Positions 1 to 64,000 of a DNA stretch of 64,000 nucleotides are shown in pieces. A program made the position numbers and the translations under genes. The stretch is from Luteitalea sp. TBR-22 (GTDB lineage: Bacteria > Acidobacteriota > Vicinamibacteria > Vicinamibacterales > Vicinamibacteraceae), in the NCBI RefSeq assembly GCF_016865485.1, contig NZ_AP024452.1:62001-126000 (forward strand), given 5' to 3'. The notes below the pieces were generated by a model. The model saw nothing but the letters and a program-made list of their open reading frames with translations. It had not been told where the DNA came from and did not search any database. Numbering within the stretch: position 1 is the stretch's first letter; each line of letters opens with the position of its first letter.

Positions 1-2160
1 CTGGCGCTGCTGCTGGCCGGGCCGGCGCCCGCGTCGGCCGGCACCCAGGCCGTCGACCTCACCCGACGGCCGGTACGGTCGCTGCGCAGCCACGACTTCG
101 ACGTGCAGCACTACCGGATCCGGCTGGCCATCGACGACGAGCGCCGCACGGTGGACGGCGAGACGACGGTGACGCTGCGGCCTCTGAAGGACGACTTCCG
201 CACGTGCGTGCTCGATGCCGAGACGTTCACCGTGTCGGCCGTCCGCGACGCGTCGGGCAGCAACCTCGAGTTCCGGCAGACGCCGACGTCGCTGCGCATC
301 GAGCTCGCCAGGCCCTACCGCCACGACGAGACGGTCGTCGTGACGGTGAGCTACCGGCTCGTGAATCCGAAGGTCGACGCCAAGGCGTACGGCATGGAGC
401 CGTCGTACCGGCTGGGCCTCGACTTCAAGGAACCCGGGCCGCGCAATCCGGCCATGGTCTCGACCCTCTCGTTCCCGCAGGGCGCGCGCCACTGGTTCCC
501 GTCGTACGACGACCCCGACGACAAGGCGACCTCCGACATCATCGTCACGGTGCGGCGCGACCACAGCGTCGTGTCCAACGGCCGCCTGGTCGGCGTCACG
601 GCAGACGAGCAGGCCGGCACGCGGACCTTCCACTGGGCACAGGAGCAGCCCCACTCCACATACCTGTTCATGCTGGCCGCCGGCCCGTACGTCGTCGTCC
701 GCGACACGCTGGGCACGCTGCCGATCGCCTACTGGGTGTACCCGCAGGACGAGCCCCATGCGCGACGGACGTTCGGCCGCACCCCGGACGTGATCCGCTT
801 CTTCAACGAGCGCTTCGGCTACCCGTACCCGTGGGCCAAGTACGACCAGGTGATCATCCCCGGCATCGGCGGCGGCGCCGAGAGCACCACCGCGACCGTC
901 ATCGGCGAGAGCGCCATCGTGCCCGACGACCGGGCGATGCAGGACTTCCCGTCGGACTGGTTGGTGGCGCACGAGGCCGCCCATCACTGGTGGGGCGACC
1001 TCGTGACGATGCGGACGTGGAGCGAGACGTGGATCAACGAGGGCTTCGCGACGTTCAGCGAGCACGTCTACACGTGTCACGCGCGCGGCCCCGACGAGTG
1101 CGCCCTCGACCTGCGGCAGAAGCAGGACAGCTACTTCGCCGAGGCGAGGACCCGTTACGCCAGGCCGATCGTGTTCGAGCGGTACGAGTACCCGAACGAG
1201 AACTTCGATCGGCACACGTACCAGAAGGGCGCGGTGGTGCTGGACATGCTGCGCTTCGTGCTCGGCGAGGAGCCGTTCTGGCGCGCCGTCTCGCGCTTCC
1301 TGCACGCGCACGCCTTCGGATCGGCAGACACGAACGACCTGGTGGTGGCCATCCACGAGGCCACCGGCCAGAACCTCGACTGGTTCTTCGAGCAGTGGGT
1401 GCGCAAGCCGGGCCACCCGGTCCTCGTGGTCACGCAGTCATGGGATGAGGCCGCGCGTCGCCTGTCGCTGCGCGTCCGGCAGACACAGGACACGTCGAAG
1501 GGCATCCCGATCTTCCGGATGCCGGTGGACGTGGAAATCGTGACGTCGCGCGGCGCCACGCGGCACCGGATCCAGCTCGAGTCGGCCGACCAGTCGTTCT
1601 CGCTCGAGGCCGTCGAGAAGCCCCTGCTTGTCAGGTTCGACAAGGGCAACCACCTCCTCGACGAGCTCACCTTCGCGAAGGACACGACCGAACTCCTCTA
1701 TCAGCTCGGCCACGACGATGTGAGTGGGCGGGTGTGGGCGGCGTCGGAGCTCGGGGGGCGACTGGCGGAGTCGGGGGTCCGTGAGGCGCTGCACGCCGCG
1801 ACCGGCGACCGGTCCTGGGCGGTGAGGGAACGAGCGCTCACGGTACTGGCGGCGAGCGATCGGTCGTTCGGCGTGGACCAGCTGAGGGCACTCGCGACCG
1901 ACCCGAGCAGCCGTGTGCGCGTGGCCGCCCTGAAGGCCCTCGGCGCTCGCCGCGACGCCACCCTGCTGCCGTTCTACCGCGAGCGTTTCGAGCGCGACGA
2001 CAGCTACCTCGCCCAGGCCGAGGCGTTGCGGTCGATCGGCATGGCGGGCGACCGCGCCAGCCTGCCGTTGCTCGAGCAGGCCGCCGCGACACCCTCGCCG
2101 CGCAACGTGATTCGCCTCGCCGCCGAATGGGCGCGGGAGGAGATTGGCCGGGCAAGGTGA
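1..2160 (+). CDS. M1 family metallo-aminopeptidase with C-terminal HEAT-like repeats (5' end outside window)
   Basis: Zinc aminopeptidase that probably trims peptides outside the cytoplasm. The frame is open from base 1 and the first codons read as the end of a signal peptide (LALLLAGPAPASA), so the true start lies upstream; the GTG at 103 is internal. The exopeptidase motif GGGAE is followed by HEAAH at visible residues 324-328 and, 18 residues later, the third zinc ligand Glu347, exactly as in gluzincins of the M1 family. After the catalytic and beta-sandwich parts, roughly the last 140 residues form alanine/leucine-rich helical repeats of HEAT type instead of the ERAP1-like domain of classical members. 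It ends 172 bp before the next plus-strand gene. The family is certain; the substrate is unknown. Confidence 0.93.
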   Translation: MALLLAGPAPASAGTQAVDLTRRPVRSLRSHDFDVQHYRIRLAIDDERRTVDGETTVTLRPLKDDFRTCVLDAETFTVSAVRDASGSNLEFRQTPTSLRIELARPYRHDETVVVTVSYRLVNPKVDAKAYGMEPSYRLGLDFKEPGPRNPAMVSTLSFPQGARHWFPSYDDPDDKATSDIIVTVRRDHSVVSNGRLVGVTADEQAGTRTFHWAQEQPHSTYLFMLAAGPYVVVRDTLGTLPIAYWVYPQDEPHARRTFGRTPDVIRFFNERFGYPYPWAKYDQVIIPGIGGGAESTTATVIGESAIVPDDRAMQDFPSDWLVAHEAAHHWWGDLVTMRTWSETWINEGFATFSEHVYTCHARGPDECALDLRQKQDSYFAEARTRYARPIVFERYEYPNENFDRHTYQKGAVVLDMLRFVLGEEPFWRAVSRFLHAHAFGSADTNDLVVAIHEATGQNLDWFFEQWVRKPGHPVLVVTQSWDEAARRLSLRVRQTQDTSKGIPIFRMPVDVEIVTSRGATRHRIQLESADQSFSLEAVEKPLLVRFDKGNHLLDELTFAKDTTELLYQLGHDDVSGRVWAASELGGRLAESGVREALHAATGDRSWAVRERALTVLAASDRSFGVDQLRALATDPSSRVRVAALKALGARRDATLLPFYRERFERDDSYLAQAEALRSIGMAGDRASLPLLEQAAATPSPRNVIRLAAEWAREEIGRAR

Positions 2161-2332
2161 CCGGGCCTGGCGAAAGCGACAATCGACATCGGCCCCGCCT
2201 TCGAGTAGTTTGCTCGACTGTTCGCCCACGCAACTCATCTGCCGCGTGCGGGTTCAGGAGGCTCGCGCTGCCGAGCCGTGTGGACTACGCGTCTGCCAGC
2301 GCTGGCCGACGCTGACCGGGCCTGGAGGGTCC

Positions 2333-4426
2333 ATGAGTCGTCGTGAATTGGACGCAGCCCCTCGCTGCGTCGTCGTGTTCCGTCATCGTGCCGTGCGCGC
2401 CTCGCGCCTGGCTCGCGCGTTCGTGATGGCCGTGGTCGCCGTCGCCTGCGGGGCATCCCTTGCCTCGGCCGACGAGCCTCCCGATCCCTGCAATTTCGCC
2501 GATGGCAGTGCCGCGTTCTCCTATGAGCGCGTGATGTCCTGCTACGAGCGCGTGCCGTTCAACCCGGCCGATCTGGCCAACGCCGTGGCGTTCCTCGGCG
2601 CATCCCGGGAGCGCAGCGACCTCCGCGAGGTGTTCCAGGCCAGGTACGGCTGGCGCGAGGAGTTGTCCGCACTCGCCTCGCGCACCTTCGACAACGATCA
2701 CGACTTCCAGCTGGCGCTGGTCGACAACCACAAGAAGTTCTACAACCCGCACTGGCGGTACCGCAGGCCCTATTGCTACACGGCGTACCTGGGCGCCTTC
2801 ATCCCGTTCGACTTCGGATCGACGGTGACGACGGTTCGGAAGGGCGGCCGGCCGGAGCAGATCGTCTTCATCGAGTCGGCGGCCTACCTGCCCGACCTCT
2901 ACCGCCAGTTCACCGGCATCGACCCCGAGGCGTATGTCGGCGCCCGGGTCGTGTCGATCAACGGCACGCCCGCGCTCGAGTACTTCCGCCAGTACGCCCT
3001 CGGCACCTTCCGCTTCGACGAGGACGCCAGTCAGGGACTCAACGAGATCCTTCAGAACGCGGCCTACTCGATCCGCACCTCGGTGACGCACGACGTGCCG
3101 CCGGACCGCCCGGCCGACACGTTCGTCCTCGAGACGCGAACCGGCAGGCGCCTCACCGTCGAGATCCCGTGGGTGTTCGCGCCCCGTGAGGCGTTCGGGG
3201 TGTGGCAGTGGCCCCTCGACTGGGTGTTCTCCACCGAGGAGTTCCGGGCGCAGTGCTCGTGGATCAGCGAGACCGCGTGGATCTCGGGTGATTTCGGCGC
3301 AGCGTCTGGCTCGATCGGTGCCTCCAGCCGGGGCGACGCCTTCCGACGCGGCGCGGCCCAGTTCCGCGACGAGCTCATGGAGAAGCGCGAGATGGCTGCG
3401 CGCCTCGACCGCGAGTACCACGGCCGGCGCGCGGACTACTTCGAGGTGGCACCCGGGCTCGCACGGCAGCCTCTCCAGGTGATCGTGCCCAAGAGCGACG
3501 GCGCCGCGGCCTACCAGTTGGGCGGGCGCACCACGGTGATCAGGCTCGACGACTTCGTGCAGGACTGGCGCGACGAGGTCGTCGCGGCCACCGCCAATGC
3601 CTGCCAGAACAGCGACCGGCTCGTCTTCGACATGCGCAACAACGGCGGCGGGTACGTCGACTCCATGTCGTGGTTGGTGAGCCACGTGCTCCCCGACCGG
3701 ACCCGGCTGAAGGATCGAGGGCTCGGCGGCCGCTTCCTCGCGTCCAACCCCGGCCGCAACGAACTGGTGTCGCGCATGGAGGACTGGAGCGCGGCCAACG
3801 GGTCGGACTGCTCGTTCGGGTACGAAGGCGGGTGCATGGTCGACCCCGCCACCGAGCAGCCGCTCGCCGCGGGCTGGTACACGCAGGGCAACGAGACGGA
3901 GGAGCGGGGCGGACAGTCAGAGCTGCTCACCCAGAGGTTCCTCTTCCGCGACTGGCAGGGCATGGCGGAGCCGATCGCGTGCCCCGGCAAGTTCTCGGGC
4001 GAGAACCTGATCATCTACTCGAACGGCACGGGTGCCAGTGCCGGCTACTTCTGGCCCGCTCTCATGCGGCCCGACGCCACCATCGTCACCTCGGGCGGGT
4101 TCCTGGGCCAGCCGCCGGTGCTCGGGATCGCGCGCGGCGGCGCGGTGTGGGGGATGAACGACTTCGAGGCGTACATCGAGCAGTACCTCGAGTACTTCTT
4201 CGTCCCGGCCAGCAATCCGCTGCCATACCTCATTCGCTGGGCCGACTCGTTCATGGAGCAGCCGGGTCCTTACATGCGTGGGGAGAGCAGCCTCTACGTG
4301 GACGACCCGGCGCGCGGCGACCTGCACATCGACGTCTGGAGCGACAGCCCGCGGACCGACAGCTTCGTCTACGGTCGCCTGCTCGAGGCGGTGCAGCGGC
4401 GTGGCAAGGCGGCCGCGACGAAGTAG
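2333..4426 (+). CDS. secreted S41-like (tail-specific protease fold) protein
   Basis: 697 aa. I chose ATG 2333 because GGAGGG lies just upstream and the next residues give a basic N-region and a hydrophobic signal peptide ending near ASA-DEP; the longer open frame has no such support. A PDZ-like stretch (ARVVSINGTPALEYF, near residue 205) precedes a crotonase-like S41 core with FDMRNNGGG near residue 430. The serine region SNGTGASAGYFWP (near 568) holds the expected nucleophile. It resembles large S41 family members of unknown substrate more than the compact C-terminal processing proteases. The Lys of the Ser/Lys dyad cannot be placed with certainty by eye. A strong hairpin terminator follows at 4445-4472. 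Confidence 0.8.
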   Translation: MSRRELDAAPRCVVVFRHRAVRASRLARAFVMAVVAVACGASLASADEPPDPCNFADGSAAFSYERVMSCYERVPFNPADLANAVAFLGASRERSDLREVFQARYGWREELSALASRTFDNDHDFQLALVDNHKKFYNPHWRYRRPYCYTAYLGAFIPFDFGSTVTTVRKGGRPEQIVFIESAAYLPDLYRQFTGIDPEAYVGARVVSINGTPALEYFRQYALGTFRFDEDASQGLNEILQNAAYSIRTSVTHDVPPDRPADTFVLETRTGRRLTVEIPWVFAPREAFGVWQWPLDWVFSTEEFRAQCSWISETAWISGDFGAASGSIGASSRGDAFRRGAAQFRDELMEKREMAARLDREYHGRRADYFEVAPGLARQPLQVIVPKSDGAAAYQLGGRTTVIRLDDFVQDWRDEVVAATANACQNSDRLVFDMRNNGGGYVDSMSWLVSHVLPDRTRLKDRGLGGRFLASNPGRNELVSRMEDWSAANGSDCSFGYEGGCMVDPATEQPLAAGWYTQGNETEERGGQSELLTQRFLFRDWQGMAEPIACPGKFSGENLIIYSNGTGASAGYFWPALMRPDATIVTSGGFLGQPPVLGIARGGAVWGMNDFEAYIEQYLEYFFVPASNPLPYLIRWADSFMEQPGPYMRGESSLYVDDPARGDLHIDVWSDSPRTDSFVYGRLLEAVQRRGKAAATK

Positions 4427-4444
4427 GCCCGGGAACAGCCGCAT

Positions 4445-4472
4445 GACGGGTCCCTGTTTTCGGGGGCCCGTC
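4445..4472 (+). terminator. hairpin terminator after the S41-like gene
   Basis: GACGGGTCCC pairs with GGGGCCCGTC (ten pairs, one G-T) around the loop TGTTTTCG. It starts 18 bp after the stop codon. There is no U tract, as is common in high-GC genomes, so termination efficiency is uncertain. Confidence 0.6.
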
Positions 4473-4599
4473 GCGGTCGGCCCGACGACCTCCGGCGGCA
4501 TCGCCGTCCCCCTGTCGATCCTGGGCACGCTACCTGGGGTGGGTGCCAGGCACATGGCCGCGATATGCTGAGGGGGCTGTGCCGGAGGCAGGGGCGTCG

Positions 4600-4628
4600 T
4601 GGCGGAGACCACACGCGGATGCTATGCT
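4600..4628 (+). promoter_or_regulatory. candidate promoter for tRNA-Ser
   Basis: TATGCT at 4623-4628 is preceded by TGC (extended -10) and, at 17 bp, by the weak -35 TGGCGG. It lies 43 bp upstream of the mature tRNA 5' end. The rest of 4473-4671 shows nothing recognisable. Confidence 0.35.
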
Positions 4629-4671
4629 TCTTCGTCGCACCGGGTGTCCGATCGCGGATCGCCCGCTTGCT

Positions 4672-4765
4672 GGTGAGGTGGCCGAGAGGCTGAAGGCGGC
4701 GGTTTGCTAAACCGTTGTACGGGCTTAAACCTGTACCGAGGGTTCGAATCCCTCCCTCACCGCCA
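4672..4765 (+). tRNA. tRNA-Ser (anticodon GCU)
   Basis: Cloverleaf read by eye: acceptor GGTGAGG/CCTCACC, anticodon loop TTGCTAA (anticodon GCT), long class II variable arm around TGTACGGGCTTAAACCTGTAC, T arm GAGGG-TTCGAAT-CCCTC, discriminator G and an encoded CCA. It reads AGC/AGU serine codons. An imperfect hairpin follows immediately. Confidence 0.95.
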
Positions 4766-4810
4766 GCCTTCGCGTTCGCCTCGACAGGCTCACGCGAACG
4801 CTTCGGCTGG
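4765..4810 (+). terminator. imperfect hairpin downstream of tRNA-Ser
   Basis: CCAGCC...GCGTTCGC pairs with GCGAACGC...GGCTGG, interrupted by three mismatched positions, with loop CTCGACAGGCTCAC. It overlaps the tRNA CCA end and is a likely processing or termination signal. Confidence 0.4.
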
Positions 4811-4827
4811 GCAGGCCCCGAACCACA

Positions 4828-4894
4828 GAGGTAAGGCGCAGTCTCCTCGGGCACCGAAGCGCGTGGCGCGAATGTGGCCGGCCGCGCCCTCGGG
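4828..4894. repeat. degenerate long-form REP family 2 element
   Basis: This stretch aligns over about 66 bp with the element at 13771-13838. It starts GAGGTAAGGCGCAG, carries the same central GGGCACCGAAGCGCGTGGCGC block and ends near GGCCGCGCCCTCGGG. The GTAG head has mutated to GTAA and the outer stem has several mismatches, so it looks like an old copy. Confidence 0.5.
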
Positions 4895-4954
4895 CCACAA
4901 GCGCGGTGCACCGTGTGCCACCCCGCCGTCTCTCGCGAGTAACATCTCTCTCCA

Positions 4955-6427
4955 GTGTCGACTGCTCCGCTACGCGTCCGCTTCGCGCCGTCGCCGACGG
5001 GTTACCTCCACGTCGGAGGCGCTCGCACCGCCCTGTTCAACTGGCTGCTCGCGCGCCGCACCGGCGGCACGTTCGTCCTGCGCATCGAGGACACCGACAT
5101 GGAGCGGTCGTCCGACGCGATGGTGCAGGGCATCCTCGACGGGATGAGCTGGCTCGGCCTCACCTGGGACGAAGGGCCACAGGTCGGCGGGCCGCACGCG
5201 CCCTACTTCCAGTCGCAACGCCTCGACAGGTACCGCGCGGTCGCCGCGCAGCTGGTGGCCAGCGGACACGCGTACTACGACTACCGCACCGCCGCGCCGC
5301 GCACGAAGACGGCCGACGGCGAGGAGACGCCCGACACGTTCGGCACCAAGTCGTACGAGGACACGAGCCTCACGCTCACCGCCGATGAGGTCGCGGCGCG
5401 CGAGGCCGCGGGCATGCCGCGGGCCATCCGCTTCCGCGTCCCGGCCGAGGGCCGCACGGTGTTCCCCGATGCCGTACACGGCGAGATCGGCTTCGACAAC
5501 GCCGGGCTCGAGGACTTCGTCATCCTGCGTTCCGACGGCTACCCGACCTACCACCTGTCGGTCGTGGTCGACGACATGGACATGCAGATCACGCAGGTGA
5601 TCCGCGGCGACGACCACATCTCGAACACGCCCAAGCAGGTGCTGCTGTACGAGGCGCTCGGCGTGCCGGTGCCCGGCTTCGCGCACGTGCCGCTCATCCT
5701 CGGGCCAGACAAGAAGCGCCTCAGCAAGCGTCACGGCGCCACGTCGGTGATGGAGTACTCCGCGCAGGGCATCGTGCCCGAGGCGATGGTGAACTTCCTC
5801 GCGCTGCTCGGCTGGTCGCCCGGCACCGATCAGGAACTCTTCAGCGCCGCCGAGCTCGTCGAGCGATTCGACCTCGAGGGGATCAGCGGCGGCAACGCGG
5901 TGTTCAACCCCGAGAAGCTCGAGTGGATGAACAACCAGCACATCATGCTGCTCCCCGACGATGTGCTGATTGCGCATGCGCGGCCGTGGCTCGTCGAGGC
6001 AGGGCTGTGGCGCGACGCCTACGACGGTGAAGCGCGCCCCTGGCTCGTGCGTGCCCTCACGCTGCTGCGCCCACGCGCCAAGCGGCTCGGCGACATCCCG
6101 GAGGGCCTCGGCCCGCTCGTCCGCCCGGTGACGTTCGATCCGGCGGCGGTTGCCAGGCACCTGACGGCGGAGATGGCCCAGCACCTGGAGACGCTTGCCG
6201 AACGGCTGGCCGTGCTCCCGACGTTCGACGCGCCCTCGATCGAGCAGGTCGTGCGCGGCACGGCCGAAGCTGGCGGCGTGAAGGCCGGCGCCTTCATGCA
6301 GGCGGTGCGCGTCTCGCTGGTCGGGCGCACCGTGAGCCCCGGGCTGTTCGAGACCATCGAGCTCCTCGGCCTCGACGAAAGCCTCGCCCGCATCCGCGCG
6401 GGGGCCCGGCAAGCCCAGCCCGCCTGA
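4955..6427 (+). CDS. gltX: glutamate--tRNA ligase
   Basis: 490 aa, the normal length for a bacterial GluRS. It charges tRNA-Glu with glutamate in the cytoplasm. The class I HIGH motif appears as HVGG within PSPTGYLHVGGARTALFNW near the N-terminus, and the KMSKS loop as KRLSKRHG near residue 255, followed by the anticodon-binding helices. The start is GTG 4955 (MSTAPLRVRFAPSPTG). No Shine-Dalgarno sequence is seen, but TAACAT lies 9 nt upstream, as at several other leaderless-looking genes here. It is followed 13 bp later by glpD. Whether it is discriminating or also charges tRNA-Gln cannot be told from the sequence. Confidence 0.97.
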   Translation: MSTAPLRVRFAPSPTGYLHVGGARTALFNWLLARRTGGTFVLRIEDTDMERSSDAMVQGILDGMSWLGLTWDEGPQVGGPHAPYFQSQRLDRYRAVAAQLVASGHAYYDYRTAAPRTKTADGEETPDTFGTKSYEDTSLTLTADEVAAREAAGMPRAIRFRVPAEGRTVFPDAVHGEIGFDNAGLEDFVILRSDGYPTYHLSVVVDDMDMQITQVIRGDDHISNTPKQVLLYEALGVPVPGFAHVPLILGPDKKRLSKRHGATSVMEYSAQGIVPEAMVNFLALLGWSPGTDQELFSAAELVERFDLEGISGGNAVFNPEKLEWMNNQHIMLLPDDVLIAHARPWLVEAGLWRDAYDGEARPWLVRALTLLRPRAKRLGDIPEGLGPLVRPVTFDPAAVARHLTAEMAQHLETLAERLAVLPTFDAPSIEQVVRGTAEAGGVKAGAFMQAVRVSLVGRTVSPGLFETIELLGLDESLARIRAGARQAQPA

Positions 6428-6440
6428 CCGGAGCAAGGCC

Positions 6441-8033
6441 ATGAGAGCCGCAGATCTCCATCGCCAGGCGTTCGATGTCCTCGTGGTGGGGGGCGGCGTG
6501 ATCGGCTGCGGCGTCGCCCGCGACGCCGCGCGGCGCGGCCTGCGCGTCGCCATCCTCGAACAGGACGACTTCGGCAGCGGCACGTCCTCGGGTTCCACCC
6601 GCCTGATCCACGGCGGCCTGCGGTACCTCGAGATGCTGGACTTCGCGCTGGTCCGCCTCGACCTGCGCGAGCGCGAGATCCTGCTCCGGATCGCACCGCA
6701 TCTGGTGACGCCGCTGCGATTCCTGCTGCCGTTCTACCGGCAGTCGGCCTACCAGCGCTTCCGCATGCGCGTCGGCATGCTGCTGTACGACGCCCTCAGC
6801 TACGACCGCAGCCTCGAAGGTCACGCGATGCTGTCGGCCGACGAGGCGCTCGCCGCCGAGCCGAAGCTGGTTGGCGAGGGCCTGCAGGGCGCGGCTGCCT
6901 ATTCCGACGCCCAGGTCGCCCTTCCCGAACGCCTCTGCATGGAGAACGTCGTCGACGCCATGGAGGCCGGTGCGGTCGCCTGCAACCACTCGAAGGTCGT
7001 CGCCGCAGTGGTCAGCGACGGGCGCATCCGCGGCGTGCGCGTGCAGGACCTCATCGCGCAGCGCGAGGTCGAGGTCTCGGCGCGCGTCGTCGTCAACGCG
7101 GCCGGCCCGTGGTTCGATCGCGCGGCGGGCGTGCTGCAGTCGGCCGCTCGTCCCCGGGTGCGGACCACGCGCGGCATCCACCTGGCGTGCCCCAATCCGC
7201 CGGCCAACGCGCTGGCGCTGCCGTCGGCGGTCGACGGGCGGCTCACGTTCGTGATCCCGTGGCTCGGGTACACCTGGGTCGGCACGACCGACATCGACCA
7301 CGAGACCGATCCGTCGGAGGCGGTGGCGACGCCAGGGGAGATCGACTACCTGCGGCGGTCGGTGGAGCCGTACGTGGGCGGGCTCGGCGAGGTGCTGTTC
7401 ACCAACGCCGGCGTGCGGGCGCTCGTGCGTCGCGACGGGCACGCGTCGGCGGTCACCCGATCGCACCAGATCATCGCCGAGCAGGATCCCGTGGGGCTGG
7501 TGTCGATCATCGGCGGCAAGCTCACGGGCTATCGCGCCATCGCCGAGGAGGCGACGCAGCGCGTGTGCCGGTTGCTCGACGTGTCGACGCGTTCCATCAC
7601 CGCGACGACGCCGCTCCCGGGTGCGCGCCCTGCCGAAGGGGCGGATCCCGACCTGCTCTCGCCGGCGCAACGCGACCGCCTCACGCAGCTGTACGGCAGC
7701 CGCCGCCGGGAGGTGCTCGAGCTCGTGCGCGACCGGCCCGAGCTCGGGCGGCCGTTGATGGAGGGCGCCCCCGACGTCGCCGCGCAAGTCGTGCATGCCG
7801 TGCGTCACGAGGCCTGCGAGCGCGTCGCCGACTTCGTGCTCCGGCGCTCGTGCCTCACGTTCACATCGCACCGTGGCCGCCCGGCGCTGGCCCGCATCGC
7901 CGCGCTGATGCGCGAGGAGCTCGGGTGGTCCGACCAGCGCACCGCCGACGAACTGGCGCACGTCCGCAGGTTGCTCGCGCGGACTGACGGAGACAGGCCG
8001 AGCGGCCCGGACACGTTTGCCGACATCGGGTAA
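6441..8033 (+). CDS. glpD: aerobic glycerol-3-phosphate dehydrogenase (FAD)
   Basis: 530 aa. It oxidises sn-glycerol 3-phosphate to dihydroxyacetone phosphate and passes electrons to quinone at the inner membrane. The N-terminal Rossmann motif VVGGGVIGCGVARDAARRG (from residue 15) is followed by the family signature TSSGSTRLIHGGLRYLE. The FAD/DAO domain runs to about residue 390, and the C-terminal DAO_C domain holds the conserved ACE/RRS pattern (EACERVADFVLRRS). GGAGC precedes ATG 6441. No glpK or glpF lies beside it; the neighbours are gltX and an alkylation-repair glycosylase, so it is not part of a glycerol operon in this window. Confidence 0.96.
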   Translation: MRAADLHRQAFDVLVVGGGVIGCGVARDAARRGLRVAILEQDDFGSGTSSGSTRLIHGGLRYLEMLDFALVRLDLREREILLRIAPHLVTPLRFLLPFYRQSAYQRFRMRVGMLLYDALSYDRSLEGHAMLSADEALAAEPKLVGEGLQGAAAYSDAQVALPERLCMENVVDAMEAGAVACNHSKVVAAVVSDGRIRGVRVQDLIAQREVEVSARVVVNAAGPWFDRAAGVLQSAARPRVRTTRGIHLACPNPPANALALPSAVDGRLTFVIPWLGYTWVGTTDIDHETDPSEAVATPGEIDYLRRSVEPYVGGLGEVLFTNAGVRALVRRDGHASAVTRSHQIIAEQDPVGLVSIIGGKLTGYRAIAEEATQRVCRLLDVSTRSITATTPLPGARPAEGADPDLLSPAQRDRLTQLYGSRRREVLELVRDRPELGRPLMEGAPDVAAQVVHAVRHEACERVADFVLRRSCLTFTSHRGRPALARIAALMREELGWSDQRTADELAHVRRLLARTDGDRPSGPDTFADIG

Positions 8034-8039
8034 GGCGAG

Positions 8040-8096
8040 GGACAAGGGACAAGGGGACGAGTCACCCGCCTCCCTTGTGACTCGTCTCCTTGTCCC
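8040..8096. repeat. long inverted repeat with heptad-repeat left arm
   Basis: The left arm at 8046-8065 (GGGACAAGGGGACGAGTCAC) pairs with 8077-8096 over 20 bp with a single G-T, around an 11-nt loop. The left arm contains two direct GGACAAG heptamers (8040-8053) and a variant GGGACGA. It starts 12 bp after the glpD stop and ends 25 bp before the AlkA-like start, so it can act as a terminator or transcript stabiliser. Confidence 0.7.
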
Positions 8097-8121
8097 TCCT
8101 CACTTGTGCAAGGATCTGCCC

Positions 8122-8751
8122 GTGCCCGTACGCTTCACCCCGGAAACGTGCCAGGCGGCGACGCGAGTGCTGGCCCGTCGCGACCCCGCGCTGGCGCGGC
8201 TGGTCCGCGTCCACGGTCCGTGCGCGCTCGGCACGAGGGCCCGCCGCGACAGCTTCTCGGCGCTGGTGCGGTCGATCATCTACCAGCAGCTGGCCACGGC
8301 CGCGGCGACGACGATCCACGATCGCGTGATGGCGTCGATGGGCGTGCGACGATGCCCGCCGCCGGCGACCTGGCTGGCGACGCCCGAAGCCACGCTGCGG
8401 GCAGCCGGCCTGAGCGGCCAGAAGATGCGCTACATCCTCGACCTGTGCCGTCACGTCACCGACGGGACGCTCGACACGCGCCAGATCCATCGCCTCGACG
8501 ACGAAGCGGTGATCGCGATGCTCACGCAGGTGAAGGGCATCGGCCGGTGGACCGCCGAGATGTTCCTGATGTTCCACCTGCAACGGCCCGACGTGCTGCC
8601 GCTCGGCGACCTCGGCGTGGTCACCGGGTTCGCGAAGGTGTACGGTGGCGGCACGAAGCTGACGCCGGATGCGATGACCGCCATCGCCGAGACCTGGCGT
8701 CCGTACCGCAGCATCGGGAGCTGGTACATGTGGCGGGCGCTGGAAGCGTAA
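8122..8751 (+). CDS. DNA-3-methyladenine glycosylase II (AlkA-like, HhH-GPD)
   Basis: 209 aa. It removes alkylated purines from DNA as the first step of base-excision repair. The helix-hairpin-helix is LTQVKGIGRWTAEMFLM and the catalytic aspartate follows in LPLGDLGV, the standard HhH-GPD arrangement. There is no N-terminal TBP-like domain as in E. coli AlkA, so it belongs to the shorter single-domain group. I chose GTG 8122 (MPVRFTPETCQAA) because AAGGA lies about 8 nt upstream. A longer reading from 8017 would overlap glpD and run through the inverted repeat at 8040-8096, so it is unlikely. Confidence 0.88.
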   Translation: MPVRFTPETCQAATRVLARRDPALARLVRVHGPCALGTRARRDSFSALVRSIIYQQLATAAATTIHDRVMASMGVRRCPPPATWLATPEATLRAAGLSGQKMRYILDLCRHVTDGTLDTRQIHRLDDEAVIAMLTQVKGIGRWTAEMFLMFHLQRPDVLPLGDLGVVTGFAKVYGGGTKLTPDAMTAIAETWRPYRSIGSWYMWRALEA

Positions 8752-8845
8752 GCGCGCCCGCATTTCTCAGCGCGCCTGGCGATGCCGCGATGCCGTGATG
8801 TCGAGGAGCGTCAGGCCCTCGCCGCAATGCCGCTGGCGTGAACCC

Positions 8846-8901
8846 TGAAGTTCGAAGGATGAAGTACGAAGGCCGACGGCCGAATGACGAAGGCCGACAG
8901 T
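8846..8901. repeat. heptad (7-bp period) array overlapping the next gene's start
   Basis: Seven consecutive 7-mers from 8846 to 8894: TGAAGTT, CGAAGGA, TGAAGTA, CGAAGGC, CGACGGC, CGAATGA, CGAAGGC, then CGACAGT reaching the GTG start at 8900. The phase is unbroken. It occupies the place of the leader and ribosome-binding site of the PD40-amidohydrolase. Confidence 0.7.
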
Positions 8902-11900
8902 GAACCGCATGATCCCCACCCGTCCCCTCGTCCTCTCCCTCGCCGTGCTGTTCGCGCTCGGCGTCGCCCCCTCCGCGCAGCAGACCCAGCCGGCCGCGGC
9001 CGATGCGTCGAAGAAGGACGCGCCGTGGGACGTGGCTGCACCGCTCGGCCCGACGCAGGTGCTCTCGTTCGAGACCGACGAGGGCACGTGGATGAACGTC
9101 GACGTGAGCCCCGATGGCAGGACGATCGTGTTCGACCTGCTCGGCGACCTCTACACGATGCCGATCGCCGGCACGGGAAGCGGCCTGGCCACGCGGATCA
9201 GCAGCGGGCCGGCCTTCGACATGCAGCCGCGCTTCAGCCCCGACGGCAAGCGGATCGCCTTCAGCAGCGACCGCAACGGCCTCTGGAACATCTGGGTGAT
9301 GCAGGCCGACGGCAGCGGCGCGACGCAGGTGTCGAAGGAAGCGCGGTGGTTCGTCAACAGCCCGACGTGGGCGCCCGACGGTCTGTCGATCTACGCACGC
9401 AAGCACTTCGTGCGGCAGCGGTCGCTCGGATCCGGCGAGATCTGGCAGTTCCACGTCGCCGGTGGCGAGGGGCTGCAGGTCACCGAGAAGAACGGCTGGC
9501 AGAAGGACACCGGCGAGCCGGCCGTGTCGCCCGACGGGCAGGTGCTGTACTTCAGCAAGGACGTCACGCCCGGCGACACCTTCGAGTACAACAAGAACCC
9601 GTTCGGCACCATCTACGCGATCCTGCGCCGCGACCTGAAGACCGGCCGTGAACGCACCGTCACGGGCGGCACGGGGGGCGCCATCACCCCGCGCGTCTCG
9701 CCCGACGGCAAGTCGCTCGCCTTCATCCGTCGCGTCGACACCGGGAGCCGCCTGTTCGTGCGCGACCTGGCCACCGGCCTCGAGACGCCGGTGTTCGATG
9801 GCCTCGACAAGGACCTGCAGGAGGCGTGGGCCGTCCACGGCGTGTACGCACAGTACGCGTGGCTGCCCGACGGCTCAGGCTTCGTGATCTGGGGCAAGGG
9901 AAAGATCTGGCGCGTCGACCTCGCGAAGAAGGCGGGCACGCCAATCCCGTTCCGCGCGAACGTCGAGCAAACGGTCAACGAGGCGCTCCGGTTCCAGCGC
10001 GAGGTGCACCCGGAGCGATTCGCGGTGCGCATGCTGCGCCATGTGAAGGTGTCGCCCGACGGCCGCAGCGTCGTGTACAGCGCGCTCGGGCATCTCTACG
10101 TCCGCGCGTTGCCGAGCGGCGAGCCGCGTCGCCTCACGCAGGACGCCGCCCACGAGGCGTGGCCGTCGTTCTCGCCCGACGGTCGCTCGATCGCCTACGT
10201 CACGTGGGACGACCAGGCGAAGGGACGCGTGCGGGTGATCGGCGTCGACGGGCAGGGCGCGCGCGACGTGGTCGCCACGCCCGGCCACTACGCCTCGCCG
10301 TCGTTCTCGCCCGACGGCGCGTCGATCGTCTATCGCGCAACCGGCGCCGACGTCGACCGTGAGCTGGCCTACGCGGTGGATCCAGGCATCTTCGTGGTGC
10401 CGGCCGCCGGCGGCACGCCGCGCAAGGTGACCGACGGCGGGCAGGAGCCCCTGTTCAACCGCGACGGCACCCGCATCTTCCTGCGCGATCGTCGTGGTGA
10501 CCAGAGCGTGCTCCGCAGCGTGACGCTCGAGGGCGGCGACGAGATCGTCCACGTGCAGTCGGAGAATGCGATTCAGATCGTGCCCTCGCCCGACAACAAG
10601 TGGGTGGCGTTCACCGAGCGCTTCAAGACGTGGGTGATGCCGTTCCCGGCGACCGGCCGCCCCGCGACCATCGCCGCCGGGAGCACCGCGTATCCCATCG
10701 CGCAGGTGTCGCGCGACGCCGGGTTCTCGCTGCACTGGTCGGCCGACAGCCGTCGCGTGCACTGGACGCTCGGCCCGGAGCTCTTCACCCGCGAGCTCAC
10801 GAAGACCTACGCCTTCATCGAGGGCGGGGACGCCACGCCGGCGCCGCCCGAGACCGCCGGCGTGAACATCGCCTTCACCACGGCCGCCGACGTCCCCACG
10901 GGCGAGGTCGCGTTCACCGACGCGCGCGTGATCACGATGGCCGGCAACAATCGTCGTGAGGTGATCGAGCGTGGCACCGTCGTGGTCCGCGGCAATCGCA
11001 TCGTCGCGGTCGGCGCAGCGGGGAAGGTGTCGATCCCGGCGGGGGCCAGGCGCATCGACGCCGCCGGCAAGACCATCATGCCGGGAATCATCGACGCCCA
11101 CGCGCACCTCGGCGGCCCCGGCGACGGCCTCATCCCGAAGGCCAACTGGCCGCTGATGGCCAACCTGGCGTTCGGCGTCACCACCTCGCACGACCCCTCG
11201 AACGACACCGAGACCATCTTCACGGTGGCGGAGATGGTGCGCAGCGGCGCGATCGTCGGCCCGCGCGTGTTCTCGACGGGCACCATCCTCTACGGCGCCG
11301 AGACGCCCTTCAAGGCGGTGGTCGCGTCCCTCGAGGACGCGCGATCGCACATGCGTCGCATGAAGGCGGCCGGTGCCTTCTCGGTGAAGAGCTACAACCA
11401 GCAGCGGCGCGACGCGCGGCAGATGATCATCAAGGCAGCGCGCGAGCACGAGATGCTCGTGGTGCCCGAGGGCGGCTCGCTGCTGTACTACAACGAGACG
11501 ATGATGCTCGACGGCCACACGGGCATCGAGCACAACCTGCCGGTGCCGAACCTGTACAAGGACGTCACCACGCTCTTCGCCCGGAGCGGCCTCGGCTACA
11601 CGCCCACGCTCATCGTGTCGTACGGATCCCAGAGCGGCGAGAACTACTGGTACCAGCGCGACGACGTGTTCAGGAACGAGCGGCTGCTGACGTTCGTGCC
11701 GCGCGAGGTCGTGCTGCCGCGCGCCCGGCGCCGCGGCATGTCGTCGGAGGACGACTACGCGCACGTGCTCGTGTCGAAGGGCGCCAAGGCGGTGCTCGAC
11801 GCCGGCGGCAAGGTGCAGCTCGGGGCGCACGGCCAGTTGCAGGGGCTCGGCGCGCACTGGGAGCTGTGGATGCTGCAGCAGGGCGGCATGACCAACCACG

Positions 11901-12145
11901 AGGCGCTGCAGGCGGCGACGATTGCCGGCGCGCAGTACCTCGGGCTGGACAAGGACCTCGGGTCGCTCGAGGCCGGCAAGCTCGCCGACCTGGTGGTGCT
12001 CGACGGGAACCCGCTTGTCGACATCCGCCAGAGCCAGACGGTGCGGATGGTGATGGTCAACGGCCGGCTGTACGACGCCGCGACGCTGAACCAGCTCGCA
12101 CCCGTCGCACAGGAGCGCCCGAAGCTGTATTGGGAGCGTAACTAA
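8900..12145 (+). CDS. secreted PD40 beta-propeller amidohydrolase
   Basis: 1081 aa. A signal peptide (MNRMIPTRPLVLSLAVLFALGVAPSA) is followed by TolB/PD40-type propeller repeats (many copies of SPDGxxI/FSPDGxxIA between about residues 60 and 600). From about 680 there is a metal-dependent amidohydrolase barrel: the metal ligands of GIIDAHAHLG lie near residue 731 and the usual C-terminal segment GSLEAGKLADLVVLDGNP is present. Such two-domain proteins are common in Acidobacteriota and Bacteroidota and are often annotated as peptidase-like amidohydrolases; the substrate is not predictable. The GTG start has no Shine-Dalgarno sequence; a heptad array lies directly upstream. ATG 8909 is an alternative start. 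Confidence 0.88.
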   Translation: MNRMIPTRPLVLSLAVLFALGVAPSAQQTQPAAADASKKDAPWDVAAPLGPTQVLSFETDEGTWMNVDVSPDGRTIVFDLLGDLYTMPIAGTGSGLATRISSGPAFDMQPRFSPDGKRIAFSSDRNGLWNIWVMQADGSGATQVSKEARWFVNSPTWAPDGLSIYARKHFVRQRSLGSGEIWQFHVAGGEGLQVTEKNGWQKDTGEPAVSPDGQVLYFSKDVTPGDTFEYNKNPFGTIYAILRRDLKTGRERTVTGGTGGAITPRVSPDGKSLAFIRRVDTGSRLFVRDLATGLETPVFDGLDKDLQEAWAVHGVYAQYAWLPDGSGFVIWGKGKIWRVDLAKKAGTPIPFRANVEQTVNEALRFQREVHPERFAVRMLRHVKVSPDGRSVVYSALGHLYVRALPSGEPRRLTQDAAHEAWPSFSPDGRSIAYVTWDDQAKGRVRVIGVDGQGARDVVATPGHYASPSFSPDGASIVYRATGADVDRELAYAVDPGIFVVPAAGGTPRKVTDGGQEPLFNRDGTRIFLRDRRGDQSVLRSVTLEGGDEIVHVQSENAIQIVPSPDNKWVAFTERFKTWVMPFPATGRPATIAAGSTAYPIAQVSRDAGFSLHWSADSRRVHWTLGPELFTRELTKTYAFIEGGDATPAPPETAGVNIAFTTAADVPTGEVAFTDARVITMAGNNRREVIERGTVVVRGNRIVAVGAAGKVSIPAGARRIDAAGKTIMPGIIDAHAHLGGPGDGLIPKANWPLMANLAFGVTTSHDPSNDTETIFTVAEMVRSGAIVGPRVFSTGTILYGAETPFKAVVASLEDARSHMRRMKAAGAFSVKSYNQQRRDARQMIIKAAREHEMLVVPEGGSLLYYNETMMLDGHTGIEHNLPVPNLYKDVTTLFARSGLGYTPTLIVSYGSQSGENYWYQRDDVFRNERLLTFVPREVVLPRARRRGMSSEDDYAHVLVSKGAKAVLDAGGKVQLGAHGQLQGLGAHWELWMLQQGGMTNHEALQAATIAGAQYLGLDKDLGSLEAGKLADLVVLDGNPLVDIRQSQTVRMVMVNGRLYDAATLNQLAPVAQERPKLYWERN

Positions 12146-12220
12146 CGTTTAACGTTTAACGTGTAACGTGCAACGCCAGACGCCAGACGCCAGACGCCAG
12201 ACGCCAGACGTCAAACGTCA
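12144..12220. repeat. heptad array of RACGYYN units filling a convergent intergenic gap
   Basis: Eleven uninterrupted 7-mers: AACGTTT x2, AACGTGT, AACGTGC, AACGCCA, GACGCCA x4, GACGTCA, AACGTCA. The first AA belongs to the TAA stop of the upstream gene. The last unit ends one base before the sulfatase stop codon (12222-12224, minus strand), so the array is the entire space between two convergent genes. Confidence 0.85.
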
Positions 12221-12221
12221 G

Positions 12222-13733
12222 TTACTGATACGTCCACTTCAGCACCCACGGGTCCGACGTGCGCTCCTGGAAGGCGCGGAGCCGGGCCTTGTAGGTGGCC
12301 AGCGTCTGCGCGTGCCCGGGGTCGTTCGCGAGGTTGCGCGACTCGTGGGGATCCTGCTCGAGGTCGTACAGCTCGAACTCGTCGCGCTGCACGTAGCGCC
12401 CGACGGTGCGCTTGCCGTAGGAGGCCTCGGCGCCGCCCTTCCACGCCGACTGCCAGGTGGCCGACGACCACAGGTCGGTGGAGAACGGGAAGGGCAGTTG
12501 CCAGGCTACGTTCCAGATCAGCTTGTAGCGCCTGTCCCGCACCACGCGCATCGGGTAGTACATCTGGATCTCGTGGAAGGTGTGCGACGCATACACCTCG
12601 TCCCACCCGGTGAGCGGCTCGCCGCGCATGGCCGGCAGGAACGATCGTCCGTGCAGCCCGTGCGTCTCGGGCAGCGTGGCGGTGGCCCGCACCTCGCCGC
12701 TGGCGATGTGCTGCTTGTACGTCGGCGACGTCGCGCCGGCCGCCTCGAGGATCGTCGGCGTGATGTCCACCCAACTCACCATGGCATCGGAGGTCACGCC
12801 CCGTCGCTGCGCCTGCGGATGCCTCACGATCAGTGGTGATCGGAGGCCGGGCTCGTAGACGGTCGTCTTCGCGCCAGGGAACGCGGCGCCGTGGTCCGAG
12901 AGGTAGACCAGGAGCGTCCGCTCGTACACGCCGGCATCCTTGAGCACCTGCACCATGCGGCCCACGCCCTGATCGAGGCGCGCGATGGACTGGTAGTACT
13001 GCGCCAGTTCGGCGCGCGTGGCCGGCGTATCCGGCAGCCAGGCCGGCACCACGACGTTCGCGGGATCGAACGTCACGGTCTGCACGCCCGGGTAGCCCTC
13101 CGGGCGATTCCCGAAGCGGTCGGGGCCGGTCTTCGTGCCGTCCGTCGTGCCTCCGCCGCGATGCGGATCGGAGGTCGCGATGTACAGGAAGAACGGCCGC
13201 GCGTCGCGGGCACTCACGAAGGCGCGCGTACGCTCGGCCATGTCCACGGTGTTGCGTCCGTCGGCGCCGAGCACCTGCTCGAACCTGTAGGTGTCGGCGG
13301 GGGCGACGTGGAACTTGCCGATGCGCGCCGTGCGGTAGCCCGCCTCCTGCAACAGCACCGGCAGCGGGCGCAGGTTGGCGTAGCTCTGGAAGTGGCTGTA
13401 GTCGTGCTCGTGTCCGTACTGCGCCGTGCGGTGGTTGTGCAGCCCGGTCAACAGCACCGATCGACTCGCGCTGCAACTCGCGGTGGTCGCGTACGCATGC
13501 GGGAAGCGCACGCCCTCGGCCGCGAGCGCGTCGAGATGCGGGGTCTTCACCGCGGGGTTGCCGTACGCGCCGGTGTCCTGCCCGTGGTCGTCGGCGACGA
13601 ACACCACGATGTTCAGGCGCGGCGTTGGCACGGGCGTCGTGCCCTGCGCGAAGGCGGTGCTGGTTGCGGCGACCACGCCGAGGCAGAGCCACGACGCGAC
13701 GAGGCAGGCGACGGTCCGATGGAGGAGCGGCAT
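12222..13733 (-). CDS. secreted sulfatase (alkaline-phosphatase superfamily)
   Basis: 503 aa with a signal peptide (cleavage near AFAQG). It hydrolyses sulfate esters outside the cytoplasm. The N-terminal metal site FVADDHGQD is followed by the type I sulfatase core SCSASR: Cys87 is the residue converted to formylglycine, within the C-x-P/A-x-R signature. Later SDHGAAF supplies another metal ligand pair. The C-terminal region (YELYDLEQDPHESRNLA) is the standard end of arylsulfatase-A-like and heparan N-sulfatase-like members. No formylglycine-generating enzyme or anaerobic maturase lies in the window. The substrate is unknown; soil polysaccharides or glycosaminoglycans are possible. Confidence 0.92.
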   Translation of the reverse strand: MPLLHRTVACLVASWLCLGVVAATSTAFAQGTTPVPTPRLNIVVFVADDHGQDTGAYGNPAVKTPHLDALAAEGVRFPHAYATTASCSASRSVLLTGLHNHRTAQYGHEHDYSHFQSYANLRPLPVLLQEAGYRTARIGKFHVAPADTYRFEQVLGADGRNTVDMAERTRAFVSARDARPFFLYIATSDPHRGGGTTDGTKTGPDRFGNRPEGYPGVQTVTFDPANVVVPAWLPDTPATRAELAQYYQSIARLDQGVGRMVQVLKDAGVYERTLLVYLSDHGAAFPGAKTTVYEPGLRSPLIVRHPQAQRRGVTSDAMVSWVDITPTILEAAGATSPTYKQHIASGEVRATATLPETHGLHGRSFLPAMRGEPLTGWDEVYASHTFHEIQMYYPMRVVRDRRYKLIWNVAWQLPFPFSTDLWSSATWQSAWKGGAEASYGKRTVGRYVQRDEFELYDLEQDPHESRNLANDPGHAQTLATYKARLRAFQERTSDPWVLKWTYQ

Positions 13734-13770
13734 GCGTGCCCGGAAGCCTATCAGCGTCCGGGCTTCTCGA

Positions 13771-13838
13771 GAGGTAGGGCGCGGTGTCCTTGGGCGCCGA
13801 AGCGCATAGCGCGAAGGTGTCCCACCGCGCCGTCTCCC
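13771..13838. repeat. REP family 2 element, long form
   Basis: GTAG at 13774, then GGCGCGGT (13778-13785) pairs with ACCGCGCC (13824-13831). The interior carries a second GC-rich hairpin (GGGCGCCGAAGCGCATAGCGCG). It sits between the divergently placed sulfatase start and the VapC stop and is related to 4828-4894 and 19571-19597. Confidence 0.7.
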
Positions 13839-13839
13839 G

Positions 13840-14271
13840 TCAGCCGATCACCGTCAGGTGCCCTGCGTCTGCCGACGGTACGGCGCGCAGCGGTACGTGC
13901 TGGTCGAAGGTCACGAAGCGCCCGCCCCGCGCGGCTGCGAGTGCGAGCAGGTAGGCGTCGGTGGCGTGGCGCGAGGTCAACAGCTCCGACCAGCGGACGG
14001 TGTCGGCCGCGAGCAGGTCGGTGTCGGCGCTCCAGAACTCGTGGTGGGGCGTTGCGGCCGCGGCCTGCAGGCGCTCGGCGACCTGTGCGGCCGGCTGCAT
14101 GTTCGGATATGCCGACTGCGCCATCACCCGGATGCAGCCGAGCTGCGTGAGCGGGCAGGAGGCCCAGCCGTGCCCGATGTGATCGGCCAGCCACCGGCTC
14201 GCCAGGTGGTGGTGGACGTGTGCCGCGTCGAGCAGCGCGATCAGGACGTTGACGTCGAGTAACCCCCGCAT
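13840..14271 (-). CDS. VapC-type PIN-domain ribonuclease toxin
   Basis: 143 aa. A PIN-domain endoribonuclease that would cleave RNA when freed from its antitoxin. The first acidic residue is in LLDVNVLIALLD, and the C-terminal acidic cluster lies in RHATDAYLLALAAARGGRFVTFDQ. Its ATG overlaps the antitoxin stop by one base (TGATG on the minus strand), the usual coupled arrangement with the antitoxin first. Members with the LLDVNVLIAL start are often called TA-system VapC family ribonucleases. Its RNA target cannot be predicted. Confidence 0.88.
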   Translation of the reverse strand: MRGLLDVNVLIALLDAAHVHHHLASRWLADHIGHGWASCPLTQLGCIRVMAQSAYPNMQPAAQVAERLQAAAATPHHEFWSADTDLLAADTVRWSELLTSRHATDAYLLALAAARGGRFVTFDQHVPLRAVPSADAGHLTVIG

Positions 14272-14516
14272 CAGACCCCGTCGCGGTCGCGCAGGTCGTC
14301 GATGACCTCGTTGGTGACGAGCGTCTTGCCCGGCGGAAAGGGGCGGAATCCGAAGACGACGGGCCTGTCGCGGATGTCGCCGAGTTCGGCCGGCGGGCTG
14401 GTGAGGGCCCGTCGCGCGAGCAACGACAGCATCTCGCCGGCGGTCAGGCCCTCTTTCCTCGCAAGCGCCTTCACCGCCGCCAACACGTCGTCTTCGATGT
14501 CGAGAGTGGTTCGCAT
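14271..14516 (-). CDS. ribbon-helix-helix antitoxin (VapB-like)
   Basis: 81 aa. The start MRTTLDIEDDVLAAVKALAR is a ribbon-helix-helix DNA-binding fold; the acidic and proline-rich C-terminal half (PPAELGDIRDRPVVFGFRPFPPG) is the likely toxin-binding tail. ATG 14516 gives the length usual for this antitoxin class; the open frame runs further upstream but reads through REP-like repeats with no domain. It probably represses its own operon by binding just upstream, near 14517-14550 (GATGCTATCGCATC is a near-palindrome there). Confidence 0.82.
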   Translation of the reverse strand: MRTTLDIEDDVLAAVKALARKEGLTAGEMLSLLARRALTSPPAELGDIRDRPVVFGFRPFPPGKTLVTNEVIDDLRDRDGV

Positions 14517-14572
14517 CTGATGATCTGATGCTATCGCATCAGCATCATGGTCCACAAACCCCGCGTCGCTGT

Positions 14573-14734
14573 GGCGGAGGCCGCTCCGCCTACCGGCTTC
14601 GGCGAGCCAGGCATCCGCCCTACCTGTGTGGTGGGGCGCAGCGTGTGCGCCGACATCGCGCGCAAAGTGGGGCGCGGTGGTCCCCACCGCGCCGTTGTCA
14701 GCCATTCGATAGCGGCGGCGTGATGAGCGCCGCC
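14573..14734. repeat. cluster of REP-like palindromes, including an inverted pair
   Basis: Three hairpins fill most of this gap. GGCGGAG/CTCCGCC ends in CTAC at 14573-14593. GGCGCGGTGG pairs perfectly with CCACCGCGCC at 14671-14693. GGCGGCG pairs with CGCCGCC at 14714-14734 and is followed by CTAC (14735-14738). The last CTAC contains the stop codon of the PD40 gene (CTA, minus strand). A further CTAC lies at 14630 after CATCCGCC. Confidence 0.65.
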
Positions 14735-16753
14735 CTACTTGGACAGGAAGTTCTCCAACGCCCACACCTGCGGGCGCTTCTGGACGCGCACCGTCGACAT
14801 CAGCCCATCCTTGTTGATGCTCAGCCCAAGCATCTCCGCTGGCAACCGGTGGCTCACGCGTGCCCCGCCGGTCGCAGGGTACGTCCACAGTTCGGTCCGC
14901 CCCGTCGGGAACTCCCTGGCGAGCACCACGACATGCTTGTCGTCCGGGCTCCAGTCGAGTCCCCACATCACGTTTCGATCCGTGCGGAAGTCGCGGGAGT
15001 AGAGCCGCGTGTACGCGCCGCTGGCCAGGTCGACGACGCCGAGATTGGGGCCCGACCGCACGGCCAGCTTCGTGCCGTCGCGCGAGAGGATCAGGTTCGG
15101 GACCCGAGTGAAGTCTTCATGGAGTACGCGCTCCGTGCCGGTCTCGAACGAATACGCGACGAGCTTGCCCGCAGGAGTGCGACCGTAGATGGTCTTCCCG
15201 TCGTGCGACGGCACGAACGCTGCGTTCCAGCTCGCGCCAAGGGGCGTCGTGAGGAACGTGGCAGCACCATTGACCGGATCCACCCGATACAGTCCCTCCT
15301 TGCCGTCGGCACTCAGGCCTGCCACCAGAAACGACGTGCCGTCGTGGCTCCACTCGGCGCGGCGCACTTCCTCCAGTTGAACGGTGATGGACGACTGCCT
15401 GCTGCCCGCCGCCGAGCGCACGACGACGCGGTTCGGCCTGACCGTCCACATGACCTGACTTCCGTCGGGCGAGAACTTCAACCTGCCACTCGCCATGCCG
15501 ACGGCGGCCTCGTCAGCGGGGAACTCGGCCACCGTGGCGCCCAACGTTCCCGTTCCGAGGTCCACGGCACCAAGCCAGCCGTCGGCGCGACGGTTGCGGA
15601 GGCCGTACAGCAGACGCCCATCAGACGTCATGCCCAGGGGCTCGCCGACGTTCGACACGCCGAAGATCTGCTGCGGTGTCCCGGCAGCCTTGCCCTGCGT
15701 GATGGGCACCTTGAACAACGAGGTCGTGCCCTCCCGCTCTCGGGAGACGAGCAGCGCTTTGCCGTCCGGGGTCCACGCCATCATCTGCGCGTCGCTGGCG
15801 GCGGTCTCCGACGATACCGACCCATCCACGGGCACGACGTGCACGGAGGCTGGTCCACCGGCCACGGCGCTCTCTTCATAGGCCAGCCAACGGCCGTCCG
15901 GGGAGAAGCGGATCCGGTTCTTGGGCCCGGCGGTCGTCTTGAGCACGCGTTCCTGCCCGGAGTCGGCCGACCACAGCACGAGTGCGGTGATCCACCGAGG
16001 CTCCGCCCCCTGCAGCACCCACCCGGCAATCCACTTGCCGTCAGGCGACCACGCCTGCACCGACAGTCCTGGTGCCCGGCGCAACGTCCGCTCGCCGGTG
16101 CCGTCGGCGTTGATCACGCGCGCCTGGAAGAAGTCGCCCGTCTTCACCGAGGCCTCGTCCCAGCCGTCCCACACGAACGCGATCCGCTTGCCATCCGGCG
16201 ACAGTGCCGTGTGCTCGACCTGGCCCTGCGCCTTGACCGATCCGCCCGTGTTGGTGATGCGGCGCTCGTCACCGGTCACGAGGTCCTTGATCACCACGTC
16301 GTCGGTGGTCCAGTTCACGAACGACAGATATCGCCCGTCGGCCGACGCCGACGCCTGCTCGTTGGTGGCCTCATCCCACAGCAGACGCGTCCTCGGTCCA
16401 CTCACCGCCTTCGCACCGCCCATCGCCGCCAGGCGTGCGCGTGCTTGTGCCGCCGCATCCGCCTGGTCGCCGAACTCCCTCACCGCGCGCTCGTACGCCG
16501 CGCGCGCGTCCTTGTCGCCGAGTCGCTCGTAGCACGCCCCCAGGCGCACCAACGCCCGGGCGGCCACCGTGCGATCCGCGGCACTGGCCAACTGCTTGTA
16601 GAGCGCGATCGCGCCGGCCAGGTCGCCCTCCACGGTCTCCTTGGTGATGGCGGCCTGCAGCCGCACCTCCGCCTGCGTGTTCCGCTGTGCCTCCACCGCC
16701 ACGGATGCCACCGCCAGCGCAAGTCCCAGGATCATCGTCGTCGTTGGTCGCAT
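14735..16753 (-). CDS. secreted TPR/PD40 (TolB-like) protein
   Basis: 672 aa from ATG 16753, which has AGAGG 8 nt upstream; GTG 16762 is a less likely start. A signal peptide (LGLALAVASVAVEAQR) precedes a short TPR-like helical part (about 30-130: AIALYKQLASAADRTVAARALVRLGACYERLGD), then a six- or seven-bladed PD40 propeller with repeated SPDGKWIA/SPDGRWLAYEES motifs. No enzymatic domain follows. It lies downstream of a two-component pair on the same strand and shares a TGTCTGA motif with the kinase promoter, so it is the likely target of that system. The role is unknown; many related proteins are sensors or scaffolds in the periplasm. Confidence 0.8.
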   Translation of the reverse strand: MRPTTTMILGLALAVASVAVEAQRNTQAEVRLQAAITKETVEGDLAGAIALYKQLASAADRTVAARALVRLGACYERLGDKDARAAYERAVREFGDQADAAAQARARLAAMGGAKAVSGPRTRLLWDEATNEQASASADGRYLSFVNWTTDDVVIKDLVTGDERRITNTGGSVKAQGQVEHTALSPDGKRIAFVWDGWDEASVKTGDFFQARVINADGTGERTLRRAPGLSVQAWSPDGKWIAGWVLQGAEPRWITALVLWSADSGQERVLKTTAGPKNRIRFSPDGRWLAYEESAVAGGPASVHVVPVDGSVSSETAASDAQMMAWTPDGKALLVSREREGTTSLFKVPITQGKAAGTPQQIFGVSNVGEPLGMTSDGRLLYGLRNRRADGWLGAVDLGTGTLGATVAEFPADEAAVGMASGRLKFSPDGSQVMWTVRPNRVVVRSAAGSRQSSITVQLEEVRRAEWSHDGTSFLVAGLSADGKEGLYRVDPVNGAATFLTTPLGASWNAAFVPSHDGKTIYGRTPAGKLVAYSFETGTERVLHEDFTRVPNLILSRDGTKLAVRSGPNLGVVDLASGAYTRLYSRDFRTDRNVMWGLDWSPDDKHVVVLAREFPTGRTELWTYPATGGARVSHRLPAEMLGLSINKDGLMSTVRVQKRPQVWALENFLSK

Positions 16754-16797
16754 GTCGATCACCTCTGGGCACAGCCTAGGGAGGCGCCATCTGACCC

Positions 16798-16816
16798 TGT
16801 TTGGAAGACTGTCTGA
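16798..16816. promoter_or_regulatory. candidate response-regulator site upstream of the PD40 gene
   Basis: TGTTTGG at 16798-16804 and TGTCTGA at 16810-16816 form an imperfect direct repeat (12-bp period), 45 bp upstream of the PD40 start. TGTCTGA recurs before the kinase gene at 19528. TCTGACC/GGTCAGA halves also flank the region. Confidence 0.3.
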
Positions 16817-16831
16817 TGTTGGTCAGAGTGA

Positions 16832-17507
16832 TCAGCCGTCGAAGCGGTAGCCCATGCCGCGCACGCTCGTCAGGTAGCGCGGCTGCAGCGGGTCGGGCTC
16901 GATCTTCCGGCGCAGGTTCATCACGTGGTTGTCGATCACGCGGTCGGTGGGGGCGCTGTCGGGCCGCCACACTTCGTCCATCAGCCGCTCGCGCGTCATG
17001 AGCCGCCCCCGACGCCTGACGAACGTCGTCAGCAGCTTCCACTCGAGTGGCGTGGTGTCCAGCACGGCGCCTGCACGGCGGACCTCGCCCCGCGTGAAGT
17101 CCACCTCCACGTCACCGAACGCGTAGACGTCTGCGGTCTCGGGCGCGGCACGCCGGAGCAGCGCCTTCACCCGCGCCCGCAGTTCGAGCGCACCGAACGG
17201 CTTGGTCAGGTAGTCGTCGGCGCCGAGCTCGAGGCCCAGCACCTTCTCGGCCTCCAGCGCCTTCGCGGTGAGCATGAGGATCGGCGTGCGTACGCCTGCC
17301 TGCCGGAGCTCGCGGCAGATGGCATACCCATCCTTCCCGGGTAGCATCACCGTCGAGCAGGATGGCGTCGAAGCCGCCCTTCGCCGCGCGCTCGTACCCG
17401 GCCTGGCCGTCGCTCGCCACCTCGACGACGTGCCCCTCGGACGCCATCTCGTTCTTCAATCCCAGCGCGATGCCGGGCTCGTCTTCGATGATCAGGATGC
17501 TCGGCAT
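16832..17507 (-). pseudogene. OmpR/PhoB-type response regulator split by one extra base
   Basis: The N-terminal frame starts at ATG 17507 (MPSILIIEDEPGIALGLKNE) with the acidic pocket and ends at the phosphoacceptor Asp of DAILLD. The remaining receiver (VMLPGKDGYAICREL, LTAKA, the switch lysine in TKPFG) and the whole winged-helix domain (VYAFGDVEVDFTRGE ... RVIDNHVMNLRRKIEPDP) continue in another frame. Reading the minus strand, CTC GAC G GTG ATG shows one extra G at 17350/17351; removing it restores about 224 aa. The kinase stop (17511-17509) is one base from this ATG, so the two are translationally coupled. It may be a real frameshift mutation, a phase-variable state, or a sequencing error. 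Confidence 0.85.
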
Positions 17508-17508
17508 C

Positions 17509-19455
17509 TCACTCCATTCCCGGCAGCAGGATCGTGAACGTCGTGCCGTGGCCAGGCTCGCTCTCGAGGCGGATCTCGCCCCCGTGCCGCTCGACGATGT
17601 GACGCACGGTGGCGAGGCCGATGCCGGTGCCGCGGATCCCCCGCGCTCGCGCGGCCTCGCCGCGAACGAACTTCGCGAACACCCGCGCCTGTTCGCTCTT
17701 CGGAATCCCCAGCCCCTCGTCTCGCACGCGAAGGGCCACGCGCCCTCGCTCGTCGCCAACTTCCACCCACACCGTCCGCGTCGCCGGCGAGTACTTCACC
17801 GCGTTGTCGAGCAGGTTCCACAAGGCGCTTGCCAGGGCAGGGCGATCCCCGCGAATCAGGGGCACGCGGTCGCCTGAGCTGAACTCCACGCGGTAGCCCT
17901 GCGCTTCCACTTCACGCTGGAACTCGGCGACGACGTCGCGCGCGATCTCCACGGGATCGTGCTCCTCGAACCTGTATTGCTCGGCACCGGCCTCCATCCG
18001 CCCGAAGTCGAGCAGGCCCTCCACGAGTCGTCGCAGGCGCTGGCTTTCCCGCGCCAGCGTGCCGTAGTACTCCCGCCGCGCTTGCTCGCTGACCACGGCG
18101 CCGGAGTCGAGTTGCTCCGACAGCAGGCACAGCGACGTGAGCGGCGTGCGGAACTCGTGCGAGATGGCCGACACGAAGTCCGATTGCAGTCGGCTCACCT
18201 CGATCTCCCGCGTCACGGCCCGTGCGACGACCACGCCTCCGCCGAGGACGAGGACGCCGATGATGGCGAGGGCCGCGAGCAGCAGGCGCTGTCGCGTTGC
18301 CGTCGGGCCCAGGACCAACTCGGGCCGCACGGTCCGCGCGTGGACGTTCCAGGGCAGGGAGGTGGTCGCTGCGAGTCGCACGGCCTCGCTGCCGGCGTCG
18401 GTCGTTGCGCCTCCCCACACCGGGCGTCCGTCCGGATCGGTGAGTCGAAGGGCCAGCCCCTGCTCCTCGAGTGTCTCCTTCAGCGCCGCGGGCCACTGCG
18501 TCTCGAGCCATTGCGGACCGAGGACCACACCCGCGTCGTGGCGCCACGCCGCGAGGAAGGCGAGTCCGCTCTCGTGCACCACGGCGCGCCTCGATCCGGC
18601 CCCGGTGCTGCGCGCCATGTCCGCGACCTGCCCGGCCACGGCACTCAACGCCTCCGCGCGCGTGTTCCGCGGGCGGCGGACGAGCCGTTCGGACTCCTGG
18701 ATGAAGTACTCGTACGCACCCCGATCGAGGCGGTAGGTCCCCGCGTCGAGCGCGTCCCTCAGTGACCGTGCCTCCGTTTCCGCGGGCGCCCTGCGCCCGG
18801 CACGCTCGAGCAGGCTCATGCGCGCGTGCAGCGCCACGAGCGGCGCGGGCCGGTCGCCCACGCGCGCCTGGCCCAACCGCCCCAGGGCGAGGTACGACGC
18901 GAGTGCCTCGTCGACGCGCTCCTGCTTGCGCTGTATCCGCGCGATGCGCAGCACGGCCGCCGCGCGGATCGACAGGTCGGGGCTGTTGGTCAGGCCCTGC
19001 AGGATGACCTGGGCTCGCCGAAGATCCTGCTGCTGGAACTCGAGCGCGTCGGCCTCGATGAACGCGGCCGTCGGCTCTGGCGGCGCAGGCGCGACGGGGG
19101 AGAAGACGAGACGGCCCGCGGGGTAGGCGCTCGCGGTGCCTTCACGCATGAGCAGGACGACGCTGTCGTCGCCGAGCTCCCCGGCAATCGCCGCGGCTCG
19201 TTCGGCGGCCGCGGAGTCCTGCCCGGCAGCGAGGATGGCCAACCGCTCCTCGACCTGCGACACGGCACGTTGCAGAGCGGCCACGGCAAGATCTGCGGCA
19301 TTCTCCCGCTGCTCGTGCATGCGCTGCGCGGCCACCTGCCGGTCCTGCACCGCCAGGCGCCACCCGAGCCAGAGCAAGGTACCGGCGAGCAGGAGCGCGA
19401 TGGCGAGCGACACCACCATCCAGCGCCGAAGCGGCAGCCACCCTGTCCGAGTCAT
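17509..19455 (-). CDS. transmembrane sensor histidine kinase
   Basis: 648 aa from ATG 19455; the open frame extends far upstream but only antisense to the GMC gene. An N-terminal membrane helix (VVSLAIALLLAGTLLWLGW) is followed by about 250 extracytoplasmic residues that look helical and TPR-like (AAAVLRIARIQRKQERVDEALASYLALGRL), and a second membrane helix (LLLAALAIIGVLVLGGGVVV). The DHp phosphoacceptor is in FVSAISHEFRTPLTSL; the ATPase has the N box (LWNLLDNAVKYSP), DEGLGIP and GTGIGLATV. It is coupled to the broken regulator and the PD40 gene. A periplasmic TPR sensor suggests protein or peptide ligand sensing, but that is inference. Confidence 0.9.
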   Translation of the reverse strand: MTRTGWLPLRRWMVVSLAIALLLAGTLLWLGWRLAVQDRQVAAQRMHEQRENAADLAVAALQRAVSQVEERLAILAAGQDSAAAERAAAIAGELGDDSVVLLMREGTASAYPAGRLVFSPVAPAPPEPTAAFIEADALEFQQQDLRRAQVILQGLTNSPDLSIRAAAVLRIARIQRKQERVDEALASYLALGRLGQARVGDRPAPLVALHARMSLLERAGRRAPAETEARSLRDALDAGTYRLDRGAYEYFIQESERLVRRPRNTRAEALSAVAGQVADMARSTGAGSRRAVVHESGLAFLAAWRHDAGVVLGPQWLETQWPAALKETLEEQGLALRLTDPDGRPVWGGATTDAGSEAVRLAATTSLPWNVHARTVRPELVLGPTATRQRLLLAALAIIGVLVLGGGVVVARAVTREIEVSRLQSDFVSAISHEFRTPLTSLCLLSEQLDSGAVVSEQARREYYGTLARESQRLRRLVEGLLDFGRMEAGAEQYRFEEHDPVEIARDVVAEFQREVEAQGYRVEFSSGDRVPLIRGDRPALASALWNLLDNAVKYSPATRTVWVEVGDERGRVALRVRDEGLGIPKSEQARVFAKFVRGEAARARGIRGTGIGLATVRHIVERHGGEIRLESEPGHGTTFTILLPGME

Positions 19456-19516
19456 GCGTGGGTCACCACCGCTCCGCAGGGTACGGCAGTTGGCGGTCAG
19501 ATTGCCGTCGGGCGTG

Positions 19517-19534
19517 TGTCTGGATCGTGTCTGA
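19517..19534. promoter_or_regulatory. candidate response-regulator direct repeat upstream of the kinase
   Basis: TGTCTGG (19517-19523) and TGTCTGA (19528-19534) repeat with an 11-bp period, the spacing OmpR/PhoB-type regulators use for tandem binding. The site lies 62-79 bp upstream of the kinase start and suggests autoregulation. Confidence 0.35.
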
Positions 19535-19570
19535 CATAGGGCACGGTGTGCACGACGACGTGGCGCGCAG

Positions 19571-19597
19571 GTAGGGCGCGGTGTCCCTACCGCGCCG
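19571..19597. repeat. REP family 2 element, short form
   Basis: GTAG at 19571, then GGCGCGGT (19575-19582), loop GTCCCT and ACCGCGCC (19589-19596). It is a compact single palindrome with the GTAG head. Confidence 0.75.
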
Positions 19598-19623
19598 TTA
19601 TCGATTGATCGTGTTGGTCGGCG

Positions 19624-19629
19624 TAGTAT
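19624..19629 (+). promoter_or_regulatory. -10 element of a probable leaderless promoter (GMC oxidoreductase 1)
   Basis: TAGTAT ends 6 nt before GTG 19636. The paralogue at 21404 keeps the same context (GGTCGGCGTAGAAT, six C, GTG), while surrounding bases differ. No Shine-Dalgarno sequence is present. Confidence 0.5.
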
Positions 19630-19635
19630 TTCCCG

Positions 19636-21294
19636 GTGCACATCCAGGCTGCTCCGCGTGTCTACCCCGTGATCGTCGTCGGCTCCGGCGCCTCCGGGGG
19701 CATGGCGGCCTGGAACCTCACGCGGCAGGGCGTCGACGTGCTGATGCTCGACGCCGGCGAGAAGTTCGATCGCGCGACGTTCTGGACGCACGTCACGCCG
19801 TGGGAAGAGCGGGCGCGCCGGGCCCGCGGTGAGCGACCGCCCGAGTTCTTCCTCGACACGAAGGAGCAGCCCTACGTCACGCCTGAAGGACGTCCGTTCC
19901 AGCTCAATCGCGTGTGGGGGCTCGGTGGCAAGACCAACATCTGGGGCCGCGTGTCGCTGCGTTACAGCGAGATGGACTTCCGCGCCGGCGAGCGCGACGG
20001 CTGGGACATCCCCTGGCCGATCCACTACAGCGACCTGGCGCCGTACTACGACAAGGTCGACCAGCTTATTGGCGTGACCGGCGGCGACGACGACTCCGAG
20101 GTGCTGCCGGGGAGCAAGTACTTCCTGCCGTCGCCGAAGATGCGCTGCGCCGAGGTCGCCATGTGGCGCGCCGGCGAGAAGATCGGCATGCCGTTCGTGC
20201 GCGGGCGCCGCGCCAACATGACGCGGCCGGTGCGTGGCTTCCCGGCCTGCCACTACTGCGGCCAGTGCGGGCGGGGCTGCGACACCGCGTCGTTCTTCTG
20301 CTCGGCCGACCACCTCATTCCCGACGCCCTGAAGACCGGCAAGCTCGAGATCCGCTCCAACGCTGTCGTGGCGCGCATCCTCGTCGACGACAACGGGCTC
20401 GCGAAGGGCGTGCAGTACTTCGACAGGAAGACCGGCGCCGAGCGACAGGTGCTCGGCAAGGTCGTGGTGATGGGCGCCAGTTGCGTCGACACGACGCGCA
20501 TCCTGCTCAACTCGACGTCGACCCGCCACCCCAACGGCATCGGCAACGGCAGCGACGTGATCGGCCGCTACCTGTGCGAGCAGATCCGCCTGAACGCGCG
20601 CGGGTTCATGCCGTCGCTCTACGGCAAGGAAGCCACCGACGACAAGGGCATCAGCGGCGAGCACGTGTACATGCCGCGTTTCAACCATCGCCCCGAGCGC
20701 AAGCGCGACTACCTGCGCGGCTTCGGCATGCAGTTCTGGAACACCGGCACGAGCGATCAGGGCGCCGGGCACTACGCCCGCGGGATCAAGGGCTTCGGCA
20801 GCGCGTTCAAGGACGACGTCCGCAAGCGGTTCCCGGCCTACGTCGAGCTGCACCCGTTCGGCGAGGTGCTGCCGTACGCCGACAACCGCATCACCGTCGA
20901 CAAGGATCGCACCGACAGGTACGGCGTGCCGCTGCCGCGCATCGACTACACGACGCGCGAGAACGAGCGGAAGATGCTGGCGCACATGGCCGATGCGATC
21001 GAGGAGCTTGCGCACGCCTCGGGGATCGAGCTGTTCGACTACCGGCGGATGGAAGCCGATCGCAACGGGTCGGCCATCCACGAGCACGGCACCTGTCGCA
21101 TGGGCGACGACCCGCGCAAGTCGGCGCTCAACAGGTTCAACCAGATGCACGAGGTGAAGAACGTCTTCGTCGTCGACGGATCGTCGTTCACCGCCGCCTC
21201 GGAGAAGAACCCCACCATCACCATCCTGTCGCTCGCCTGGCGCGCGACCGATTACCTCGCCGAGGAGATGAAGCGCGGGAGCATTGACGTCTGA
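19636..21294 (+). CDS. GMC family FAD oxidoreductase with cysteine cluster, copy 1
   Basis: 552 aa. It oxidises an alcohol or sugar, reducing FAD. The dinucleotide fold [17 protein letters not shown] starts at residue 12. The substrate domain contains a cysteine cluster, [12 protein letters not shown], with a further FFC (spacing C-x2-C-x2-C-x3-C). The C-terminal GMC_oxred_C domain holds the catalytic His of HEHGTCRMG and the Asn of EKNPTITI. A comparable cysteine cluster binds 3Fe-4S in FAD glucose and fructose dehydrogenases, so an iron-sulfur relay is possible here. There is no Tat or Sec signal. Its stop codon lies inside a heptad array. A paralogue follows 109 bp later. Confidence 0.93.
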
Positions 21295-21313
21295 CGTCTG
21301 ACGTCTGACGCAC
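21286..21313. repeat. heptad array of GACGTCT units at the GMC copy 1 stop
   Basis: GACGTCT repeats three times from 21286 to 21306, followed by GACGCAC. The first copy supplies the last codons (Asp, Val) and the start of the TGA stop of the oxidoreductase. The unit belongs to the same RACGYYN class as 12144-12220 and 23058-23127. Confidence 0.75.
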
Positions 21314-21316
21314 TTC

Positions 21317-21379
21317 GCGTCGACCTGAAGGTCGACGCCTACGACACCAGGGCGTAGCAGCCGACCTTCAGGTCGGCTG
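21317..21379. repeat. inverted pair of REP family 1 elements
   Basis: The first copy lies on the minus strand: GCGTCGACCT, loop GA, AGGTCGACGC and CTAC (21317-21342). The second lies on the plus strand: GTAG at 21354, then CAGCCGACCT, loop TC, AGGTCGGCTG (21358-21379). Both 10-bp stems are perfect and the GTAG heads face each other. The pair lies between the two GMC genes. Confidence 0.8.
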
Positions 21380-21391
21380 GCAGGGTCGGCG

Positions 21392-21397
21392 TAGAAT
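21392..21397 (+). promoter_or_regulatory. -10 element of a probable leaderless promoter (GMC oxidoreductase 2)
   Basis: TAGAAT followed by six C residues and GTG 21404. The spacing is the same as upstream of copy 1. Confidence 0.5.
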
Positions 21398-21403
21398 CCC
21401 CCC

Positions 21404-23059
21404 GTGCACATCCAGGCGGCTCAGAAGGTGTACCCCGTGATTGTCGTCGGCTCCGGCGCCTCCGGAGGAATGGCCGCGTGGAACCTCACGCGGCAGGGCG
21501 TCGACGTGCTGATGCTCGACGCCGGCGAGAAGTTCGACCGCGCCACGTACTGGACCCACGTGAGCCCCTGGGAAGCACGGGCGCGGCGAGCGCGTGGAGA
21601 GCAGCCCCCGCCGTTCCAGCTGAGCACGAAGGAGCAGCCGTACCTCACCGGCGAGGGGCAGGACTTCGAGCTGATCCGCGTGTGGGGGCTCGGCGGCAAG
21701 ACGAACATCTGGGGCCGCGTGTCGCTGCGCTACAGCGAGATGGACTTCCGCGCCGGCGAACGCGATGGCTGGGACATCCCCTGGCCGATCCACTACAGCG
21801 ACGTGGCGCCGTACTACGACAAGGTCGATCAGCTCATCGGCGTATGCGGTGGTGACGACGACTACGACTCACTGCCGGGAAGCAAGCACTTCCTCCCGCC
21901 ACCGGCGATGCGATGCGCGGAGGTGGCCATCTCGCGCGCCGGTGAGCGACTGCGCATGCCGTTCGTCAGGATCAGGCGCGCCGTGAAGACCGTGGCGCAC
22001 AACGGCTTCCCGGCGTGCCATCACTGCGGGCAATGCGGCCGCGGCTGCGACACCGCCTCGTTCTTCTGCTCGGCCGACCACCTGATCCCCGACGCCCTGA
22101 AGACCGGCAAGCTCGAGATCCGATCCAACGCCGTCGTGGCGCGCATCCTCGTCGACGACAACGGGCTTGCGAAGGGCGTGCAGTACTTCGACCGGAAGAC
22201 CGGCGCCGAGCGGCAGGTGCTCGGCAAGGTCGTGGTGATGGGCGCCAGCTGCGTGGACACGACGCGCATCCTGCTCAACTCGACATCGCGCCAGCATCCC
22301 AACGGCATCGGCAACGGCAACGACGTCATCGGCCGCTACCTGTGCGAGCAGGTGCGCTTCCATGCCCGCGGCTTCATGCCGTCGCTGTACGGGTCGGCGA
22401 CGCGCGACGACCGCGGCATCGGCGGCGAGCACACCTACATGCCGCGCTTCAACCACCGCGACGGCCATCGGCGCACCGGCTACATCCGCGGCTTCGGCAT
22501 GCAGATGTGGAACACCGGCTGCAGCGCCGAGGGCGCCGGGCACGTCGCCGGCAGGCTGGGCGGCTTCGGCGCGGGCTTCAAGAAGGAGGTACGGCGGCGC
22601 TACCCGGCGTGGGTGGAGATGCACCCGTACGGCGAGGTGCTGCCGTACCGCGACAACCGCATCACCGTGGACCCCTCACGCACCGACCGCTACGGCGTGC
22701 CGCTGCTGAAAATCGACTATCGCATCCGCGAGAACGAGCGGACGATGCTCGAGCACATGTGCGACAGCGTCGAGGCGCTGGCAAAGGAAGCCGGCATCGA
22801 GCTGGTCGACTACAAGCGCGGCGCGGTGGATCGCAATGGCTCGGCGATCCACGAGCACGGCACCTGCCGCATGGGCGACGACCCGAAGCGATCGGCCCTC
22901 GACAGGTTCAACCGCATGCACGAGGTGAAGAACCTGTTCGTCGTCGACGGCTCGTCGTTCACCAGCGCGTCGGAGAAGAACCCCACCATCACCATCCTGG
23001 CCATCGCCTGGCGGGCGACTGACTATCTGGCCGAGGAGATGAAGCGGGGGAATCTGTAA
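21404..23059 (+). CDS. GMC family FAD oxidoreductase with cysteine cluster, copy 2
   Basis: 551 aa, a tandem paralogue of the preceding gene with the same start ([21 protein letters not shown]), cysteine cluster [12 protein letters not shown] and GMC C-terminal motifs ([17 protein letters not shown]). Similarity is mosaic. About 88 residues after the second cluster cysteine are identical between the copies, whereas the stretch before it (residues about 175-205) and the part after residue 300 differ clearly. This suggests gene conversion. Different substrate-domain residues imply different substrates or a heteromeric partner. It ends in a TAA that opens another heptad array. Confidence 0.93.
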
Positions 23060-23127
23060 CGTTTAACGTTTGACGTTTGACGTTTGGCGGTTAACGCTTG
23101 ACGTTGCCGCGATGACGCCGGGCGCCG
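23058..23127. repeat. heptad array of RACGYTT units after GMC copy 2
   Basis: Ten 7-mers in unbroken phase: AACGTTT x2, GACGTTT x2, GGCGGTT, AACGCTT, GACGTTG, CCGCGAT, GACGCCG, GGCGCCG. The first AA is part of the TAA stop. It leads into the REP pair at 23146-23211. Confidence 0.8.
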
Positions 23128-23145
23128 CAAAACCCCTTCCGGTCC

Positions 23146-23211
23146 GTAGCCGTCGGCTTTGGCCGACGGTCAGTGACGCCTCACTTCGCGTCGGGCGAGC
23201 CCGACGCCTAC
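23146..23211. repeat. inverted pair of REP family 1 elements
   Basis: GTAG (23146) with CCGTCGGC/GCCGACGG (23150-23169), then GCGTCGGGC/GCCCGACGC followed by CTAC (23188-23211) on the other strand. Here the GTAG heads lie at the outer ends. The link between the halves (GACGCCTCACTTCGCG) resembles the sequence at 21307-21319. Confidence 0.8.
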
Positions 23212-23334
23212 GAACCGGCGGGTCGCCGAGGGCCGACCGACGACGGCCGTCCGTGCCACTTTGTCACTTGCTGTGCCGAGCGCGACATCACGTCATGCCG
23301 CAATCTTGGGGTGCCGGCAGGCGATGCCGATGTT

Positions 23335-23340
23335 TATGCT
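23335..23340 (+). promoter_or_regulatory. -10 element of a probable leaderless promoter
   Basis: TATGCT ends 6 nt before ATG 23347, with GGACCC between. A transcript starting about 7 nt after the -10 would begin at the start codon. Confidence 0.45.
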
Positions 23341-23346
23341 GGACCC

Positions 23347-26001
23347 ATGCGCCGCCTCGTCGAGCCCCAAGGGCGTGCACCCCGCTGCTTCCTCGCGACC
23401 TGTTTCGCGGCCCTCGTCGCCGTCGCCGTCCCGGCAGCCGGCCAGGTCCCGCAGTCACCGCCGACCAGCGAGCACGAGCCCGCCCGGGAGGCCCTCGGCC
23501 ACCTGCTGATCATTGCCAAGGACGCGCAAGGCGGCCGCCTGCCCGGCGCCACCATCGTCTTCTCCAGCCCGGGCGCCGACCCGGTGAGCGGCAACCCGCG
23601 GGTGCTGGTCACCGACGCGTCTGGGGAGGCTTCGCTCGACATCGCGCCCGGTGAGTACCGGCTCGTCGTCGAGCTGCCGGGCTTCGAGCCTGCCACCGTC
23701 GAGGCGATCGTCAGGGCGGGCGAGACCGCCGAGTCTACCGCCACGTTGTCCCTCGGCGGGTACGCCGAGCAGGTCTCGGTGAAGGCGCAGCCCGAAGTCT
23801 TCGTGCCACCCACCAGCGACGGCCAGATCGAGACGCTGAGCGCCCAGGAGATCGACCAGCTCCCCGACGATCCGGAAGAGCTCGCGTTCGCCATCGAGGC
23901 GCTCGCCGGCGCGGGAGCCGAGATCCGCGTGAACGGGTTCCAGGGCGGGGCGCTGCCCCCGAAGAACCAGATCCAGGTCGTGCGTATCCGCAAGGACCCC
24001 TACAGCACCGACAGCATGGGCGCCGGGCAGGTGCGCGTCGAGATCATCACGCGGCCCGGTGGCTCCCTGTGGAGCCACGAGGTCAACGCCGGCTATCGCG
24101 ACCAGTCGATCGACGCCCGCCCGCCGTTCTCCACCGTGCAGCCGGAGGGGCAGACCCGTCGCCTCAGCTGGAGCTTCAACGGCCCGGTGGTGAAGGGCAC
24201 CTCGTCGCTCTCCGGCCGGCTGTCGATGCGCGATGCCTACGACGCCCAAGCCATCATCGCGACCGGCGCGCCGACGACCTTCCCGTCACTGGTGAACTCC
24301 GAGTACCGCCGGGTCGAGGGCGAGGCACGCTACGAGCACGCGCTGACGCGCACGCAGACCCTGCGCGCCGAGTACCAGGGCTGGGACGCCGCGGGCGACA
24401 ACCTGGGCGTCGGCGAGTTCGAGCTGCCCGAGCGCGCCTTCAGCGACGACAGCCGCGGTCACATCACGCGCCTCTCGGCGGTCGGCACGATCGGCCGGCA
24501 CTTCCTCAACGACGTCCGCTTCGAGTACGTCGACATCACCAATGCCGTCTCGTCGCTCAGTGAGGCCGTCGGGATCAACGTGCCCAACGCGTTCCGCGCC
24601 GGCGGCGCGCAGCGTGCCGGCGGCCGCCGCGACCGGGAAATCGAGATCGCGCAGACGGTCGACCTGATCAGCAGCGCCCGCCACAAGGTCCGCTTCGGCT
24701 TCGAGACCGAGCTCGGGTGGACCCGGTCGGACCGCATCGACAACTACGTCGGCACGTTCACGTTCGCGAGCCTGGCCGACTACGACGCCCTCCGCCCCCA
24801 GCAGTTCACCCGGCGCGTCGGCAACCCGCTGATCGAGTACGACCGGCAGGAGTTCAGCTGGTTCGCCTACGACGAGGTCGAGCTGCGCGAGGGCCTGCGC
24901 TTCGGGTTCGGCTTCCGCCACGACTGGCAGTCGCTGGTGAAGGACGGCGACAACTTCGCGCCGCGCGCCAGCCTGTCGTGGACGCCGCAGGCGCACAAGA
25001 AGACGACGCTCACCGCCGGCGTCGGCGTCTTCAACGAGTGGTACCAGCCATGGGTGTACGAGCAGTCGCTGCTGCTCGACGGCATCCGGCAGCGCGACTT
25101 CATCGTGCGCGACCCCGGCTACCCCGACCCGCTCGACGGCGGCGGGCTCGCCGCGCTGCCCCCACCCAGCATCGTCAGGGCCTACGACGACGACCTGGCG
25201 ATGCAGTACGCGACGCGCGGGTCGATCGGCATCGAGCACCGGTTCTCGCAGCAACTGCGCGTGCAGTTGAACGTGTACGGGCAGGCGGTCGAGGATCGCC
25301 TGCGCTCCTACAACGCCAACGCGCCCTTGAACGGCGTTTTCCCCGATCCGGCGTACGACCGCATCACGCAGGTCGAGGCGTCGGGGCGCGCCCGCTCGGC
25401 GGGCTTCGACTCGAGCGTCAGGCTGTCGCGGCAGGACGGCAAGGCGTCCGGGCTCCTGCGCTACCAGTACGGGCAGGCGTGGAACGACTCGGACGGCCCG
25501 ACGACGCTGCCGGCCGACAGCCGGGACATGGACGCGGAGTGGGGCCCGGCGTCGTGGGACGTGCGGCACCGCATCTTCGGCTTCGTGCGCATGGAACTGC
25601 CGCACGGGCTGCGCGCCAATGCCTGGGGCGACGTCGCATCGGGCGCGCCGTACACGATTCGCACCGGCTTCGACGACAACGGCGACACGGTGTTCACCGA
25701 CCGGCCGGCTGGCGTCGGACGCAACACGGAGCGCGGGACCTGGCAGCACACGCTGAACCTGCGCATCGGCTGGAAGCCGGACTTCTGGCAGTCGGCGCCG
25801 CCGGCGCCGTCCGGGGCGGGCAGCGCGCCCGCGCCGTCGACCGCCCCGCGTGGGGTCGAGTTCTACGCGCAGGCCTGGAACGTGCTCAACGAGACCAACT
25901 TCACGCGCTTCTCGGGCGTGATGACGTCGCCGTACTTCATGCAGCCCACCGCCGCCGCCCCGGCCCGCCGCTTCGACTTCGGCACGCGGGTGTTCTTCTA
26001 A
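23347..26001 (+). CDS. outer-membrane receptor with carboxypeptidase-regulatory-like N-terminal domain
   Basis: 884 aa. ATG 23347 gives a signal peptide (CFAALVAVAVPAAG); the open frame upstream runs through a REP pair and is not coding. Residues about 45-135 are a carboxypeptidase-regulatory-like beta-sandwich (ARDAQGGRLPGATIVFSSPG ... VELPGFEPATVEAIV pattern). A plug-like segment with LSAQEIDQLPDDPEEL and a long beta-barrel follow, ending in the outer-membrane signature FDFGTRVFF with terminal Phe. This matches the Oar/TonB-dependent receptor class abundant in Acidobacteriota. No TonB box is obvious. The ligand is unknown. It stands alone between repeats. Confidence 0.85.
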   Translation: MRRLVEPQGRAPRCFLATCFAALVAVAVPAAGQVPQSPPTSEHEPAREALGHLLIIAKDAQGGRLPGATIVFSSPGADPVSGNPRVLVTDASGEASLDIAPGEYRLVVELPGFEPATVEAIVRAGETAESTATLSLGGYAEQVSVKAQPEVFVPPTSDGQIETLSAQEIDQLPDDPEELAFAIEALAGAGAEIRVNGFQGGALPPKNQIQVVRIRKDPYSTDSMGAGQVRVEIITRPGGSLWSHEVNAGYRDQSIDARPPFSTVQPEGQTRRLSWSFNGPVVKGTSSLSGRLSMRDAYDAQAIIATGAPTTFPSLVNSEYRRVEGEARYEHALTRTQTLRAEYQGWDAAGDNLGVGEFELPERAFSDDSRGHITRLSAVGTIGRHFLNDVRFEYVDITNAVSSLSEAVGINVPNAFRAGGAQRAGGRRDREIEIAQTVDLISSARHKVRFGFETELGWTRSDRIDNYVGTFTFASLADYDALRPQQFTRRVGNPLIEYDRQEFSWFAYDEVELREGLRFGFGFRHDWQSLVKDGDNFAPRASLSWTPQAHKKTTLTAGVGVFNEWYQPWVYEQSLLLDGIRQRDFIVRDPGYPDPLDGGGLAALPPPSIVRAYDDDLAMQYATRGSIGIEHRFSQQLRVQLNVYGQAVEDRLRSYNANAPLNGVFPDPAYDRITQVEASGRARSAGFDSSVRLSRQDGKASGLLRYQYGQAWNDSDGPTTLPADSRDMDAEWGPASWDVRHRIFGFVRMELPHGLRANAWGDVASGAPYTIRTGFDDNGDTVFTDRPAGVGRNTERGTWQHTLNLRIGWKPDFWQSAPPAPSGAGSAPAPSTAPRGVEFYAQAWNVLNETNFTRFSGVMTSPYFMQPTAAAPARRFDFGTRVFF

Positions 26002-26008
26002 GCCGCGC

Positions 26009-26090
26009 GGATCGGGTTCGCGGATCGGGGATCGCGAATCGCGGATCGGGAATCGGGGATCGGGGATCGGGATCGCGGATCGCGGATCCG
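26009..26090. repeat. heptad array of RATCGSG units
   Basis: About twelve 7-mers such as GATCGGG, AATCGCG and GATCGCG run from 26009 with one 6-bp unit near 26072. The array starts 8 bp after the receptor stop and runs directly into a REP element. Confidence 0.75.
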
Positions 26091-26145
26091 TAGCCGTCGA
26101 CATCGCAAGAGCCTTCCGTAGCCGTCGACATTCATGTCGACGGTC
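26089..26145. repeat. REP family 1 elements (one partial, one complete)
   Basis: A partial copy, CCGTAGCCGTCGACAT, begins at 26088-26089. A complete copy at 26116-26145 has GTAG, CCGTCGACAT, loop TC and ATGTCGACGG, a perfect 10-bp stem. Confidence 0.75.
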
Positions 26146-26184
26146 AGCGATCATTCACGGCATCGCCGCCCCGCGGCGCTTCGC

Positions 26185-26934
26185 CTACCTCCCGCCGCTG
26201 ACGTCGAGCAGCGCGCCGGTCACGTAGCTCGCTTCGTCGGACAGCAGCCACAGGATCGCGCTCGCGACCTCCTCGACGTGCCCGCCGCGCTGCATCGGGA
26301 TGAAGTGCTTCAGGCGCTCGATGCGGTTCGGCTCGCCGCCGCTGGCGTGAATCTCGGTGTGGATCGGGCCCGGGCGCACGCCGTTGACGCGGATGCCCTC
26401 GGTAGCCACCTCGCGGGCCAGGCCGACAGTCATCGAGTCGAGCGCGCCTTTCGAGGCCGCGTAGTCGATGTACTCGCGGGCGCCGCCGATCAAGCTGGCC
26501 ATCGATCCGACGTTGACGATGGCGCCGCCGGTGCCGCCGTGCAGGGTGGACATCCGCAACACGGCCTCTCGCGCGCACACGAAGGCGCCGATCACGTTGG
26601 TCGCGAGCACGCGCGTCCAGCGACGCACGTCCATCTGGTCGAGTCGCATCTGCGGCTCGAGGATGCCCGCGTTGTTGACGAGTGCGGTGAGCCGACCGAA
26701 CCGACGATCGACCTCCGCGAACACGCGCAGGACGTCGTCTTCGCGCGCCACGTCGGCCTGCAGGGCGATCGCCGTGCCGCCGGCCGCCTCGATCTCGGTG
26801 ACCAGCGCATCCGCGGTCGCCGAACGCTCGAGGTACGTGAATGCGACGCGGTAGCCACGCGCCGCGGCCAGCCTGGCCGTGGCCGCGCCGATGCCGCGAC
26901 TGCCGCCGGTGATGAGCAGGACGGGAGAAGACAT
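26185..26934 (-). CDS. short-chain dehydrogenase/reductase (SDR)
   Basis: 249 aa, cytoplasmic NAD(P)H-dependent oxidoreductase. The glycine motif TGGSRGIG lies near residue 8, NNAG near 87, and the catalytic pair in YIDYAASKGAL (YxxxK), followed by PGPIHTEIHASGG; it ends with the usual SYVTGALLDVSGGR. It looks like glucose-1-dehydrogenase/FabG-type members, but the substrate is not predictable. ATG 26934 is chosen; TACAGT lies 9 nt upstream on the minus strand, as in the leaderless-type promoters here. It is divergent from the AlkD-like gene, 63 bp away. Confidence 0.93.
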   Translation of the reverse strand: MSSPVLLITGGSRGIGAATARLAAARGYRVAFTYLERSATADALVTEIEAAGGTAIALQADVAREDDVLRVFAEVDRRFGRLTALVNNAGILEPQMRLDQMDVRRWTRVLATNVIGAFVCAREAVLRMSTLHGGTGGAIVNVGSMASLIGGAREYIDYAASKGALDSMTVGLAREVATEGIRVNGVRPGPIHTEIHASGGEPNRIERLKHFIPMQRGGHVEEVASAILWLLSDEASYVTGALLDVSGGR

Positions 26935-26943
26935 GACGGCAGC

Positions 26944-26988
26944 ACTGTACCGAATGCGGGCGGCCGGTGCGCCGTGGCGGCGTAGGAT
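26944..26988. promoter_or_regulatory. divergent -10 elements for the SDR and AlkD-like genes
   Basis: On the minus strand, TACAGT (26949-26944) ends 9 nt before the SDR ATG. On the plus strand, TAGGAT (26983-26988) ends 9 nt before the AlkD-like ATG. Both genes would have leaders of about two bases. Confidence 0.35.
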
Positions 26989-26997
26989 GCCAGTGCC

Positions 26998-27726
26998 ATG
27001 GCCGGATCCCGCCCGCCGAGTCCTCCCGCCCCGCCGCTCGGTGAGATCATGCGCGCCCTCGAGGCGCTGGCCACCCCGCGCGACCTCGCCAACCTGCCGC
27101 GGTTCGGCATCACGGCTTCGAATCCGCTCGGGGTGTCGATGGCCAACGTGCACAAGGTGGCGCGGCAGGTCGGGCGCGACCACGCGACGGCCGTCGCGCT
27201 CTGGGAGACCGGTGTCTACGAGGCGCGATTGCTGGCGGCCCAGGTGGACGACCCCGCGCGCGTCACGGTGTCGCAGATGAACCGGTGGTGCCGCGACTTC
27301 GACAACTGGGGCGTGTGCGACACGTTGTGCTTCACGCTCTTCGATCGCACACCGCACGCCTGGGGGCGGGTCGATCGGTGGGCCGGGGCTCGCCAGGAGT
27401 TCGTCCGCCGGGCCGCGTTCGCCTTGCTGGCCAGCCTGGCCCTGCACGACAAGGCGGCCCCGGACGCGCCGTTCCTCGACCGCCTGCCGCTCATCGTCGC
27501 GGCGGCCGACGACGATCGTCCCCTCGTGCGCAAGGGGGTGAGCTGGGCGCTGCGCGCGATTGGACGACGGAATGCGCGGCTCCACGCCGCGGCGCTCGCG
27601 GTGGCACGGCGACTGGCGGCCGATGCCGACGCCGGCAGCCGATGGGTCGGCAAGGATGCGGCCCGCGAGTTGACCGGCCCCATCGTCGCCCGCCTGTTGC
27701 AGCGGCGGGCGACGAAGAAGCGCTAG
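26998..27726 (+). CDS. DNA alkylation repair protein (AlkD-like, HEAT-repeat fold)
   Basis: 242 aa. AlkD-type glycosylases excise bulky or positively charged alkylated bases with a HEAT-like solenoid. Visible features are the repeated helices, the segment VDNW-like MNRWCRDFDNWGVCDTLCF (the conserved D-x-W-x2-CD region) and KGVSWALRAIGRRN near the C-terminus, where the active-site Trp/Arg usually lie. It is slightly longer than E. coli-independent AlkD proteins of about 225-240 aa. Its stop overlaps that of the convergent reductase gene by 4 bases. With the AlkA-like gene at 8122 it makes two alkylation-repair enzymes in the window. Confidence 0.88.
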   Translation: MAGSRPPSPPAPPLGEIMRALEALATPRDLANLPRFGITASNPLGVSMANVHKVARQVGRDHATAVALWETGVYEARLLAAQVDDPARVTVSQMNRWCRDFDNWGVCDTLCFTLFDRTPHAWGRVDRWAGARQEFVRRAAFALLASLALHDKAAPDAPFLDRLPLIVAAADDDRPLVRKGVSWALRAIGRRNARLHAAALAVARRLAADADAGSRWVGKDAARELTGPIVARLLQRRATKKR

Positions 27727-28283
27727 CCGGGCGTGTTGGCGGCCGGCACCACGTCGTAGGTCAGCAGCACCGTGCCGGTGCCCGAGTAGAGCTGAGAGGC
27801 GCGCAGCGCCAGTTTCATCCGATTGCCCCTGGGCATCAGCGGGATGCCCGAACCGAGAAGCACCGGGATCACGGCGATCTCGACGACATCGACGAGGTGC
27901 GCGTCGGCGAGTTGCCGGAAGAGCGCGCCGCCGCCGAACAGCCAGATGTCGCCGCCGGGCTCCCGCTTCAGTCGCGCGACGACCGCTGCGGGATCCTCGG
28001 CCGTCACGGTGACGTTCGGGTGTGCCGCCGGATCGAGCGTGCGCGAGAACACGATGGTCGGCTTGCCGTACACGCCGCCTTCCGAGACGCCGCCCTCGTG
28101 GCGGAGCATCACGTCGTAGGTGAGGCGACCCATGACCAGGGTGTCGAAGCGGGCGACCAGGGCGGTGAAGTCGATGTCGGGATCCATCGGGATCCAGTCG
28201 TAGCCGCCGTCCTCGGTGGCGATGAATCCGTCGAGGCTCGAGGCGACCTGGTAGACGACGCGTCGCAGGGGAGTCGTGGACAT
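27723..28283 (-). CDS. dihydrofolate reductase-family protein (RibD C-terminal fold)
   Basis: 186 aa. NADPH-binding RibD_C/DHFR-like fold: the start RRVVYQVASSLDGFIATEDGGYDW and the later RLTYDVM and GGDIWLFGGGALFRQL motifs are typical of the YyaP/YwjB-like group. It is not a true folate reductase by sequence; the physiological substrate of the group is unknown. A paralogue sits at 62200. TAGACT (28297-28292, minus strand) ends 8 nt before the ATG. Confidence 0.87.
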   Translation of the reverse strand: MSTTPLRRVVYQVASSLDGFIATEDGGYDWIPMDPDIDFTALVARFDTLVMGRLTYDVMLRHEGGVSEGGVYGKPTIVFSRTLDPAAHPNVTVTAEDPAAVVARLKREPGGDIWLFGGGALFRQLADAHLVDVVEIAVIPVLLGSGIPLMPRGNRMKLALRASQLYSGTGTVLLTYDVVPAANTPG

Positions 28284-28366
28284 GCGAGGAGAGTCTACGG
28301 TGGCGCGAGTCGCCCGGTTCGCTCTGCCGTATCTCCGCCATGGCGCTCATTTCCGGCATTCCTGAG

Positions 28367-28372
28367 TACCAT
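28367..28372 (+). promoter_or_regulatory. -10 element of a probable leaderless promoter
   Basis: TACCAT followed by five C residues and ATG 28378. Confidence 0.35.
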
Positions 28373-28377
28373 CCCCC

Positions 28378-29439
28378 ATGCTCGTCCGTACCCTGATCGT
28401 CCTGTTCCTGCTGGTGCGCGTCGCATCGGCCCAGGCCCCGGTGTTCACCGAGGGCGATTTCGTCATCCGCGACTTCCGGTTCGACTCCGGCGAGGTGCTC
28501 CCGGAGCTCCGGCTGCACTACCGCACCGTGGGCACGCCGCAGCGCGATGCGGCCGGCAAGGTGCGCAACGCGGTCATCGTGATGCACGGCACCGGCGGCA
28601 CCGGGGCGCAGTTCGTCGGGCCGACGTTCGCCGGTGAGCTGTTCGGGCCGGGCCAGCCGCTCGACGCGGCGAAGTTCTACGTGGTCATGCCCGACGCGAT
28701 CGGGCACGGCAAGTCGAGCAAGCCGAGCGACGGCCGGCGCGCGAAGTTCCCACGCTATGGCTACGGCGACATGGTGCGGGCGCAGTACCGGCTGATGACC
28801 GAGGGGCTCGGCGCGGGCCGGCTGCGGCTCGTGATGGGCACGTCGATGGGCGGCATGCACACGTGGCTCTGGGGGCAGCGGTATCCGGACGCGATGGACG
28901 CGCTGATGCCGCTGGCGAGCCTGCCCGACCAGGTCTCGGCGCGCAACCGGGCGTGGCGGCGCGTCGCCATCGACGCCATCCGCACCGATCCGGAGTGGAA
29001 GGGCGGGGACTACGCGGCGCAGCCCCGCGGGCTCCGCACCGTCGCTCAGATGCTCTGGCTGATGAGCAGCAACCCGGTGATCCGGTTGAAGCAGGCGCCG
29101 ACGCTGGCCGACGCCGACCGGGTGCTCGACGAGTACGTGGTCGCATACGTGAAGGCCAACGACGCCAACGACGTGCTGTACGCGATCGAGGCGTCGCGCG
29201 ACTACGACCCGAAGCCGGGGCTCGACAGGATCGTGGCGCCGCTGGTGGCGATCAACTCGGCCGACGACATCATCAACCCGCCGGAGCTCGGCGTCCTCGA
29301 GCGCGAAATCGGTCGGGTCAAGGGCGGCAAGGCGGTCGTGCTGCCCCTGAGCGAGAAGACGGCGGGGCATGGCACCCACACGCTGGCGGCGGTGTGGAAG
29401 GAGCACCTGGTGGCGCTGCTGGCCGCGACGGCGCGGTGA
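28378..29439 (+). CDS. secreted alpha/beta hydrolase related to homoserine O-acetyltransferase
   Basis: 353 aa with a signal peptide (LIVLFLLVRVASAQAP). The fold and motifs follow the MetX group: HYRTVGTPQRD, VMHGTGGTGAQF, a nucleophile elbow GTSMGGMHTW with Ser, then a helical lid and the catalytic His in TAGHGTHT. Export and the altered surroundings (no GGSMGGMQALEW) argue against methionine biosynthesis; it is more likely a secreted esterase or acyltransferase. There are no pathway neighbours. Confidence 0.83.
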   Translation: MLVRTLIVLFLLVRVASAQAPVFTEGDFVIRDFRFDSGEVLPELRLHYRTVGTPQRDAAGKVRNAVIVMHGTGGTGAQFVGPTFAGELFGPGQPLDAAKFYVVMPDAIGHGKSSKPSDGRRAKFPRYGYGDMVRAQYRLMTEGLGAGRLRLVMGTSMGGMHTWLWGQRYPDAMDALMPLASLPDQVSARNRAWRRVAIDAIRTDPEWKGGDYAAQPRGLRTVAQMLWLMSSNPVIRLKQAPTLADADRVLDEYVVAYVKANDANDVLYAIEASRDYDPKPGLDRIVAPLVAINSADDIINPPELGVLEREIGRVKGGKAVVLPLSEKTAGHGTHTLAAVWKEHLVALLAATAR

Positions 29440-29469
29440 GGGGGGGCGGGGGCAGGCCGGGGCGGGGGG

Positions 29470-29499
29470 TTGCCGGATCCGGCCGGTTCTGGCTACACT
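29470..29499 (+). promoter_or_regulatory. promoter of tRNA-Gln
   Basis: TTGCCG at 29470-29475 and TACACT at 29494-29499 are separated by 18 bp. The tRNA 5' end is 33 bp downstream of the -10 element. Confidence 0.6.
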
Positions 29500-29531
29500 A
29501 CGGGTTCCTCCTGGGCGTTCGCGCCCTGTGC

Positions 29532-29605
29532 TGGGAGGTCGTTCAACGGTAGGACACCGCGCTCTGGACGCGGTTATCGGGGTTCGAATCCCTGCCTCCC
29601 AGCCA
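29532..29605 (+). tRNA. tRNA-Gln (anticodon CUG)
   Basis: Acceptor TGGGAGG/CCTCCCA, anticodon stem CCGCG/CGCGG with loop CTCTGGA (anticodon CTG), T arm with GGTTCGAATCC, discriminator G and encoded CCA. A glutamine tRNA typically has the weak first pair seen here. Confidence 0.94.
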
Positions 29606-29953
29606 AACTTCCTCGCTTCGCTCGTCGTTTGGCTGGTCGGCATGCCTTCAGGCGTGGCCGCACTCGCGTACCGCTCGTCCGGCCACGCTCGAATCCCTGC
29701 CCTGAGACTACGGCCAGCCGTGCCGCCGGCTCAGCCGTCGTGTTGACCTTGTGCGCCGCTGTCGCGACCTGACCCTGGCGCCTCCGTCGACGTGCCCTTG
29801 TACGTCGCCGTCGACACCTGACCTGGGCCGTAGCCGTCGACCTTCAGGTCGACGGTCGGTGATACCCCCCGGACGCTCTCTCCTCGCTCGTAGCAGCAGG
29901 ACCTGTCCCGTGGAGGACATCGCTCCTAGCTGCGACGGTACAGTGGGTCCTGC
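29606..29953. other. gene-free stretch after tRNA-Gln
   Basis: 348 bp with no supported gene. It begins with an inverted repeat, AGCCAAAC...GTTTGGCT, overlapping the tRNA CCA. A second, CGTGGCCG...CGGCCACG, lies near 29653-29692. It is followed at about 29689-29701 by TCGAATCCCTGCC, a 13-nt copy of the tRNA T-arm. The REP element at 29828-29857 occupies the centre. TACAGT near 29940 lies 9 nt before the next ATG and may be its -10 element. Confidence 0.6.
29828..29857. repeat. REP family 1 element
   Basis: GTAG, then CCGTCGACCT, loop TC and AGGTCGACGG: a perfect 10-bp stem, the clearest copy in the window. Degenerate halves (CGTCGACGTG, CCGTCGACAC) precede it. Confidence 0.8.
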
Positions 29954-30595
29954 ATGGCCAGACTCACCCTCGTGACTCCGCCGTCCAGGCCCGGCGCCCG
30001 GCGCTCGCCTTCGTCGATGCATCAGTTCCTGGCCGTCGTGGCGGAGAGCGACCCGCTGATCTGGCGGCGCATCCAGGTAGCGCACGCCGCCTCGTGGTGG
30101 GACCTCCACGTGGCGTTGCAGGACGCGTTCGCGTGGGAGGACAGGCACCTGCACGAGTTCCATCTCGGGGGCGGCAGGCGTGGCGAGCGTCTGCGCGTCG
30201 GGTTGCCATTCGAGGACGATGCCATCATCCCTGGATGGGAACGGCTTCTCACGCCCGACATCGAGGCCGGCCTGCAGACATGCCTGTACCTGTACGACTT
30301 CGGCGACGACTGGCGCGTGTCGCTCACGTACGAACAACGCGTCGCTCCCGACGCGTCCTTTCGATGGTCGCGGTGTGTCGCCGGCGCGTGCGCGGCGCCC
30401 CTCGAGGACTCCGGCGGCATCCATGGGTACTACGACACGTTGGCCGCGGCGAAGGACCAGCGCCATCCGCTGCACCGAGACGTCAAGGACTGGGTGCCGA
30501 AGGGGTTCGACCCGACACACTTCGACCCGCGCGAGGTCGTCGTCAGCGATCCCAGGCGGCGCCTGAAGGCACTGCTGGCGGGCATGAAGCGCTGA
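29954..30595 (+). CDS. plasmid pRiA4b ORF-3-like family protein
   Basis: 213 aa. It carries the conserved core of the family: FLAVVAESDPLIWRRIQV, the WDLHVALQDAFAWEDRHLHEFHLG segment, YLYDFGDDWRVSLTYEQ, and the cysteine/glycine part CVAGACAAPLEDSGGIHGYYDTL. The family is widespread on plasmids and chromosomes and its function is unknown; the DFGDxW segment resembles a binding fold seen with nucleic-acid proteins. The start ATG 29954 adds about 20 residues before the core; Met at residue 22 is an alternative. Confidence 0.85.
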   Translation: MARLTLVTPPSRPGARRSPSSMHQFLAVVAESDPLIWRRIQVAHAASWWDLHVALQDAFAWEDRHLHEFHLGGGRRGERLRVGLPFEDDAIIPGWERLLTPDIEAGLQTCLYLYDFGDDWRVSLTYEQRVAPDASFRWSRCVAGACAAPLEDSGGIHGYYDTLAAAKDQRHPLHRDVKDWVPKGFDPTHFDPREVVVSDPRRRLKALLAGMKR

Positions 30596-30755
30596 GGGAC
30601 CGCCCCCTCGAGTATCCCGGCGCCGACGTGCCGTCCCCGAACGTCCCGACCCTCCCGCCGGCCCCTACAAACGCCTGGTCACACCGACCGCGCGTTGGCG
30701 CCGGTCGGGGCCCCACGTCGGTCGGCGCCTTCATCATTCCTTAGCAACCGCGCCC

Positions 30756-30761
30756 TAGACT
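30756..30761 (+). promoter_or_regulatory. -10 element of a probable leaderless promoter
   Basis: TAGACT ends 7 nt before ATG 30769. An imperfect inverted repeat (GGCGCCG...CGGCGCC, about 30694-30728) lies just upstream and may terminate the preceding gene. Confidence 0.4.
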
Positions 30762-30768
30762 GGCGCGC

Positions 30769-32151
30769 ATGCTGAACCGACTCGCGAAGCTCCTGGCGTT
30801 CCTCGTCATGGTCGGCGCCCTCGGCCACACCGCCCTGGCGCGCCAGGGCGGGCCCCGCCCCGAGGTCCGCGCGCACATCGACGCCTTCGTGTCAGCGTTG
30901 AACGGCACCGCCGATCAATGGGAACGCATGGCGACGGCACACTTCGCCCCCTCGCTGCTCGAGGCGCGTCCGGCGCAAGAGCGCCGGGCGATGCACGACC
31001 GACTGCGTGCGGACTTCGGCACGATCTCGGTGGGCGCGGTGACGCGCGACGGCCCGGACGCGCCATTGCGGCTTGCGGTCACAGGGAGCAAGGGGCAGAA
31101 GGGCGTGATCGAGCTGACGCTGGAGTCGGCCGCACCCTTCCGAATCGCCGGCATCGGCATCGACGTCGGCCGGGCCGCTGATCGCGGCGGAGACCTTCCT
31201 CCGGTCCCCATCAACGGCAAGATGACCAACGGGGAGCTCGCGCGCGCGCTCGATGCGTACCTGGCGAGGCTCACCGCCGCCGACGTGTTCTCGGGTGTCG
31301 CGCTCGTCGCCAGGAGCGGCGAGCCCGTGTTCCACCGCGCCTACGGCCTCGCCGACCGGTCCAACGCGATTCCGAACACGACGCGCACACGCTTCAACCT
31401 GGGGTCGATCAACAAGATCTTCACGCAGACGGCGATCGAGCAGCTGATCGCCCAGGGCAGGATCACACGTGGCACGACGCTCGGGTCGGTGCTCCAGGAT
31501 CATCCGCAGGAGGTCACCCGGGCCGCGACCATCGATCAGCTGCTCGAGCACACAGCGGGAGTGCCCGACTTCTTCGGGGAAGAGTTCGGCAACACGCCCA
31601 AGGCGCGCTTCCGCAGCAATGCCGACTACTACCAGTTCGTCGCGTCCAGGCCGCCGCTCTTCGCGCCAGGCGCGCGCAACCAGTACTGCAACGGCTGCTA
31701 CATCACGCTCGGACAGGTCATCGCGAAGGTGTCCGGCCGGAGCTACGAGGACTACGTCACGGAGCACATCTTCCGCGTCGCGGGCATGACGGGTGCCGGG
31801 ATGCTGCAGTCGGACGCCATCGTTCCCGACGTCGCGCAGGGCTACACGCGCCGCGATGGGCCCTTGCGGAGCAACGTGTTCATGCGTGGCGCCTCGGGCA
31901 GCGCGGCCGGTGGCGGCTACGCAACTGCCGCGGACCTGCTCGCGTTCGACACGGCCATGAAGGCCGGTAAGCTCCTCGATCCGGCGCGGGTCGCCACCTT
32001 CTATGCCGGCCGGGGCATCGCCGGCGGCGCACCGGGCACCAATGCCGTGATGGAGTCGGGTCCCATCTGGACGGTCATCGTCCTCACCAACCTCGACCCC
32101 GATGCGGGAGAATCGATCGGGGTGGCCATTTCGGCCGCGCTGCGACACTGA
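30769..32151 (+). CDS. secreted serine hydrolase of the beta-lactamase/class C PBP fold
   Basis: 460 aa with a signal peptide (FLVMVGALGHTALARQ). An N-terminal region of about 120 residues (DUF-like, with YxxR and RAD segments) precedes a beta-lactamase domain from about 155: DVFSGVALVARSG, the nucleophile in LGSINKIFTQ (S-x-x-K), Tyr in YCNGCY (Y-x-N), and a later glycine-rich GSAAGGGYATAADL. Such proteins are esterases, D-aminopeptidases or peptidoglycan hydrolases more often than true beta-lactamases. The next gene, a response regulator, starts 1 nt after the stop, so the three genes form an operon. Confidence 0.88.
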   Translation: MLNRLAKLLAFLVMVGALGHTALARQGGPRPEVRAHIDAFVSALNGTADQWERMATAHFAPSLLEARPAQERRAMHDRLRADFGTISVGAVTRDGPDAPLRLAVTGSKGQKGVIELTLESAAPFRIAGIGIDVGRAADRGGDLPPVPINGKMTNGELARALDAYLARLTAADVFSGVALVARSGEPVFHRAYGLADRSNAIPNTTRTRFNLGSINKIFTQTAIEQLIAQGRITRGTTLGSVLQDHPQEVTRAATIDQLLEHTAGVPDFFGEEFGNTPKARFRSNADYYQFVASRPPLFAPGARNQYCNGCYITLGQVIAKVSGRSYEDYVTEHIFRVAGMTGAGMLQSDAIVPDVAQGYTRRDGPLRSNVFMRGASGSAAGGGYATAADLLAFDTAMKAGKLLDPARVATFYAGRGIAGGAPGTNAVMESGPIWTVIVLTNLDPDAGESIGVAISAALRH

Positions 32152-32152
32152 C

Positions 32153-32830
32153 GTGATTCTGCTGGTCGAGGACGATCGGATCGTCTCGGACACGCTCGCG
32201 CACTACCTGACGCAGGCCGGATTCGCGGTGGAGTGCACCGCCGACGGCCGTCACGGGCTGGCGCGCGCCCTGACGCCCGACGTGCGGCTCGTCATCCTCG
32301 ACCTCATGTTGCCGGGCATGAACGGCCGCGAGATCTGCCGCGAGATTCGCGCGCTGTCACGCGTCCCGATCATGATGCTGACCGCCCGCACGTCCGAGGA
32401 CGATCGGGTGACCGGCCTCGAACTGGGTGCCGACGACTACGTCGCCAAGCCGTTCAGCCCGCGCGAGGTCGTCGCGCGCGTGCAGGCGCTGCTCCGTCGC
32501 GCCGGCGAAGGGGCGACTGCCGCGGCCGAGCCGCTGCGCCTCGGCCCGATCGCCATCGACACCTGGGCTCGCCAGGTGCGCGTCAGCGGGCAGGCCGTGC
32601 CGCTCACGCCGACCGAGTTCCGCCTCGTGTCGGCCCTGGCCTCGTCTCCGGGCCGCGTCTTCACGCGCGACGAACTCGTCGGGCGCGTGCTCGGCGCAGA
32701 CTTCGAGGGCACCGATCGCACCGTGGACGTGCACGTCACCAACGTGCGCCGCAAGCTGCCGGCCGGATGCGTCCTCATCGTCACGGTTCACGGCATCGGC
32801 TATCGCCTCGCGTCGACCGACGATGCCTGA
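32153..32830 (+). CDS. OmpR/PhoB-type response regulator
   Basis: 225 aa from GTG 32153 (MILLVEDDRIVSDTL). The receiver has the acidic pair EDD, phosphoacceptor Asp in LVILDLMLPGMNG, Thr in MLTARTSEDD and Lys in VAKPFSPRE. The C-terminal winged helix has TPTEFRLVSALASSPGRVFTRDEL and DRTVDVHVTNVRRKL. It starts 1 nt after the serine hydrolase and overlaps the kinase start by 8 nt. It probably controls envelope genes together with its partner kinase. Confidence 0.94.
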   Translation: MILLVEDDRIVSDTLAHYLTQAGFAVECTADGRHGLARALTPDVRLVILDLMLPGMNGREICREIRALSRVPIMMLTARTSEDDRVTGLELGADDYVAKPFSPREVVARVQALLRRAGEGATAAAEPLRLGPIAIDTWARQVRVSGQAVPLTPTEFRLVSALASSPGRVFTRDELVGRVLGADFEGTDRTVDVHVTNVRRKLPAGCVLIVTVHGIGYRLASTDDA

Positions 32831-34313
32831 GGGCCTGCGTGTGCTGCGGCCGGTCTCGAGCCTCCAGGCCCGCCTGATGCTGGCAACCTGCGTCCTTGCC
32901 GTCGCGGCGGTGATCGCCGTCGCGTTCGCCGCCCGCCTTGGCACGCGCCGCGAGTTCGTGAAGTTGCGCAAGGACCTCGCCTTGTCGGCGGCACGCGTCC
33001 CCTCCACCGATCCCGCGGCGCCCGCCGCCATCCTGGAGGGCACCTGTTGCGGTGCCGAGCGTCTCGCGACCGCGGCGACGCTGCTCCAGCCCCGCGAAGT
33101 GCTCGTCGTCTTCGACCCGGAAGGGCGACAGGTCGCGATCACCGCTGGCACGGTTGCCGCTGCCATGCGTGAGCTCCAGGTGACCGTCACCGGCGACGTG
33201 CTCACGCTGAGTGCGCTCAGCGAAAAGGGCGCCGCGCTCGAGCACCTCGTGCTTCAGTACCGCCGACCGCCGACATCGGTGACGCTCGCCGACGGTCGAC
33301 GCGCGCGCCTGTACGTGCTTCCCGTGCCGACGCCAGAACCGTCGAGCGCGGAGGTCTTCCTCCAGTCCGTTGATCGCCGGCTGGTGCTGGCCACGGCGCT
33401 CATCGGGATCCTGGCGGTCGCCACGACCTGGCTGGTCACGCGGCGCGCCTTGCGGCCGGTGCGAGCGTTGCAGGAGGCGGCCCGCGCAATCGCCCGCGGG
33501 GACTTCACGGCGCGCGTCTCGACCGCCGGTCCCGACGAGTTGGCCGAACTCGCTCGCGGCTTCAACACCATGGCCGGCGAGCTGCAGCGGCAGAAGGCGC
33601 TGCGGGAACGCCTGGTACACGACGTGGTCCACGAGCTTCGGACGCCGTTGACCGGCCTGCGCTGCCGGATCGAGTCGATGGTCGATGGCATGGCGCCGGA
33701 CCCGCGGCTGGCGCTGGAGGGCGCGAGCGAAGACGTGAGCCACCTGACTCGGCTGGTGGGCGACCTGCACGAGATCTCGTTGGCCGAAGCGAACGAGCTT
33801 CGGCTGGACGTCGGCCAGGTCGACGTTGGCCCCTTGCTCGCCTCCGCCGTGCGCGGCACGGCGCTCGACGGCGATCCGCGCCTGCAAACGGAAGGCGGCG
33901 ACGGTCTCGTGGTGCGCGCTGACCCCGTACGCGCCCGGCAGGTGGTGATGAACCTCCTGACCAACGCCTCGCGTCACACGCCGGCCGGCGGCTCGATGGT
34001 CCTCAGCGCCACAGGGCAGGACCGAGAGGTCCACATCGAGGTGCGTAATACCGGCAGCACCCTCACCGACGATCAGCTCGCGCACGTGTTCGATCGCTTC
34101 TACCGCGTCGATCCATCGCGACAGCGCTCCACCGGCGGCACCGGGCTGGGCCTGGCCATCGTCAGGACGCTCGTCAACGCGCAGGGCGGGCGCGTGTGGG
34201 CCAGCGCCACGGCAGACAGCGTGACCGTCGGCTTCGCGTTACCGATGGGGTCGGATTCCGCTGCCAGCGGCGACCGACCGTCGCCATCCGCTGGCGACGA
34301 CGTCGAGGATTGA
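32823..34313 (+). CDS. transmembrane sensor histidine kinase (HAMP/HisKA/HATPase)
   Basis: 496 aa from ATG 32823, inside the regulator's last codons. The first membrane helix (LMLATCVLAVAAVIAVAFAA) is followed by about 140 periplasmic residues, the second helix (LVLATALIGILAVATTWLVT), then HAMP (RPVRALQEAARAIARGDFTARV). The phosphoacceptor is in HDVVHELRTPLTGL; the ATPase has NLLTNASRHTP, VFDRFYRVD and GTGLGLAIV. Coupling to a secreted serine hydrolase suggests sensing of cell-wall state or beta-lactam-like compounds, by analogy only. Confidence 0.94.
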   Translation: MPEGLRVLRPVSSLQARLMLATCVLAVAAVIAVAFAARLGTRREFVKLRKDLALSAARVPSTDPAAPAAILEGTCCGAERLATAATLLQPREVLVVFDPEGRQVAITAGTVAAAMRELQVTVTGDVLTLSALSEKGAALEHLVLQYRRPPTSVTLADGRRARLYVLPVPTPEPSSAEVFLQSVDRRLVLATALIGILAVATTWLVTRRALRPVRALQEAARAIARGDFTARVSTAGPDELAELARGFNTMAGELQRQKALRERLVHDVVHELRTPLTGLRCRIESMVDGMAPDPRLALEGASEDVSHLTRLVGDLHEISLAEANELRLDVGQVDVGPLLASAVRGTALDGDPRLQTEGGDGLVVRADPVRARQVVMNLLTNASRHTPAGGSMVLSATGQDREVHIEVRNTGSTLTDDQLAHVFDRFYRVDPSRQRSTGGTGLGLAIVRTLVNAQGGRVWASATADSVTVGFALPMGSDSAASGDRPSPSAGDDVED

Positions 34314-34320
34314 TGACTCG

Positions 34321-34443
34321 AGAGGTTCCGACGCGGCGTCCTTCGATGCGGCGGGCCCCGAACTCGTCGGCCTCCAGGTCCAGGCCCAGCTCTACCTTGA
34401 GCCTGCGCGACGCGCCGTAGAACGCGATTTCGAACTGAATCTT
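34321..34443 (-). pseudogene. possible remnant of a coding sequence
   Basis: On the minus strand, just after an in-frame TGA (34446-34444), about 40 codons read KIQFEIAFYGASRRLKVELG followed by LDLEADEFGARRIEGRR. Codon third positions are almost all G or C, as in real genes here. There is no start codon. I do not recognise the family; it may be the truncated end of a lost gene. Confidence 0.3.
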
Positions 34444-34575
34444 TCAGCTGCCCATTCGCCATGTCCGGCACCGCGATTCACTGTCGCTGAGTCGGCCCCG
34501 TTCCCTCCCCGACGGTCGCCCTCTTGGGGCCGTCTCAAGTCCAGTACACTGCGCGTCTGGTCGAACGGGGAGCGT

Positions 34576-35499
34576 ATGGACATGTCCACGTCGCGAAGTC
34601 TGGTGCCATTCGTCGATGCCCGCTCGCGGCGGCGCGTCCATCCCCTGAATCACGCGGTGGTCCAGCACTCGAGCAGGGACCTTGGCTGGAGCGGCCTCCA
34701 CGTCGAGCTCGCCTCTCACGACGGCTGGGAGGTTGATGACGTGCAGGTCGACGCTCCCTATCTCGCCCTGAACATGGACGCGCAGGCGCTGGTCATCGAA
34801 CGAAAGGTAGGCTCCGTCTTTCGGAAAGAAGTTGTGCCCCCAGGCACCCTTGTCATTCATCCAGTGGGTGAGTCGTTCTCGTTCCGCGTGGCGCAAGGAT
34901 CGCGCTGGGGCGGCGTGGTCCTTGCCCCGAGACTCGTCGAGCTGACGCTCGGAGGCCGGCTCGACATGCCCGCGGCATTCGGGGCCCGCGACCCGCAGGT
35001 CGTGTCCATCGTCAACGCGCTCGTGGACGAGACGGTGACCGGCGGCCCGACCGGGGCTTTGTATGCCGAGCATCTCGGCGCGGCGCTGGCGCTGCGCCTG
35101 GCGGCCTGCCACGCGACGGGGCGAATGGGTCCTCGTTCGTCGCGTGGCGGCATCACACCGCAGCGTCTGCGGCGAATCGAAGACTACGTTGATGCGCACC
35201 TGGAGCGTCGCCTCTCGCTCGAGGAGCTGGCGGCGTTGGCAGAGCTCAGCCTGAGTCACTTCGCCCGTCAGTTCAAGGTGACGACAGGCAAGGCACCTCA
35301 CGAGTACGTGCTCCACCGCCGACTGGAGCGCGCACGACAGATGCTCCTTCAGACTGCGGCCCCCGTGTCGGAGATCTCGGTCGACTGCGGCTTCTCGGAT
35401 CCCTCGCATCTCGTCCGCGCGTTCCGGCGCCGCTTCGGTGTCACGCCCGGGCAATGGCGTTCGCACGGCGGGCGGGTCAGGTCAGTCCCCGGGGATTGA
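34576..35499 (+). CDS. AraC/XylS-family transcriptional regulator
   Basis: 307 aa. An N-terminal sensing region without a clear cupin signature (about 1-190, with FRKEVVPPGTLVIHPVGESFSFRV) precedes a double helix-turn-helix domain from about 205: RRIEDYVDAHLERRLSLEELAALAELSLSHFARQFKVTTG and ISVDCGFSDPSHLVRAFRRRFGVTPGQWR. It is an activator by family. GGGGAG precedes the ATG. The next gene, a dienelactone-hydrolase-like protein on the same strand 90 bp downstream, is a plausible target. Confidence 0.92.
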   Translation: MDMSTSRSLVPFVDARSRRRVHPLNHAVVQHSSRDLGWSGLHVELASHDGWEVDDVQVDAPYLALNMDAQALVIERKVGSVFRKEVVPPGTLVIHPVGESFSFRVAQGSRWGGVVLAPRLVELTLGGRLDMPAAFGARDPQVVSIVNALVDETVTGGPTGALYAEHLGAALALRLAACHATGRMGPRSSRGGITPQRLRRIEDYVDAHLERRLSLEELAALAELSLSHFARQFKVTTGKAPHEYVLHRRLERARQMLLQTAAPVSEISVDCGFSDPSHLVRAFRRRFGVTPGQWRSHGGRVRSVPGD

Positions 35500-35589
35500 A
35501 GGGCAAGCCCATTCCAGAGGCAGCAGGTCGCTTCCATGCCACTTGCCGTGTGGGCGCGTACTCTCGCCTGCGTGCATGGAGGCCAGAAC

Positions 35590-36471
35590 GTGGAGCGCGT
35601 GACGTTTCAAAGCGGGTCCGAAACGTTGGTAGGACAGCTATACCTACCGTCGAAGGTGGATGGGCGTCTGGACAGCGTTGTCCTGATAGGCCCGATGACA
35701 TTCCAGAAGGAGCAGGCGCCGACCGCGTATGCGTGGCGGCTCGCGGCGGCCGGATTCGCCGCGCTCGTCTTCGATCCGCGATTCCGCGGGGAGAGCGGCG
35801 GGCAACCCCGATGCTGGGAAGATCCCGTGGCCAAGGTGGAGGACGTGCGCAGCGCCGTGTCCTTCCTCGCGACACAGCCGTCGACGATGGCCGGACGCGT
35901 GGCTGGTCTCGGGATCTGCCAGGGCTCGTCCGCGATGCTGGTTGCGGCAGCCGAGGACGGCCGCATCGCCGCCCTCGCGACCGTGGCCGGTCACTACAGG
36001 GATCACGACGGCGATGTCGCGTGGCTCGGCGACGCAGGCCTCGAGCAGCGTAAAGCCCGCGGCCGGGAAGCCAAGGCACAGTTCCTGGCCGGTGGCGCAG
36101 TCCAGTACGTCGCGGCGGTCGATCCGACCGACCCGACGGTCGGCATGCCAGGGAAGTTCGTCTGGGATTGGTACCACCACTGGGCCGATCGCGGGCAGTG
36201 GGAGAACCGGTACGCGGTGATGAGCGACGATGACCTCCTCGCCTTCGAGTCGATCACCGCGGCTCGTTCACTGCAGACGCCATGGCTGATGATCCACAGC
36301 GACCAGAGCTTCCTGCCGCAGGCGGCACGCCGGCACTTCGACGCCGCACCGGCTGTGCACAAGCAGCTCTCCTGGGAGGGCCAGACCCCGCACCTGGCGT
36401 ACTACGACCAGGATGACCTGATCGACGCGACCGTCGACAAGATTGTCGCGTACTTCAGGCGGCACTTGTAG
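35590..36471 (+). CDS. dienelactone hydrolase-like alpha/beta hydrolase with Cys nucleophile
   Basis: 293 aa from GTG 35590, which has GGAGG 7 nt upstream; ATG 35536 lies in frame but has no ribosome-binding site. The nucleophile elbow reads GLGICQGSSAM, with Cys in place of Ser, as in dienelactone hydrolases (GxCxG). The oxyanion/lid region is FDPRFRGESGGQPRCWEDP and the candidate His lies in GQTPHLAYYDQ. The central SDQSFLP segment holds the likely Asp. Xenobiotic or aromatic lactone hydrolysis is possible, not shown. Confidence 0.8.
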   Translation: MERVTFQSGSETLVGQLYLPSKVDGRLDSVVLIGPMTFQKEQAPTAYAWRLAAAGFAALVFDPRFRGESGGQPRCWEDPVAKVEDVRSAVSFLATQPSTMAGRVAGLGICQGSSAMLVAAAEDGRIAALATVAGHYRDHDGDVAWLGDAGLEQRKARGREAKAQFLAGGAVQYVAAVDPTDPTVGMPGKFVWDWYHHWADRGQWENRYAVMSDDDLLAFESITAARSLQTPWLMIHSDQSFLPQAARRHFDAAPAVHKQLSWEGQTPHLAYYDQDDLIDATVDKIVAYFRRHL

Positions 36472-36616
36472 AGGCGCAACGTCACGAGGTCTCTCCAGGG
36501 CGCCGTGCATACGCACACGGTCCAGCCCTCGAGCACGCGGACCAGCGGCCCACTCGCGAGGTCGGGGTAGGTCGGGACGTCGCCGACGGTGCCCAGGCGA
36601 GGCGTTGTCGCCGGCG

Positions 36617-37267
36617 TCAGTCGGCGCGCGACGTATCGAGCAGTCGCTCGAGGCCGTCGAGCAGCAGCTCCAGCCCGAACCCGATGTCCATCAGCCCATC
36701 GTACGAGCCGTCGGCCACCTGCTCGGACATCTCGCGCATGTACGGATACGGTTCCAGCATCGGCAGGAAGTGCGCCGCGGCGCCGGCGTACTCCTCGGGC
36801 TCGAACGGGAACTTCTGTTCGTGCAGCGTGAACCCGTAGACGTAGCAGTCGAGGGCGTTCCACGCGCGATCGGCCAACGCGATCGAGAAGCCCGCCTGGC
36901 GTAGACAACCGACGGTGGCATCGATGTAGTGCAGCATCGCCGGGCTGACGTTGATCCGTGACATGAGCAGGGCCGTGGCCCACGGGTGACGCCGCAGGAC
37001 GGCATGGGCCGACATGGCCCGGCGTCGCATGGCGTCCTTCCAGTGCACGCCAGGCTCGGGTGCCTCGATCTCCATCACGACCCGTTCGACCATGCCGTCG
37101 AGGAGGTCGTCGCGATTGGCCACGTGGTGGTAGAGCGACATCGCCTCTACCTTCAGCGCCACGGCCAGCTTCCGCATCGACAGCCAGGGTGTCGAGCCGT
37201 GGCCGCGCCCGGCCTCGGAGGAGGTTGGTCGCGGCAGATGGCAGCCACCGACGCGACCTGGAACCAC
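36617..37267 (-). CDS. TetR-family regulator with unusual N-terminus
   Basis: 216 aa. Residues 29-63 (LSMRKLAVALKVEAMSLYHHVANRDDLLDGM) are the helix 2-3 part of a TetR DNA-binding domain and the rest matches the TetR_C_1 (tetracycline-repressor-like) ligand domain: HPWATALLMSRINVSP and the EEYAGAAAHFLPMLEPYP region. The first ~28 residues do not form the usual amphipathic helix 1, and no other frame restores it, so the start may be degenerate. GTG 37267 is 25 bp after the DUF808 gene stop on the same strand. Confidence 0.75.
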   Translation of the reverse strand: MVPGRVGGCHLPRPTSSEAGRGHGSTPWLSMRKLAVALKVEAMSLYHHVANRDDLLDGMVERVVMEIEAPEPGVHWKDAMRRRAMSAHAVLRRHPWATALLMSRINVSPAMLHYIDATVGCLRQAGFSIALADRAWNALDCYVYGFTLHEQKFPFEPEEYAGAAAHFLPMLEPYPYMREMSEQVADGSYDGLMDIGFGLELLLDGLERLLDTSRAD

Positions 37268-37292
37268 GGTTCCGTGCCGTGCGAATTCCTAC

Positions 37293-38225
37293 TCAGTGCT
37301 TCCCCGGTGCCGCGATAGCCGCGACGCGCGCGACCACCCAGCCGATCGCCAGGCCCACCACACCAGCCGCCGTCGCGTCGATCAGCCAGGTGACGACGCC
37401 CGACGCGGCGCCGAGTGGCGCGCCGGCGTGCGACGCGAATTCGTGGATCGCGTGCGGAATCGTGCCGAGACCGTACTCCTCCAGCCCGTGCAGGAGGATG
37501 CCGCCGCCCACCCAGAGCATCGCCAGCATCCCCACGAAGGACAACGTCTTCAACAGCACCGGCATCGCCCGCACGATCCCCACGCCGAGCGAGCGGACGG
37601 CGGCGCTCTCGCCTTCCGCCGCGAGATGGATCCCGGCGTCGTCGGCCTTGACGATGAGCGCCACCGCGCCGTACACCGCCGCAGTCACCACCAGGCCCAC
37701 CAGGCCCATCACCACGGCCTTGTTGAGGAGCGACGGGGTGGTGACCGACGCCAGGGTGAGCGCCATGATCTCGGCCGACAGGATGAAGTCGGTGCGGATC
37801 GCGCTGGCGACCGTGGCGCCCTCGTCGACCGGCCCCTTAGCCGTCGCCCCCGGCGCCGGAGCAGGCGCAGGGTGCAGCAGGTGGTGCACCTTCTCGTAGC
37901 CCTCGAAGCACAGGTACGCGCCGCCGACCATCAGCAGCGGCGTGATCGCCCAGGGCGCAAATGCGCTGAGCACCAGCGCGCCTGGCAGCAGATACAGCGT
38001 CTTGTTCTTGAGCGAACCCCACGCGATCTTCGCGATGATCGGCAGCTCACGCGCCGCGGCGGATCCGACCACATACCGGGGCGTGACGGCGGCGTCGTCG
38101 ATGACGATGCCGGCGGTCTTCTTGCCGGCCTTCAGTGCCTGCAGCGCGACGTCGTCGAGCGAGCCGGCGGCCACTTTCGCGATTGCTGCGATGTCGTCGA
38201 GGAGGGCGAAGAAACCGGATGCCAT
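37293..38225 (-). CDS. DUF808 inner-membrane protein (YedI-like)
   Basis: 310 aa from ATG 38225 (GGGAG 5 nt upstream). The N-terminus FFALLDDIAAIAKVAAGSLDDVA is the hallmark of DUF808. Several hydrophobic segments follow (ALVLSAFAPWAITPLLMVGGAYL, VMGLVGLVVTAAVYGAVALIV, LLKTLSFVGMLAMLWVGGGILL, VVGLAIGWVVA), consistent with a polytopic membrane protein of the length of E. coli YedI. Function is unknown. Confidence 0.9.
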   Translation of the reverse strand: MASGFFALLDDIAAIAKVAAGSLDDVALQALKAGKKTAGIVIDDAAVTPRYVVGSAAARELPIIAKIAWGSLKNKTLYLLPGALVLSAFAPWAITPLLMVGGAYLCFEGYEKVHHLLHPAPAPAPGATAKGPVDEGATVASAIRTDFILSAEIMALTLASVTTPSLLNKAVVMGLVGLVVTAAVYGAVALIVKADDAGIHLAAEGESAAVRSLGVGIVRAMPVLLKTLSFVGMLAMLWVGGGILLHGLEEYGLGTIPHAIHEFASHAGAPLGAASGVVTWLIDATAAGVVGLAIGWVVARVAAIAAPGKH

Positions 38226-38508
38226 GCAACTCCCGATGCGCGTGAAGTGATGTGGCGTGGCGACGGTCACGCCGTGGGCGATCGCTCGACCAGCACCCGC
38301 CCGTGCCTCGGGGACCGTCAGGCACGCGGGCCCGAGCGTCGGGCCGAGACTCTGGCCATGATAAGCGGCATGCGGTCGGCGACGTCCCTTCGGGCTACCA
38401 TCCAGGGCTCCGCTGCCGTGATCGGCCCGTCACGACGGTCCTGACCGCGCAGGTCCCGGAGAGTCCTGACCTCACGACACGCCCTGGCCGAGCCGCCACC
38501 CGACAGAC

Positions 38509-39465
38509 ATGACCACCACTCGCACCGCTGCCATGCTGCTCGTCCTGCTGCTCACGGCCGCGCCCGTCGCGATCGCGCAGGCGCCGCCCGCCGTTCGGAT
38601 TCGCATCGACCCGACGTCGACGCTCGAGTCACGGGTCGGCCCGACGGACCCATCGGTGCTGAAGATGTTCGCCGACGCAGGGATGCCGACGCCCATCGCG
38701 CATACGCTCACCGACGTCGAGCGCCAGGCATTGGCGCGGGCGTTCGCAGTGCTGCCGCCGGTGCACCAGCGCGTCCTGCGCGAACGCCTGCGGCGCCTCA
38801 GCTTCCTCGACGGGATGCCCAACACGGCGCTCACCTCCACGGTCGACACCGAGGCGGGCACTCCCGCGTTCGACCTGACGATTCGCGCCGGCGTGTTGCG
38901 CGAGACCGTGTCGGAGTTCCTCACGACCAAGGAGCGCACCTGCTTCGACTTCAGCGGCTCCGATCGGACCGTGGCGGTGGAGGCGGGCACGCTCGATGCC
39001 ATCGTGTACGTCCTGCTTCATGAAGCGACGCACATGGTTGACGGCGCGATGGGACTCACCCCCCGTGAAGCCGCGCCTCGGGCCAGCGAGGGCGCGCTGC
39101 TGACCACCGGCGTGTGGACCGACAGGCTGACCATCGCGGGTCCGTATGCGAACCCGCTGCTCGACGGGCTGGCCTATCGCCGAGGCGGTCGTCCGGTGGC
39201 GGCGTCCGACGCGCACGAGGTGTACGCCGCGCTGCGGCGCACGCCCTTCGCATCGTTGTACGGCAGCAGCAACTGGCACGACGATGTGGCCGAGCTCGTG
39301 GCATGGCACCACCTCACGAGTCGCTTGAAGCAGCCGTATCGCATTCTCGTGCGCGAACGCGGGCATGACGTGCTGGTGTACGAGCCCATGGCGTCGCCGC
39401 TGGTCCAGCGGCGGCTACGGTTGCTGCCGTCGATGTACGACGCTCCGCAAGGCCATGGAAACTGA
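38509..39465 (+). CDS. putative secreted zinc metallopeptidase-like protein
   Basis: 318 aa with a signal peptide (AMLLVLLLTAAPVAIAQAP). The central motif VLLHEATHMVDG (near residue 170) is an HExxH zinc-site pattern, and about 85 residues later DDVAELVAWHHLT offers a candidate third ligand Glu or a His pair. I cannot assign it to a named peptidase family. It has no close neighbours, and the 238-bp gap before it holds only GC-rich inverted repeats (GTGCCT...AGGCAC near 38308-38330). Confidence 0.7.
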   Translation: MTTTRTAAMLLVLLLTAAPVAIAQAPPAVRIRIDPTSTLESRVGPTDPSVLKMFADAGMPTPIAHTLTDVERQALARAFAVLPPVHQRVLRERLRRLSFLDGMPNTALTSTVDTEAGTPAFDLTIRAGVLRETVSEFLTTKERTCFDFSGSDRTVAVEAGTLDAIVYVLLHEATHMVDGAMGLTPREAAPRASEGALLTTGVWTDRLTIAGPYANPLLDGLAYRRGGRPVAASDAHEVYAALRRTPFASLYGSSNWHDDVAELVAWHHLTSRLKQPYRILVRERGHDVLVYEPMASPLVQRRLRLLPSMYDAPQGHGN

Positions 39466-39619
39466 GACTGGCCACGCCGACGTGGCGACGGAGAGTGAAG
39501 ACGCACGCCGAGTACGCGTGGCTGCCGTACGAGACCTGCCTCGAGCGCATGCACCGCCGGGGCCTGAAGGGACGGGCTGCGGGCGGCGTCCAGGACGGCC
39601 ATCGACACGCCAGAAGCAC

Positions 39620-39644
39620 GAAGCCCGGCACGGGGCCGGGCTTC
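39620..39644 (+). terminator. hairpin between convergent genes
   Basis: GAAGCCCGGC (39620-39629), loop ACGGG, GCCGGGCTTC (39635-39644): a perfect 10-bp stem lying between convergent genes, so it can serve both directions. No U tract follows. Confidence 0.55.
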
Positions 39645-39684
39645 TGATGCTGACTGGATGTGCCTACGCCTTGCGTCGTCGGAC

Positions 39685-40473
39685 TCAGATGAAGCGGGTG
39701 CCTGATTCGGATGACGCGTACGGGATGCGGTACGAGTAGCACGCGCCACCACCGGCCTGCGCTTCGAACCACAGTTGCCCGCCCATGCGTCCGAGCAGTT
39801 CGCTCGCGATGGAGAGTCCGAACATCGACGCGCCGTCGTCGGGGGGCTCCTGGAGGGCTGCGGCGCTCGGTCGTCGCACGTCCGACGCTCGATCGTGGCA
39901 GTGCCCGGCATCGCAGACGCTACAGACGACGCCGCCAGGACCAGTGACCAGCTGCACGAGGACGATGCCATCTTCCCGCGAGTGACTGAGGGCCTGCGAG
40001 AGCAGGTTGTCGGCGAGCACGGCGATCGCCACGCGGTCGCCCCAGACCGGCGGGACGTTGTCCGCCGATCTGTAGACGATGCCGATGCGCTTCCGCTCCG
40101 CCCCGCTCGCGTAGTAGTCACAGGCGCGCTTCATGAGCCTGGCGATGTCGACGGCCTCGAAGCGCAGCGGGAACTTGCCGGGCGGCGACACCTGCAACAA
40201 CCGGCCCAACGTGTGCTGCATGAGGTTGCCGAGGTGCCGAAGACCGGCGATCCAGATCGGCACCTCCGGGTCCGGATGCTCCTTGAGCGTGTCGGCCAGC
40301 AGATCGAGGGTGGCGTTGCCGACCGACAGATAGCTCGTGAGCGCGTGCGCCATCAGGCCCGAGGTGGACGGGTCACCGACCGGAATGCGGTCGAGTTCCT
40401 CGAGCGCGTCGGCAAGGTGGGCGACCGCAACCTCGATCGCCCCGATGGCGGCCGAACGGGCCTCTGTCGTCAT
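39685..40473 (-). CDS. soluble histidine-kinase-like ATPase
   Basis: 262 aa with no membrane segment. Residues about 35-105 form a helical DHp-like region (GLMAHALTSYLSVGNATLDLL, LRHLGNLMQHTLGRLL) with His candidates at the usual place, followed by a GHKL ATPase: N box DNLLSQALSHSRE, a D-x-G motif altered to CDAGHCHD, and GLSIASELLGRMGGQLWFEA. The divergent motifs mean ATP binding is plausible but kinase activity is not certain. It may be an orphan regulator or an anti-sigma-type switch kinase. Confidence 0.65.
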   Translation of the reverse strand: MTTEARSAAIGAIEVAVAHLADALEELDRIPVGDPSTSGLMAHALTSYLSVGNATLDLLADTLKEHPDPEVPIWIAGLRHLGNLMQHTLGRLLQVSPPGKFPLRFEAVDIARLMKRACDYYASGAERKRIGIVYRSADNVPPVWGDRVAIAVLADNLLSQALSHSREDGIVLVQLVTGPGGVVCSVCDAGHCHDRASDVRRPSAAALQEPPDDGASMFGLSIASELLGRMGGQLWFEAQAGGGACYSYRIPYASSESGTRFI

Positions 40474-40654
40474 CAGACGTCTCCTCGCGTCCGCGCCGCG
40501 TGCGTCGACAGGACGTGGCGTGGCACGGTGCGTGTCGAGGCCTCACCGATGCTGCCCGCTGCGGGCCGGCCTGCCGGGCGATCGGTGGGCCGTGCCTGGA
40601 GGTGCGGTCGGCGTGCCGGCTGCCAACGCCGTCGCCGCGCAGACCAGGCAGTGC

Positions 40655-43087
40655 TCAGCGCCGTCGCCCACCACCGCCGCGACGCATGCCACCGCCGTAG
40701 CTGCCGTAACTGCCGCTGCGCGGCACGCTGCTGCCGCCGCTCCTGTAGCTGCCCTGGTCGCGCGTCCGTTGGCTACCCTCGGCCCTCGCCCGCGCGTCAC
40801 GATCGAGCTGGCTGGTGGTGGCGCGATCGGCGGGCGCCGGGGACGGGCTCGTCTCGGGTCGGGTGGTCCGCGGCTGCTGGTCGGGGCGGGGCCCCGGCTG
40901 CCTGTCGGTGTTCGACCAGTCGCCGTTGTCGTACTTCTGCCATGTGCCGTCCTGGCGACGATAGACGTTGCCATCCCGACCGGCATACACGTCGCCGCTG
41001 CTGCCGACGCCCACCGCGCCCTGATCGCCGCGCCGCGTGATTGCCGCGCCATCGTCGGTCCGGATCGTCCGGGTGGTGGTGCCGGTACGACGGTTCGTAT
41101 AGCGCTGGGTGGCCGCCCAGTCGTCACCGCGCTGGACCGCCGTCGATCCCCAGCTGCCGTAGACGTTCGATCCCTGGCGCGTCCCGGCGTACGTCCCGGT
41201 CCGAGGGTTGTAGGCGTGAGCAACCCCACGCGCGCCGTAGGGACCATAGGCTGCGGCGCCGCGCGCATAGGTGCCGGTGCGCGGGTTGTAGCGCGCACCA
41301 ACGCCGGCCCCGCCATAGGGTCCGTAGACCGCGGCGCTGCGCCCATAGGCACCGGTCCACGGGTTGTACCAGGCGGAGTACCCGTAGGTGGGGAAGTGCG
41401 GGTAGTAGTACGGATACATCCCGCCGTACCCCCAGTACGGCGGGTAGTACCAGCCGGTCCCCCAGACCGCGCAGCCCCACGCCACCATCATGCCGGTGTA
41501 TCCGGCCGCCGCGGCAAACACCACCCAGTCATCGTCATCGTCGTCCTCGACGGTGACGTAGGTGACGTGGTGCGCGGGCGAACTCGCGGGAATCTGGTAG
41601 ATCGCCTCCGGCACCGACTCGGCGACCTGCCACGGACCGGTCGCGGTCTTGCCGACGAACCACACGCCCTGGTAGCACATGTAGTAGGCATCGCCGACCT
41701 TGAACACGTCCTTGTCCGTGTTCACGGCGCGCGTCACCGTCGTCTTCTCGATCGGCGCGAACTGCGCCGCGTCGCCGTTGTAGGTCACCTCGGGTGCCAC
41801 CAGCGTCTTCTTGTTGACGCGAGCCGTCTCCGGGACCGACGCGAGCAGGACCGCCTCGGCTGCCTGATCGGTGCCCGGCACCGACGCCAGGACGCGCGAG
41901 CGCTCGTGCTCGAGCGGGATCTTCTTGAAGTCCTCCGGCAACGACGGCGTCGCGAACGACCATGGTCCGCTGAAGTCCGGCGCCGAGAACCAGCGGCCTG
42001 CGACGAGGTAGTACACAGTGCCGGCCTTGCCCACCCGGAAGACGTCGCTCTCGGTGTTGCTGACCCACAGCAGCTGCGACGCGCCGGGGACGGCGACGTA
42101 GCGGGGCGCGCCGGTCAGCAGAATCAGCTCGCCTGGTGTGGTGGCCAGGAACACCTTCGGCGCCGCGGTGAGCTTTCGCCCCGGCAGCGCCGCCTTCACC
42201 TGAGCCCAGTTCTGGTCGGCCGGCAACTTCCCGAAGCTGCTCGGCAGGGTGCCCGCAGGCAGCCAGGGACCCTTGATGTCGGTCGAGGTGAGCCACGCGT
42301 CGTCGTTGCGGAGGTAGAGCGTCTTCGTGGGCGTGTGCTGAAAGAGGTCCCAGTTGGTGTTGACCACGTACTTCAGGTCGTTGTCCTTGATGGGACTCCA
42401 GATCGGATCGCCGTCGAGGTTGACCACCACCGCCGGGGTCGTGCTGAAGAAGATGGTCGGCGGGTCGGCCTTGAGGCCCTCGACGTTCCTGGGCACCACC
42501 TGGCTCTTGTCGATGTACGCCAGCACGCGGTCGAGCGCGATGACCCGCTCGTCGTTCGGGATCGCCTTCTCGATCGCCGCCGTCAGATCCCGCACCTGCT
42601 CCCTGGGAAGCGTCTGGAAGTTCGCCTCGGCGATGTCGATCGGGTCGAACTTGACCAGACGGTCGGACACCGAGGCGCGCGTCCTCGCCTCGAGTCGAAT
42701 CGTTCCCAGGACCGGCTTGCCGGTGGCCTGTGCCGACGCCCGGTAGGCCACTGCGCTGTAGGCCACCATCTGTCGCTGGTCTCGCCAGCTCGCGATCTGC
42801 GGTTGGTACACCACGATGCTGCCGCCGCTCGCGAGCGGGTAGGTGCGCGGCCAGCCGCCGTCGATTGACGTCGCGTCGGCGGCGCCGGTCCCGGGCGGAC
42901 GCGTCGCGGCGGCTGCACCCGTCGGCGGCCTCTGCCCCGCGCCCTGTGCGCCCGCTGCGACGGCCGTCGAACGTGTGGGCGTGGGCGGCGATTGCGCCGC
43001 AGCGACAATCAGCATCGAGGGATCGAGCAGGAGGCTGACTGCGGCCACAGCGGCTACGGCGGATTCGGCGGGCTTCTTTCGACGCAT
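40655..43087 (-). CDS. large secreted protein with YNPRTGTY repeats
   Basis: 810 aa from ATG 43087 (MRRKKPAESAVAAVAAVSLL, signal peptide). Residues about 60-560 form repeated units in which short WFxGxDFSGPWSFA/SPLPEDFKKIP and TKTLYLRNDDAWLTS/TDIKGPWLPAG motifs recur, each with VFKVGDAYYMCYQGVWFVGKTATGPWQVA-like ends. Then comes a hydrophobic Trp/Tyr-rich stretch (WGCAVWGTGWYYPPYWGYGG), followed by tandem YNPRTGTYARGAAAYGPYG repeats and a Gly/Ser/Arg-rich tail. Related proteins in Acidobacteriota and Proteobacteria are sometimes labelled carbohydrate-binding family V/XII, without functional evidence. It is divergent from the 43453 gene. Confidence 0.7.
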   Translation of the reverse strand: MRRKKPAESAVAAVAAVSLLLDPSMLIVAAAQSPPTPTRSTAVAAGAQGAGQRPPTGAAAATRPPGTGAADATSIDGGWPRTYPLASGGSIVVYQPQIASWRDQRQMVAYSAVAYRASAQATGKPVLGTIRLEARTRASVSDRLVKFDPIDIAEANFQTLPREQVRDLTAAIEKAIPNDERVIALDRVLAYIDKSQVVPRNVEGLKADPPTIFFSTTPAVVVNLDGDPIWSPIKDNDLKYVVNTNWDLFQHTPTKTLYLRNDDAWLTSTDIKGPWLPAGTLPSSFGKLPADQNWAQVKAALPGRKLTAAPKVFLATTPGELILLTGAPRYVAVPGASQLLWVSNTESDVFRVGKAGTVYYLVAGRWFSAPDFSGPWSFATPSLPEDFKKIPLEHERSRVLASVPGTDQAAEAVLLASVPETARVNKKTLVAPEVTYNGDAAQFAPIEKTTVTRAVNTDKDVFKVGDAYYMCYQGVWFVGKTATGPWQVAESVPEAIYQIPASSPAHHVTYVTVEDDDDDDWVVFAAAAGYTGMMVAWGCAVWGTGWYYPPYWGYGGMYPYYYPHFPTYGYSAWYNPWTGAYGRSAAVYGPYGGAGVGARYNPRTGTYARGAAAYGPYGARGVAHAYNPRTGTYAGTRQGSNVYGSWGSTAVQRGDDWAATQRYTNRRTGTTTRTIRTDDGAAITRRGDQGAVGVGSSGDVYAGRDGNVYRRQDGTWQKYDNGDWSNTDRQPGPRPDQQPRTTRPETSPSPAPADRATTSQLDRDARARAEGSQRTRDQGSYRSGGSSVPRSGSYGSYGGGMRRGGGGRRR

Positions 43088-43452
43088 GTCGCAGTCCTCG
43101 ATGTCGTTGTCGAGGAAGGCATGAGCATGGACCGTGCCCGGACCGGCTCCGGGACCGGGCTGGGTCGCAGGCCGCGTCAGCGCCGTGATTTCCCTCACCG
43201 GGCGCGTCGAGGCCGTGCGGCACCATGCGTCCCGGCTCCGCTGAACCGGAGCTTCTACGACATGCCGGACGTGGGCCGTCGCGGCCACGCGCGCGAGGCG
43301 CCTGTCGCGATGGCGGCAGGACGACGCCACTGTCATGGAGGTCGGCAACCGTCACGCAACGTCATCGGACGCTCGATCCGCAGGCGGGCAACGGCTCGCG
43401 GCTTGCACTGGCTCCTCGTGTCAGAGAGACTGCCACCGACAGGAGGTGGGGT
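43088..43452. other. divergent intergenic region, 365 bp
   Basis: Lies between the repeat protein (minus) and a small secreted protein (plus). No coding sequence is supported. A sigma-54-like element at 43392-43406 and AGGAGG at 43441-43446 precede ATG 43453. Confidence 0.6.
43392..43406 (+). promoter_or_regulatory. sigma-54-like promoter candidate
   Basis: CGGCTC-N5-TTGCA, with GG (43393) and GC (43404) exactly 10 bp apart, against the consensus TGGCAC-N5-TTGCA. It would give a leader of about 35 nt before ATG 43453. GG-N10-GC occurs often by chance in GC-rich DNA; the intact TTGCA is the stronger part. Confidence 0.3.
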
Positions 43453-43977
43453 ATGCCCATGAAGAACGCGTGGCTGGTCATCGCGCTGCTGCTCGCGCCG
43501 GCGCCGGCCGTGGCGCAGGCCGGGGGCTCGGCCCAGGCAGCCGCGGGGTCTGCCGACAAGGCGTTGAACCTCAGCGCCTACGCCGAGCTCCTGCGCAGCG
43601 ACGTGCGTGCCCAGAAGGTCGCGATCCTCACCGAGGTGATGGGCTTCACTCCGGAAGAGGACGCGGCATTCTGGCCCATCTACCGGGAATATGAAGCCGA
43701 CATGGCGCGGCTCGGTGACGAGCGGCTGGCCAACATCCAGCAGTTCGCGACCACCTTCGACACGCTCACCGAGGATGGCGCCGCACGGATCGCGGCAAAG
43801 GCAATCGACCTCGACGCGCGCCGCAGCGCCGCACTGGCGCGCTGCCACGACAAGGTGAAGTCCGCCCTGTCGGCGCGGACGGCGCTACGTTTCCTGCAGG
43901 TCGAGCACCAGCTGCAACTGCTGATCGACCTGCAGATTGCCGCCTCACTGCCGGTCGCCCCCATCGTCAAGGAGTGA
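43453..43977 (+). CDS. small secreted helical protein
   Basis: 174 aa from ATG 43453 (AGGAGG upstream). A signal peptide (ALLLAPAPAVAQA) is followed by a mostly helical domain: ILTEVMGFTPEEDAAFWPIYREYEADMARLGDERL and LDARRSAALARCHDKVKSALSARTALRFLQVEHQLQLLIDLQIA. The FTPEEDAAFWPIYREYE core recurs in small secreted proteins of unknown function related in outline to Spy/CpxP-type chaperones. Its end overlaps the AAGGAG of the next gene, indicating translational coupling. Confidence 0.72.
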   Translation: MPMKNAWLVIALLLAPAPAVAQAGGSAQAAAGSADKALNLSAYAELLRSDVRAQKVAILTEVMGFTPEEDAAFWPIYREYEADMARLGDERLANIQQFATTFDTLTEDGAARIAAKAIDLDARRSAALARCHDKVKSALSARTALRFLQVEHQLQLLIDLQIAASLPVAPIVKE

Positions 43978-43980
43978 ACG

Positions 43981-44781
43981 ATGCCCAGCCGAACGATCCA
44001 CGTGCTCGCGATGATGCTCGCGGCAGTCGGCAGCGTGTGCCTCCACGCCGACAGCGTCAAGCTGAGGTCCGGCAAGCTGATCGAGGGCGTCTTCGTCGGC
44101 GCCGACAGCCGCAGCGTGCGCCTGTTGCTCGATGACGGCACCGTCAGCGAGATCCCGATCACCGAGGCAGCCTCGGTGACCTTCGATTCGCGCAAGACGA
44201 GCGGGTCGCCGGCGCCGGCGCCGCGCACGACAGCGCCGGCCAGGCCCGCGGCCGCCCCGAAAGCCGCTGCCGCCCCCGCCCGCACAGTGCCCGCGGGCAC
44301 GCCCATCAACGTCCGCCTCACGCAGGCAATCGATGTGGACGTCTCGCGCGCCGGCCAGAACTTCAAGGGCATCGTCGACGACCCCGTGATGGTGAACGGC
44401 GTGATCGTGATCCCTCGCGGCGCGTCTGCCTTCCTGCAGGCCGTGCAGGTCTCGCAGTCCGGCGCCATGAAGGGGAGCGACAAGATCACGCTGAAGCTCA
44501 ATGCCGTCGGCTTCGGCGGGATGGTGTACGAGGTGACGAGCGCCTATGTCGAGACCAAGGGCAAGGGCGAGGGGCGGCGCACGGCCCGCAAGATCGGCGG
44601 TGGCGCCGGATTGGGTGCCATCGTCGGCGGCATCGCGGGCGGCGGGGAAGGGGCGGCCATCGGCGCGGCCATCGGCGGGGTGACCGGCGCCGCGGTCTCG
44701 TCAGGTGGCGAGGAGCACCTCAAGATCCCCGCCGAGACCCGCGTCCAGTTCCAGTTGACCGCGGCCGTCACCATCACGTGA
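43981..44781 (+). CDS. secreted protein with glycine-zipper C-terminus
   Basis: 266 aa. A signal peptide ends near LHADS. A small beta-rich module follows (VKLRSGKLIEGVFVGADSRSVRLLLDDGTVSEIPI). Next come an Ala/Pro linker and a TraB/VirB10-like stretch beginning PAGTPINVRLTQAIDVDVSRAGQNF. A glycine zipper (GGGAGLGAIVGGIAGGGEGAAIGAAIGGVTGAAV) that could insert in a membrane precedes the last strand. It is coupled to the upstream gene and convergent with the sigma-54 activator at 44802. Function is unknown; an envelope role is likely. Confidence 0.75.
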   Translation: MPSRTIHVLAMMLAAVGSVCLHADSVKLRSGKLIEGVFVGADSRSVRLLLDDGTVSEIPITEAASVTFDSRKTSGSPAPAPRTTAPARPAAAPKAAAAPARTVPAGTPINVRLTQAIDVDVSRAGQNFKGIVDDPVMVNGVIVIPRGASAFLQAVQVSQSGAMKGSDKITLKLNAVGFGGMVYEVTSAYVETKGKGEGRRTARKIGGGAGLGAIVGGIAGGGEGAAIGAAIGGVTGAAVSSGGEEHLKIPAETRVQFQLTAAVTIT

Positions 44782-44801
44782 GGCGACGTCCGGGCGCGGG
44801 C

Positions 44802-45827
44802 TCACGGGACTTTCGGGCGGAACAGTCCCAGCCTCGCCATGCGGGTCTCGAGTGTGGTGGGCGGCAGCCCGAGTTGCTCGGCCGCTCCGCCGGTGCCGCG
44901 AATGCGCCAGTTGACGCTGTCCAGCACCGAGCGGATGTGGTCCCGCTGGACGTCCACCAGTCGCTCGCTGCGCCTGCCGCTATGGGCGCGCGCCGCCGGC
45001 ACGGGCACGACCAGGCGGCCGCCGTCCGACAGCACCATCGCGCGCTCGACGATGTTGCGCAACTCGCGGACGTTGCCGGGCCAGGAGTGCCGCTGGAGGG
45101 CCTCGATCGTCGCCGCCGCGATGGTCGGCGTCGGTCGCCCCAGTGCCTGAGCGATCTCGGCGACGAAGTGCGCCACGAGCGCAGGAATGTCGTCGGGGCG
45201 CTCGCGAAGCGGCGGCACCCGCACCGGGAAGACGTTCAGCCGATAGAACAGGTCCTCGCGGAACGCTCCCTCGGCCACCCGGGACTGGAGATCGTGGTGG
45301 GTCGCGGCGACGATCCGCACGTTCACCGGTATCCGAGCGGCGCTGCCAAGCCGCTCGATCGCTCGTTCCTCGAAGACCCGGAGCAACTTCACCTGCACTT
45401 CGGCCGGCAGGTCGCCGATCTCGTCGAGGAAGAGCGTCGACCCCTCGGCTGCCTCGAACCGCCCGATCTGCCGGGTCAGCGCATCGGTGAACGCTCCGCG
45501 CTCGTGGCCGAACAGTTCGCTCTCGATCAGCGTCGCCGGGATGGCGGCGCAGTTCACGCGCACCATGGGGCGATGGCGCCTCGCGCTCGACTGGTGAATC
45601 AGCTCCGCAAAACGCTCCTTGCCGGTGCCGGTCTCACCGAGCAACAGCACCGTCGAGTCGGTCTGCGCCACCTGCGCGATCAGCGTGCGCACCGCACAAA
45701 GGGCGTCGCTGCTGCCGACGATGGCGCGCGCGCCTGTCGCCGGCAGGGCGACCAGTGCGGCAGACCGGTCGGCGCCATGCGGGGCGATCGGCGTCGCACC
45801 GTCTGCACGGTCCAGAGTCGTGTCCAT
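44802..45827 (-). CDS. sigma-54-dependent Fis-family activator without sensor domain (GAFTDA variant)
   Basis: 341 aa. After about 35 residues it goes directly into the AAA+ domain: Walker A GETGTGKE, sigma-54 contact loop GAFTDA instead of GAFTGA, Walker [13 protein letters not shown], arginine finger region RLNVFPVRVPPLRERPDDI. The C-terminal Fis-type helix-turn-helix is [26 protein letters not shown]. With no receiver, PAS or GAF domain it may be regulated by its level or by partners. The Asp at the fifth loop position could weaken sigma-54 contact. It is one of three activators here with nearly the same DNA-binding end. Confidence 0.88.
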   Translation of the reverse strand: MDTTLDRADGATPIAPHGADRSAALVALPATGARAIVGSSDALCAVRTLIAQVAQTDSTVLLLGETGTGKERFAELIHQSSARRHRPMVRVNCAAIPATLIESELFGHERGAFTDALTRQIGRFEAAEGSTLFLDEIGDLPAEVQVKLLRVFEERAIERLGSAARIPVNVRIVAATHHDLQSRVAEGAFREDLFYRLNVFPVRVPPLRERPDDIPALVAHFVAEIAQALGRPTPTIAAATIEALQRHSWPGNVRELRNIVERAMVLSDGGRLVVPVPAARAHSGRRSERLVDVQRDHIRSVLDSVNWRIRGTGGAAEQLGLPPTTLETRMARLGLFRPKVP

Positions 45828-45907
45828 GTTGTCAGTCCCCTTGCCCTGTCGACCGGTCTCGCGATGATGTGCTGGTCATCGAGCACCTGACGTGCCCACC
45901 CTGTCGT

Positions 45908-47311
45908 TCAGCTCTCCCTGGGCCGACGAAGTCCCAGCCTGGCCATCCGGGTCTCGAGCGTCGTCGGCTTCAGCGCCAACCGCTCGGCCGCGCCTCCAGC
46001 GCCCCGGATGCGCCAGCGCGCACTCTCGAGCACGCTGTGGATGTGCGCACGCTCCACGTCCACCAGCCTGGCACTGCGCCGCGGCGTCGTCGGAGTGACG
46101 GCGGGAAGCGGGATCGTCAGTCGCCGCCCGGTCGCGACGATCATCGCGCGTTCGACCAGGTTGCGGAGCTCGCGCAGGTTGCCGGGCCAGTGGTACTGCT
46201 GGAGCGCCGCCAGGCAGTCCTGGTCGATCGCGTCGATGCGCTTGCCGAAGGCCCTGGAGAACTCCTCGACCATGTGCCACACCAGTGCGGGCACGTCCTC
46301 GGTCCGCTCTCGCAACGGCGGGACGTGGATCGGGAAGACGTTCAGCCGGTAGTACAGGTCTTCCCGGAACAGGCCGGCCTGGACGCGTTGTTCGAGGTTC
46401 CGGTGGGTGGCGGCGATGATGCGAGTGTCGACCGCGATCGGGCGCGAGCTGCCAAGTCGCTCGATGGTCCGCTCCTCGAGCACACGCAGCAGCTTGACCT
46501 GCACGTCGTGGGGCAGGTCGCCGATCTCGTCGAGGAAGATCGTGGACGTGTCGGCCAGCTCGAACCGACCTACCTGGCGGGCCAGGGCACCCGTGAACGC
46601 GCCCTTCTCGCGGCCGAACAGCTCGCATTCGATGAGGGTCGCCGGGATCGCGCCGCAGTTCACCCGGACCATCGCCCGGCCGCGCCGCGCGCTCTGCTCG
46701 TGGATCGCGGTGGCGAACAGCTCCTTGCCGGTGCCCGTCTCGCCGAGCAGGAGCACCGTGGAGTCGGTCGCGGCGACCTGCCGCGCCTGGTTGACGACCC
46801 GCTGGGCGACGGCGCTCTGGCCGATGATGCGGCTCGCACCCGAGTGCCGTCGACCCTCACGAGCCAGGGGCACGTGCTCGGTTGTCTCGTTCACCTCCCA
46901 TGTCGGGTGGTCCACGCGCGCCGGGCGACCGGCCGCCCCGATGTGCAGGCGGTCGTTCAGGTCGGCCACCGACATCCGCGAGACGACGCCAGACTCGCCG
47001 GGCAGCGGCTCGAGGCGAACCTCGATGGCCAGGAGCGTGCCCTCACGGTGCCGCCCGAGCATCTCGCGCCGCGTCTCGACGGCCAGCCCGTCGGCGCCCG
47101 CGAGCGCCTGCCGGACGATCGATCCCATGCCTGGTGGGAACAGCAGATCGACCGGCCGGCCCACGAGTTCCTCGCGCGAGTAGCCGAACATTCGTCCGAG
47201 CGCCTCGCTGGCGTCGACGACCGTCCCGTCCGCGTGGGCCAGCAGCACCGGGGCCGGCGCGGTCGCCACCCCTGATGGTCGCTGCTCGAGCCGCTCCAGA
47301 GACCGCGGCAA
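45908..47311 (-). CDS. sigma-54-dependent activator with N-terminal PAS domain
   Basis: 467 aa from TTG 47311, two bases after the upstream stop; GTG 47269 is an alternative. The open frame upstream overlaps a real gene and is not used. A PAS domain (about 20-110: [32 protein letters not shown]) leads to the AAA+ core with GETGTGKE, intact [18 protein letters not shown] and the C-terminal [26 protein letters not shown] helix-turn-helix. The PAS ligand cannot be seen (no heme or flavin residues identified). It shares DNA-binding sequence with the activators at 44802 and 54187, so all three probably read similar enhancers. Confidence 0.88.
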
Positions 47312-47313
47312 GG

Positions 47314-47889
47314 CTACCGAGCCTTCTTGACACCGCTGAGCGTCATCGACTCGGCGCCGTAGTCCTCCACGACCAACGCCCCATTGGCGTGGCGCAGCTT
47401 GGCCGCCGGCGACAGCGTCCCGGTCCCCTGACCCGAGGCCGGGATCTCGAGGTCCGCCACCGCGAAGTCGTATCCCTCCCTGGGCTTGGCTCCGGGTAGT
47501 CCCGCCCCCAGGTGGAGGATGGGCCGATCGGTGACGATCGTCAGCAGTCGCCCCTTGTCGGTCGTCCGCTCGAGGGTCACTCGTGCGGGCGTGGCCTCGC
47601 CCTTGCCGATGCGAATCGAGCCGGTCGGCGGCACCCCGACGAGCGCCTTGCGCAGCGCCGCCGCGCCGCCCTTGGCGAAGGCCGACACCAGAGTCGCCAC
47701 CTCGGATTCCGGCATCTTCCGGTCGATGACAATCGTCACCGGAGCAGAGGCGGCAGCCCCGGCGGCCGTCTTCACGGTCGCCGTCGCCGTGAAGGTCTCG
47801 CCGCCTTGCGCCTGCAGTCGCGCAGGCGTGCCCGTGAATGTCGTGAGAGCAACTGCCAGCGCCGCTCCCGCATAGCTCAGCCTTGTCAT
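47314..47889 (-). CDS. small secreted protein of unknown function
   Basis: 191 aa from ATG 47889, with a GGAGG upstream. A signal peptide (GAALAVALTTFTGTPARLQAQ) precedes a beta-rich domain: FTATATVKTAAGAAASAPVTIVIDRKMPESEVATLVSAFAKGG ... GYDFAVADLEIPASGQGTGTLSPAAKL. It looks like a periplasmic binding or carrier module; I do not recognise the family. It directly precedes the PAS-type activator, so it may belong to the regulatory unit. Confidence 0.68.
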   Translation of the reverse strand: MTRLSYAGAALAVALTTFTGTPARLQAQGGETFTATATVKTAAGAAASAPVTIVIDRKMPESEVATLVSAFAKGGAAALRKALVGVPPTGSIRIGKGEATPARVTLERTTDKGRLLTIVTDRPILHLGAGLPGAKPREGYDFAVADLEIPASGQGTGTLSPAAKLRHANGALVVEDYGAESMTLSGVKKAR

Positions 47890-47923
47890 CTGGTGCCTCC
47901 TGATGGTCACGCTCCACGCCTCA

Positions 47924-47939
47924 AGCACCGTCCGTACCG
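47924..47939 (-). promoter_or_regulatory. weak sigma-54-like promoter candidate
   Basis: On the minus strand CGGTAC-N5-GTGCT has GG and GC 10 bp apart, about 35 bp upstream of ATG 47889. Three mismatches to the consensus make it weak. Confidence 0.2.
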
Positions 47940-48127
47940 CCGCGGTCGACGGGCGTGCGACGCCGTTCAGGGTGCGATCCGCGCCCAGTTCGTGCAGGAG
48001 GGGGCTTGCCGGCACCGGTTCGCGACTACGGTGGGCCGGAGGAGGTACGGAATGCCGGAGGCGGCGTCTGGCCCTCAGGGCAGCGGCGCCGATGGCGCGC
48101 GCGACGACCTAGCAGCCTCGCCGTCGA

Positions 48128-48757
48128 TCAGACGATGCGGTGCCTGACCGCGTACTGGATCAGTTCGGCCGTCGACTTGACGTTGAGCTGCTCCATCATC
48201 CGGTACTTGTGGAACGCAATGGTGCTCGGCGTGAGGTCGAGCAGGCCGGCGACCTCCTTCATGGAGCGCCCCTCGGCCAGCAATTGCAGGATCTCGCGCT
48301 GCCGCTCGGTCAGTGGCGTCGCGTCGTGCTGCCCGCCAGAGTGCAGCAGTGTGCCGAGGAGGTTCTCGGTGATCAGCGGCGTGATGTAGGAGCGTCCGTT
48401 GAGCACTTCCTTCAGGGCTGCCAACAGTTCTGACCCCGCCGAGCGCTTGGACAGGTACGCCGACGCACCCGCCCGGAACGCTTCCGCGGCGATGTCGGGC
48501 TCTTCGTTCATCGAGACGAACACGATCTTTGCGTCGGGAGCGCGGTGCCTGATCTGACGTGCCGCGTCGAGCCCGTTCAGGAGCGGCATCGTCACGTCCA
48601 GCACGACGACGTCGGGCCTGAGCTGGGTGAACGCAACGACGAGGGCGCGCCCGTCCGAGACCTTGCCGACGACCTCGCAGTCCTTCGCGAGCATCTGCTC
48701 CAGGGCATCCAGAATCAGCGTGTGGTCGTCTGCGAGGAGGACTCGTGGTCTCGACAT
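48128..48757 (-). CDS. NarL/LuxR-type response regulator
   Basis: 209 aa from ATG 48757. The receiver has DDH, the phosphoacceptor Asp in VVVLDVTMPLLNG, Ser in VSMNEE and Lys in LSKRSAGSE. The C-terminal LuxR helix-turn-helix is LTERQREILQLLAEGRSMKEVAGLLDLTPSTIAFHKYRMMEQL. It lies 100 bp downstream of the sensor kinase gene on the same strand and is its likely partner. Confidence 0.93.
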   Translation of the reverse strand: MSRPRVLLADDHTLILDALEQMLAKDCEVVGKVSDGRALVVAFTQLRPDVVVLDVTMPLLNGLDAARQIRHRAPDAKIVFVSMNEEPDIAAEAFRAGASAYLSKRSAGSELLAALKEVLNGRSYITPLITENLLGTLLHSGGQHDATPLTERQREILQLLAEGRSMKEVAGLLDLTPSTIAFHKYRMMEQLNVKSTAELIQYAVRHRIV

Positions 48758-48857
48758 CGTCGTGTGGCCGGGGTGATCGCCGGCAGTGTCGCACGGTGCT
48801 CGCCGGCCAGCGGCGGCACCGACGAGAAGAGCCGGATTGCGGTGGACAAGTGATGTG

Positions 48858-50681
48858 TCAACCGGCCGCAGCCTCAGGGTCTGCGGGTCGGACCGGCGCG
48901 AGCACGCGAAGGGTGGTGCCGGCACCGCGCCGCGAGTGCAACTCCAGGTGCCCGCCGACGGCGTCGAGACGCTCGCGCATGCTCATCAGCCCGAGACCAC
49001 TGCTCTGCACACTGTGCGGATCGAACCCGATTCCGTCGTCCTGCACCTCCAGGGTCATCTCGCCCTGGTGGGCTGCCAGGTGAATCCGTGCCTCGTGGGC
49101 TTGTCCATGCCGGGCGGCGTTCTGCAACGCTTCCTGCACGATTCGATAGAGGCACAGCGCCAACTCCGGCGCCAGTCGCAGCGGCATGTGCTCGGCGTGA
49201 ACCGTGACCTTCAAGCCGGACATGGACATCTCGCGGGCGAGCGCGTGCAGCGACGGGACCAGGCCGAGCAGGCGGAGTTTCGCAGGATGCAGGCGATGCG
49301 ACAGGTCGCGCACGCTTCTGGTGATCCCCTGCAGCCGCACGAGCGCATGTTCGTTGGCCGCGCCGAGTCCCGCGTCCGCCACGCCACCCGCGAACTCGAG
49401 GTCATTCCACAACAGGGCGAGCTGCTGGCTGATGTCGTCGTGCAACTCACGGGCGATCCGCGCCCGTTCCTCCTCATGCGCGGTCAGCAGGCGCCCGGCC
49501 AGGTCGCGAATGCGGTCATAGCTCTGCTTTAGCGCGGTCTGGCTCTCGGTCGCGTGCTGCTCGGCGCGCCAGCGGCGGCGCAGCTGCACCATCAGCGCCC
49601 CGATCAGAGTCGTCTGCAGTAGCATGAGCACGATCGAGACGACGATGTACGGCTTGTACCGATCCCAGGCGGACGGCGTCTCGAACTTCACGACGGTGCC
49701 CACCGGCAGGCGGCCCTGGTCGATGTGCCATCGCCGGAGCTGCCGCCAATCCACCTGTGACACGGTCAGGTCGGCCGACACGAGCGGGATGGTGCCGGCC
49801 GGTTGGCCGCGAAGGACGCGCACCGCAAGGTCTCCGAGTATCTCGATCTGCCTGGCCTGGCTGCGCAGACCGCCGCCGACAATGCCCCGCCCCATGGCCG
49901 ACTCCACCCAGGAGTACACGGGTGCGTTGGCCGCGGCCGCGAGAAGATCCAGGTAGTGGAGCGGGTGATGACTCACCCCGGTGTTGTCGCGGTTCACGAG
50001 CAGGTAATAGATGAGGGCATCGGCAGGAAGCGCCGAGACGCGTGTCCGGAGTTCATCGGGCGGAAGGCCGCTCAAATACGTGAACGTGAAGCGGTCCGTG
50101 AACGCCGCGAACTGACCGCGCGCCTCGCGCTCGAACGCGGCGTCGCGCCGGTCAGCCCCGCTGACCACGAAGACGTGCCGCCGCTCCGGCTGGAGTGCTG
50201 CCGAGAGCGTCAGCGTTCCACCGAGCGCATTCGGCGCGATCACCCCCGTCGAGTCGGGAAGTCGCTTCACGTTGCGATCGGTCGAGGCAAAGACGACCGG
50301 GACATTCGGGAACAGTTCGTCGCGATGCGAGCCGACGAACTGCAATGCCACGTCGTGCATGGTGACGATCAGGTCGAAGCGGCGATCCTGGTACTTCCGC
50401 TGCAGGAAGGCGCTCACGGCCGCCTGATAGCCCGGTTCACCGAAGCGGCCGAAGTCCAGGTACTCGCTGTAGTAGTCCACTGGGCCATCGACACCGCGTT
50501 CGAGGATGCGCGGCAGTTCGGTGTCGCCGAGGACCGCAATCTGGGCATCCCGTCGCGTGGCATAGAACACGAGGACTTGCGTCTGACCAGCCGCGGGCGC
50601 CGGCGCCAGCACCGCTGCGGCGACCACCGAGGCCACGACGACCATCCAGCGCCGGACGCGACTGCTCTCGAGACAAGTCAT
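48858..50681 (-). CDS. sensor histidine kinase with periplasmic ABC-type substrate-binding domain
   Basis: 607 aa from ATG 50681. A signal/anchor (MVVVASVVAAAVLAPAPAAG) precedes an ABC-type substrate-binding-protein-like domain (VLVFYATRRDAQIAVLGDTELPRIL, FDLIVTMHDVALQFV, FPNVPVVFASTD, HHPLHYLDLLAAAANAPVYSW). One membrane helix follows (YIVVSIVLMLLQTTLIGALMVQL), then a HisKA_3 dimerisation domain with the phosphoacceptor in RIARELHDDISQQLALL and an HATPase (LYRIVQEALQNAARHG, DDGIGFD, GLGLMSMRERL). Its stop is followed by the LuxR-type regulator. The TonB receptor gene directly upstream (4-bp gap) suggests it senses the same ligand. Confidence 0.92.
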   Translation of the reverse strand: MTCLESSRVRRWMVVVASVVAAAVLAPAPAAGQTQVLVFYATRRDAQIAVLGDTELPRILERGVDGPVDYYSEYLDFGRFGEPGYQAAVSAFLQRKYQDRRFDLIVTMHDVALQFVGSHRDELFPNVPVVFASTDRNVKRLPDSTGVIAPNALGGTLTLSAALQPERRHVFVVSGADRRDAAFEREARGQFAAFTDRFTFTYLSGLPPDELRTRVSALPADALIYYLLVNRDNTGVSHHPLHYLDLLAAAANAPVYSWVESAMGRGIVGGGLRSQARQIEILGDLAVRVLRGQPAGTIPLVSADLTVSQVDWRQLRRWHIDQGRLPVGTVVKFETPSAWDRYKPYIVVSIVLMLLQTTLIGALMVQLRRRWRAEQHATESQTALKQSYDRIRDLAGRLLTAHEEERARIARELHDDISQQLALLWNDLEFAGGVADAGLGAANEHALVRLQGITRSVRDLSHRLHPAKLRLLGLVPSLHALAREMSMSGLKVTVHAEHMPLRLAPELALCLYRIVQEALQNAARHGQAHEARIHLAAHQGEMTLEVQDDGIGFDPHSVQSSGLGLMSMRERLDAVGGHLELHSRRGAGTTLRVLAPVRPADPEAAAG

Positions 50682-50685
50682 TCGG

Positions 50686-53600
50686 CTAGAAGTCCATCTC
50701 GGCCGACAGGCGCACGAAGCGTGGCGCCAGCATCGTCTGCGGCTGCAACCACGTGCCCCCCGGGACAAAAGCGGGGTTGTATGTCAAGACCGCGCTCGAG
50801 TTCAGGACGTTGTAGACCTCGAGGCCGAATGTGGTGCGAATGCCGCCGAACCTCAGCATCTTGCCGACGCGGAGGTCGAACTGGTTGATCCGGTCGCCGT
50901 AAAGCGTGCCCGGCCGGATCAGGTTGACCGTCACGTTCGCGGCATTGCCCGCGAGGTTCCTGCCCAGCGAGGGCGCCACTTCCGCGTTGGAGGCCGTGTA
51001 CTGCGCGGCGAGCATCTGACCGGGCTTGCTCTGCATCGTGGCCGACACCTGCACGTCGAGCCGCGGGATGAGATACGTCACCAGCCCCCTGAACTGCGTG
51101 AGCACTCCGTATGCGACGCGGCAATACGGGCTGGTCGGCGTGACGGCTGATGCATTGAGCCCCGGGCCGAACGCGCTGGTGCCCGTGGTGGTCGTGGCAA
51201 GCTCAGGCACAGAGGCGCGCACCGCGCAGTTGTCGGACACGCTCTGCCCGGTGCTCGTGCCGCCGACGAGCTCGAACCGGTGCCACATGCGCAGGTGAAG
51301 CAGCGCGTCCACGCCATCGAACCGCTGCCGCCACTCCCCCGCGCTGGCCGCATCGATGATGCGGTTGTTCACCTGGCCAACCTTCTCGGGCACCACGTCG
51401 TACAGCCCCGAGACGACATACCCGCCGCCATCGGGAAGACGTGGGTCCGTCGGCGCCGTGACGCTGAACGGCGTCAGATCAGCCGGGGTCAGCGCCAGGT
51501 TGTCGACGGCGAAGAAGTTCTGGAACCAGCGGCGCGTGTAACTCACCGACAGCCACGACCCTCGTCCGAGCTGCTGCTGCCAGGTCGCCGACAGATTCCA
51601 GTCCGATGGCCGCACGCCCCAACCATTGACGACCTCAGGCCCGTAGCTGTTGGTCAGCACGTACTGCCCGAACCTGGCGTTCGAGAGAGCGCCACACAGG
51701 TCGCCCCCGGTGCCGCGCAGATCCTGAGACGCCGGGTTGCTCAGGTCGCAATCGGCGACGTAGTTCCCGTTGGCGTCGGTCCAGGCGCGGGTGACGCCGG
51801 CCGGGCCGAACGGCCCGGTGGTCTGCGGCAGGCGCAGCGTCGGGTTGGTGGTGGCGTAGATGCCCGATGCGCCGGCGCCCTCGAGATACTTGCCGAGGCT
51901 GACGCGCAGGACGGTGCGACCGGAGCCCGTGACGTCGTACGCCGCCGCGCCCCGGATGGTCACGTCCTTGTAGCTGTCGACGCCGCGCGTGGCAGGCACC
52001 ACGATCGGCTGCGGCAGGAATCGCGACGGACCGAGCGTCTGCGACGGGAACCAGCTGCGCGCCCAATCGAACCGCACCGCACCGTGCAGGGTCAGGCGCC
52101 CGAGCCTCGACTGCTGTTGGAGGTACGCCGCGTCGGTGCCGACCCGCGCGTCGTTGACCCAGGGTGAGATCGACTGCGTGAGCTGGTTCGGCACGCCGTT
52201 GTTGACCCGGTACGTGAGGCCCTGGTCGTTGGTGAACCAGGTGCGGTCGTCGGTCATCAACCCGTGGTGGTACCCCACCTTCAGCGTGTGACTGCCGGTC
52301 GCGTACGTCAGCACTGCCTTCCACACGTAGGAACCGGCGTGCGCATCGCTGAAGTCCTGGGACCGGTACACAAGGTTGGGGATGTTGCCGTTGGCGGCAC
52401 ACCCGTTCGCGCACTGTTCCACGACGCGGATGAGCCCACGTGTGGGGTTCGGCACCCGCTCGAAGTTGCCGACGCCGAAGTACGTGCCGCCGTAGCCCGC
52501 CTCGAGGAGCACACGCGAGGTGACGGGCGACGACCACGTGACCTGCGTCACGTCGAGCCTCCTGCCGAGCACGCCCACGGCCTCCGGCGTGACCCGCTGC
52601 GGCTCCGACAGCCCGGCCGTCGCGCCCGTGCAGGTACGGCAGAGCGCCTGCGCGTCCCAGAACACGCTGAGCTTGTTGCGGCGAGTGATCTGCCAGGTCA
52701 GGCGAGCGCTGGCGTTCTCGAACGTGCGATCCGAGTAGGCCGCCCTGGCCGGGTCCGGGGCGTAGAGCCACTGGGAGGCATCGCCGGCGTGGCGGTTGTA
52801 GTAGATGTTGGGGCTCTCGAGCGTGCTGCCGCCGACCCGCCCGCTGGCGAAGTACCAGAGCCGGTCTCGCAGGATCGGGCCACCCACGGTGCTCGAGAAG
52901 TCATGGAGATGCGTGAAAGGGCGTGCTGTGGTCACGCCCTGCGCCCGCAAGGCTGGCGTCACGTTGTCGGACTGCAGGGCGACATTGCTGCCGCTGGCCA
53001 ACAAGGACCCGCGCGTCGCGTTGCCGCCACTGTCGGCGACGACGTTCATGACCAGTCCCGATGTCTCGCTCTCGCCGAGCGTGCTGTCGATGGTGAAGGT
53101 GATCCCGCTGGCGCGGCCGACGTCCACGACGTAGCTGGCCGCCGAGTTGCCACTCGGCGGACTCCCCACCGTCAACCCGTCGAGCGTCAGGCGACCTTCG
53201 TTCGTGCGGCCCCCGTGAATGGGGAAGGTGACCGTCGACGTGTTGACGACGATGCCGTTGTCGCTGGTGACGACCCCCGGGATCAGCGGCAGGAGAGCGT
53301 TGTAGCTGCGCGCCGTCGGCAAATTGCGGATGAGCTCTCCACTCACCACGACGTCGCGTGACGCGCTCGCCGCGTCCACCATCGGCGTGGCACCGCTGAC
53401 GGTGACGTCGAGCCGCACGGGCTCGACCGTCATGGCTGCATTCAGGACGACCGCGCCAGGGCCACGCAACTCGACGCCGTCCACCTGGTACATCTGCAGG
53501 CCATCCAGCGTGAAGCGCACGGAGTAGACCCCAACGCTCAACTGCTCGAGGTGATACCGGCCTGCATCGTCGGTGCGAGCGCTACGGCTTCGCTCGAGCA

Positions 53601-53751
53601 GGGCCGGGCTGCTCGCTTCGACGACCACTCCCGGCGCCGGGTTTCCAGCCGGATCGATGACCCGGCCGGCGAGGCTCTGTGCCCAAGCCGTCTCGGGCGT
53701 CAGGGCGCAACCGGCCAGGACGCCTGAAAGGGCCAGGCGGAACAGGCTCAC
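50686..53751 (-). CDS. TonB-dependent receptor with carboxypeptidase-regulatory-like N-terminal domain
   Basis: 1021 aa. GTG 53751 has GGAGG upstream. A signal peptide (AGCALTPETAWAQS) precedes a carboxypeptidase-regulatory-like domain (GRVIDPAGNPAPGVVVEASS). The plug follows (VVVSGELIRNLPTARSYNALLPLIPGV, IHGGRTNEGRLTLDGL) and then a long barrel ending in VRLSAEMDF-like RLSAEMDF. The last residue is Phe, the usual barrel signal. It imports an unknown large substrate across the outer membrane with TonB energy. It forms an operon with the kinase and regulator downstream, divergent from the GAF-type activator. Confidence 0.9.
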   Translation of the reverse strand: MSLFRLALSGVLAGCALTPETAWAQSLAGRVIDPAGNPAPGVVVEASSPALLERSRSARTDDAGRYHLEQLSVGVYSVRFTLDGLQMYQVDGVELRGPGAVVLNAAMTVEPVRLDVTVSGATPMVDAASASRDVVVSGELIRNLPTARSYNALLPLIPGVVTSDNGIVVNTSTVTFPIHGGRTNEGRLTLDGLTVGSPPSGNSAASYVVDVGRASGITFTIDSTLGESETSGLVMNVVADSGGNATRGSLLASGSNVALQSDNVTPALRAQGVTTARPFTHLHDFSSTVGGPILRDRLWYFASGRVGGSTLESPNIYYNRHAGDASQWLYAPDPARAAYSDRTFENASARLTWQITRRNKLSVFWDAQALCRTCTGATAGLSEPQRVTPEAVGVLGRRLDVTQVTWSSPVTSRVLLEAGYGGTYFGVGNFERVPNPTRGLIRVVEQCANGCAANGNIPNLVYRSQDFSDAHAGSYVWKAVLTYATGSHTLKVGYHHGLMTDDRTWFTNDQGLTYRVNNGVPNQLTQSISPWVNDARVGTDAAYLQQQSRLGRLTLHGAVRFDWARSWFPSQTLGPSRFLPQPIVVPATRGVDSYKDVTIRGAAAYDVTGSGRTVLRVSLGKYLEGAGASGIYATTNPTLRLPQTTGPFGPAGVTRAWTDANGNYVADCDLSNPASQDLRGTGGDLCGALSNARFGQYVLTNSYGPEVVNGWGVRPSDWNLSATWQQQLGRGSWLSVSYTRRWFQNFFAVDNLALTPADLTPFSVTAPTDPRLPDGGGYVVSGLYDVVPEKVGQVNNRIIDAASAGEWRQRFDGVDALLHLRMWHRFELVGGTSTGQSVSDNCAVRASVPELATTTTGTSAFGPGLNASAVTPTSPYCRVAYGVLTQFRGLVTYLIPRLDVQVSATMQSKPGQMLAAQYTASNAEVAPSLGRNLAGNAANVTVNLIRPGTLYGDRINQFDLRVGKMLRFGGIRTTFGLEVYNVLNSSAVLTYNPAFVPGGTWLQPQTMLAPRFVRLSAEMDF

Positions 53752-54186
53752 AAGACTCCTCCGGTCTCTCTGCGTCCCATAGGCGACACGAGGCGTTCCT
53801 TCGGAGCTCGTCGAGCTCTTCTATTGTTCAATTGACGGAAGACTGCAAGAAATTAGCATCCACGCTGGTACATCCGCAATTCCCAAGCGCATGGCGACCC
53901 GGCTACCGTGACCCTCGACTTACAAATGTTGGCGACGTCTCGGCTGAGGTAGTTGTCTTCCCGGCAGGCCACAAGCGTGTCACCGGACGCTCTCCGGTTC
54001 AGGTGCGCATGATGTGGCTGCCTGGGCTGGCTACCGGCGACGGCTGATACGCGCCGCGCCGGCGCGCCGGCGATGCGACGACCTCACCGCGACCGGCCAC
54101 CAGTCCCGGTCGGGCTTTCGTCATGCAGTCTCGATCGTCGGCACGCGGCCGCTGCGGCTCGAAGCCCTGCAGCGAAGGGAACCACC
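53752..54186. other. divergent regulatory region, 435 bp
   Basis: No gene. An AT-richer stretch at about 53815-53890 stands out in this GC-rich DNA. On the plus strand it contains TTGACG (53832-53837) and TAGCAT (53854-53859), 16 bp apart, a sigma-70-like promoter. It sits between the TonB receptor start (minus) and the GAF-type activator (plus) and probably holds both promoters. A short GC-rich palindrome (GCGCCGCGCCGGCGCGCCGG) lies near 54050-54070. Confidence 0.5.
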
Positions 54187-55797
54187 ATGATTGCGCAGCC
54201 CGCATCCAGTGACAGCGCTCAGTCCTCAGGCCGTTCAGGTCCGGCACGGACGGCGAATGCGTTCGAGCGCGCGGAGGTCGTGTCCCTCGGCGCGTGGGCG
54301 ATGTCGTCCATCGTCGCCGACCTCGCCGAACGCGTGTCGGTGGTCGCCCCCGAGGACCTCCGTGACGTCATCATCGACGGTCTGGGACGACTGGGCGTGG
54401 CGACGCAGATGGACCTCGTGACCCTGCGCGCCCCGGCGGCCGGGGCGTCAGGCGCCGTCCAGGTATACGAATGGCGACGGGATCGGGACATCGCGCGTGC
54501 AGACGATGCAGTCCTCGACGCCGACGCCGATCCCTGCGTCGGTGGACTCCATGTCGCGGCAGCGCTGCCCGTGGCGCTTGCCGGTGACGACCCCTCGTCG
54601 TGCGGCGTGCTCGCCCTGTCGGCGACACGCGAGTGCGCCCTGTCGCCGGTCATCACCGTCCAGCTGCGCATTGCGGCCGCCGTGTTCGGCCAGGCACTCG
54701 CGGTGCACCGCCACCATCAGGCGCGCGAGCGGCAACTGGCCGACTCACGGCCTCATCCGGCTCCTCGTGTCGGGGTCGCCGAGGTCGGGGCGAAGGCGCC
54801 AACCGTGATCAGCCGCAGCGAGCTCGACGACAAATGCCGTCGCGAGTTCATGCAGGACCACGTCGGCAGGTCGCCCATCCTGGGAAGGAGCCGCACACTC
54901 CAGCGCGTGCTCGAACAGGTACGGCAGGTGGCACCGACCGACTCGACGGTCCTGTTGCTCGGCGAGACCGGCACGGGCAAGGAACTGCTCGCGACGCATA
55001 TCCACGAGTCGAGCGCCCGGCGCGTCAGGTCGATGGTGCGTGTCAACTGTGCCGCCATCCCGAGCACGCTCATCGAGAGCGAGTTGTTCGGCCGGGAGAA
55101 GGGCGCCTTCACCGGCGCGCTCACCCGTCAGATTGGCCGCTTCGAGACTGCCGACCGCTCCAGCCTGTTCCTCGACGAGATCGGCGATCTGTCCGCCGAC
55201 GTGCAGGTCAAGTTGTTGCGCGTGCTGGAAGAGCGGTGCGTCGAGCGTCTGGGGAGCCCCAGGTCGGTGCAGGTGGACGTACGGATCATCGCCGCCACCC
55301 ACCGCGACCTCGAGAAGCGCATCGCCGAGGGTGCATTCCGCGAGGACCTGTTCTATCGCCTGAACGTCTTCCCGATTCGCGTTCCCGCCCTCCGCGAGCG
55401 AGCCGAGGACATCCCGCTGCTGGTGTGGCGCTTCGTGAGCGAGTTCTCGCGCATCTTCGGCAAGCGTATCGAGACGATCGCTCGTGAGAGCATGGCGGCG
55501 CTCGAGCACCATCACTGGCCCGGCAACATCCGCGAACTCAGGAACGTGGTGGAGCGGGCGATGATCGTGGCCCCGGGGCCGTGCCTGACGATCACGCTGC
55601 CGGCGACGCCGTCGTCGGCTCTCCCGGGGCGGGTGAGGCTCGAGGAAGTCGAACGCGAGCACATCCGCACGGTGTTGGAGAGCGTACGCTGGCGCATTCG
55701 CGGATCAGCCGGCGCCGCCGACCAGCTCGGTCTGCGGCCGACGACGCTCGAGACACGCATGGCCAAGCTCGGACTGACCCGGCCCAGGGTCGGGTGA
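54187..55797 (+). CDS. sigma-54-dependent activator with N-terminal GAF-like domain
   Basis: 536 aa from ATG 54187 (GAAGGGA upstream). Residues about 30-190 form a GAF-like sensing domain (ADLAERVSVVAPEDLRDVIIDGL, AGDDPSSCGVLALSATRE, VITVQLRIAAAVFGQALAV). The AAA+ core has GETGTGKE, intact GAFTGA and [12 protein letters not shown], and the end [26 protein letters not shown] is nearly that of the activators at 44802 and 45908. It is followed 149 bp later by the barrel/amidohydrolase/glutaminase run and is its most likely activator. Confidence 0.9.
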   Translation: MIAQPASSDSAQSSGRSGPARTANAFERAEVVSLGAWAMSSIVADLAERVSVVAPEDLRDVIIDGLGRLGVATQMDLVTLRAPAAGASGAVQVYEWRRDRDIARADDAVLDADADPCVGGLHVAAALPVALAGDDPSSCGVLALSATRECALSPVITVQLRIAAAVFGQALAVHRHHQARERQLADSRPHPAPRVGVAEVGAKAPTVISRSELDDKCRREFMQDHVGRSPILGRSRTLQRVLEQVRQVAPTDSTVLLLGETGTGKELLATHIHESSARRVRSMVRVNCAAIPSTLIESELFGREKGAFTGALTRQIGRFETADRSSLFLDEIGDLSADVQVKLLRVLEERCVERLGSPRSVQVDVRIIAATHRDLEKRIAEGAFREDLFYRLNVFPIRVPALRERAEDIPLLVWRFVSEFSRIFGKRIETIARESMAALEHHHWPGNIRELRNVVERAMIVAPGPCLTITLPATPSSALPGRVRLEEVEREHIRTVLESVRWRIRGSAGAADQLGLRPTTLETRMAKLGLTRPRVG

Positions 55798-55924
55798 GTA
55801 CGCCACGCGTTTCCGGAGGCACTCCGGAATATCGGAGTCGTCACGGAACCATCGAGTCCACCGGACGGCCTCCCCGGTGCGGAAATCGTCAGCAATCGCG
55901 ACGATTGAGACGTCACGACGGTCG

Positions 55925-55940
55925 TGGCATCTCGCGTGCT
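55925..55940 (+). promoter_or_regulatory. sigma-54-like promoter candidate before the outer-membrane operon
   Basis: TGGCAT-N5-GTGCT, with GG and GC 10 bp apart and only two mismatches to TGGCAC-N5-TTGCT; the best sigma-54 match found. It ends 6 nt before ATG 55947, so a transcript starting 12 nt after GC would begin just inside the assigned start; GTG 55962 would then be the likely start. Confidence 0.35.
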
Positions 55941-55946
55941 CTCCGA

Positions 55947-57539
55947 ATGGGCATGCGCTGCGTGCGACGCACAAGGGCAGGATGGAGCTCAGGTCACCGA
56001 CGGCCCGACTCGTTCGGCACGGTCGTCTTCGTCATCACCCTGCTCCTTGCGACGGGCGTCGCGCGCGGTCAGCCACCGGCGACTGCAGCGGACCCCGTCG
56101 CGCCTGAGGCCGCGACACCACAATCGCCGCCGACGGTCTCCTGCATCTCGGCGCCCGGCCAGCGGAGCACCTGTGCCGCCGACACCTCGGCGGGGGTGGT
56201 GCTCCTGCGCTCGAACGGTGACGCGCCCTGCCTGCTCGGCAAGACGTGGGGGTACGACCAGGCGAGTGTGTGGGTCTCGGACGGGTGTGCGGGGGAGTTC
56301 GCCACCGGGCCCGCCACTCCCAAGGAAGAGGCCGCGCCCCCGAAGGCGCCGCGCCACGTTCCCAACGTCGGGTTCCTGCTGTTCGACGGCGACAAGGCGC
56401 AGATCTACATGCGCTTGTTCAGTTACGGTCGGTATCTGAACCAGCGCAATCTGGACGAGACCTACGTCGATGCGTTCGGCAACACGAAGACCATCGAACG
56501 ACGGCAGGACATCCAGCTGCAGAAGTTCTTCCTGCCGTTCTCCGGATGGTTCCTGACGCCGAAGTTCCGCTACTACCTGTACGTCTGGTCGGCCAACACC
56601 TCGCAGGGGGACCCGGCGCAGGTGGTGGGCGCGGGCAACATCTCCTGGAACTTCAACCGGTGGGTCAACGTCGGCGTCGGCATCACGTCACTGCCGTCGG
56701 TCCGCAGCACCGAGGGCCAGTTTCCCTACTGGCTGGGGGTCGACGATCGACTCATCGCCGACGAGTTCTTCAGGGGCTCGTACACGTCGGGCGTGTGGGC
56801 CAAGGGCGAGCTTCACAGCACGCTGAAGTACATGGCGATGTTTGCCAACAACCTGAGCACGCTGGGCGTCAGCGCGGCGCAACTCGACAACCGGCTCGAC
56901 ACCCAGTCGTACTCGCTCACCTGGATGCCCACCACCGGCGAGTTCGGCCCGTGGGCGGGCTTCGGCGATTTCGAGGGCCATCAGAAACTCGCCACGCGTG
57001 TGGGCCTGCATTACACCCACAGCCTCGAGGACAGGCAGAGTCAGCCAGGATCGGAGGCCATCGAGAACACCCAGATCCGTCTCACCGACGGCAGTGTGAT
57101 CTTCACCCCCAATCTGTTCGGGCAGGGCATCACCGTCAACGAGGTGGACTACCGGATGACCAGCGTCGACGCCGGCGTCAAGTACCGCGGGCTGTCGCTC
57201 GAAGGCGAGTACTACTGGCGATGGCTCGGTGACTACAAGGGCGTCAACGCCAGCCGGGTCCCCGACATCAGCGACCACGGCTACCAGCTGCAGTCCTCGG
57301 CGATGGCCATCCCGAAGACCGTGCAGGTGTACTTCAGCGGCTCGCAGATCTTCGGCCAGCACGGCGATCCCTGGGAGGTGCGTGGCGGCGCCAACTGGTT
57401 CGTGATGCGGCAGCGCGGCCTCCGCCTCAACGGCGAGTGGATGTACGTCAAGGGCTCGCCCGTCGGCTACACCGCCTACCCCTACCCGGTGGGCGCACGG
57501 GGCACCGTCTTTCACGTGAACTTCGAGATGAACTTCTGA
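55947..57539 (+). CDS. outer-membrane beta-barrel protein with DUF3011-like module
   Basis: 530 aa. A signal peptide (FGTVVFVITLLLATGVARGQ) is followed by a cysteine-rich DUF3011-like module (VSCISAPGQRSTCAADTSAGVVLL ... CLLGKTWGYDQASVWVSDGCAGEF, about 60-120). A porin-like barrel with alternating strands follows (AQIYMRLFSYGRYLNQRNL, GWFLTPKFRYYLYVWSAN, LEGEYYWRWLGDYKGV) and ends in NFEMNF with terminal Phe. It resembles phosphate-selective porin-type barrels. It is the first gene of a five-gene run. The start is ATG 55947 or, if the sigma-54-like element is real, GTG 55962. Confidence 0.78.
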   Translation: MGMRCVRRTRAGWSSGHRRPDSFGTVVFVITLLLATGVARGQPPATAADPVAPEAATPQSPPTVSCISAPGQRSTCAADTSAGVVLLRSNGDAPCLLGKTWGYDQASVWVSDGCAGEFATGPATPKEEAAPPKAPRHVPNVGFLLFDGDKAQIYMRLFSYGRYLNQRNLDETYVDAFGNTKTIERRQDIQLQKFFLPFSGWFLTPKFRYYLYVWSANTSQGDPAQVVGAGNISWNFNRWVNVGVGITSLPSVRSTEGQFPYWLGVDDRLIADEFFRGSYTSGVWAKGELHSTLKYMAMFANNLSTLGVSAAQLDNRLDTQSYSLTWMPTTGEFGPWAGFGDFEGHQKLATRVGLHYTHSLEDRQSQPGSEAIENTQIRLTDGSVIFTPNLFGQGITVNEVDYRMTSVDAGVKYRGLSLEGEYYWRWLGDYKGVNASRVPDISDHGYQLQSSAMAIPKTVQVYFSGSQIFGQHGDPWEVRGGANWFVMRQRGLRLNGEWMYVKGSPVGYTAYPYPVGARGTVFHVNFEMNF

Positions 57540-57550
57540 CGCAGGCCAGC

Positions 57551-58666
57551 ATGACTCGCACCTTGATCTCTCGCGTCTGGCTTCCCCTTGCGGCCGTCGT
57601 GGCCGTGGTGGGCGGCGCCACGGCTGGCACGGCGCCGGCGTTCGCGCAGGGCGCCGACCGCTTCAACGACTCCCACTTCCACCTCACCAACTACGTCCAG
57701 GAGGGCATCGGACTGCGGCAGTTCCTCGCGATCATGGGCGAGCGCGTCGGCCGTTCGACGCTGTTCGGGATCCCGCTGCAGCAGCAGTGGTCGTGGCCCA
57801 ACTCCGGCGAGTTCGCGCCGACCTACTACCTGCACACCGACGCACCGCTCTACTACTACTCGTTCACCGACGCCTACATCGCCACGGCGTACCTGGCGCT
57901 GCCCGAGGCCGATCGGCGCCGCTTCGATCCCATGATCACCGGCTTCAACCCCGCCGACATGTACGCGGTGGACCACATCAAGCGCGTGCTGCGGACGTTC
58001 CCCGGCGTGTTCAGCGGCATCGGCGAGTTCAGCATCCACAAGGAGTTCGTCTCGTCCAAGATCGCCGGTGAGACGGCCAGCCTGATCAACCCGGCGCTCG
58101 ACCGCATCCTGGAGTTCGCCGCCGAGTCGGGGCTCGTGGTCATCGTGCACAACGACATCGACATGCCGTTCGGCAAGGTCGACACCGATCCGGTCTACCT
58201 CACGCAGGCCAGGGCGCTGCTCAAGCGTCACCCGAAGGCGACGATCATCTGGGCCCACACCGGCCTCGGCCGCATCGTCCGCCCGGTACAGGTCACCGCC
58301 GACGCCGCCGAGCGCCACCCGAACCATCTGCAGATCCTCGAGAGCATGCTGACCGACCCGGCGCTCGCGCACGTGTCGTTCGACATCTCGTGGGACGAGG
58401 TCGCCAAGTACGCGGTCAGTTCGCCCGAGGTCGTCGCGCGCGTCGCCGACCTCTTCAACCGGTATCCGGATCGTTTCCTGTTCGGGACCGACACGGTGGC
58501 CCCATCGGGCCCACAGCCGTACTACGCGGTCTTCGATCTCTGGGAGCCGGTGTGGAAGGCGCTGGCGCCGGACGCCAGCCGCAGGATCCGGCAGGGCAAT
58601 TACGAGCGGATCTTCGATGAAGGCCGCCGGCGGGTCCGCGCGTGGGAACAGACCGCCGTCAAGTGA
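57551..58666 (+). CDS. secreted metal-dependent amidohydrolase (amidohydrolase 2 type)
   Basis: 371 aa with a signal peptide (AAVVAVVGGATAGTAPAFAQ). The metal motif is NDSHFHLTNYVQEG at the start of the barrel; later VIVHNDIDMPF and IIWAHTGLG supply His ligands and FGTDTVAPSGPQ the catalytic Asp. This fits the amidohydrolase_2 (TIM-barrel) family, which includes decarboxylases and lactonases, so the reaction is unresolved. It starts 11 bp after the barrel gene and lies in the same operon as a glutaminase, which suggests hydrolysis of an amide or lactone outside the cell membrane. Confidence 0.87.
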   Translation: MTRTLISRVWLPLAAVVAVVGGATAGTAPAFAQGADRFNDSHFHLTNYVQEGIGLRQFLAIMGERVGRSTLFGIPLQQQWSWPNSGEFAPTYYLHTDAPLYYYSFTDAYIATAYLALPEADRRRFDPMITGFNPADMYAVDHIKRVLRTFPGVFSGIGEFSIHKEFVSSKIAGETASLINPALDRILEFAAESGLVVIVHNDIDMPFGKVDTDPVYLTQARALLKRHPKATIIWAHTGLGRIVRPVQVTADAAERHPNHLQILESMLTDPALAHVSFDISWDEVAKYAVSSPEVVARVADLFNRYPDRFLFGTDTVAPSGPQPYYAVFDLWEPVWKALAPDASRRIRQGNYERIFDEGRRRVRAWEQTAVK

Positions 58667-58695
58667 ACCCGCGCATCGAAAGGGAGAAAGGCATC

Positions 58696-59988
58696 ATGGC
58701 CATCACACGGAGTAACCGCCCGGCGGCGATCGGGATCATCGTCGCCGCGCTGTCGGTCGCTGCCTCCAGCACCGCCCTGGCGCAGGACCAGACGCCGGGC
58801 GGCGACACGGCGGCAGGCAGCGCCGTCAGCACCACGGCGACGCAACCGCAGCCGGCCGCCAAGCCGAGCATGGAGATCTACGGCTTCGCGATGCTCGACA
58901 TCGGCCACAACTTCAACACCATCAACCCCAACTGGTCCGACACCATGCGGGTCACCAGGCTGCCGTCGTTCCCGGGCGAGTTCGGGCAGGACAACAACGC
59001 CTTCGCGGGTGTCCGCCAGAGCCGGCTCGGCGTGCGGACCTCGGTGCCGACAGACCTCGGTGAGCTGAAGACACAGTTCGAGTTCGAGCTGTTCGGCGTC
59101 GGTGTGGACGAGGGCCAGACCACGTTCCGCCTCAGGCATGCCTACGGCGAGCTCGGACAGTTCGGCGCCGGTCAGTACTGGAGCCCGTTCATGGACATCG
59201 ACGTGTTCCCGAACTCGCTCGAGTACTGGGGACCGACGGGCATGGTGTTCTTCCGCAACGTCCAGGTCCGCTGGATGCCGTCGCTTCCCGAGGGACACAG
59301 CGCCATCCTGGGCGTCGAGCGGCCAGGGGCGAGCGGCGACGCCGGTGTGTACGCCGACCGCGTCGAGCTCCAGGGAATCAAGGCGCGGACGCCCCTGCCC
59401 GACTTCTCCGGCGCCTACAAGTACGCGCAGAAGTGGGGCTACGTCCGGGCCGCCGGCATGCTGCGCCGCATCAACTGGGACGACACGCTCGAGGACGCCG
59501 TCGACCTCTCGGGCGACGCCACCGGCTGGGGCGTGAACCTGAGCGCCAACTTCAAGCCGAGCGCCAGCGATGTCCTGCGGTTCCAGTACGTCTTCGGCGA
59601 GGGCATCCAGAACTACATGAACGACTCGCCGGTCGACATCGGCATCGTCAACAACTTCGGCAACCCGGTGCAGCCGATCCTCGGCAAGCCGATCCCGATC
59701 ACCGGGCTCGTGCTCTTCCTCGATCACACCTGGAACGAGCGCTTCAGCAGCACCGTCGGCTACTCGCGCCAGGACAACGACAACCTCGAGGCCCAGTCGC
59801 CCTCGGCGTTCCGCGACGGGCAGTACGCGCTCGCCAACCTGCTGTACTACCCGGTCAAGAACGTGATGATCGGCGCCGAGCTGCAGTACGGGCGGCGCGA
59901 GAACTTCTCGGACGGCTTCAAGAGCGACGGCGTCAAGATCCAGTTCTCGTTCAAGTACAACTTCTCCCACACCATCGGAGGTCAGTGA
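58696..59988 (+). CDS. DcaP-like outer-membrane porin
   Basis: 430 aa from ATG 58696 (AGGGAG upstream). A signal peptide (AIGIIVAALSVAASSTALAQ) precedes a DcaP-type porin: IYGFAMLDIGHNFNTINPNW, RLGVRTSVPTDLGELKTQFEF, RLRHAYGELGQFGAGQYWSPF. It lacks the usual terminal aromatic residue (it ends TIGGQ), which is odd for a barrel. Its stop overlaps the glutaminase start (TGATG). DcaP-type porins carry acidic small molecules such as dicarboxylates in Acinetobacter; here the substrate could be the product of the neighbouring hydrolases. Confidence 0.86.
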   Translation: MAITRSNRPAAIGIIVAALSVAASSTALAQDQTPGGDTAAGSAVSTTATQPQPAAKPSMEIYGFAMLDIGHNFNTINPNWSDTMRVTRLPSFPGEFGQDNNAFAGVRQSRLGVRTSVPTDLGELKTQFEFELFGVGVDEGQTTFRLRHAYGELGQFGAGQYWSPFMDIDVFPNSLEYWGPTGMVFFRNVQVRWMPSLPEGHSAILGVERPGASGDAGVYADRVELQGIKARTPLPDFSGAYKYAQKWGYVRAAGMLRRINWDDTLEDAVDLSGDATGWGVNLSANFKPSASDVLRFQYVFGEGIQNYMNDSPVDIGIVNNFGNPVQPILGKPIPITGLVLFLDHTWNERFSSTVGYSRQDNDNLEAQSPSAFRDGQYALANLLYYPVKNVMIGAELQYGRRENFSDGFKSDGVKIQFSFKYNFSHTIGGQ

Positions 59989-61034
59989 TGACACGCATCA
60001 GGACGTGGTTCTCGCTCGGCGCGTGCGCGCTCGGCTTCGTGGCGCTGGCCGGCTCGCCGGCGATCCACGCGCAGGCTCCTGCCGACGTGCAGAAGGCCGT
60101 CGACGCGGCCTACGCCAAGTACCGCACGCTCAAGGAAGGCAAGAACGCCGACTACATCCCGGCGCTGGCCAAGGTCGACCCCGGCCTGTTCGGGATCGCC
60201 GTCGTGACGACCGACGGCAAGGTGTACACGGCCGGCGACGTGAAGACCGAGGTCTCGATCCAGTCGATCTCGAAGGTGTTCACGATGGCCCAGGTCATCC
60301 AGGAGCAGGGTGTGGACTCTATCGCCAAGCGGATCGGCGTCGATGCCACCGGGGCGCGGTTCAACTCGATCATCGCCGTGGAAGGGGTCCGTACGGTGAT
60401 CGGGTCCGGCGCGCCCGAGATGAACCCGCTGGTGAATCCGGGCGCGATCTCGGCCACCAGCATGGTCAAGGGCGGCAGCTCCGACGAGGTGTGGAAGAAG
60501 ATCATCGGGTTCCACAACGCCTCGGCCGGTCGGGAGCTGAAGGTCCTGGAGGACGTCTACAAGTCCGAGTCGGACACCAACCAGCGGAACCAGGCGATCG
60601 GCGCGCTGATGCTTGCGTACGGCTACATCAAGGAGAACTGGCAGCAGGCCGTCGACCTGTACACCCGCCAGTGTTCGATCGGCGTGAACGCCCAGGATCT
60701 GGCCACGATGGCCGCCACCCTGGCGTCCGGCGGCACCAATCCCGTCACCAAGACGAAGGTCATGGATGCCGACAAGGTGCCGGGCGTGCTCGCGGTGATG
60801 GCGACGGCGGGCCTGTACGACGACTCCGGCAAGTGGCTCTACGCCACCGGCCTCCCGGCCAAGAGCGGCGTGGGCGGCGGCATCATCGCCGTCTCCCCCG
60901 GCAAGTTCGGCATCGCGGTCATCTCGCCACCACTCGACGACGCGGGCAACAGCGTGCGGGCGCAGCGCGCCATTGCCGACATCTCCAACGCGCTCGGCGG
61001 CAACCCGTACGCGACCAGGAAGGCAAGCAACTAG
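59988..61034 (+). CDS. glsA: periplasmic glutaminase
   Basis: 348 aa, with a signal peptide (ACALGFVALAGSPAIHAQA) that most bacterial glutaminases of this class lack. It hydrolyses L-glutamine to glutamate and ammonia. Serine-hydrolase-type motifs are present: VSIQSISKVFT (S-x-x-K), EPSGxxFNS-like ATGARFNSI, NPGAIS, and the late GVGGGIIAVSPGKFGIAV. The total length matches family members of about 310 aa plus the export signal. ATG 59988 overlaps the porin stop by one base. Export to the periplasm beside two outer-membrane channels implies scavenging of glutamine or amides from outside. Confidence 0.93.
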   Translation: MTRIRTWFSLGACALGFVALAGSPAIHAQAPADVQKAVDAAYAKYRTLKEGKNADYIPALAKVDPGLFGIAVVTTDGKVYTAGDVKTEVSIQSISKVFTMAQVIQEQGVDSIAKRIGVDATGARFNSIIAVEGVRTVIGSGAPEMNPLVNPGAISATSMVKGGSSDEVWKKIIGFHNASAGRELKVLEDVYKSESDTNQRNQAIGALMLAYGYIKENWQQAVDLYTRQCSIGVNAQDLATMAATLASGGTNPVTKTKVMDADKVPGVLAVMATAGLYDDSGKWLYATGLPAKSGVGGGIIAVSPGKFGIAVISPPLDDAGNSVRAQRAIADISNALGGNPYATRKASN

Positions 61035-61076
61035 GCGCGACGACGCCTGCAGGAGCGTCCGGCCCTCTCGCCAGCC

Positions 61077-62108
61077 ATGCGTCCCGCACAGGTGCTGATC
61101 GCGGCCGCCTTCGCGCTGGCCGTCGCGGTCAGCGTGTCGGGCCAGCCCAAGACCGATGTCGTCACGCTGGCCAATGGCGATCGGCTGACGGGGGAGGTCA
61201 AGCTGCTCGATCGTGGACGGCTCGAGTTCAGCACCGACGATGCCGGGACGCTGTATCTCGAGTGGGACAAGCTGACGAGCGTGGTCGCGGGAATGCGGGT
61301 GGTCGAGGTGGTGACCGAGGACGGGCGCCGGTACCTGGGCAGGCTGGTGCCGGCAGTCCCGCGATCCCTGGCTGTCGGCGGCAGCGAGGGGGTCGTCGTG
61401 CTGAGCATGACGGAGGTCACCATCATCCGACCGATCGGCGCCAGCTTCTGGGCCAAGCTCGATGGGTCGTTCGATGCCGGCTTCAACTACACGCAGTCCA
61501 GCGGCATCGCGCAGCTCAACGTCAACTCGGACACGCTGTACAGGAAGTTCGGCTCGCAGGTCCGCCTGACCGCGTCCCTCACGGCGACCGCCACCGACGA
61601 CGATGACGGACGCGACGACCGCGCGCTCCTGGAGCTGTCGTACCTGCGCTACCCGTGGCGCGAGTGGTTCGTGGCAGGCGCCGGCCGCATCGAGAGCAAC
61701 GAGAGTCTCGGCGTGCAACTGCGCTCGCAGATCGGCGTCATGACCGGGCCCAGGCTGATCAACAGCAATCGTGGGCACCTCTCGATCGGCGCGGGAGTCG
61801 TGCTCAACGACGAGGTCGGCGTCGACGTCGAGCGCGTGCAGAACGTGGAGGGCGTGTTCGTCTTCGACGCCGAGTTCTTCACCTACGACCGCCCCAGGAC
61901 GACCCTGGATGTGAACGTCCAGTACTACCCGAGCCTCAGCAACGCCGGGCGACACCGGCTGTCGCTGAACGCCGGCGCCAAGCGCGAACTGTTCAAGGAC
62001 CTGTTCGTGGCCGTCAATGTCTACAACAGTTACGACAATCGACCTCCGAATCCGGCCGCCGAACGCAATGACATCGGCGTGGTCCTGTCGGTGGGGTGGA
62101 CGTACTAG
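61077..62108 (+). CDS. DUF481 outer-membrane beta-barrel protein
   Basis: 343 aa. A signal peptide (AAAFALAVAVSVSGQP) is followed by a small beta module (DVVTLANGDRLTGEVKLLDRGRLEFSTDDAGTLYLEWDKL) and the DUF481 barrel (FDAGFNYTQSSGIAQLNVNSDTLYR ... FVAVNVYNSYDNRPPNPA) ending in LSVGWTY. It is 42 bp downstream of glsA and closes the operon. The N-terminal part resembles that of the 43981 protein. Function unknown. Confidence 0.82.
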   Translation: MRPAQVLIAAAFALAVAVSVSGQPKTDVVTLANGDRLTGEVKLLDRGRLEFSTDDAGTLYLEWDKLTSVVAGMRVVEVVTEDGRRYLGRLVPAVPRSLAVGGSEGVVVLSMTEVTIIRPIGASFWAKLDGSFDAGFNYTQSSGIAQLNVNSDTLYRKFGSQVRLTASLTATATDDDDGRDDRALLELSYLRYPWREWFVAGAGRIESNESLGVQLRSQIGVMTGPRLINSNRGHLSIGAGVVLNDEVGVDVERVQNVEGVFVFDAEFFTYDRPRTTLDVNVQYYPSLSNAGRHRLSLNAGAKRELFKDLFVAVNVYNSYDNRPPNPAAERNDIGVVLSVGWTY

Positions 62109-62199
62109 CGGCGGGGCGCGAGCATGACCATGGCGCCCGTGCCGGCGCCCCCCTGGCATCGAAGGAACTCACACCTCGAGGCGACGACCGTCGCGTGAC

Positions 62200-62757
62200 T
62201 CACACGAGGCGCCGGTAGTGCATCGCCACCGCGCCGTTGTGGAGCGGTTGCGCCGAGATCAGCGCGAGCCGTCGGGTGGCCGGCAGCCCTGTCTCGTACA
62301 GGGTGGGACCGTGGCCCGCAATCCTCGGATGGACGAGGAGCCGGTATTCGTCGATGAGGTCCAACCGATCGAGCGCGGTGGCGAGTCGGCCGCTGCCGAG
62401 CAGCACGCCGCCGGGCGTCGCGTCCTTGAGCGCCTGCACGGCCGTGCCTAGATCGCCGGCGACGTGGTGGCTGTTCGTCCAGGGAAATGCGTGGCGAGTC
62501 GACGACACCACGTACTTTGGCTTGGCCTCCAGCTTGACCGCCCACTCGCGCGTGGCCGGTGGCGCGTCCACGTCGCCGCGCGCGACGGCGGGCCAGTAGG
62601 CCTCCATCATCTCGTAGGTGACGCGGCCCCACAGCATCGCCTCGCTCTCGTCCATGAGCCGCGTGTAGAACGCGTGCGTCTCATCGTCGGCAATCCCCTC
62701 CTGGTGATCGACGCAGCCATCGAGGGTGACGTTCATGCTGAAGGTGAGCAGGCCCAT
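62200..62757 (-). CDS. dihydrofolate reductase-family protein (RibD C-terminal fold)
   Basis: 185 aa, a distant paralogue of the gene at 27723. Typical segments are TFSMNVTLDGCVDHQEG, AMLWGRVTYEMMEAYWP, KYVVSSTRHAFPW and GGVLLGSGRLATALDRLDLIDEYRLLVHP. The substrate is unknown. It lies 9 bp downstream of the esterase on the same strand, so the two may be cotranscribed. Confidence 0.88.
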   Translation of the reverse strand: MGLLTFSMNVTLDGCVDHQEGIADDETHAFYTRLMDESEAMLWGRVTYEMMEAYWPAVARGDVDAPPATREWAVKLEAKPKYVVSSTRHAFPWTNSHHVAGDLGTAVQALKDATPGGVLLGSGRLATALDRLDLIDEYRLLVHPRIAGHGPTLYETGLPATRRLALISAQPLHNGAVAMHYRRLV

Positions 62758-62766
62758 GGTCGCCTT

Positions 62767-63720
62767 CTACTTACCTGTCTTGCTTGCCAGGAAGCCGTTC
62801 ACGTCGAGCCAGTGGATGAAGGCGTCGAACCAGCGGTTGCTCGTGCGGTTCGGGTTGCCGAGACCGAAGCCGTGGCCGCCGTTCTGATAGAGGTGGAACT
62901 CGACCGGCCGCCCCGCGTCGAACCACGACTTCACGACGCCGAACTGGCCACGGAACAGGAAGTCGTCGGTGGCGATGGCCGTGAACATCGGCGGCGCGTC
63001 CTTCGGCACGTCCACCGGCCCCATGCCGCCATAGATGGGACCGATGAACGCCAGCTTCATCGTCTTCGAGTTGAGCGTGCTGTGCATCGTGAGGCCCGCG
63101 CCCGCCGAGAAGCCGATCATGCCGATACGGCTGGTGTCGACGCCCCATTCCTTCGCCCGCGCGACGATCAACGCATACGCGGCCTCCGCATCCTGGAGTT
63201 GATTGGAGAGGTCCCAGCGCGGCGGCGCCGGCCGGGGAGCGCCCTCGCCGGCCCCAGCAGGTGGCGTTGCCGCGGCGAAGGTGCGCTCCATCGACGCCTT
63301 GAAGCCATCGAGCGACTCGGGCGTCGGCTGCAGTCGATACTTGAGCACGAAGGCGGCGATGCCCTTCGCATTGAGCGCCTCGGCCACCTCCCAGCCCTCG
63401 TTGCCCATCGAGAGCCACCGGAACCCGCCGCCAGGCGCCACGATCACCGCGGCGCCGTTTGCCGTCCCCGGCTTGGGCAGGAACGGCGTGAGGGTCGCCT
63501 TCGAGACGTTGCGCGCCATCGGGTCGCCCCACTGACGGAACCAGCTCTCCTGCGCGGTCTGTCCCTCGACGCCGCCGGTGCCGAGCGGAATCGCGTTGGG
63601 CTCGGGAGGAGCCGCGAGCGGGTAGATCGTGCCGTCCTGGGCGCTGGCAGGCGAGCCGAGCGCGAGCAGGCCGGCGAGCGCGGCCGCGCCGGCCACATTC
63701 GAAAGCGACGCCATGGTCAT
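62767..63720 (-). CDS. secreted esterase/alpha-beta hydrolase (BD-FAE type)
   Basis: 317 aa from ATG 63720 (GGAGG 5 nt upstream). A signal peptide (VAGAAALAGLLALGSPASAQ) precedes an alpha/beta hydrolase: oxyanion region VIVAPGGGFRWLSMGNEG, nucleophile in GMIGFSAGAGLTMHS, Asp in TDDFLF and His in NGGHGFG. It resembles secreted acetyl-xylan esterase or carboxylesterase-like enzymes of soil Acidobacteriota. The acyl substrate is unknown. Confidence 0.9.
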   Translation of the reverse strand: MTMASLSNVAGAAALAGLLALGSPASAQDGTIYPLAAPPEPNAIPLGTGGVEGQTAQESWFRQWGDPMARNVSKATLTPFLPKPGTANGAAVIVAPGGGFRWLSMGNEGWEVAEALNAKGIAAFVLKYRLQPTPESLDGFKASMERTFAAATPPAGAGEGAPRPAPPRWDLSNQLQDAEAAYALIVARAKEWGVDTSRIGMIGFSAGAGLTMHSTLNSKTMKLAFIGPIYGGMGPVDVPKDAPPMFTAIATDDFLFRGQFGVVKSWFDAGRPVEFHLYQNGGHGFGLGNPNRTSNRWFDAFIHWLDVNGFLASKTGK

Positions 63721-63807
63721 GAGGTCCTCCAGGGATTCAGGTGCAGTCTACCCAAGTCGCACGGCACGCCCGAGAATTGCCTGAACCGGGCGTTCACGGC
63801 GTTCGCA

Positions 63808-63813
63808 TATAGT
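63808..63813 (+). promoter_or_regulatory. -10 element of a probable leaderless promoter
   Basis: TATAGT ends 7 nt before GTG 63821. Confidence 0.45.
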
Positions 63814-63820
63814 GCGCTGC

Positions 63821-64000
63821 GTGCCAGCTCCCACACGCGTGCGGTACAAGGTCGTGGCGCTCGCCACGTGCCTGGCGGTGATCACGCACCTCGACCGCGC
63901 GTGCATCGCCACCTTGGCGCCGGGCATCATGCGCGACCTGGGCCTGACTACCGTGCAGATGGGGTACGTGTTCACGTCCTTCCAGCTGGCGTACGCGCTG
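63821..64000 (+). CDS. MFS transporter (3' end outside window)
   Basis: The visible 60 codons from GTG 63821 start with a basic residue run and a membrane helix ([25 protein letters not shown]), followed by [19 protein letters not shown]. The D-R-x-C-I pattern and QMGYVF segment match the first two helices of anion:cation symporter (hexuronate/glucarate-type) MFS proteins. It continues beyond the window. Confidence 0.8.

Follow-up and report, generated by a model that had tools for sequence, protein, structure and literature searches.

How does a run of 7-bp units come to occupy the whole of the gap between two convergent genes: by a single insertion, or by repeated copying in place? The question is posed by a 64,000-nucleotide stretch of the Luteitalea sp. 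TBR-22 genome (hereafter the window), in which eleven 7-bp units at 12144-12220, uninterrupted and in exact 7-bp phase, fill a 76-bp gap from stop to stop. The first unit has AA in common with the TAA stop codon of an amidohydrolase gene (12143-12145), the last ends at 12220, and the single base 12221 separates it from a sulfatase gene whose stop codon lies at 12222-12224 on the minus strand. Both the exact phase and the filling of the gap between convergent stops had been claimed in a sequence-only reading of the locus, and both hold: the period-7 score of the array is 55, against a maximum of 18 and a mean of maxima of 11.6 when the 64-kb window was simulated 100 times under a Markov-3 model. 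The unit proposed in that reading, RACGYYN, is correct for nine of the eleven heptamers and fails for units 3 and 4 (AACGTGT and AACGTGC), which carry G at position 6; the looser RACGYNN fits all eleven.

Adjacent units of the focal array differ on average at 0.8 positions, a value that rises to 2.23 once their order is shuffled (p = 1.5e-4), and the same test gives p < 0.05 in 28 of 39 longer arrays, with a pooled adjacent mismatch of 1.33 against 2.31 permuted. Because neighbouring units are more alike than their permuted counterparts, these results support repeated local duplication with drift, as had been suggested from the drifting sequence and fixed period, over one insertion followed by independent mutation; slippage and unequal recombination look alike to this test. 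We consider it likely that the focal array is a heptanucleotide simple-sequence repeat which has grown by slippage-like local duplication and is tolerated in intergenic DNA.

Comparable arrays are not confined to one gap, and the expectation that period 7 is enriched in intergenic DNA beyond the focal locus is borne out by a sample covering 13% of the genome and by whole-genome pattern counts. The TBR-22 assembly (G000) is a single contig of 6,468,984 bp, of which we scanned 864 kb de novo (the window plus 40 evenly spaced 20-kb stretches). This sample contains 83 period-7 segments, with none at period 7 in the Markov-3 control; among the other periods from 2 to 13, period 8 yields 12 segments and each remaining period at most 8. 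Scaled up, the sample gives about 600 period-7 arrays, and the genome probably holds several hundred. Although 88% of the sample is coding, 69 of the 83 arrays lie outside coding sequence (38 in tandem gaps, 22 in convergent gaps, 7 in divergent gaps and 2 at stretch edges, with 14 in predicted genes). Genes were called with a purpose-written caller, which returns 816 genes per Mb; the published TBR-22 count of 5,364 corresponds to 829 genes per Mb (PMC8852301). Across the whole genome the pattern (RACGYYN)3-RACG has 166 + 154 matches, against 0 + 1 for its reversed control. The RACGYYN array is thus found genome-wide, but as only one among many heptamer families: the 83 arrays include GGGAGTC (21), ACCGGGC (GGGCACC-type, 8), AGGGCTC (GGGCTCA-type, 7), GACGTTT (6) and others.

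Two side observations concern other loci of the genome. Period-8 arrays (AGAATTTC, CTGCAATT) occur at L145:11954-12126, L135:6037-6095 and L155:6034-6079, one pair being inverted. In the convergent gap at L123:5276-5490 the two stops carry different arrays (TGACGTY and ACTCCCG), and the gap also contains a long, perfect-looking palindrome and a second hairpin ending T-rich.

Four further period-7 segments lie within the window itself, at 8847-8897, 21285-21310, 23057-23103 and 26015-26088 (Table 1). Two adjacent GMC oxidoreductase paralogs occupy 19669-23059, and a RACG-type array ends each of them and supplies its stop codon.

Table 1. Period-7 arrays of the window and the genes that flank the focal array.
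Feature	Position	Strand	Remarks
Focal heptamer array	12143..12220		11 units at 12144-12220 plus the preceding T of the TAA stop
Upstream gene: beta-propeller (PD40) and amidohydrolase protein, 1081 aa	8900..12145	+	TAA stop overlaps unit 1
Convergent gene: sulfatase, 503 aa	12222..13733	-	stop one base from the array
TGACGTC array	21285..21310	+	includes the stop codon of the GMC oxidoreductase gene ending at 21294; score 19, barely above the simulated maximum
TAACGTTT/GACGTTT array	23057..23103	+	the GMC oxidoreductase gene ending at 23059 uses the array's first TAA as its stop codon
GGATCGC/GGATCGG array	26015..26088		within the convergent gap 26002-26184
Weak degenerate period-7 segment (GAAGGNC)	8847..8897		two bases before the amidohydrolase start; score 18, equal to the simulated maximum

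Arrays are not scattered at random within the gaps that contain them. With a score threshold of at least 16, 47% of the intergenic arrays of TBR-22 (n = 77) lie at most 5 bp from a coding boundary, against 15% when they are placed at random in the same gaps; the corresponding values are 31% of 48 arrays against 13% in the relative G001 (7,480,314 bp), and 37% of 19 against 18% in G004. RACG-family arrays often contribute, as their TRA, the stop codon of the adjoining gene. Counted from the gene end, unit 1 begins at -2 in 17 of 35 genes that terminate in a sense RACG array, a set whose loci were partly targeted; in 4 genes it begins at -9, in 2 at -16, in 1 at -23, and in the remaining 11 at other positions. 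Any array that runs into a gene end is bound to show a stop codon in this phase, whereas the preference for unit 1 follows from no such constraint.

The arrays are also oriented with respect to genes. Scoring array ends no more than 50 bp from a boundary by whether the G/T-rich strand reads away from the gene (a G+T skew index, outward if it does), we counted 60 outward, 6 inward and 5 even in TBR-22, where the background over all gap ends is itself mildly outward (396 vs 289); the index gives no polarity in G001 (18 outward, 17 inward) or G004 (7 and 4). A family-wise test, adopted only after this null result in G001 and G004 and to be read accordingly, finds consistent orientation in 50/52, 25/26 and 10/10 arrays of TBR-22, G001 and G004 (families with at least two members), against random expectations of 34.9, 18.7 and 7.5. 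Leave-one-out prediction over 108 arrays leaves 28 not scorable and is concordant for 73 and discordant for 7 (46 and 4 at stops, 27 and 3 at starts). Orientation at starts predicted from stops only is concordant in 25 cases and discordant in 1, and orientation in G001 and G004 predicted from TBR-22 in 10 and 1. These cases are not fully independent, as families are partly related, and the gene starts come from our own caller. Within the RACG family alone, T-rich ends point outward at stops (27 vs 5), while at starts the T/A index shows no polarity (5 vs 7).

Such polarity is familiar from G-rich heptamers, and it raises the possibility that the arrays act through G-quadruplexes, as has been considered for the GGGNATC repeats of Xanthomonas and Nostoc. 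Several TBR-22 families do consist of GGG plus four nucleotides (GGGAGTC, 21/83; GGGCACC-type, 8; GGGCTCA-type, 7), and both place and polarity agree with what the relevant passages of PMC4692102 describe. The focal RACGYNN units, however, have no GGG tract, and families without GGG or CCC retain the polarity under leave-one-out prediction (40 concordant vs 6 discordant; 12 and 3 at their starts alone), which makes a quadruplex-based role very improbable.

A second alternative is that the arrays are RNA hairpin elements which end or protect the transcripts of convergent or consecutive genes, and some individual gaps would fit this well. For RNA read from the sulfatase strand of the focal gap the folding energy is -37 kcal/mol (z -4.36), the gap with inverted GGGAGTC arrays at L146:8447-8593 reaches a z of -7.08, and convergent and tandem gaps together hold 22 and 38 of the 83 arrays. 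Yet folding of the 80 nt downstream of stops is no stronger where an array is present (mean z -1.11, n = 54) than where it is absent (-1.17, n = 260; p = 0.71) in a comparison restricted to gaps of at least 80 bp, and so excluding the focal 76-bp gap, and the antisense strand folds slightly less with an array (-0.69 vs -1.17, p = 0.047). The same polarity, moreover, is seen at start codons, the plus-strand RNA of the focal array is unremarkable (z -1.10), and a search for intrinsic terminators (a G+C-rich stem followed by a T run) gave 0 sites at 12000-12400. The comparison of ends with and without arrays leads us to reject a general terminator role, though single gaps fold very well, and we regard the hairpin account as unlikely; the strong fold on the sulfatase strand may still point to a local RNA role in the focal gap. 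Given no extra folding at arrays and no terminator-like site at this locus, we take the array to be a tolerated repeat, presumably without function.

Finally, a small mobile element might occupy the intergenic gaps, with the arrays as its terminal inverted repeats. Like units stand inverted at both gap ends at L146:8447-8593 and in the G004 ortholog of the focal gap, and in 5 of the 12 TBR-22 gaps with two arrays the outward units are at most one base apart, against 17% across gaps. None of the four double-array gaps in G001 has such matching units, however, and 100 of 121 array-bearing gaps hold one array only, with polarity kept in these gaps alone (47 concordant, 5 discordant); in the focal gap itself the array reaches from one stop to the other and leaves no interior. 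The pairing signal is weak and the single-array gaps contradict the mobile-element account, which we regard as highly improbable. Inverted pairs of heptamer arrays with quite different units were also seen in other genomes, at L267, L276 and L254 in Acidobacteriota and, in a planctomycete, at L074.

Growth by local duplication remains the reading we prefer. Units would duplicate locally, most likely through replication slippage in a 7-nt register, with slippage as the presumed enzyme-level cause; point variants would arise and be amplified along with their neighbours, so that sequence would drift from unit to unit and from species to species with the period fixed at 7. Such growth would be tolerated in intergenic DNA and would stop at coding boundaries, and where TRACGTT units meet a gene end a unit would provide the stop codon. 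That the arrays have no selected function is our inference, as is the explanation of why the period is 7. Fixed polarity with respect to the nearest coding boundary counts against this account, as slippage alone does not predict it, and suggests a further factor. One-sided growth towards the gene predicts more uniform units next to it and was not supported in any of the three genomes (in TBR-22, 21 vs 20 and 5 ties among 46, p = 0.29; in G001, 7 vs 5 among 15, p = 0.69; in G004, 1 vs 3 among 5). It is conceivable, though we would give it no great chance, that an orientation-aware process other than G-quadruplex formation builds or keeps arrays at gene edges, with each family pointing in a single direction away from the nearest coding sequence, at both starts and stops, in three Luteitalea genomes, and with the unit at a given gene end replaced over time such that only period, place and direction persist.

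Comparison with congeners shows how readily the unit changes, albeit at a handful of sites judged partly by eye. At the amidohydrolase end, RACGTTT units in TBR-22 correspond to GGCCTTG and GCATTAG units in G001, to weak ACCGGGC-like units in G003, and to AATTCAG units, inverted at both stops, in G004. The convergent neighbour in G004 is a 91% identical sulfatase; in G001 and G003 a GMC-oxidoreductase relative follows the amidohydrolase, so only the gene end is comparable. The GMC oxidoreductase ends have other units in G001, and in G004 other units at one of the two and none at the other, while the orthologous stops of the convergent gap with the array at 26015-26088 are almost adjacent in G004. 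Since the unit differs or the array is missing at orthologous ends in three congeners, turnover appears to be fast.

Beyond these relatives the distribution is patchy. A search of 60 genomes (TBR-22 included) for (RACGYYN)3-RACG matched in 15 and in none of the other 45, with 364 matches in G001 (control 23), 45 in G057 (control 4) and 38 in G023 (control 0). Once N is excluded, period 7 leads among periods 3-13 in G004, with 19 segments in 326 kb, and also in small samples of G007, G055, G057, G064 and G068, each with its own units, though the choice of contigs was partly biased; 20 kb of G020 contained no period-7 array. In the first contigs of 20 further genomes of the phylum (316 kb) period 7 again leads, with 10 segments, one a poly-G artefact, but these fall on only 4 of the 20 loci, one of them the artefact. 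Across 80 loci mostly from other phyla, 862 kb (N excluded) held 4 period-7 segments. Of 297 genomes of the phylum, 8 contain the exact GACTCCC array, mainly TBR-22 (123), G001 (19) and G217 (10); the reversed control is found in G107 (24).

Heptanucleotide repeats in cyanobacteria are named STRR, and several tandem heptanucleotides occur per genome there, as in Luteitalea, in another phylum and with other units. For Calothrix, the passages of PMC4692102 on this subject cite a report of three heptanucleotides. More generally, among long repeats, heptanucleotides are reported to outnumber every other class in most genomes of prokaryotes (Mrazek et al. 2007, as recounted in passages of PMC4679880 and PMC4692102), and one proposal recounted in PMC4679880 is that 7 nt is the polymerase contact length. 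The prokaryotic LSSR5-11 of Mrazek et al., as these passages present them, resemble the Luteitalea arrays in their tandem 7-bp units at many, mostly intergenic sites in large free-living genomes; Luteitalea differs in having many related families per genome and strong drift within arrays, and the recounting passages do not name Acidobacteriota. The focal array is probably an LSSR: its 7-bp units exceed chance, such arrays occur at many, mainly intergenic sites, and variants are spread between neighbours.

The closest parallels in place and direction are the G-rich GGGNATC heptamers of Xanthomonas and Nostoc, for which quadruplex formation was considered (Rehm et al. 2015, PMC4692102). According to the passages on these repeats, they too form dispersed intergenic arrays, on the sense strand near stops and the antisense strand upstream of starts, have inverted pairs (frequent in Xanthomonas, few in Nostoc) and vary in unit between species; four units are preferred, whereas our score threshold removes short arrays. 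The focal unit, by contrast, lacks a G tract and cannot form a quadruplex, and in Luteitalea the families that contain GGG and those that lack it share the polarity. The TAACTGA direct repeats of marine Beggiatoaceae (MacGregor 2015, PMC4679880) are described in the passages concerned as having stop codons in all three frames and often touching gene ends, as TAACGTT does here; they lie mainly just upstream of starts and comprise one unit, with related heptamers rare, whereas Luteitalea has many families, and the focal unit is TAACGTT/GACGCCA, not TAACTGA. A term search of PMC7015867 returned no heptamer passage.

The sequence-only reading had known of no description for this lineage, and we likewise found none among the open-licence papers listed for heptamer or tandem repeats in Acidobacteria, Luteitalea or Vicinamibacter, or for heptameric repeats in bacterial genomes at large. 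Heptamer arrays are already known from Xanthomonas, Nostoc and Beggiatoaceae, and Luteitalea (Acidobacteriota) joins these bacteria with an unusually varied set of units; what it adds is that variety, together with a polarity that extends to units lacking a GGG tract and to both starts and stops. With period, place and direction constant and the unit variable, the genus can separate sequence-bound explanations (a G-quadruplex or a protein site) from those based on a 7-nt register or on gene edges, and TBR-22, a cultured duckweed isolate, makes a direct test of why bacterial repeats favour 7 bp possible.

The window contains several other features. REP-like palindromes (GTCGACCTGAAGGTCGAC and CCGTCGACATTCATGTCGACGG types) lie in intergenic gaps at 21316-21343 and in the 26118-26152 region, and short matches to these positions reappear at numerous listed sites in G001 and G004 as well as in other TBR-22 gaps. 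A 78-bp tandem repeat of 2.2 copies spans 41196-41368. At 13840-14516 on the minus strand, a small protein with no Pfam match is immediately followed by a PIN-domain protein (Pfam PIN, E 5.8e-9), and the two look like a putative VapBC-type toxin-antitoxin pair.
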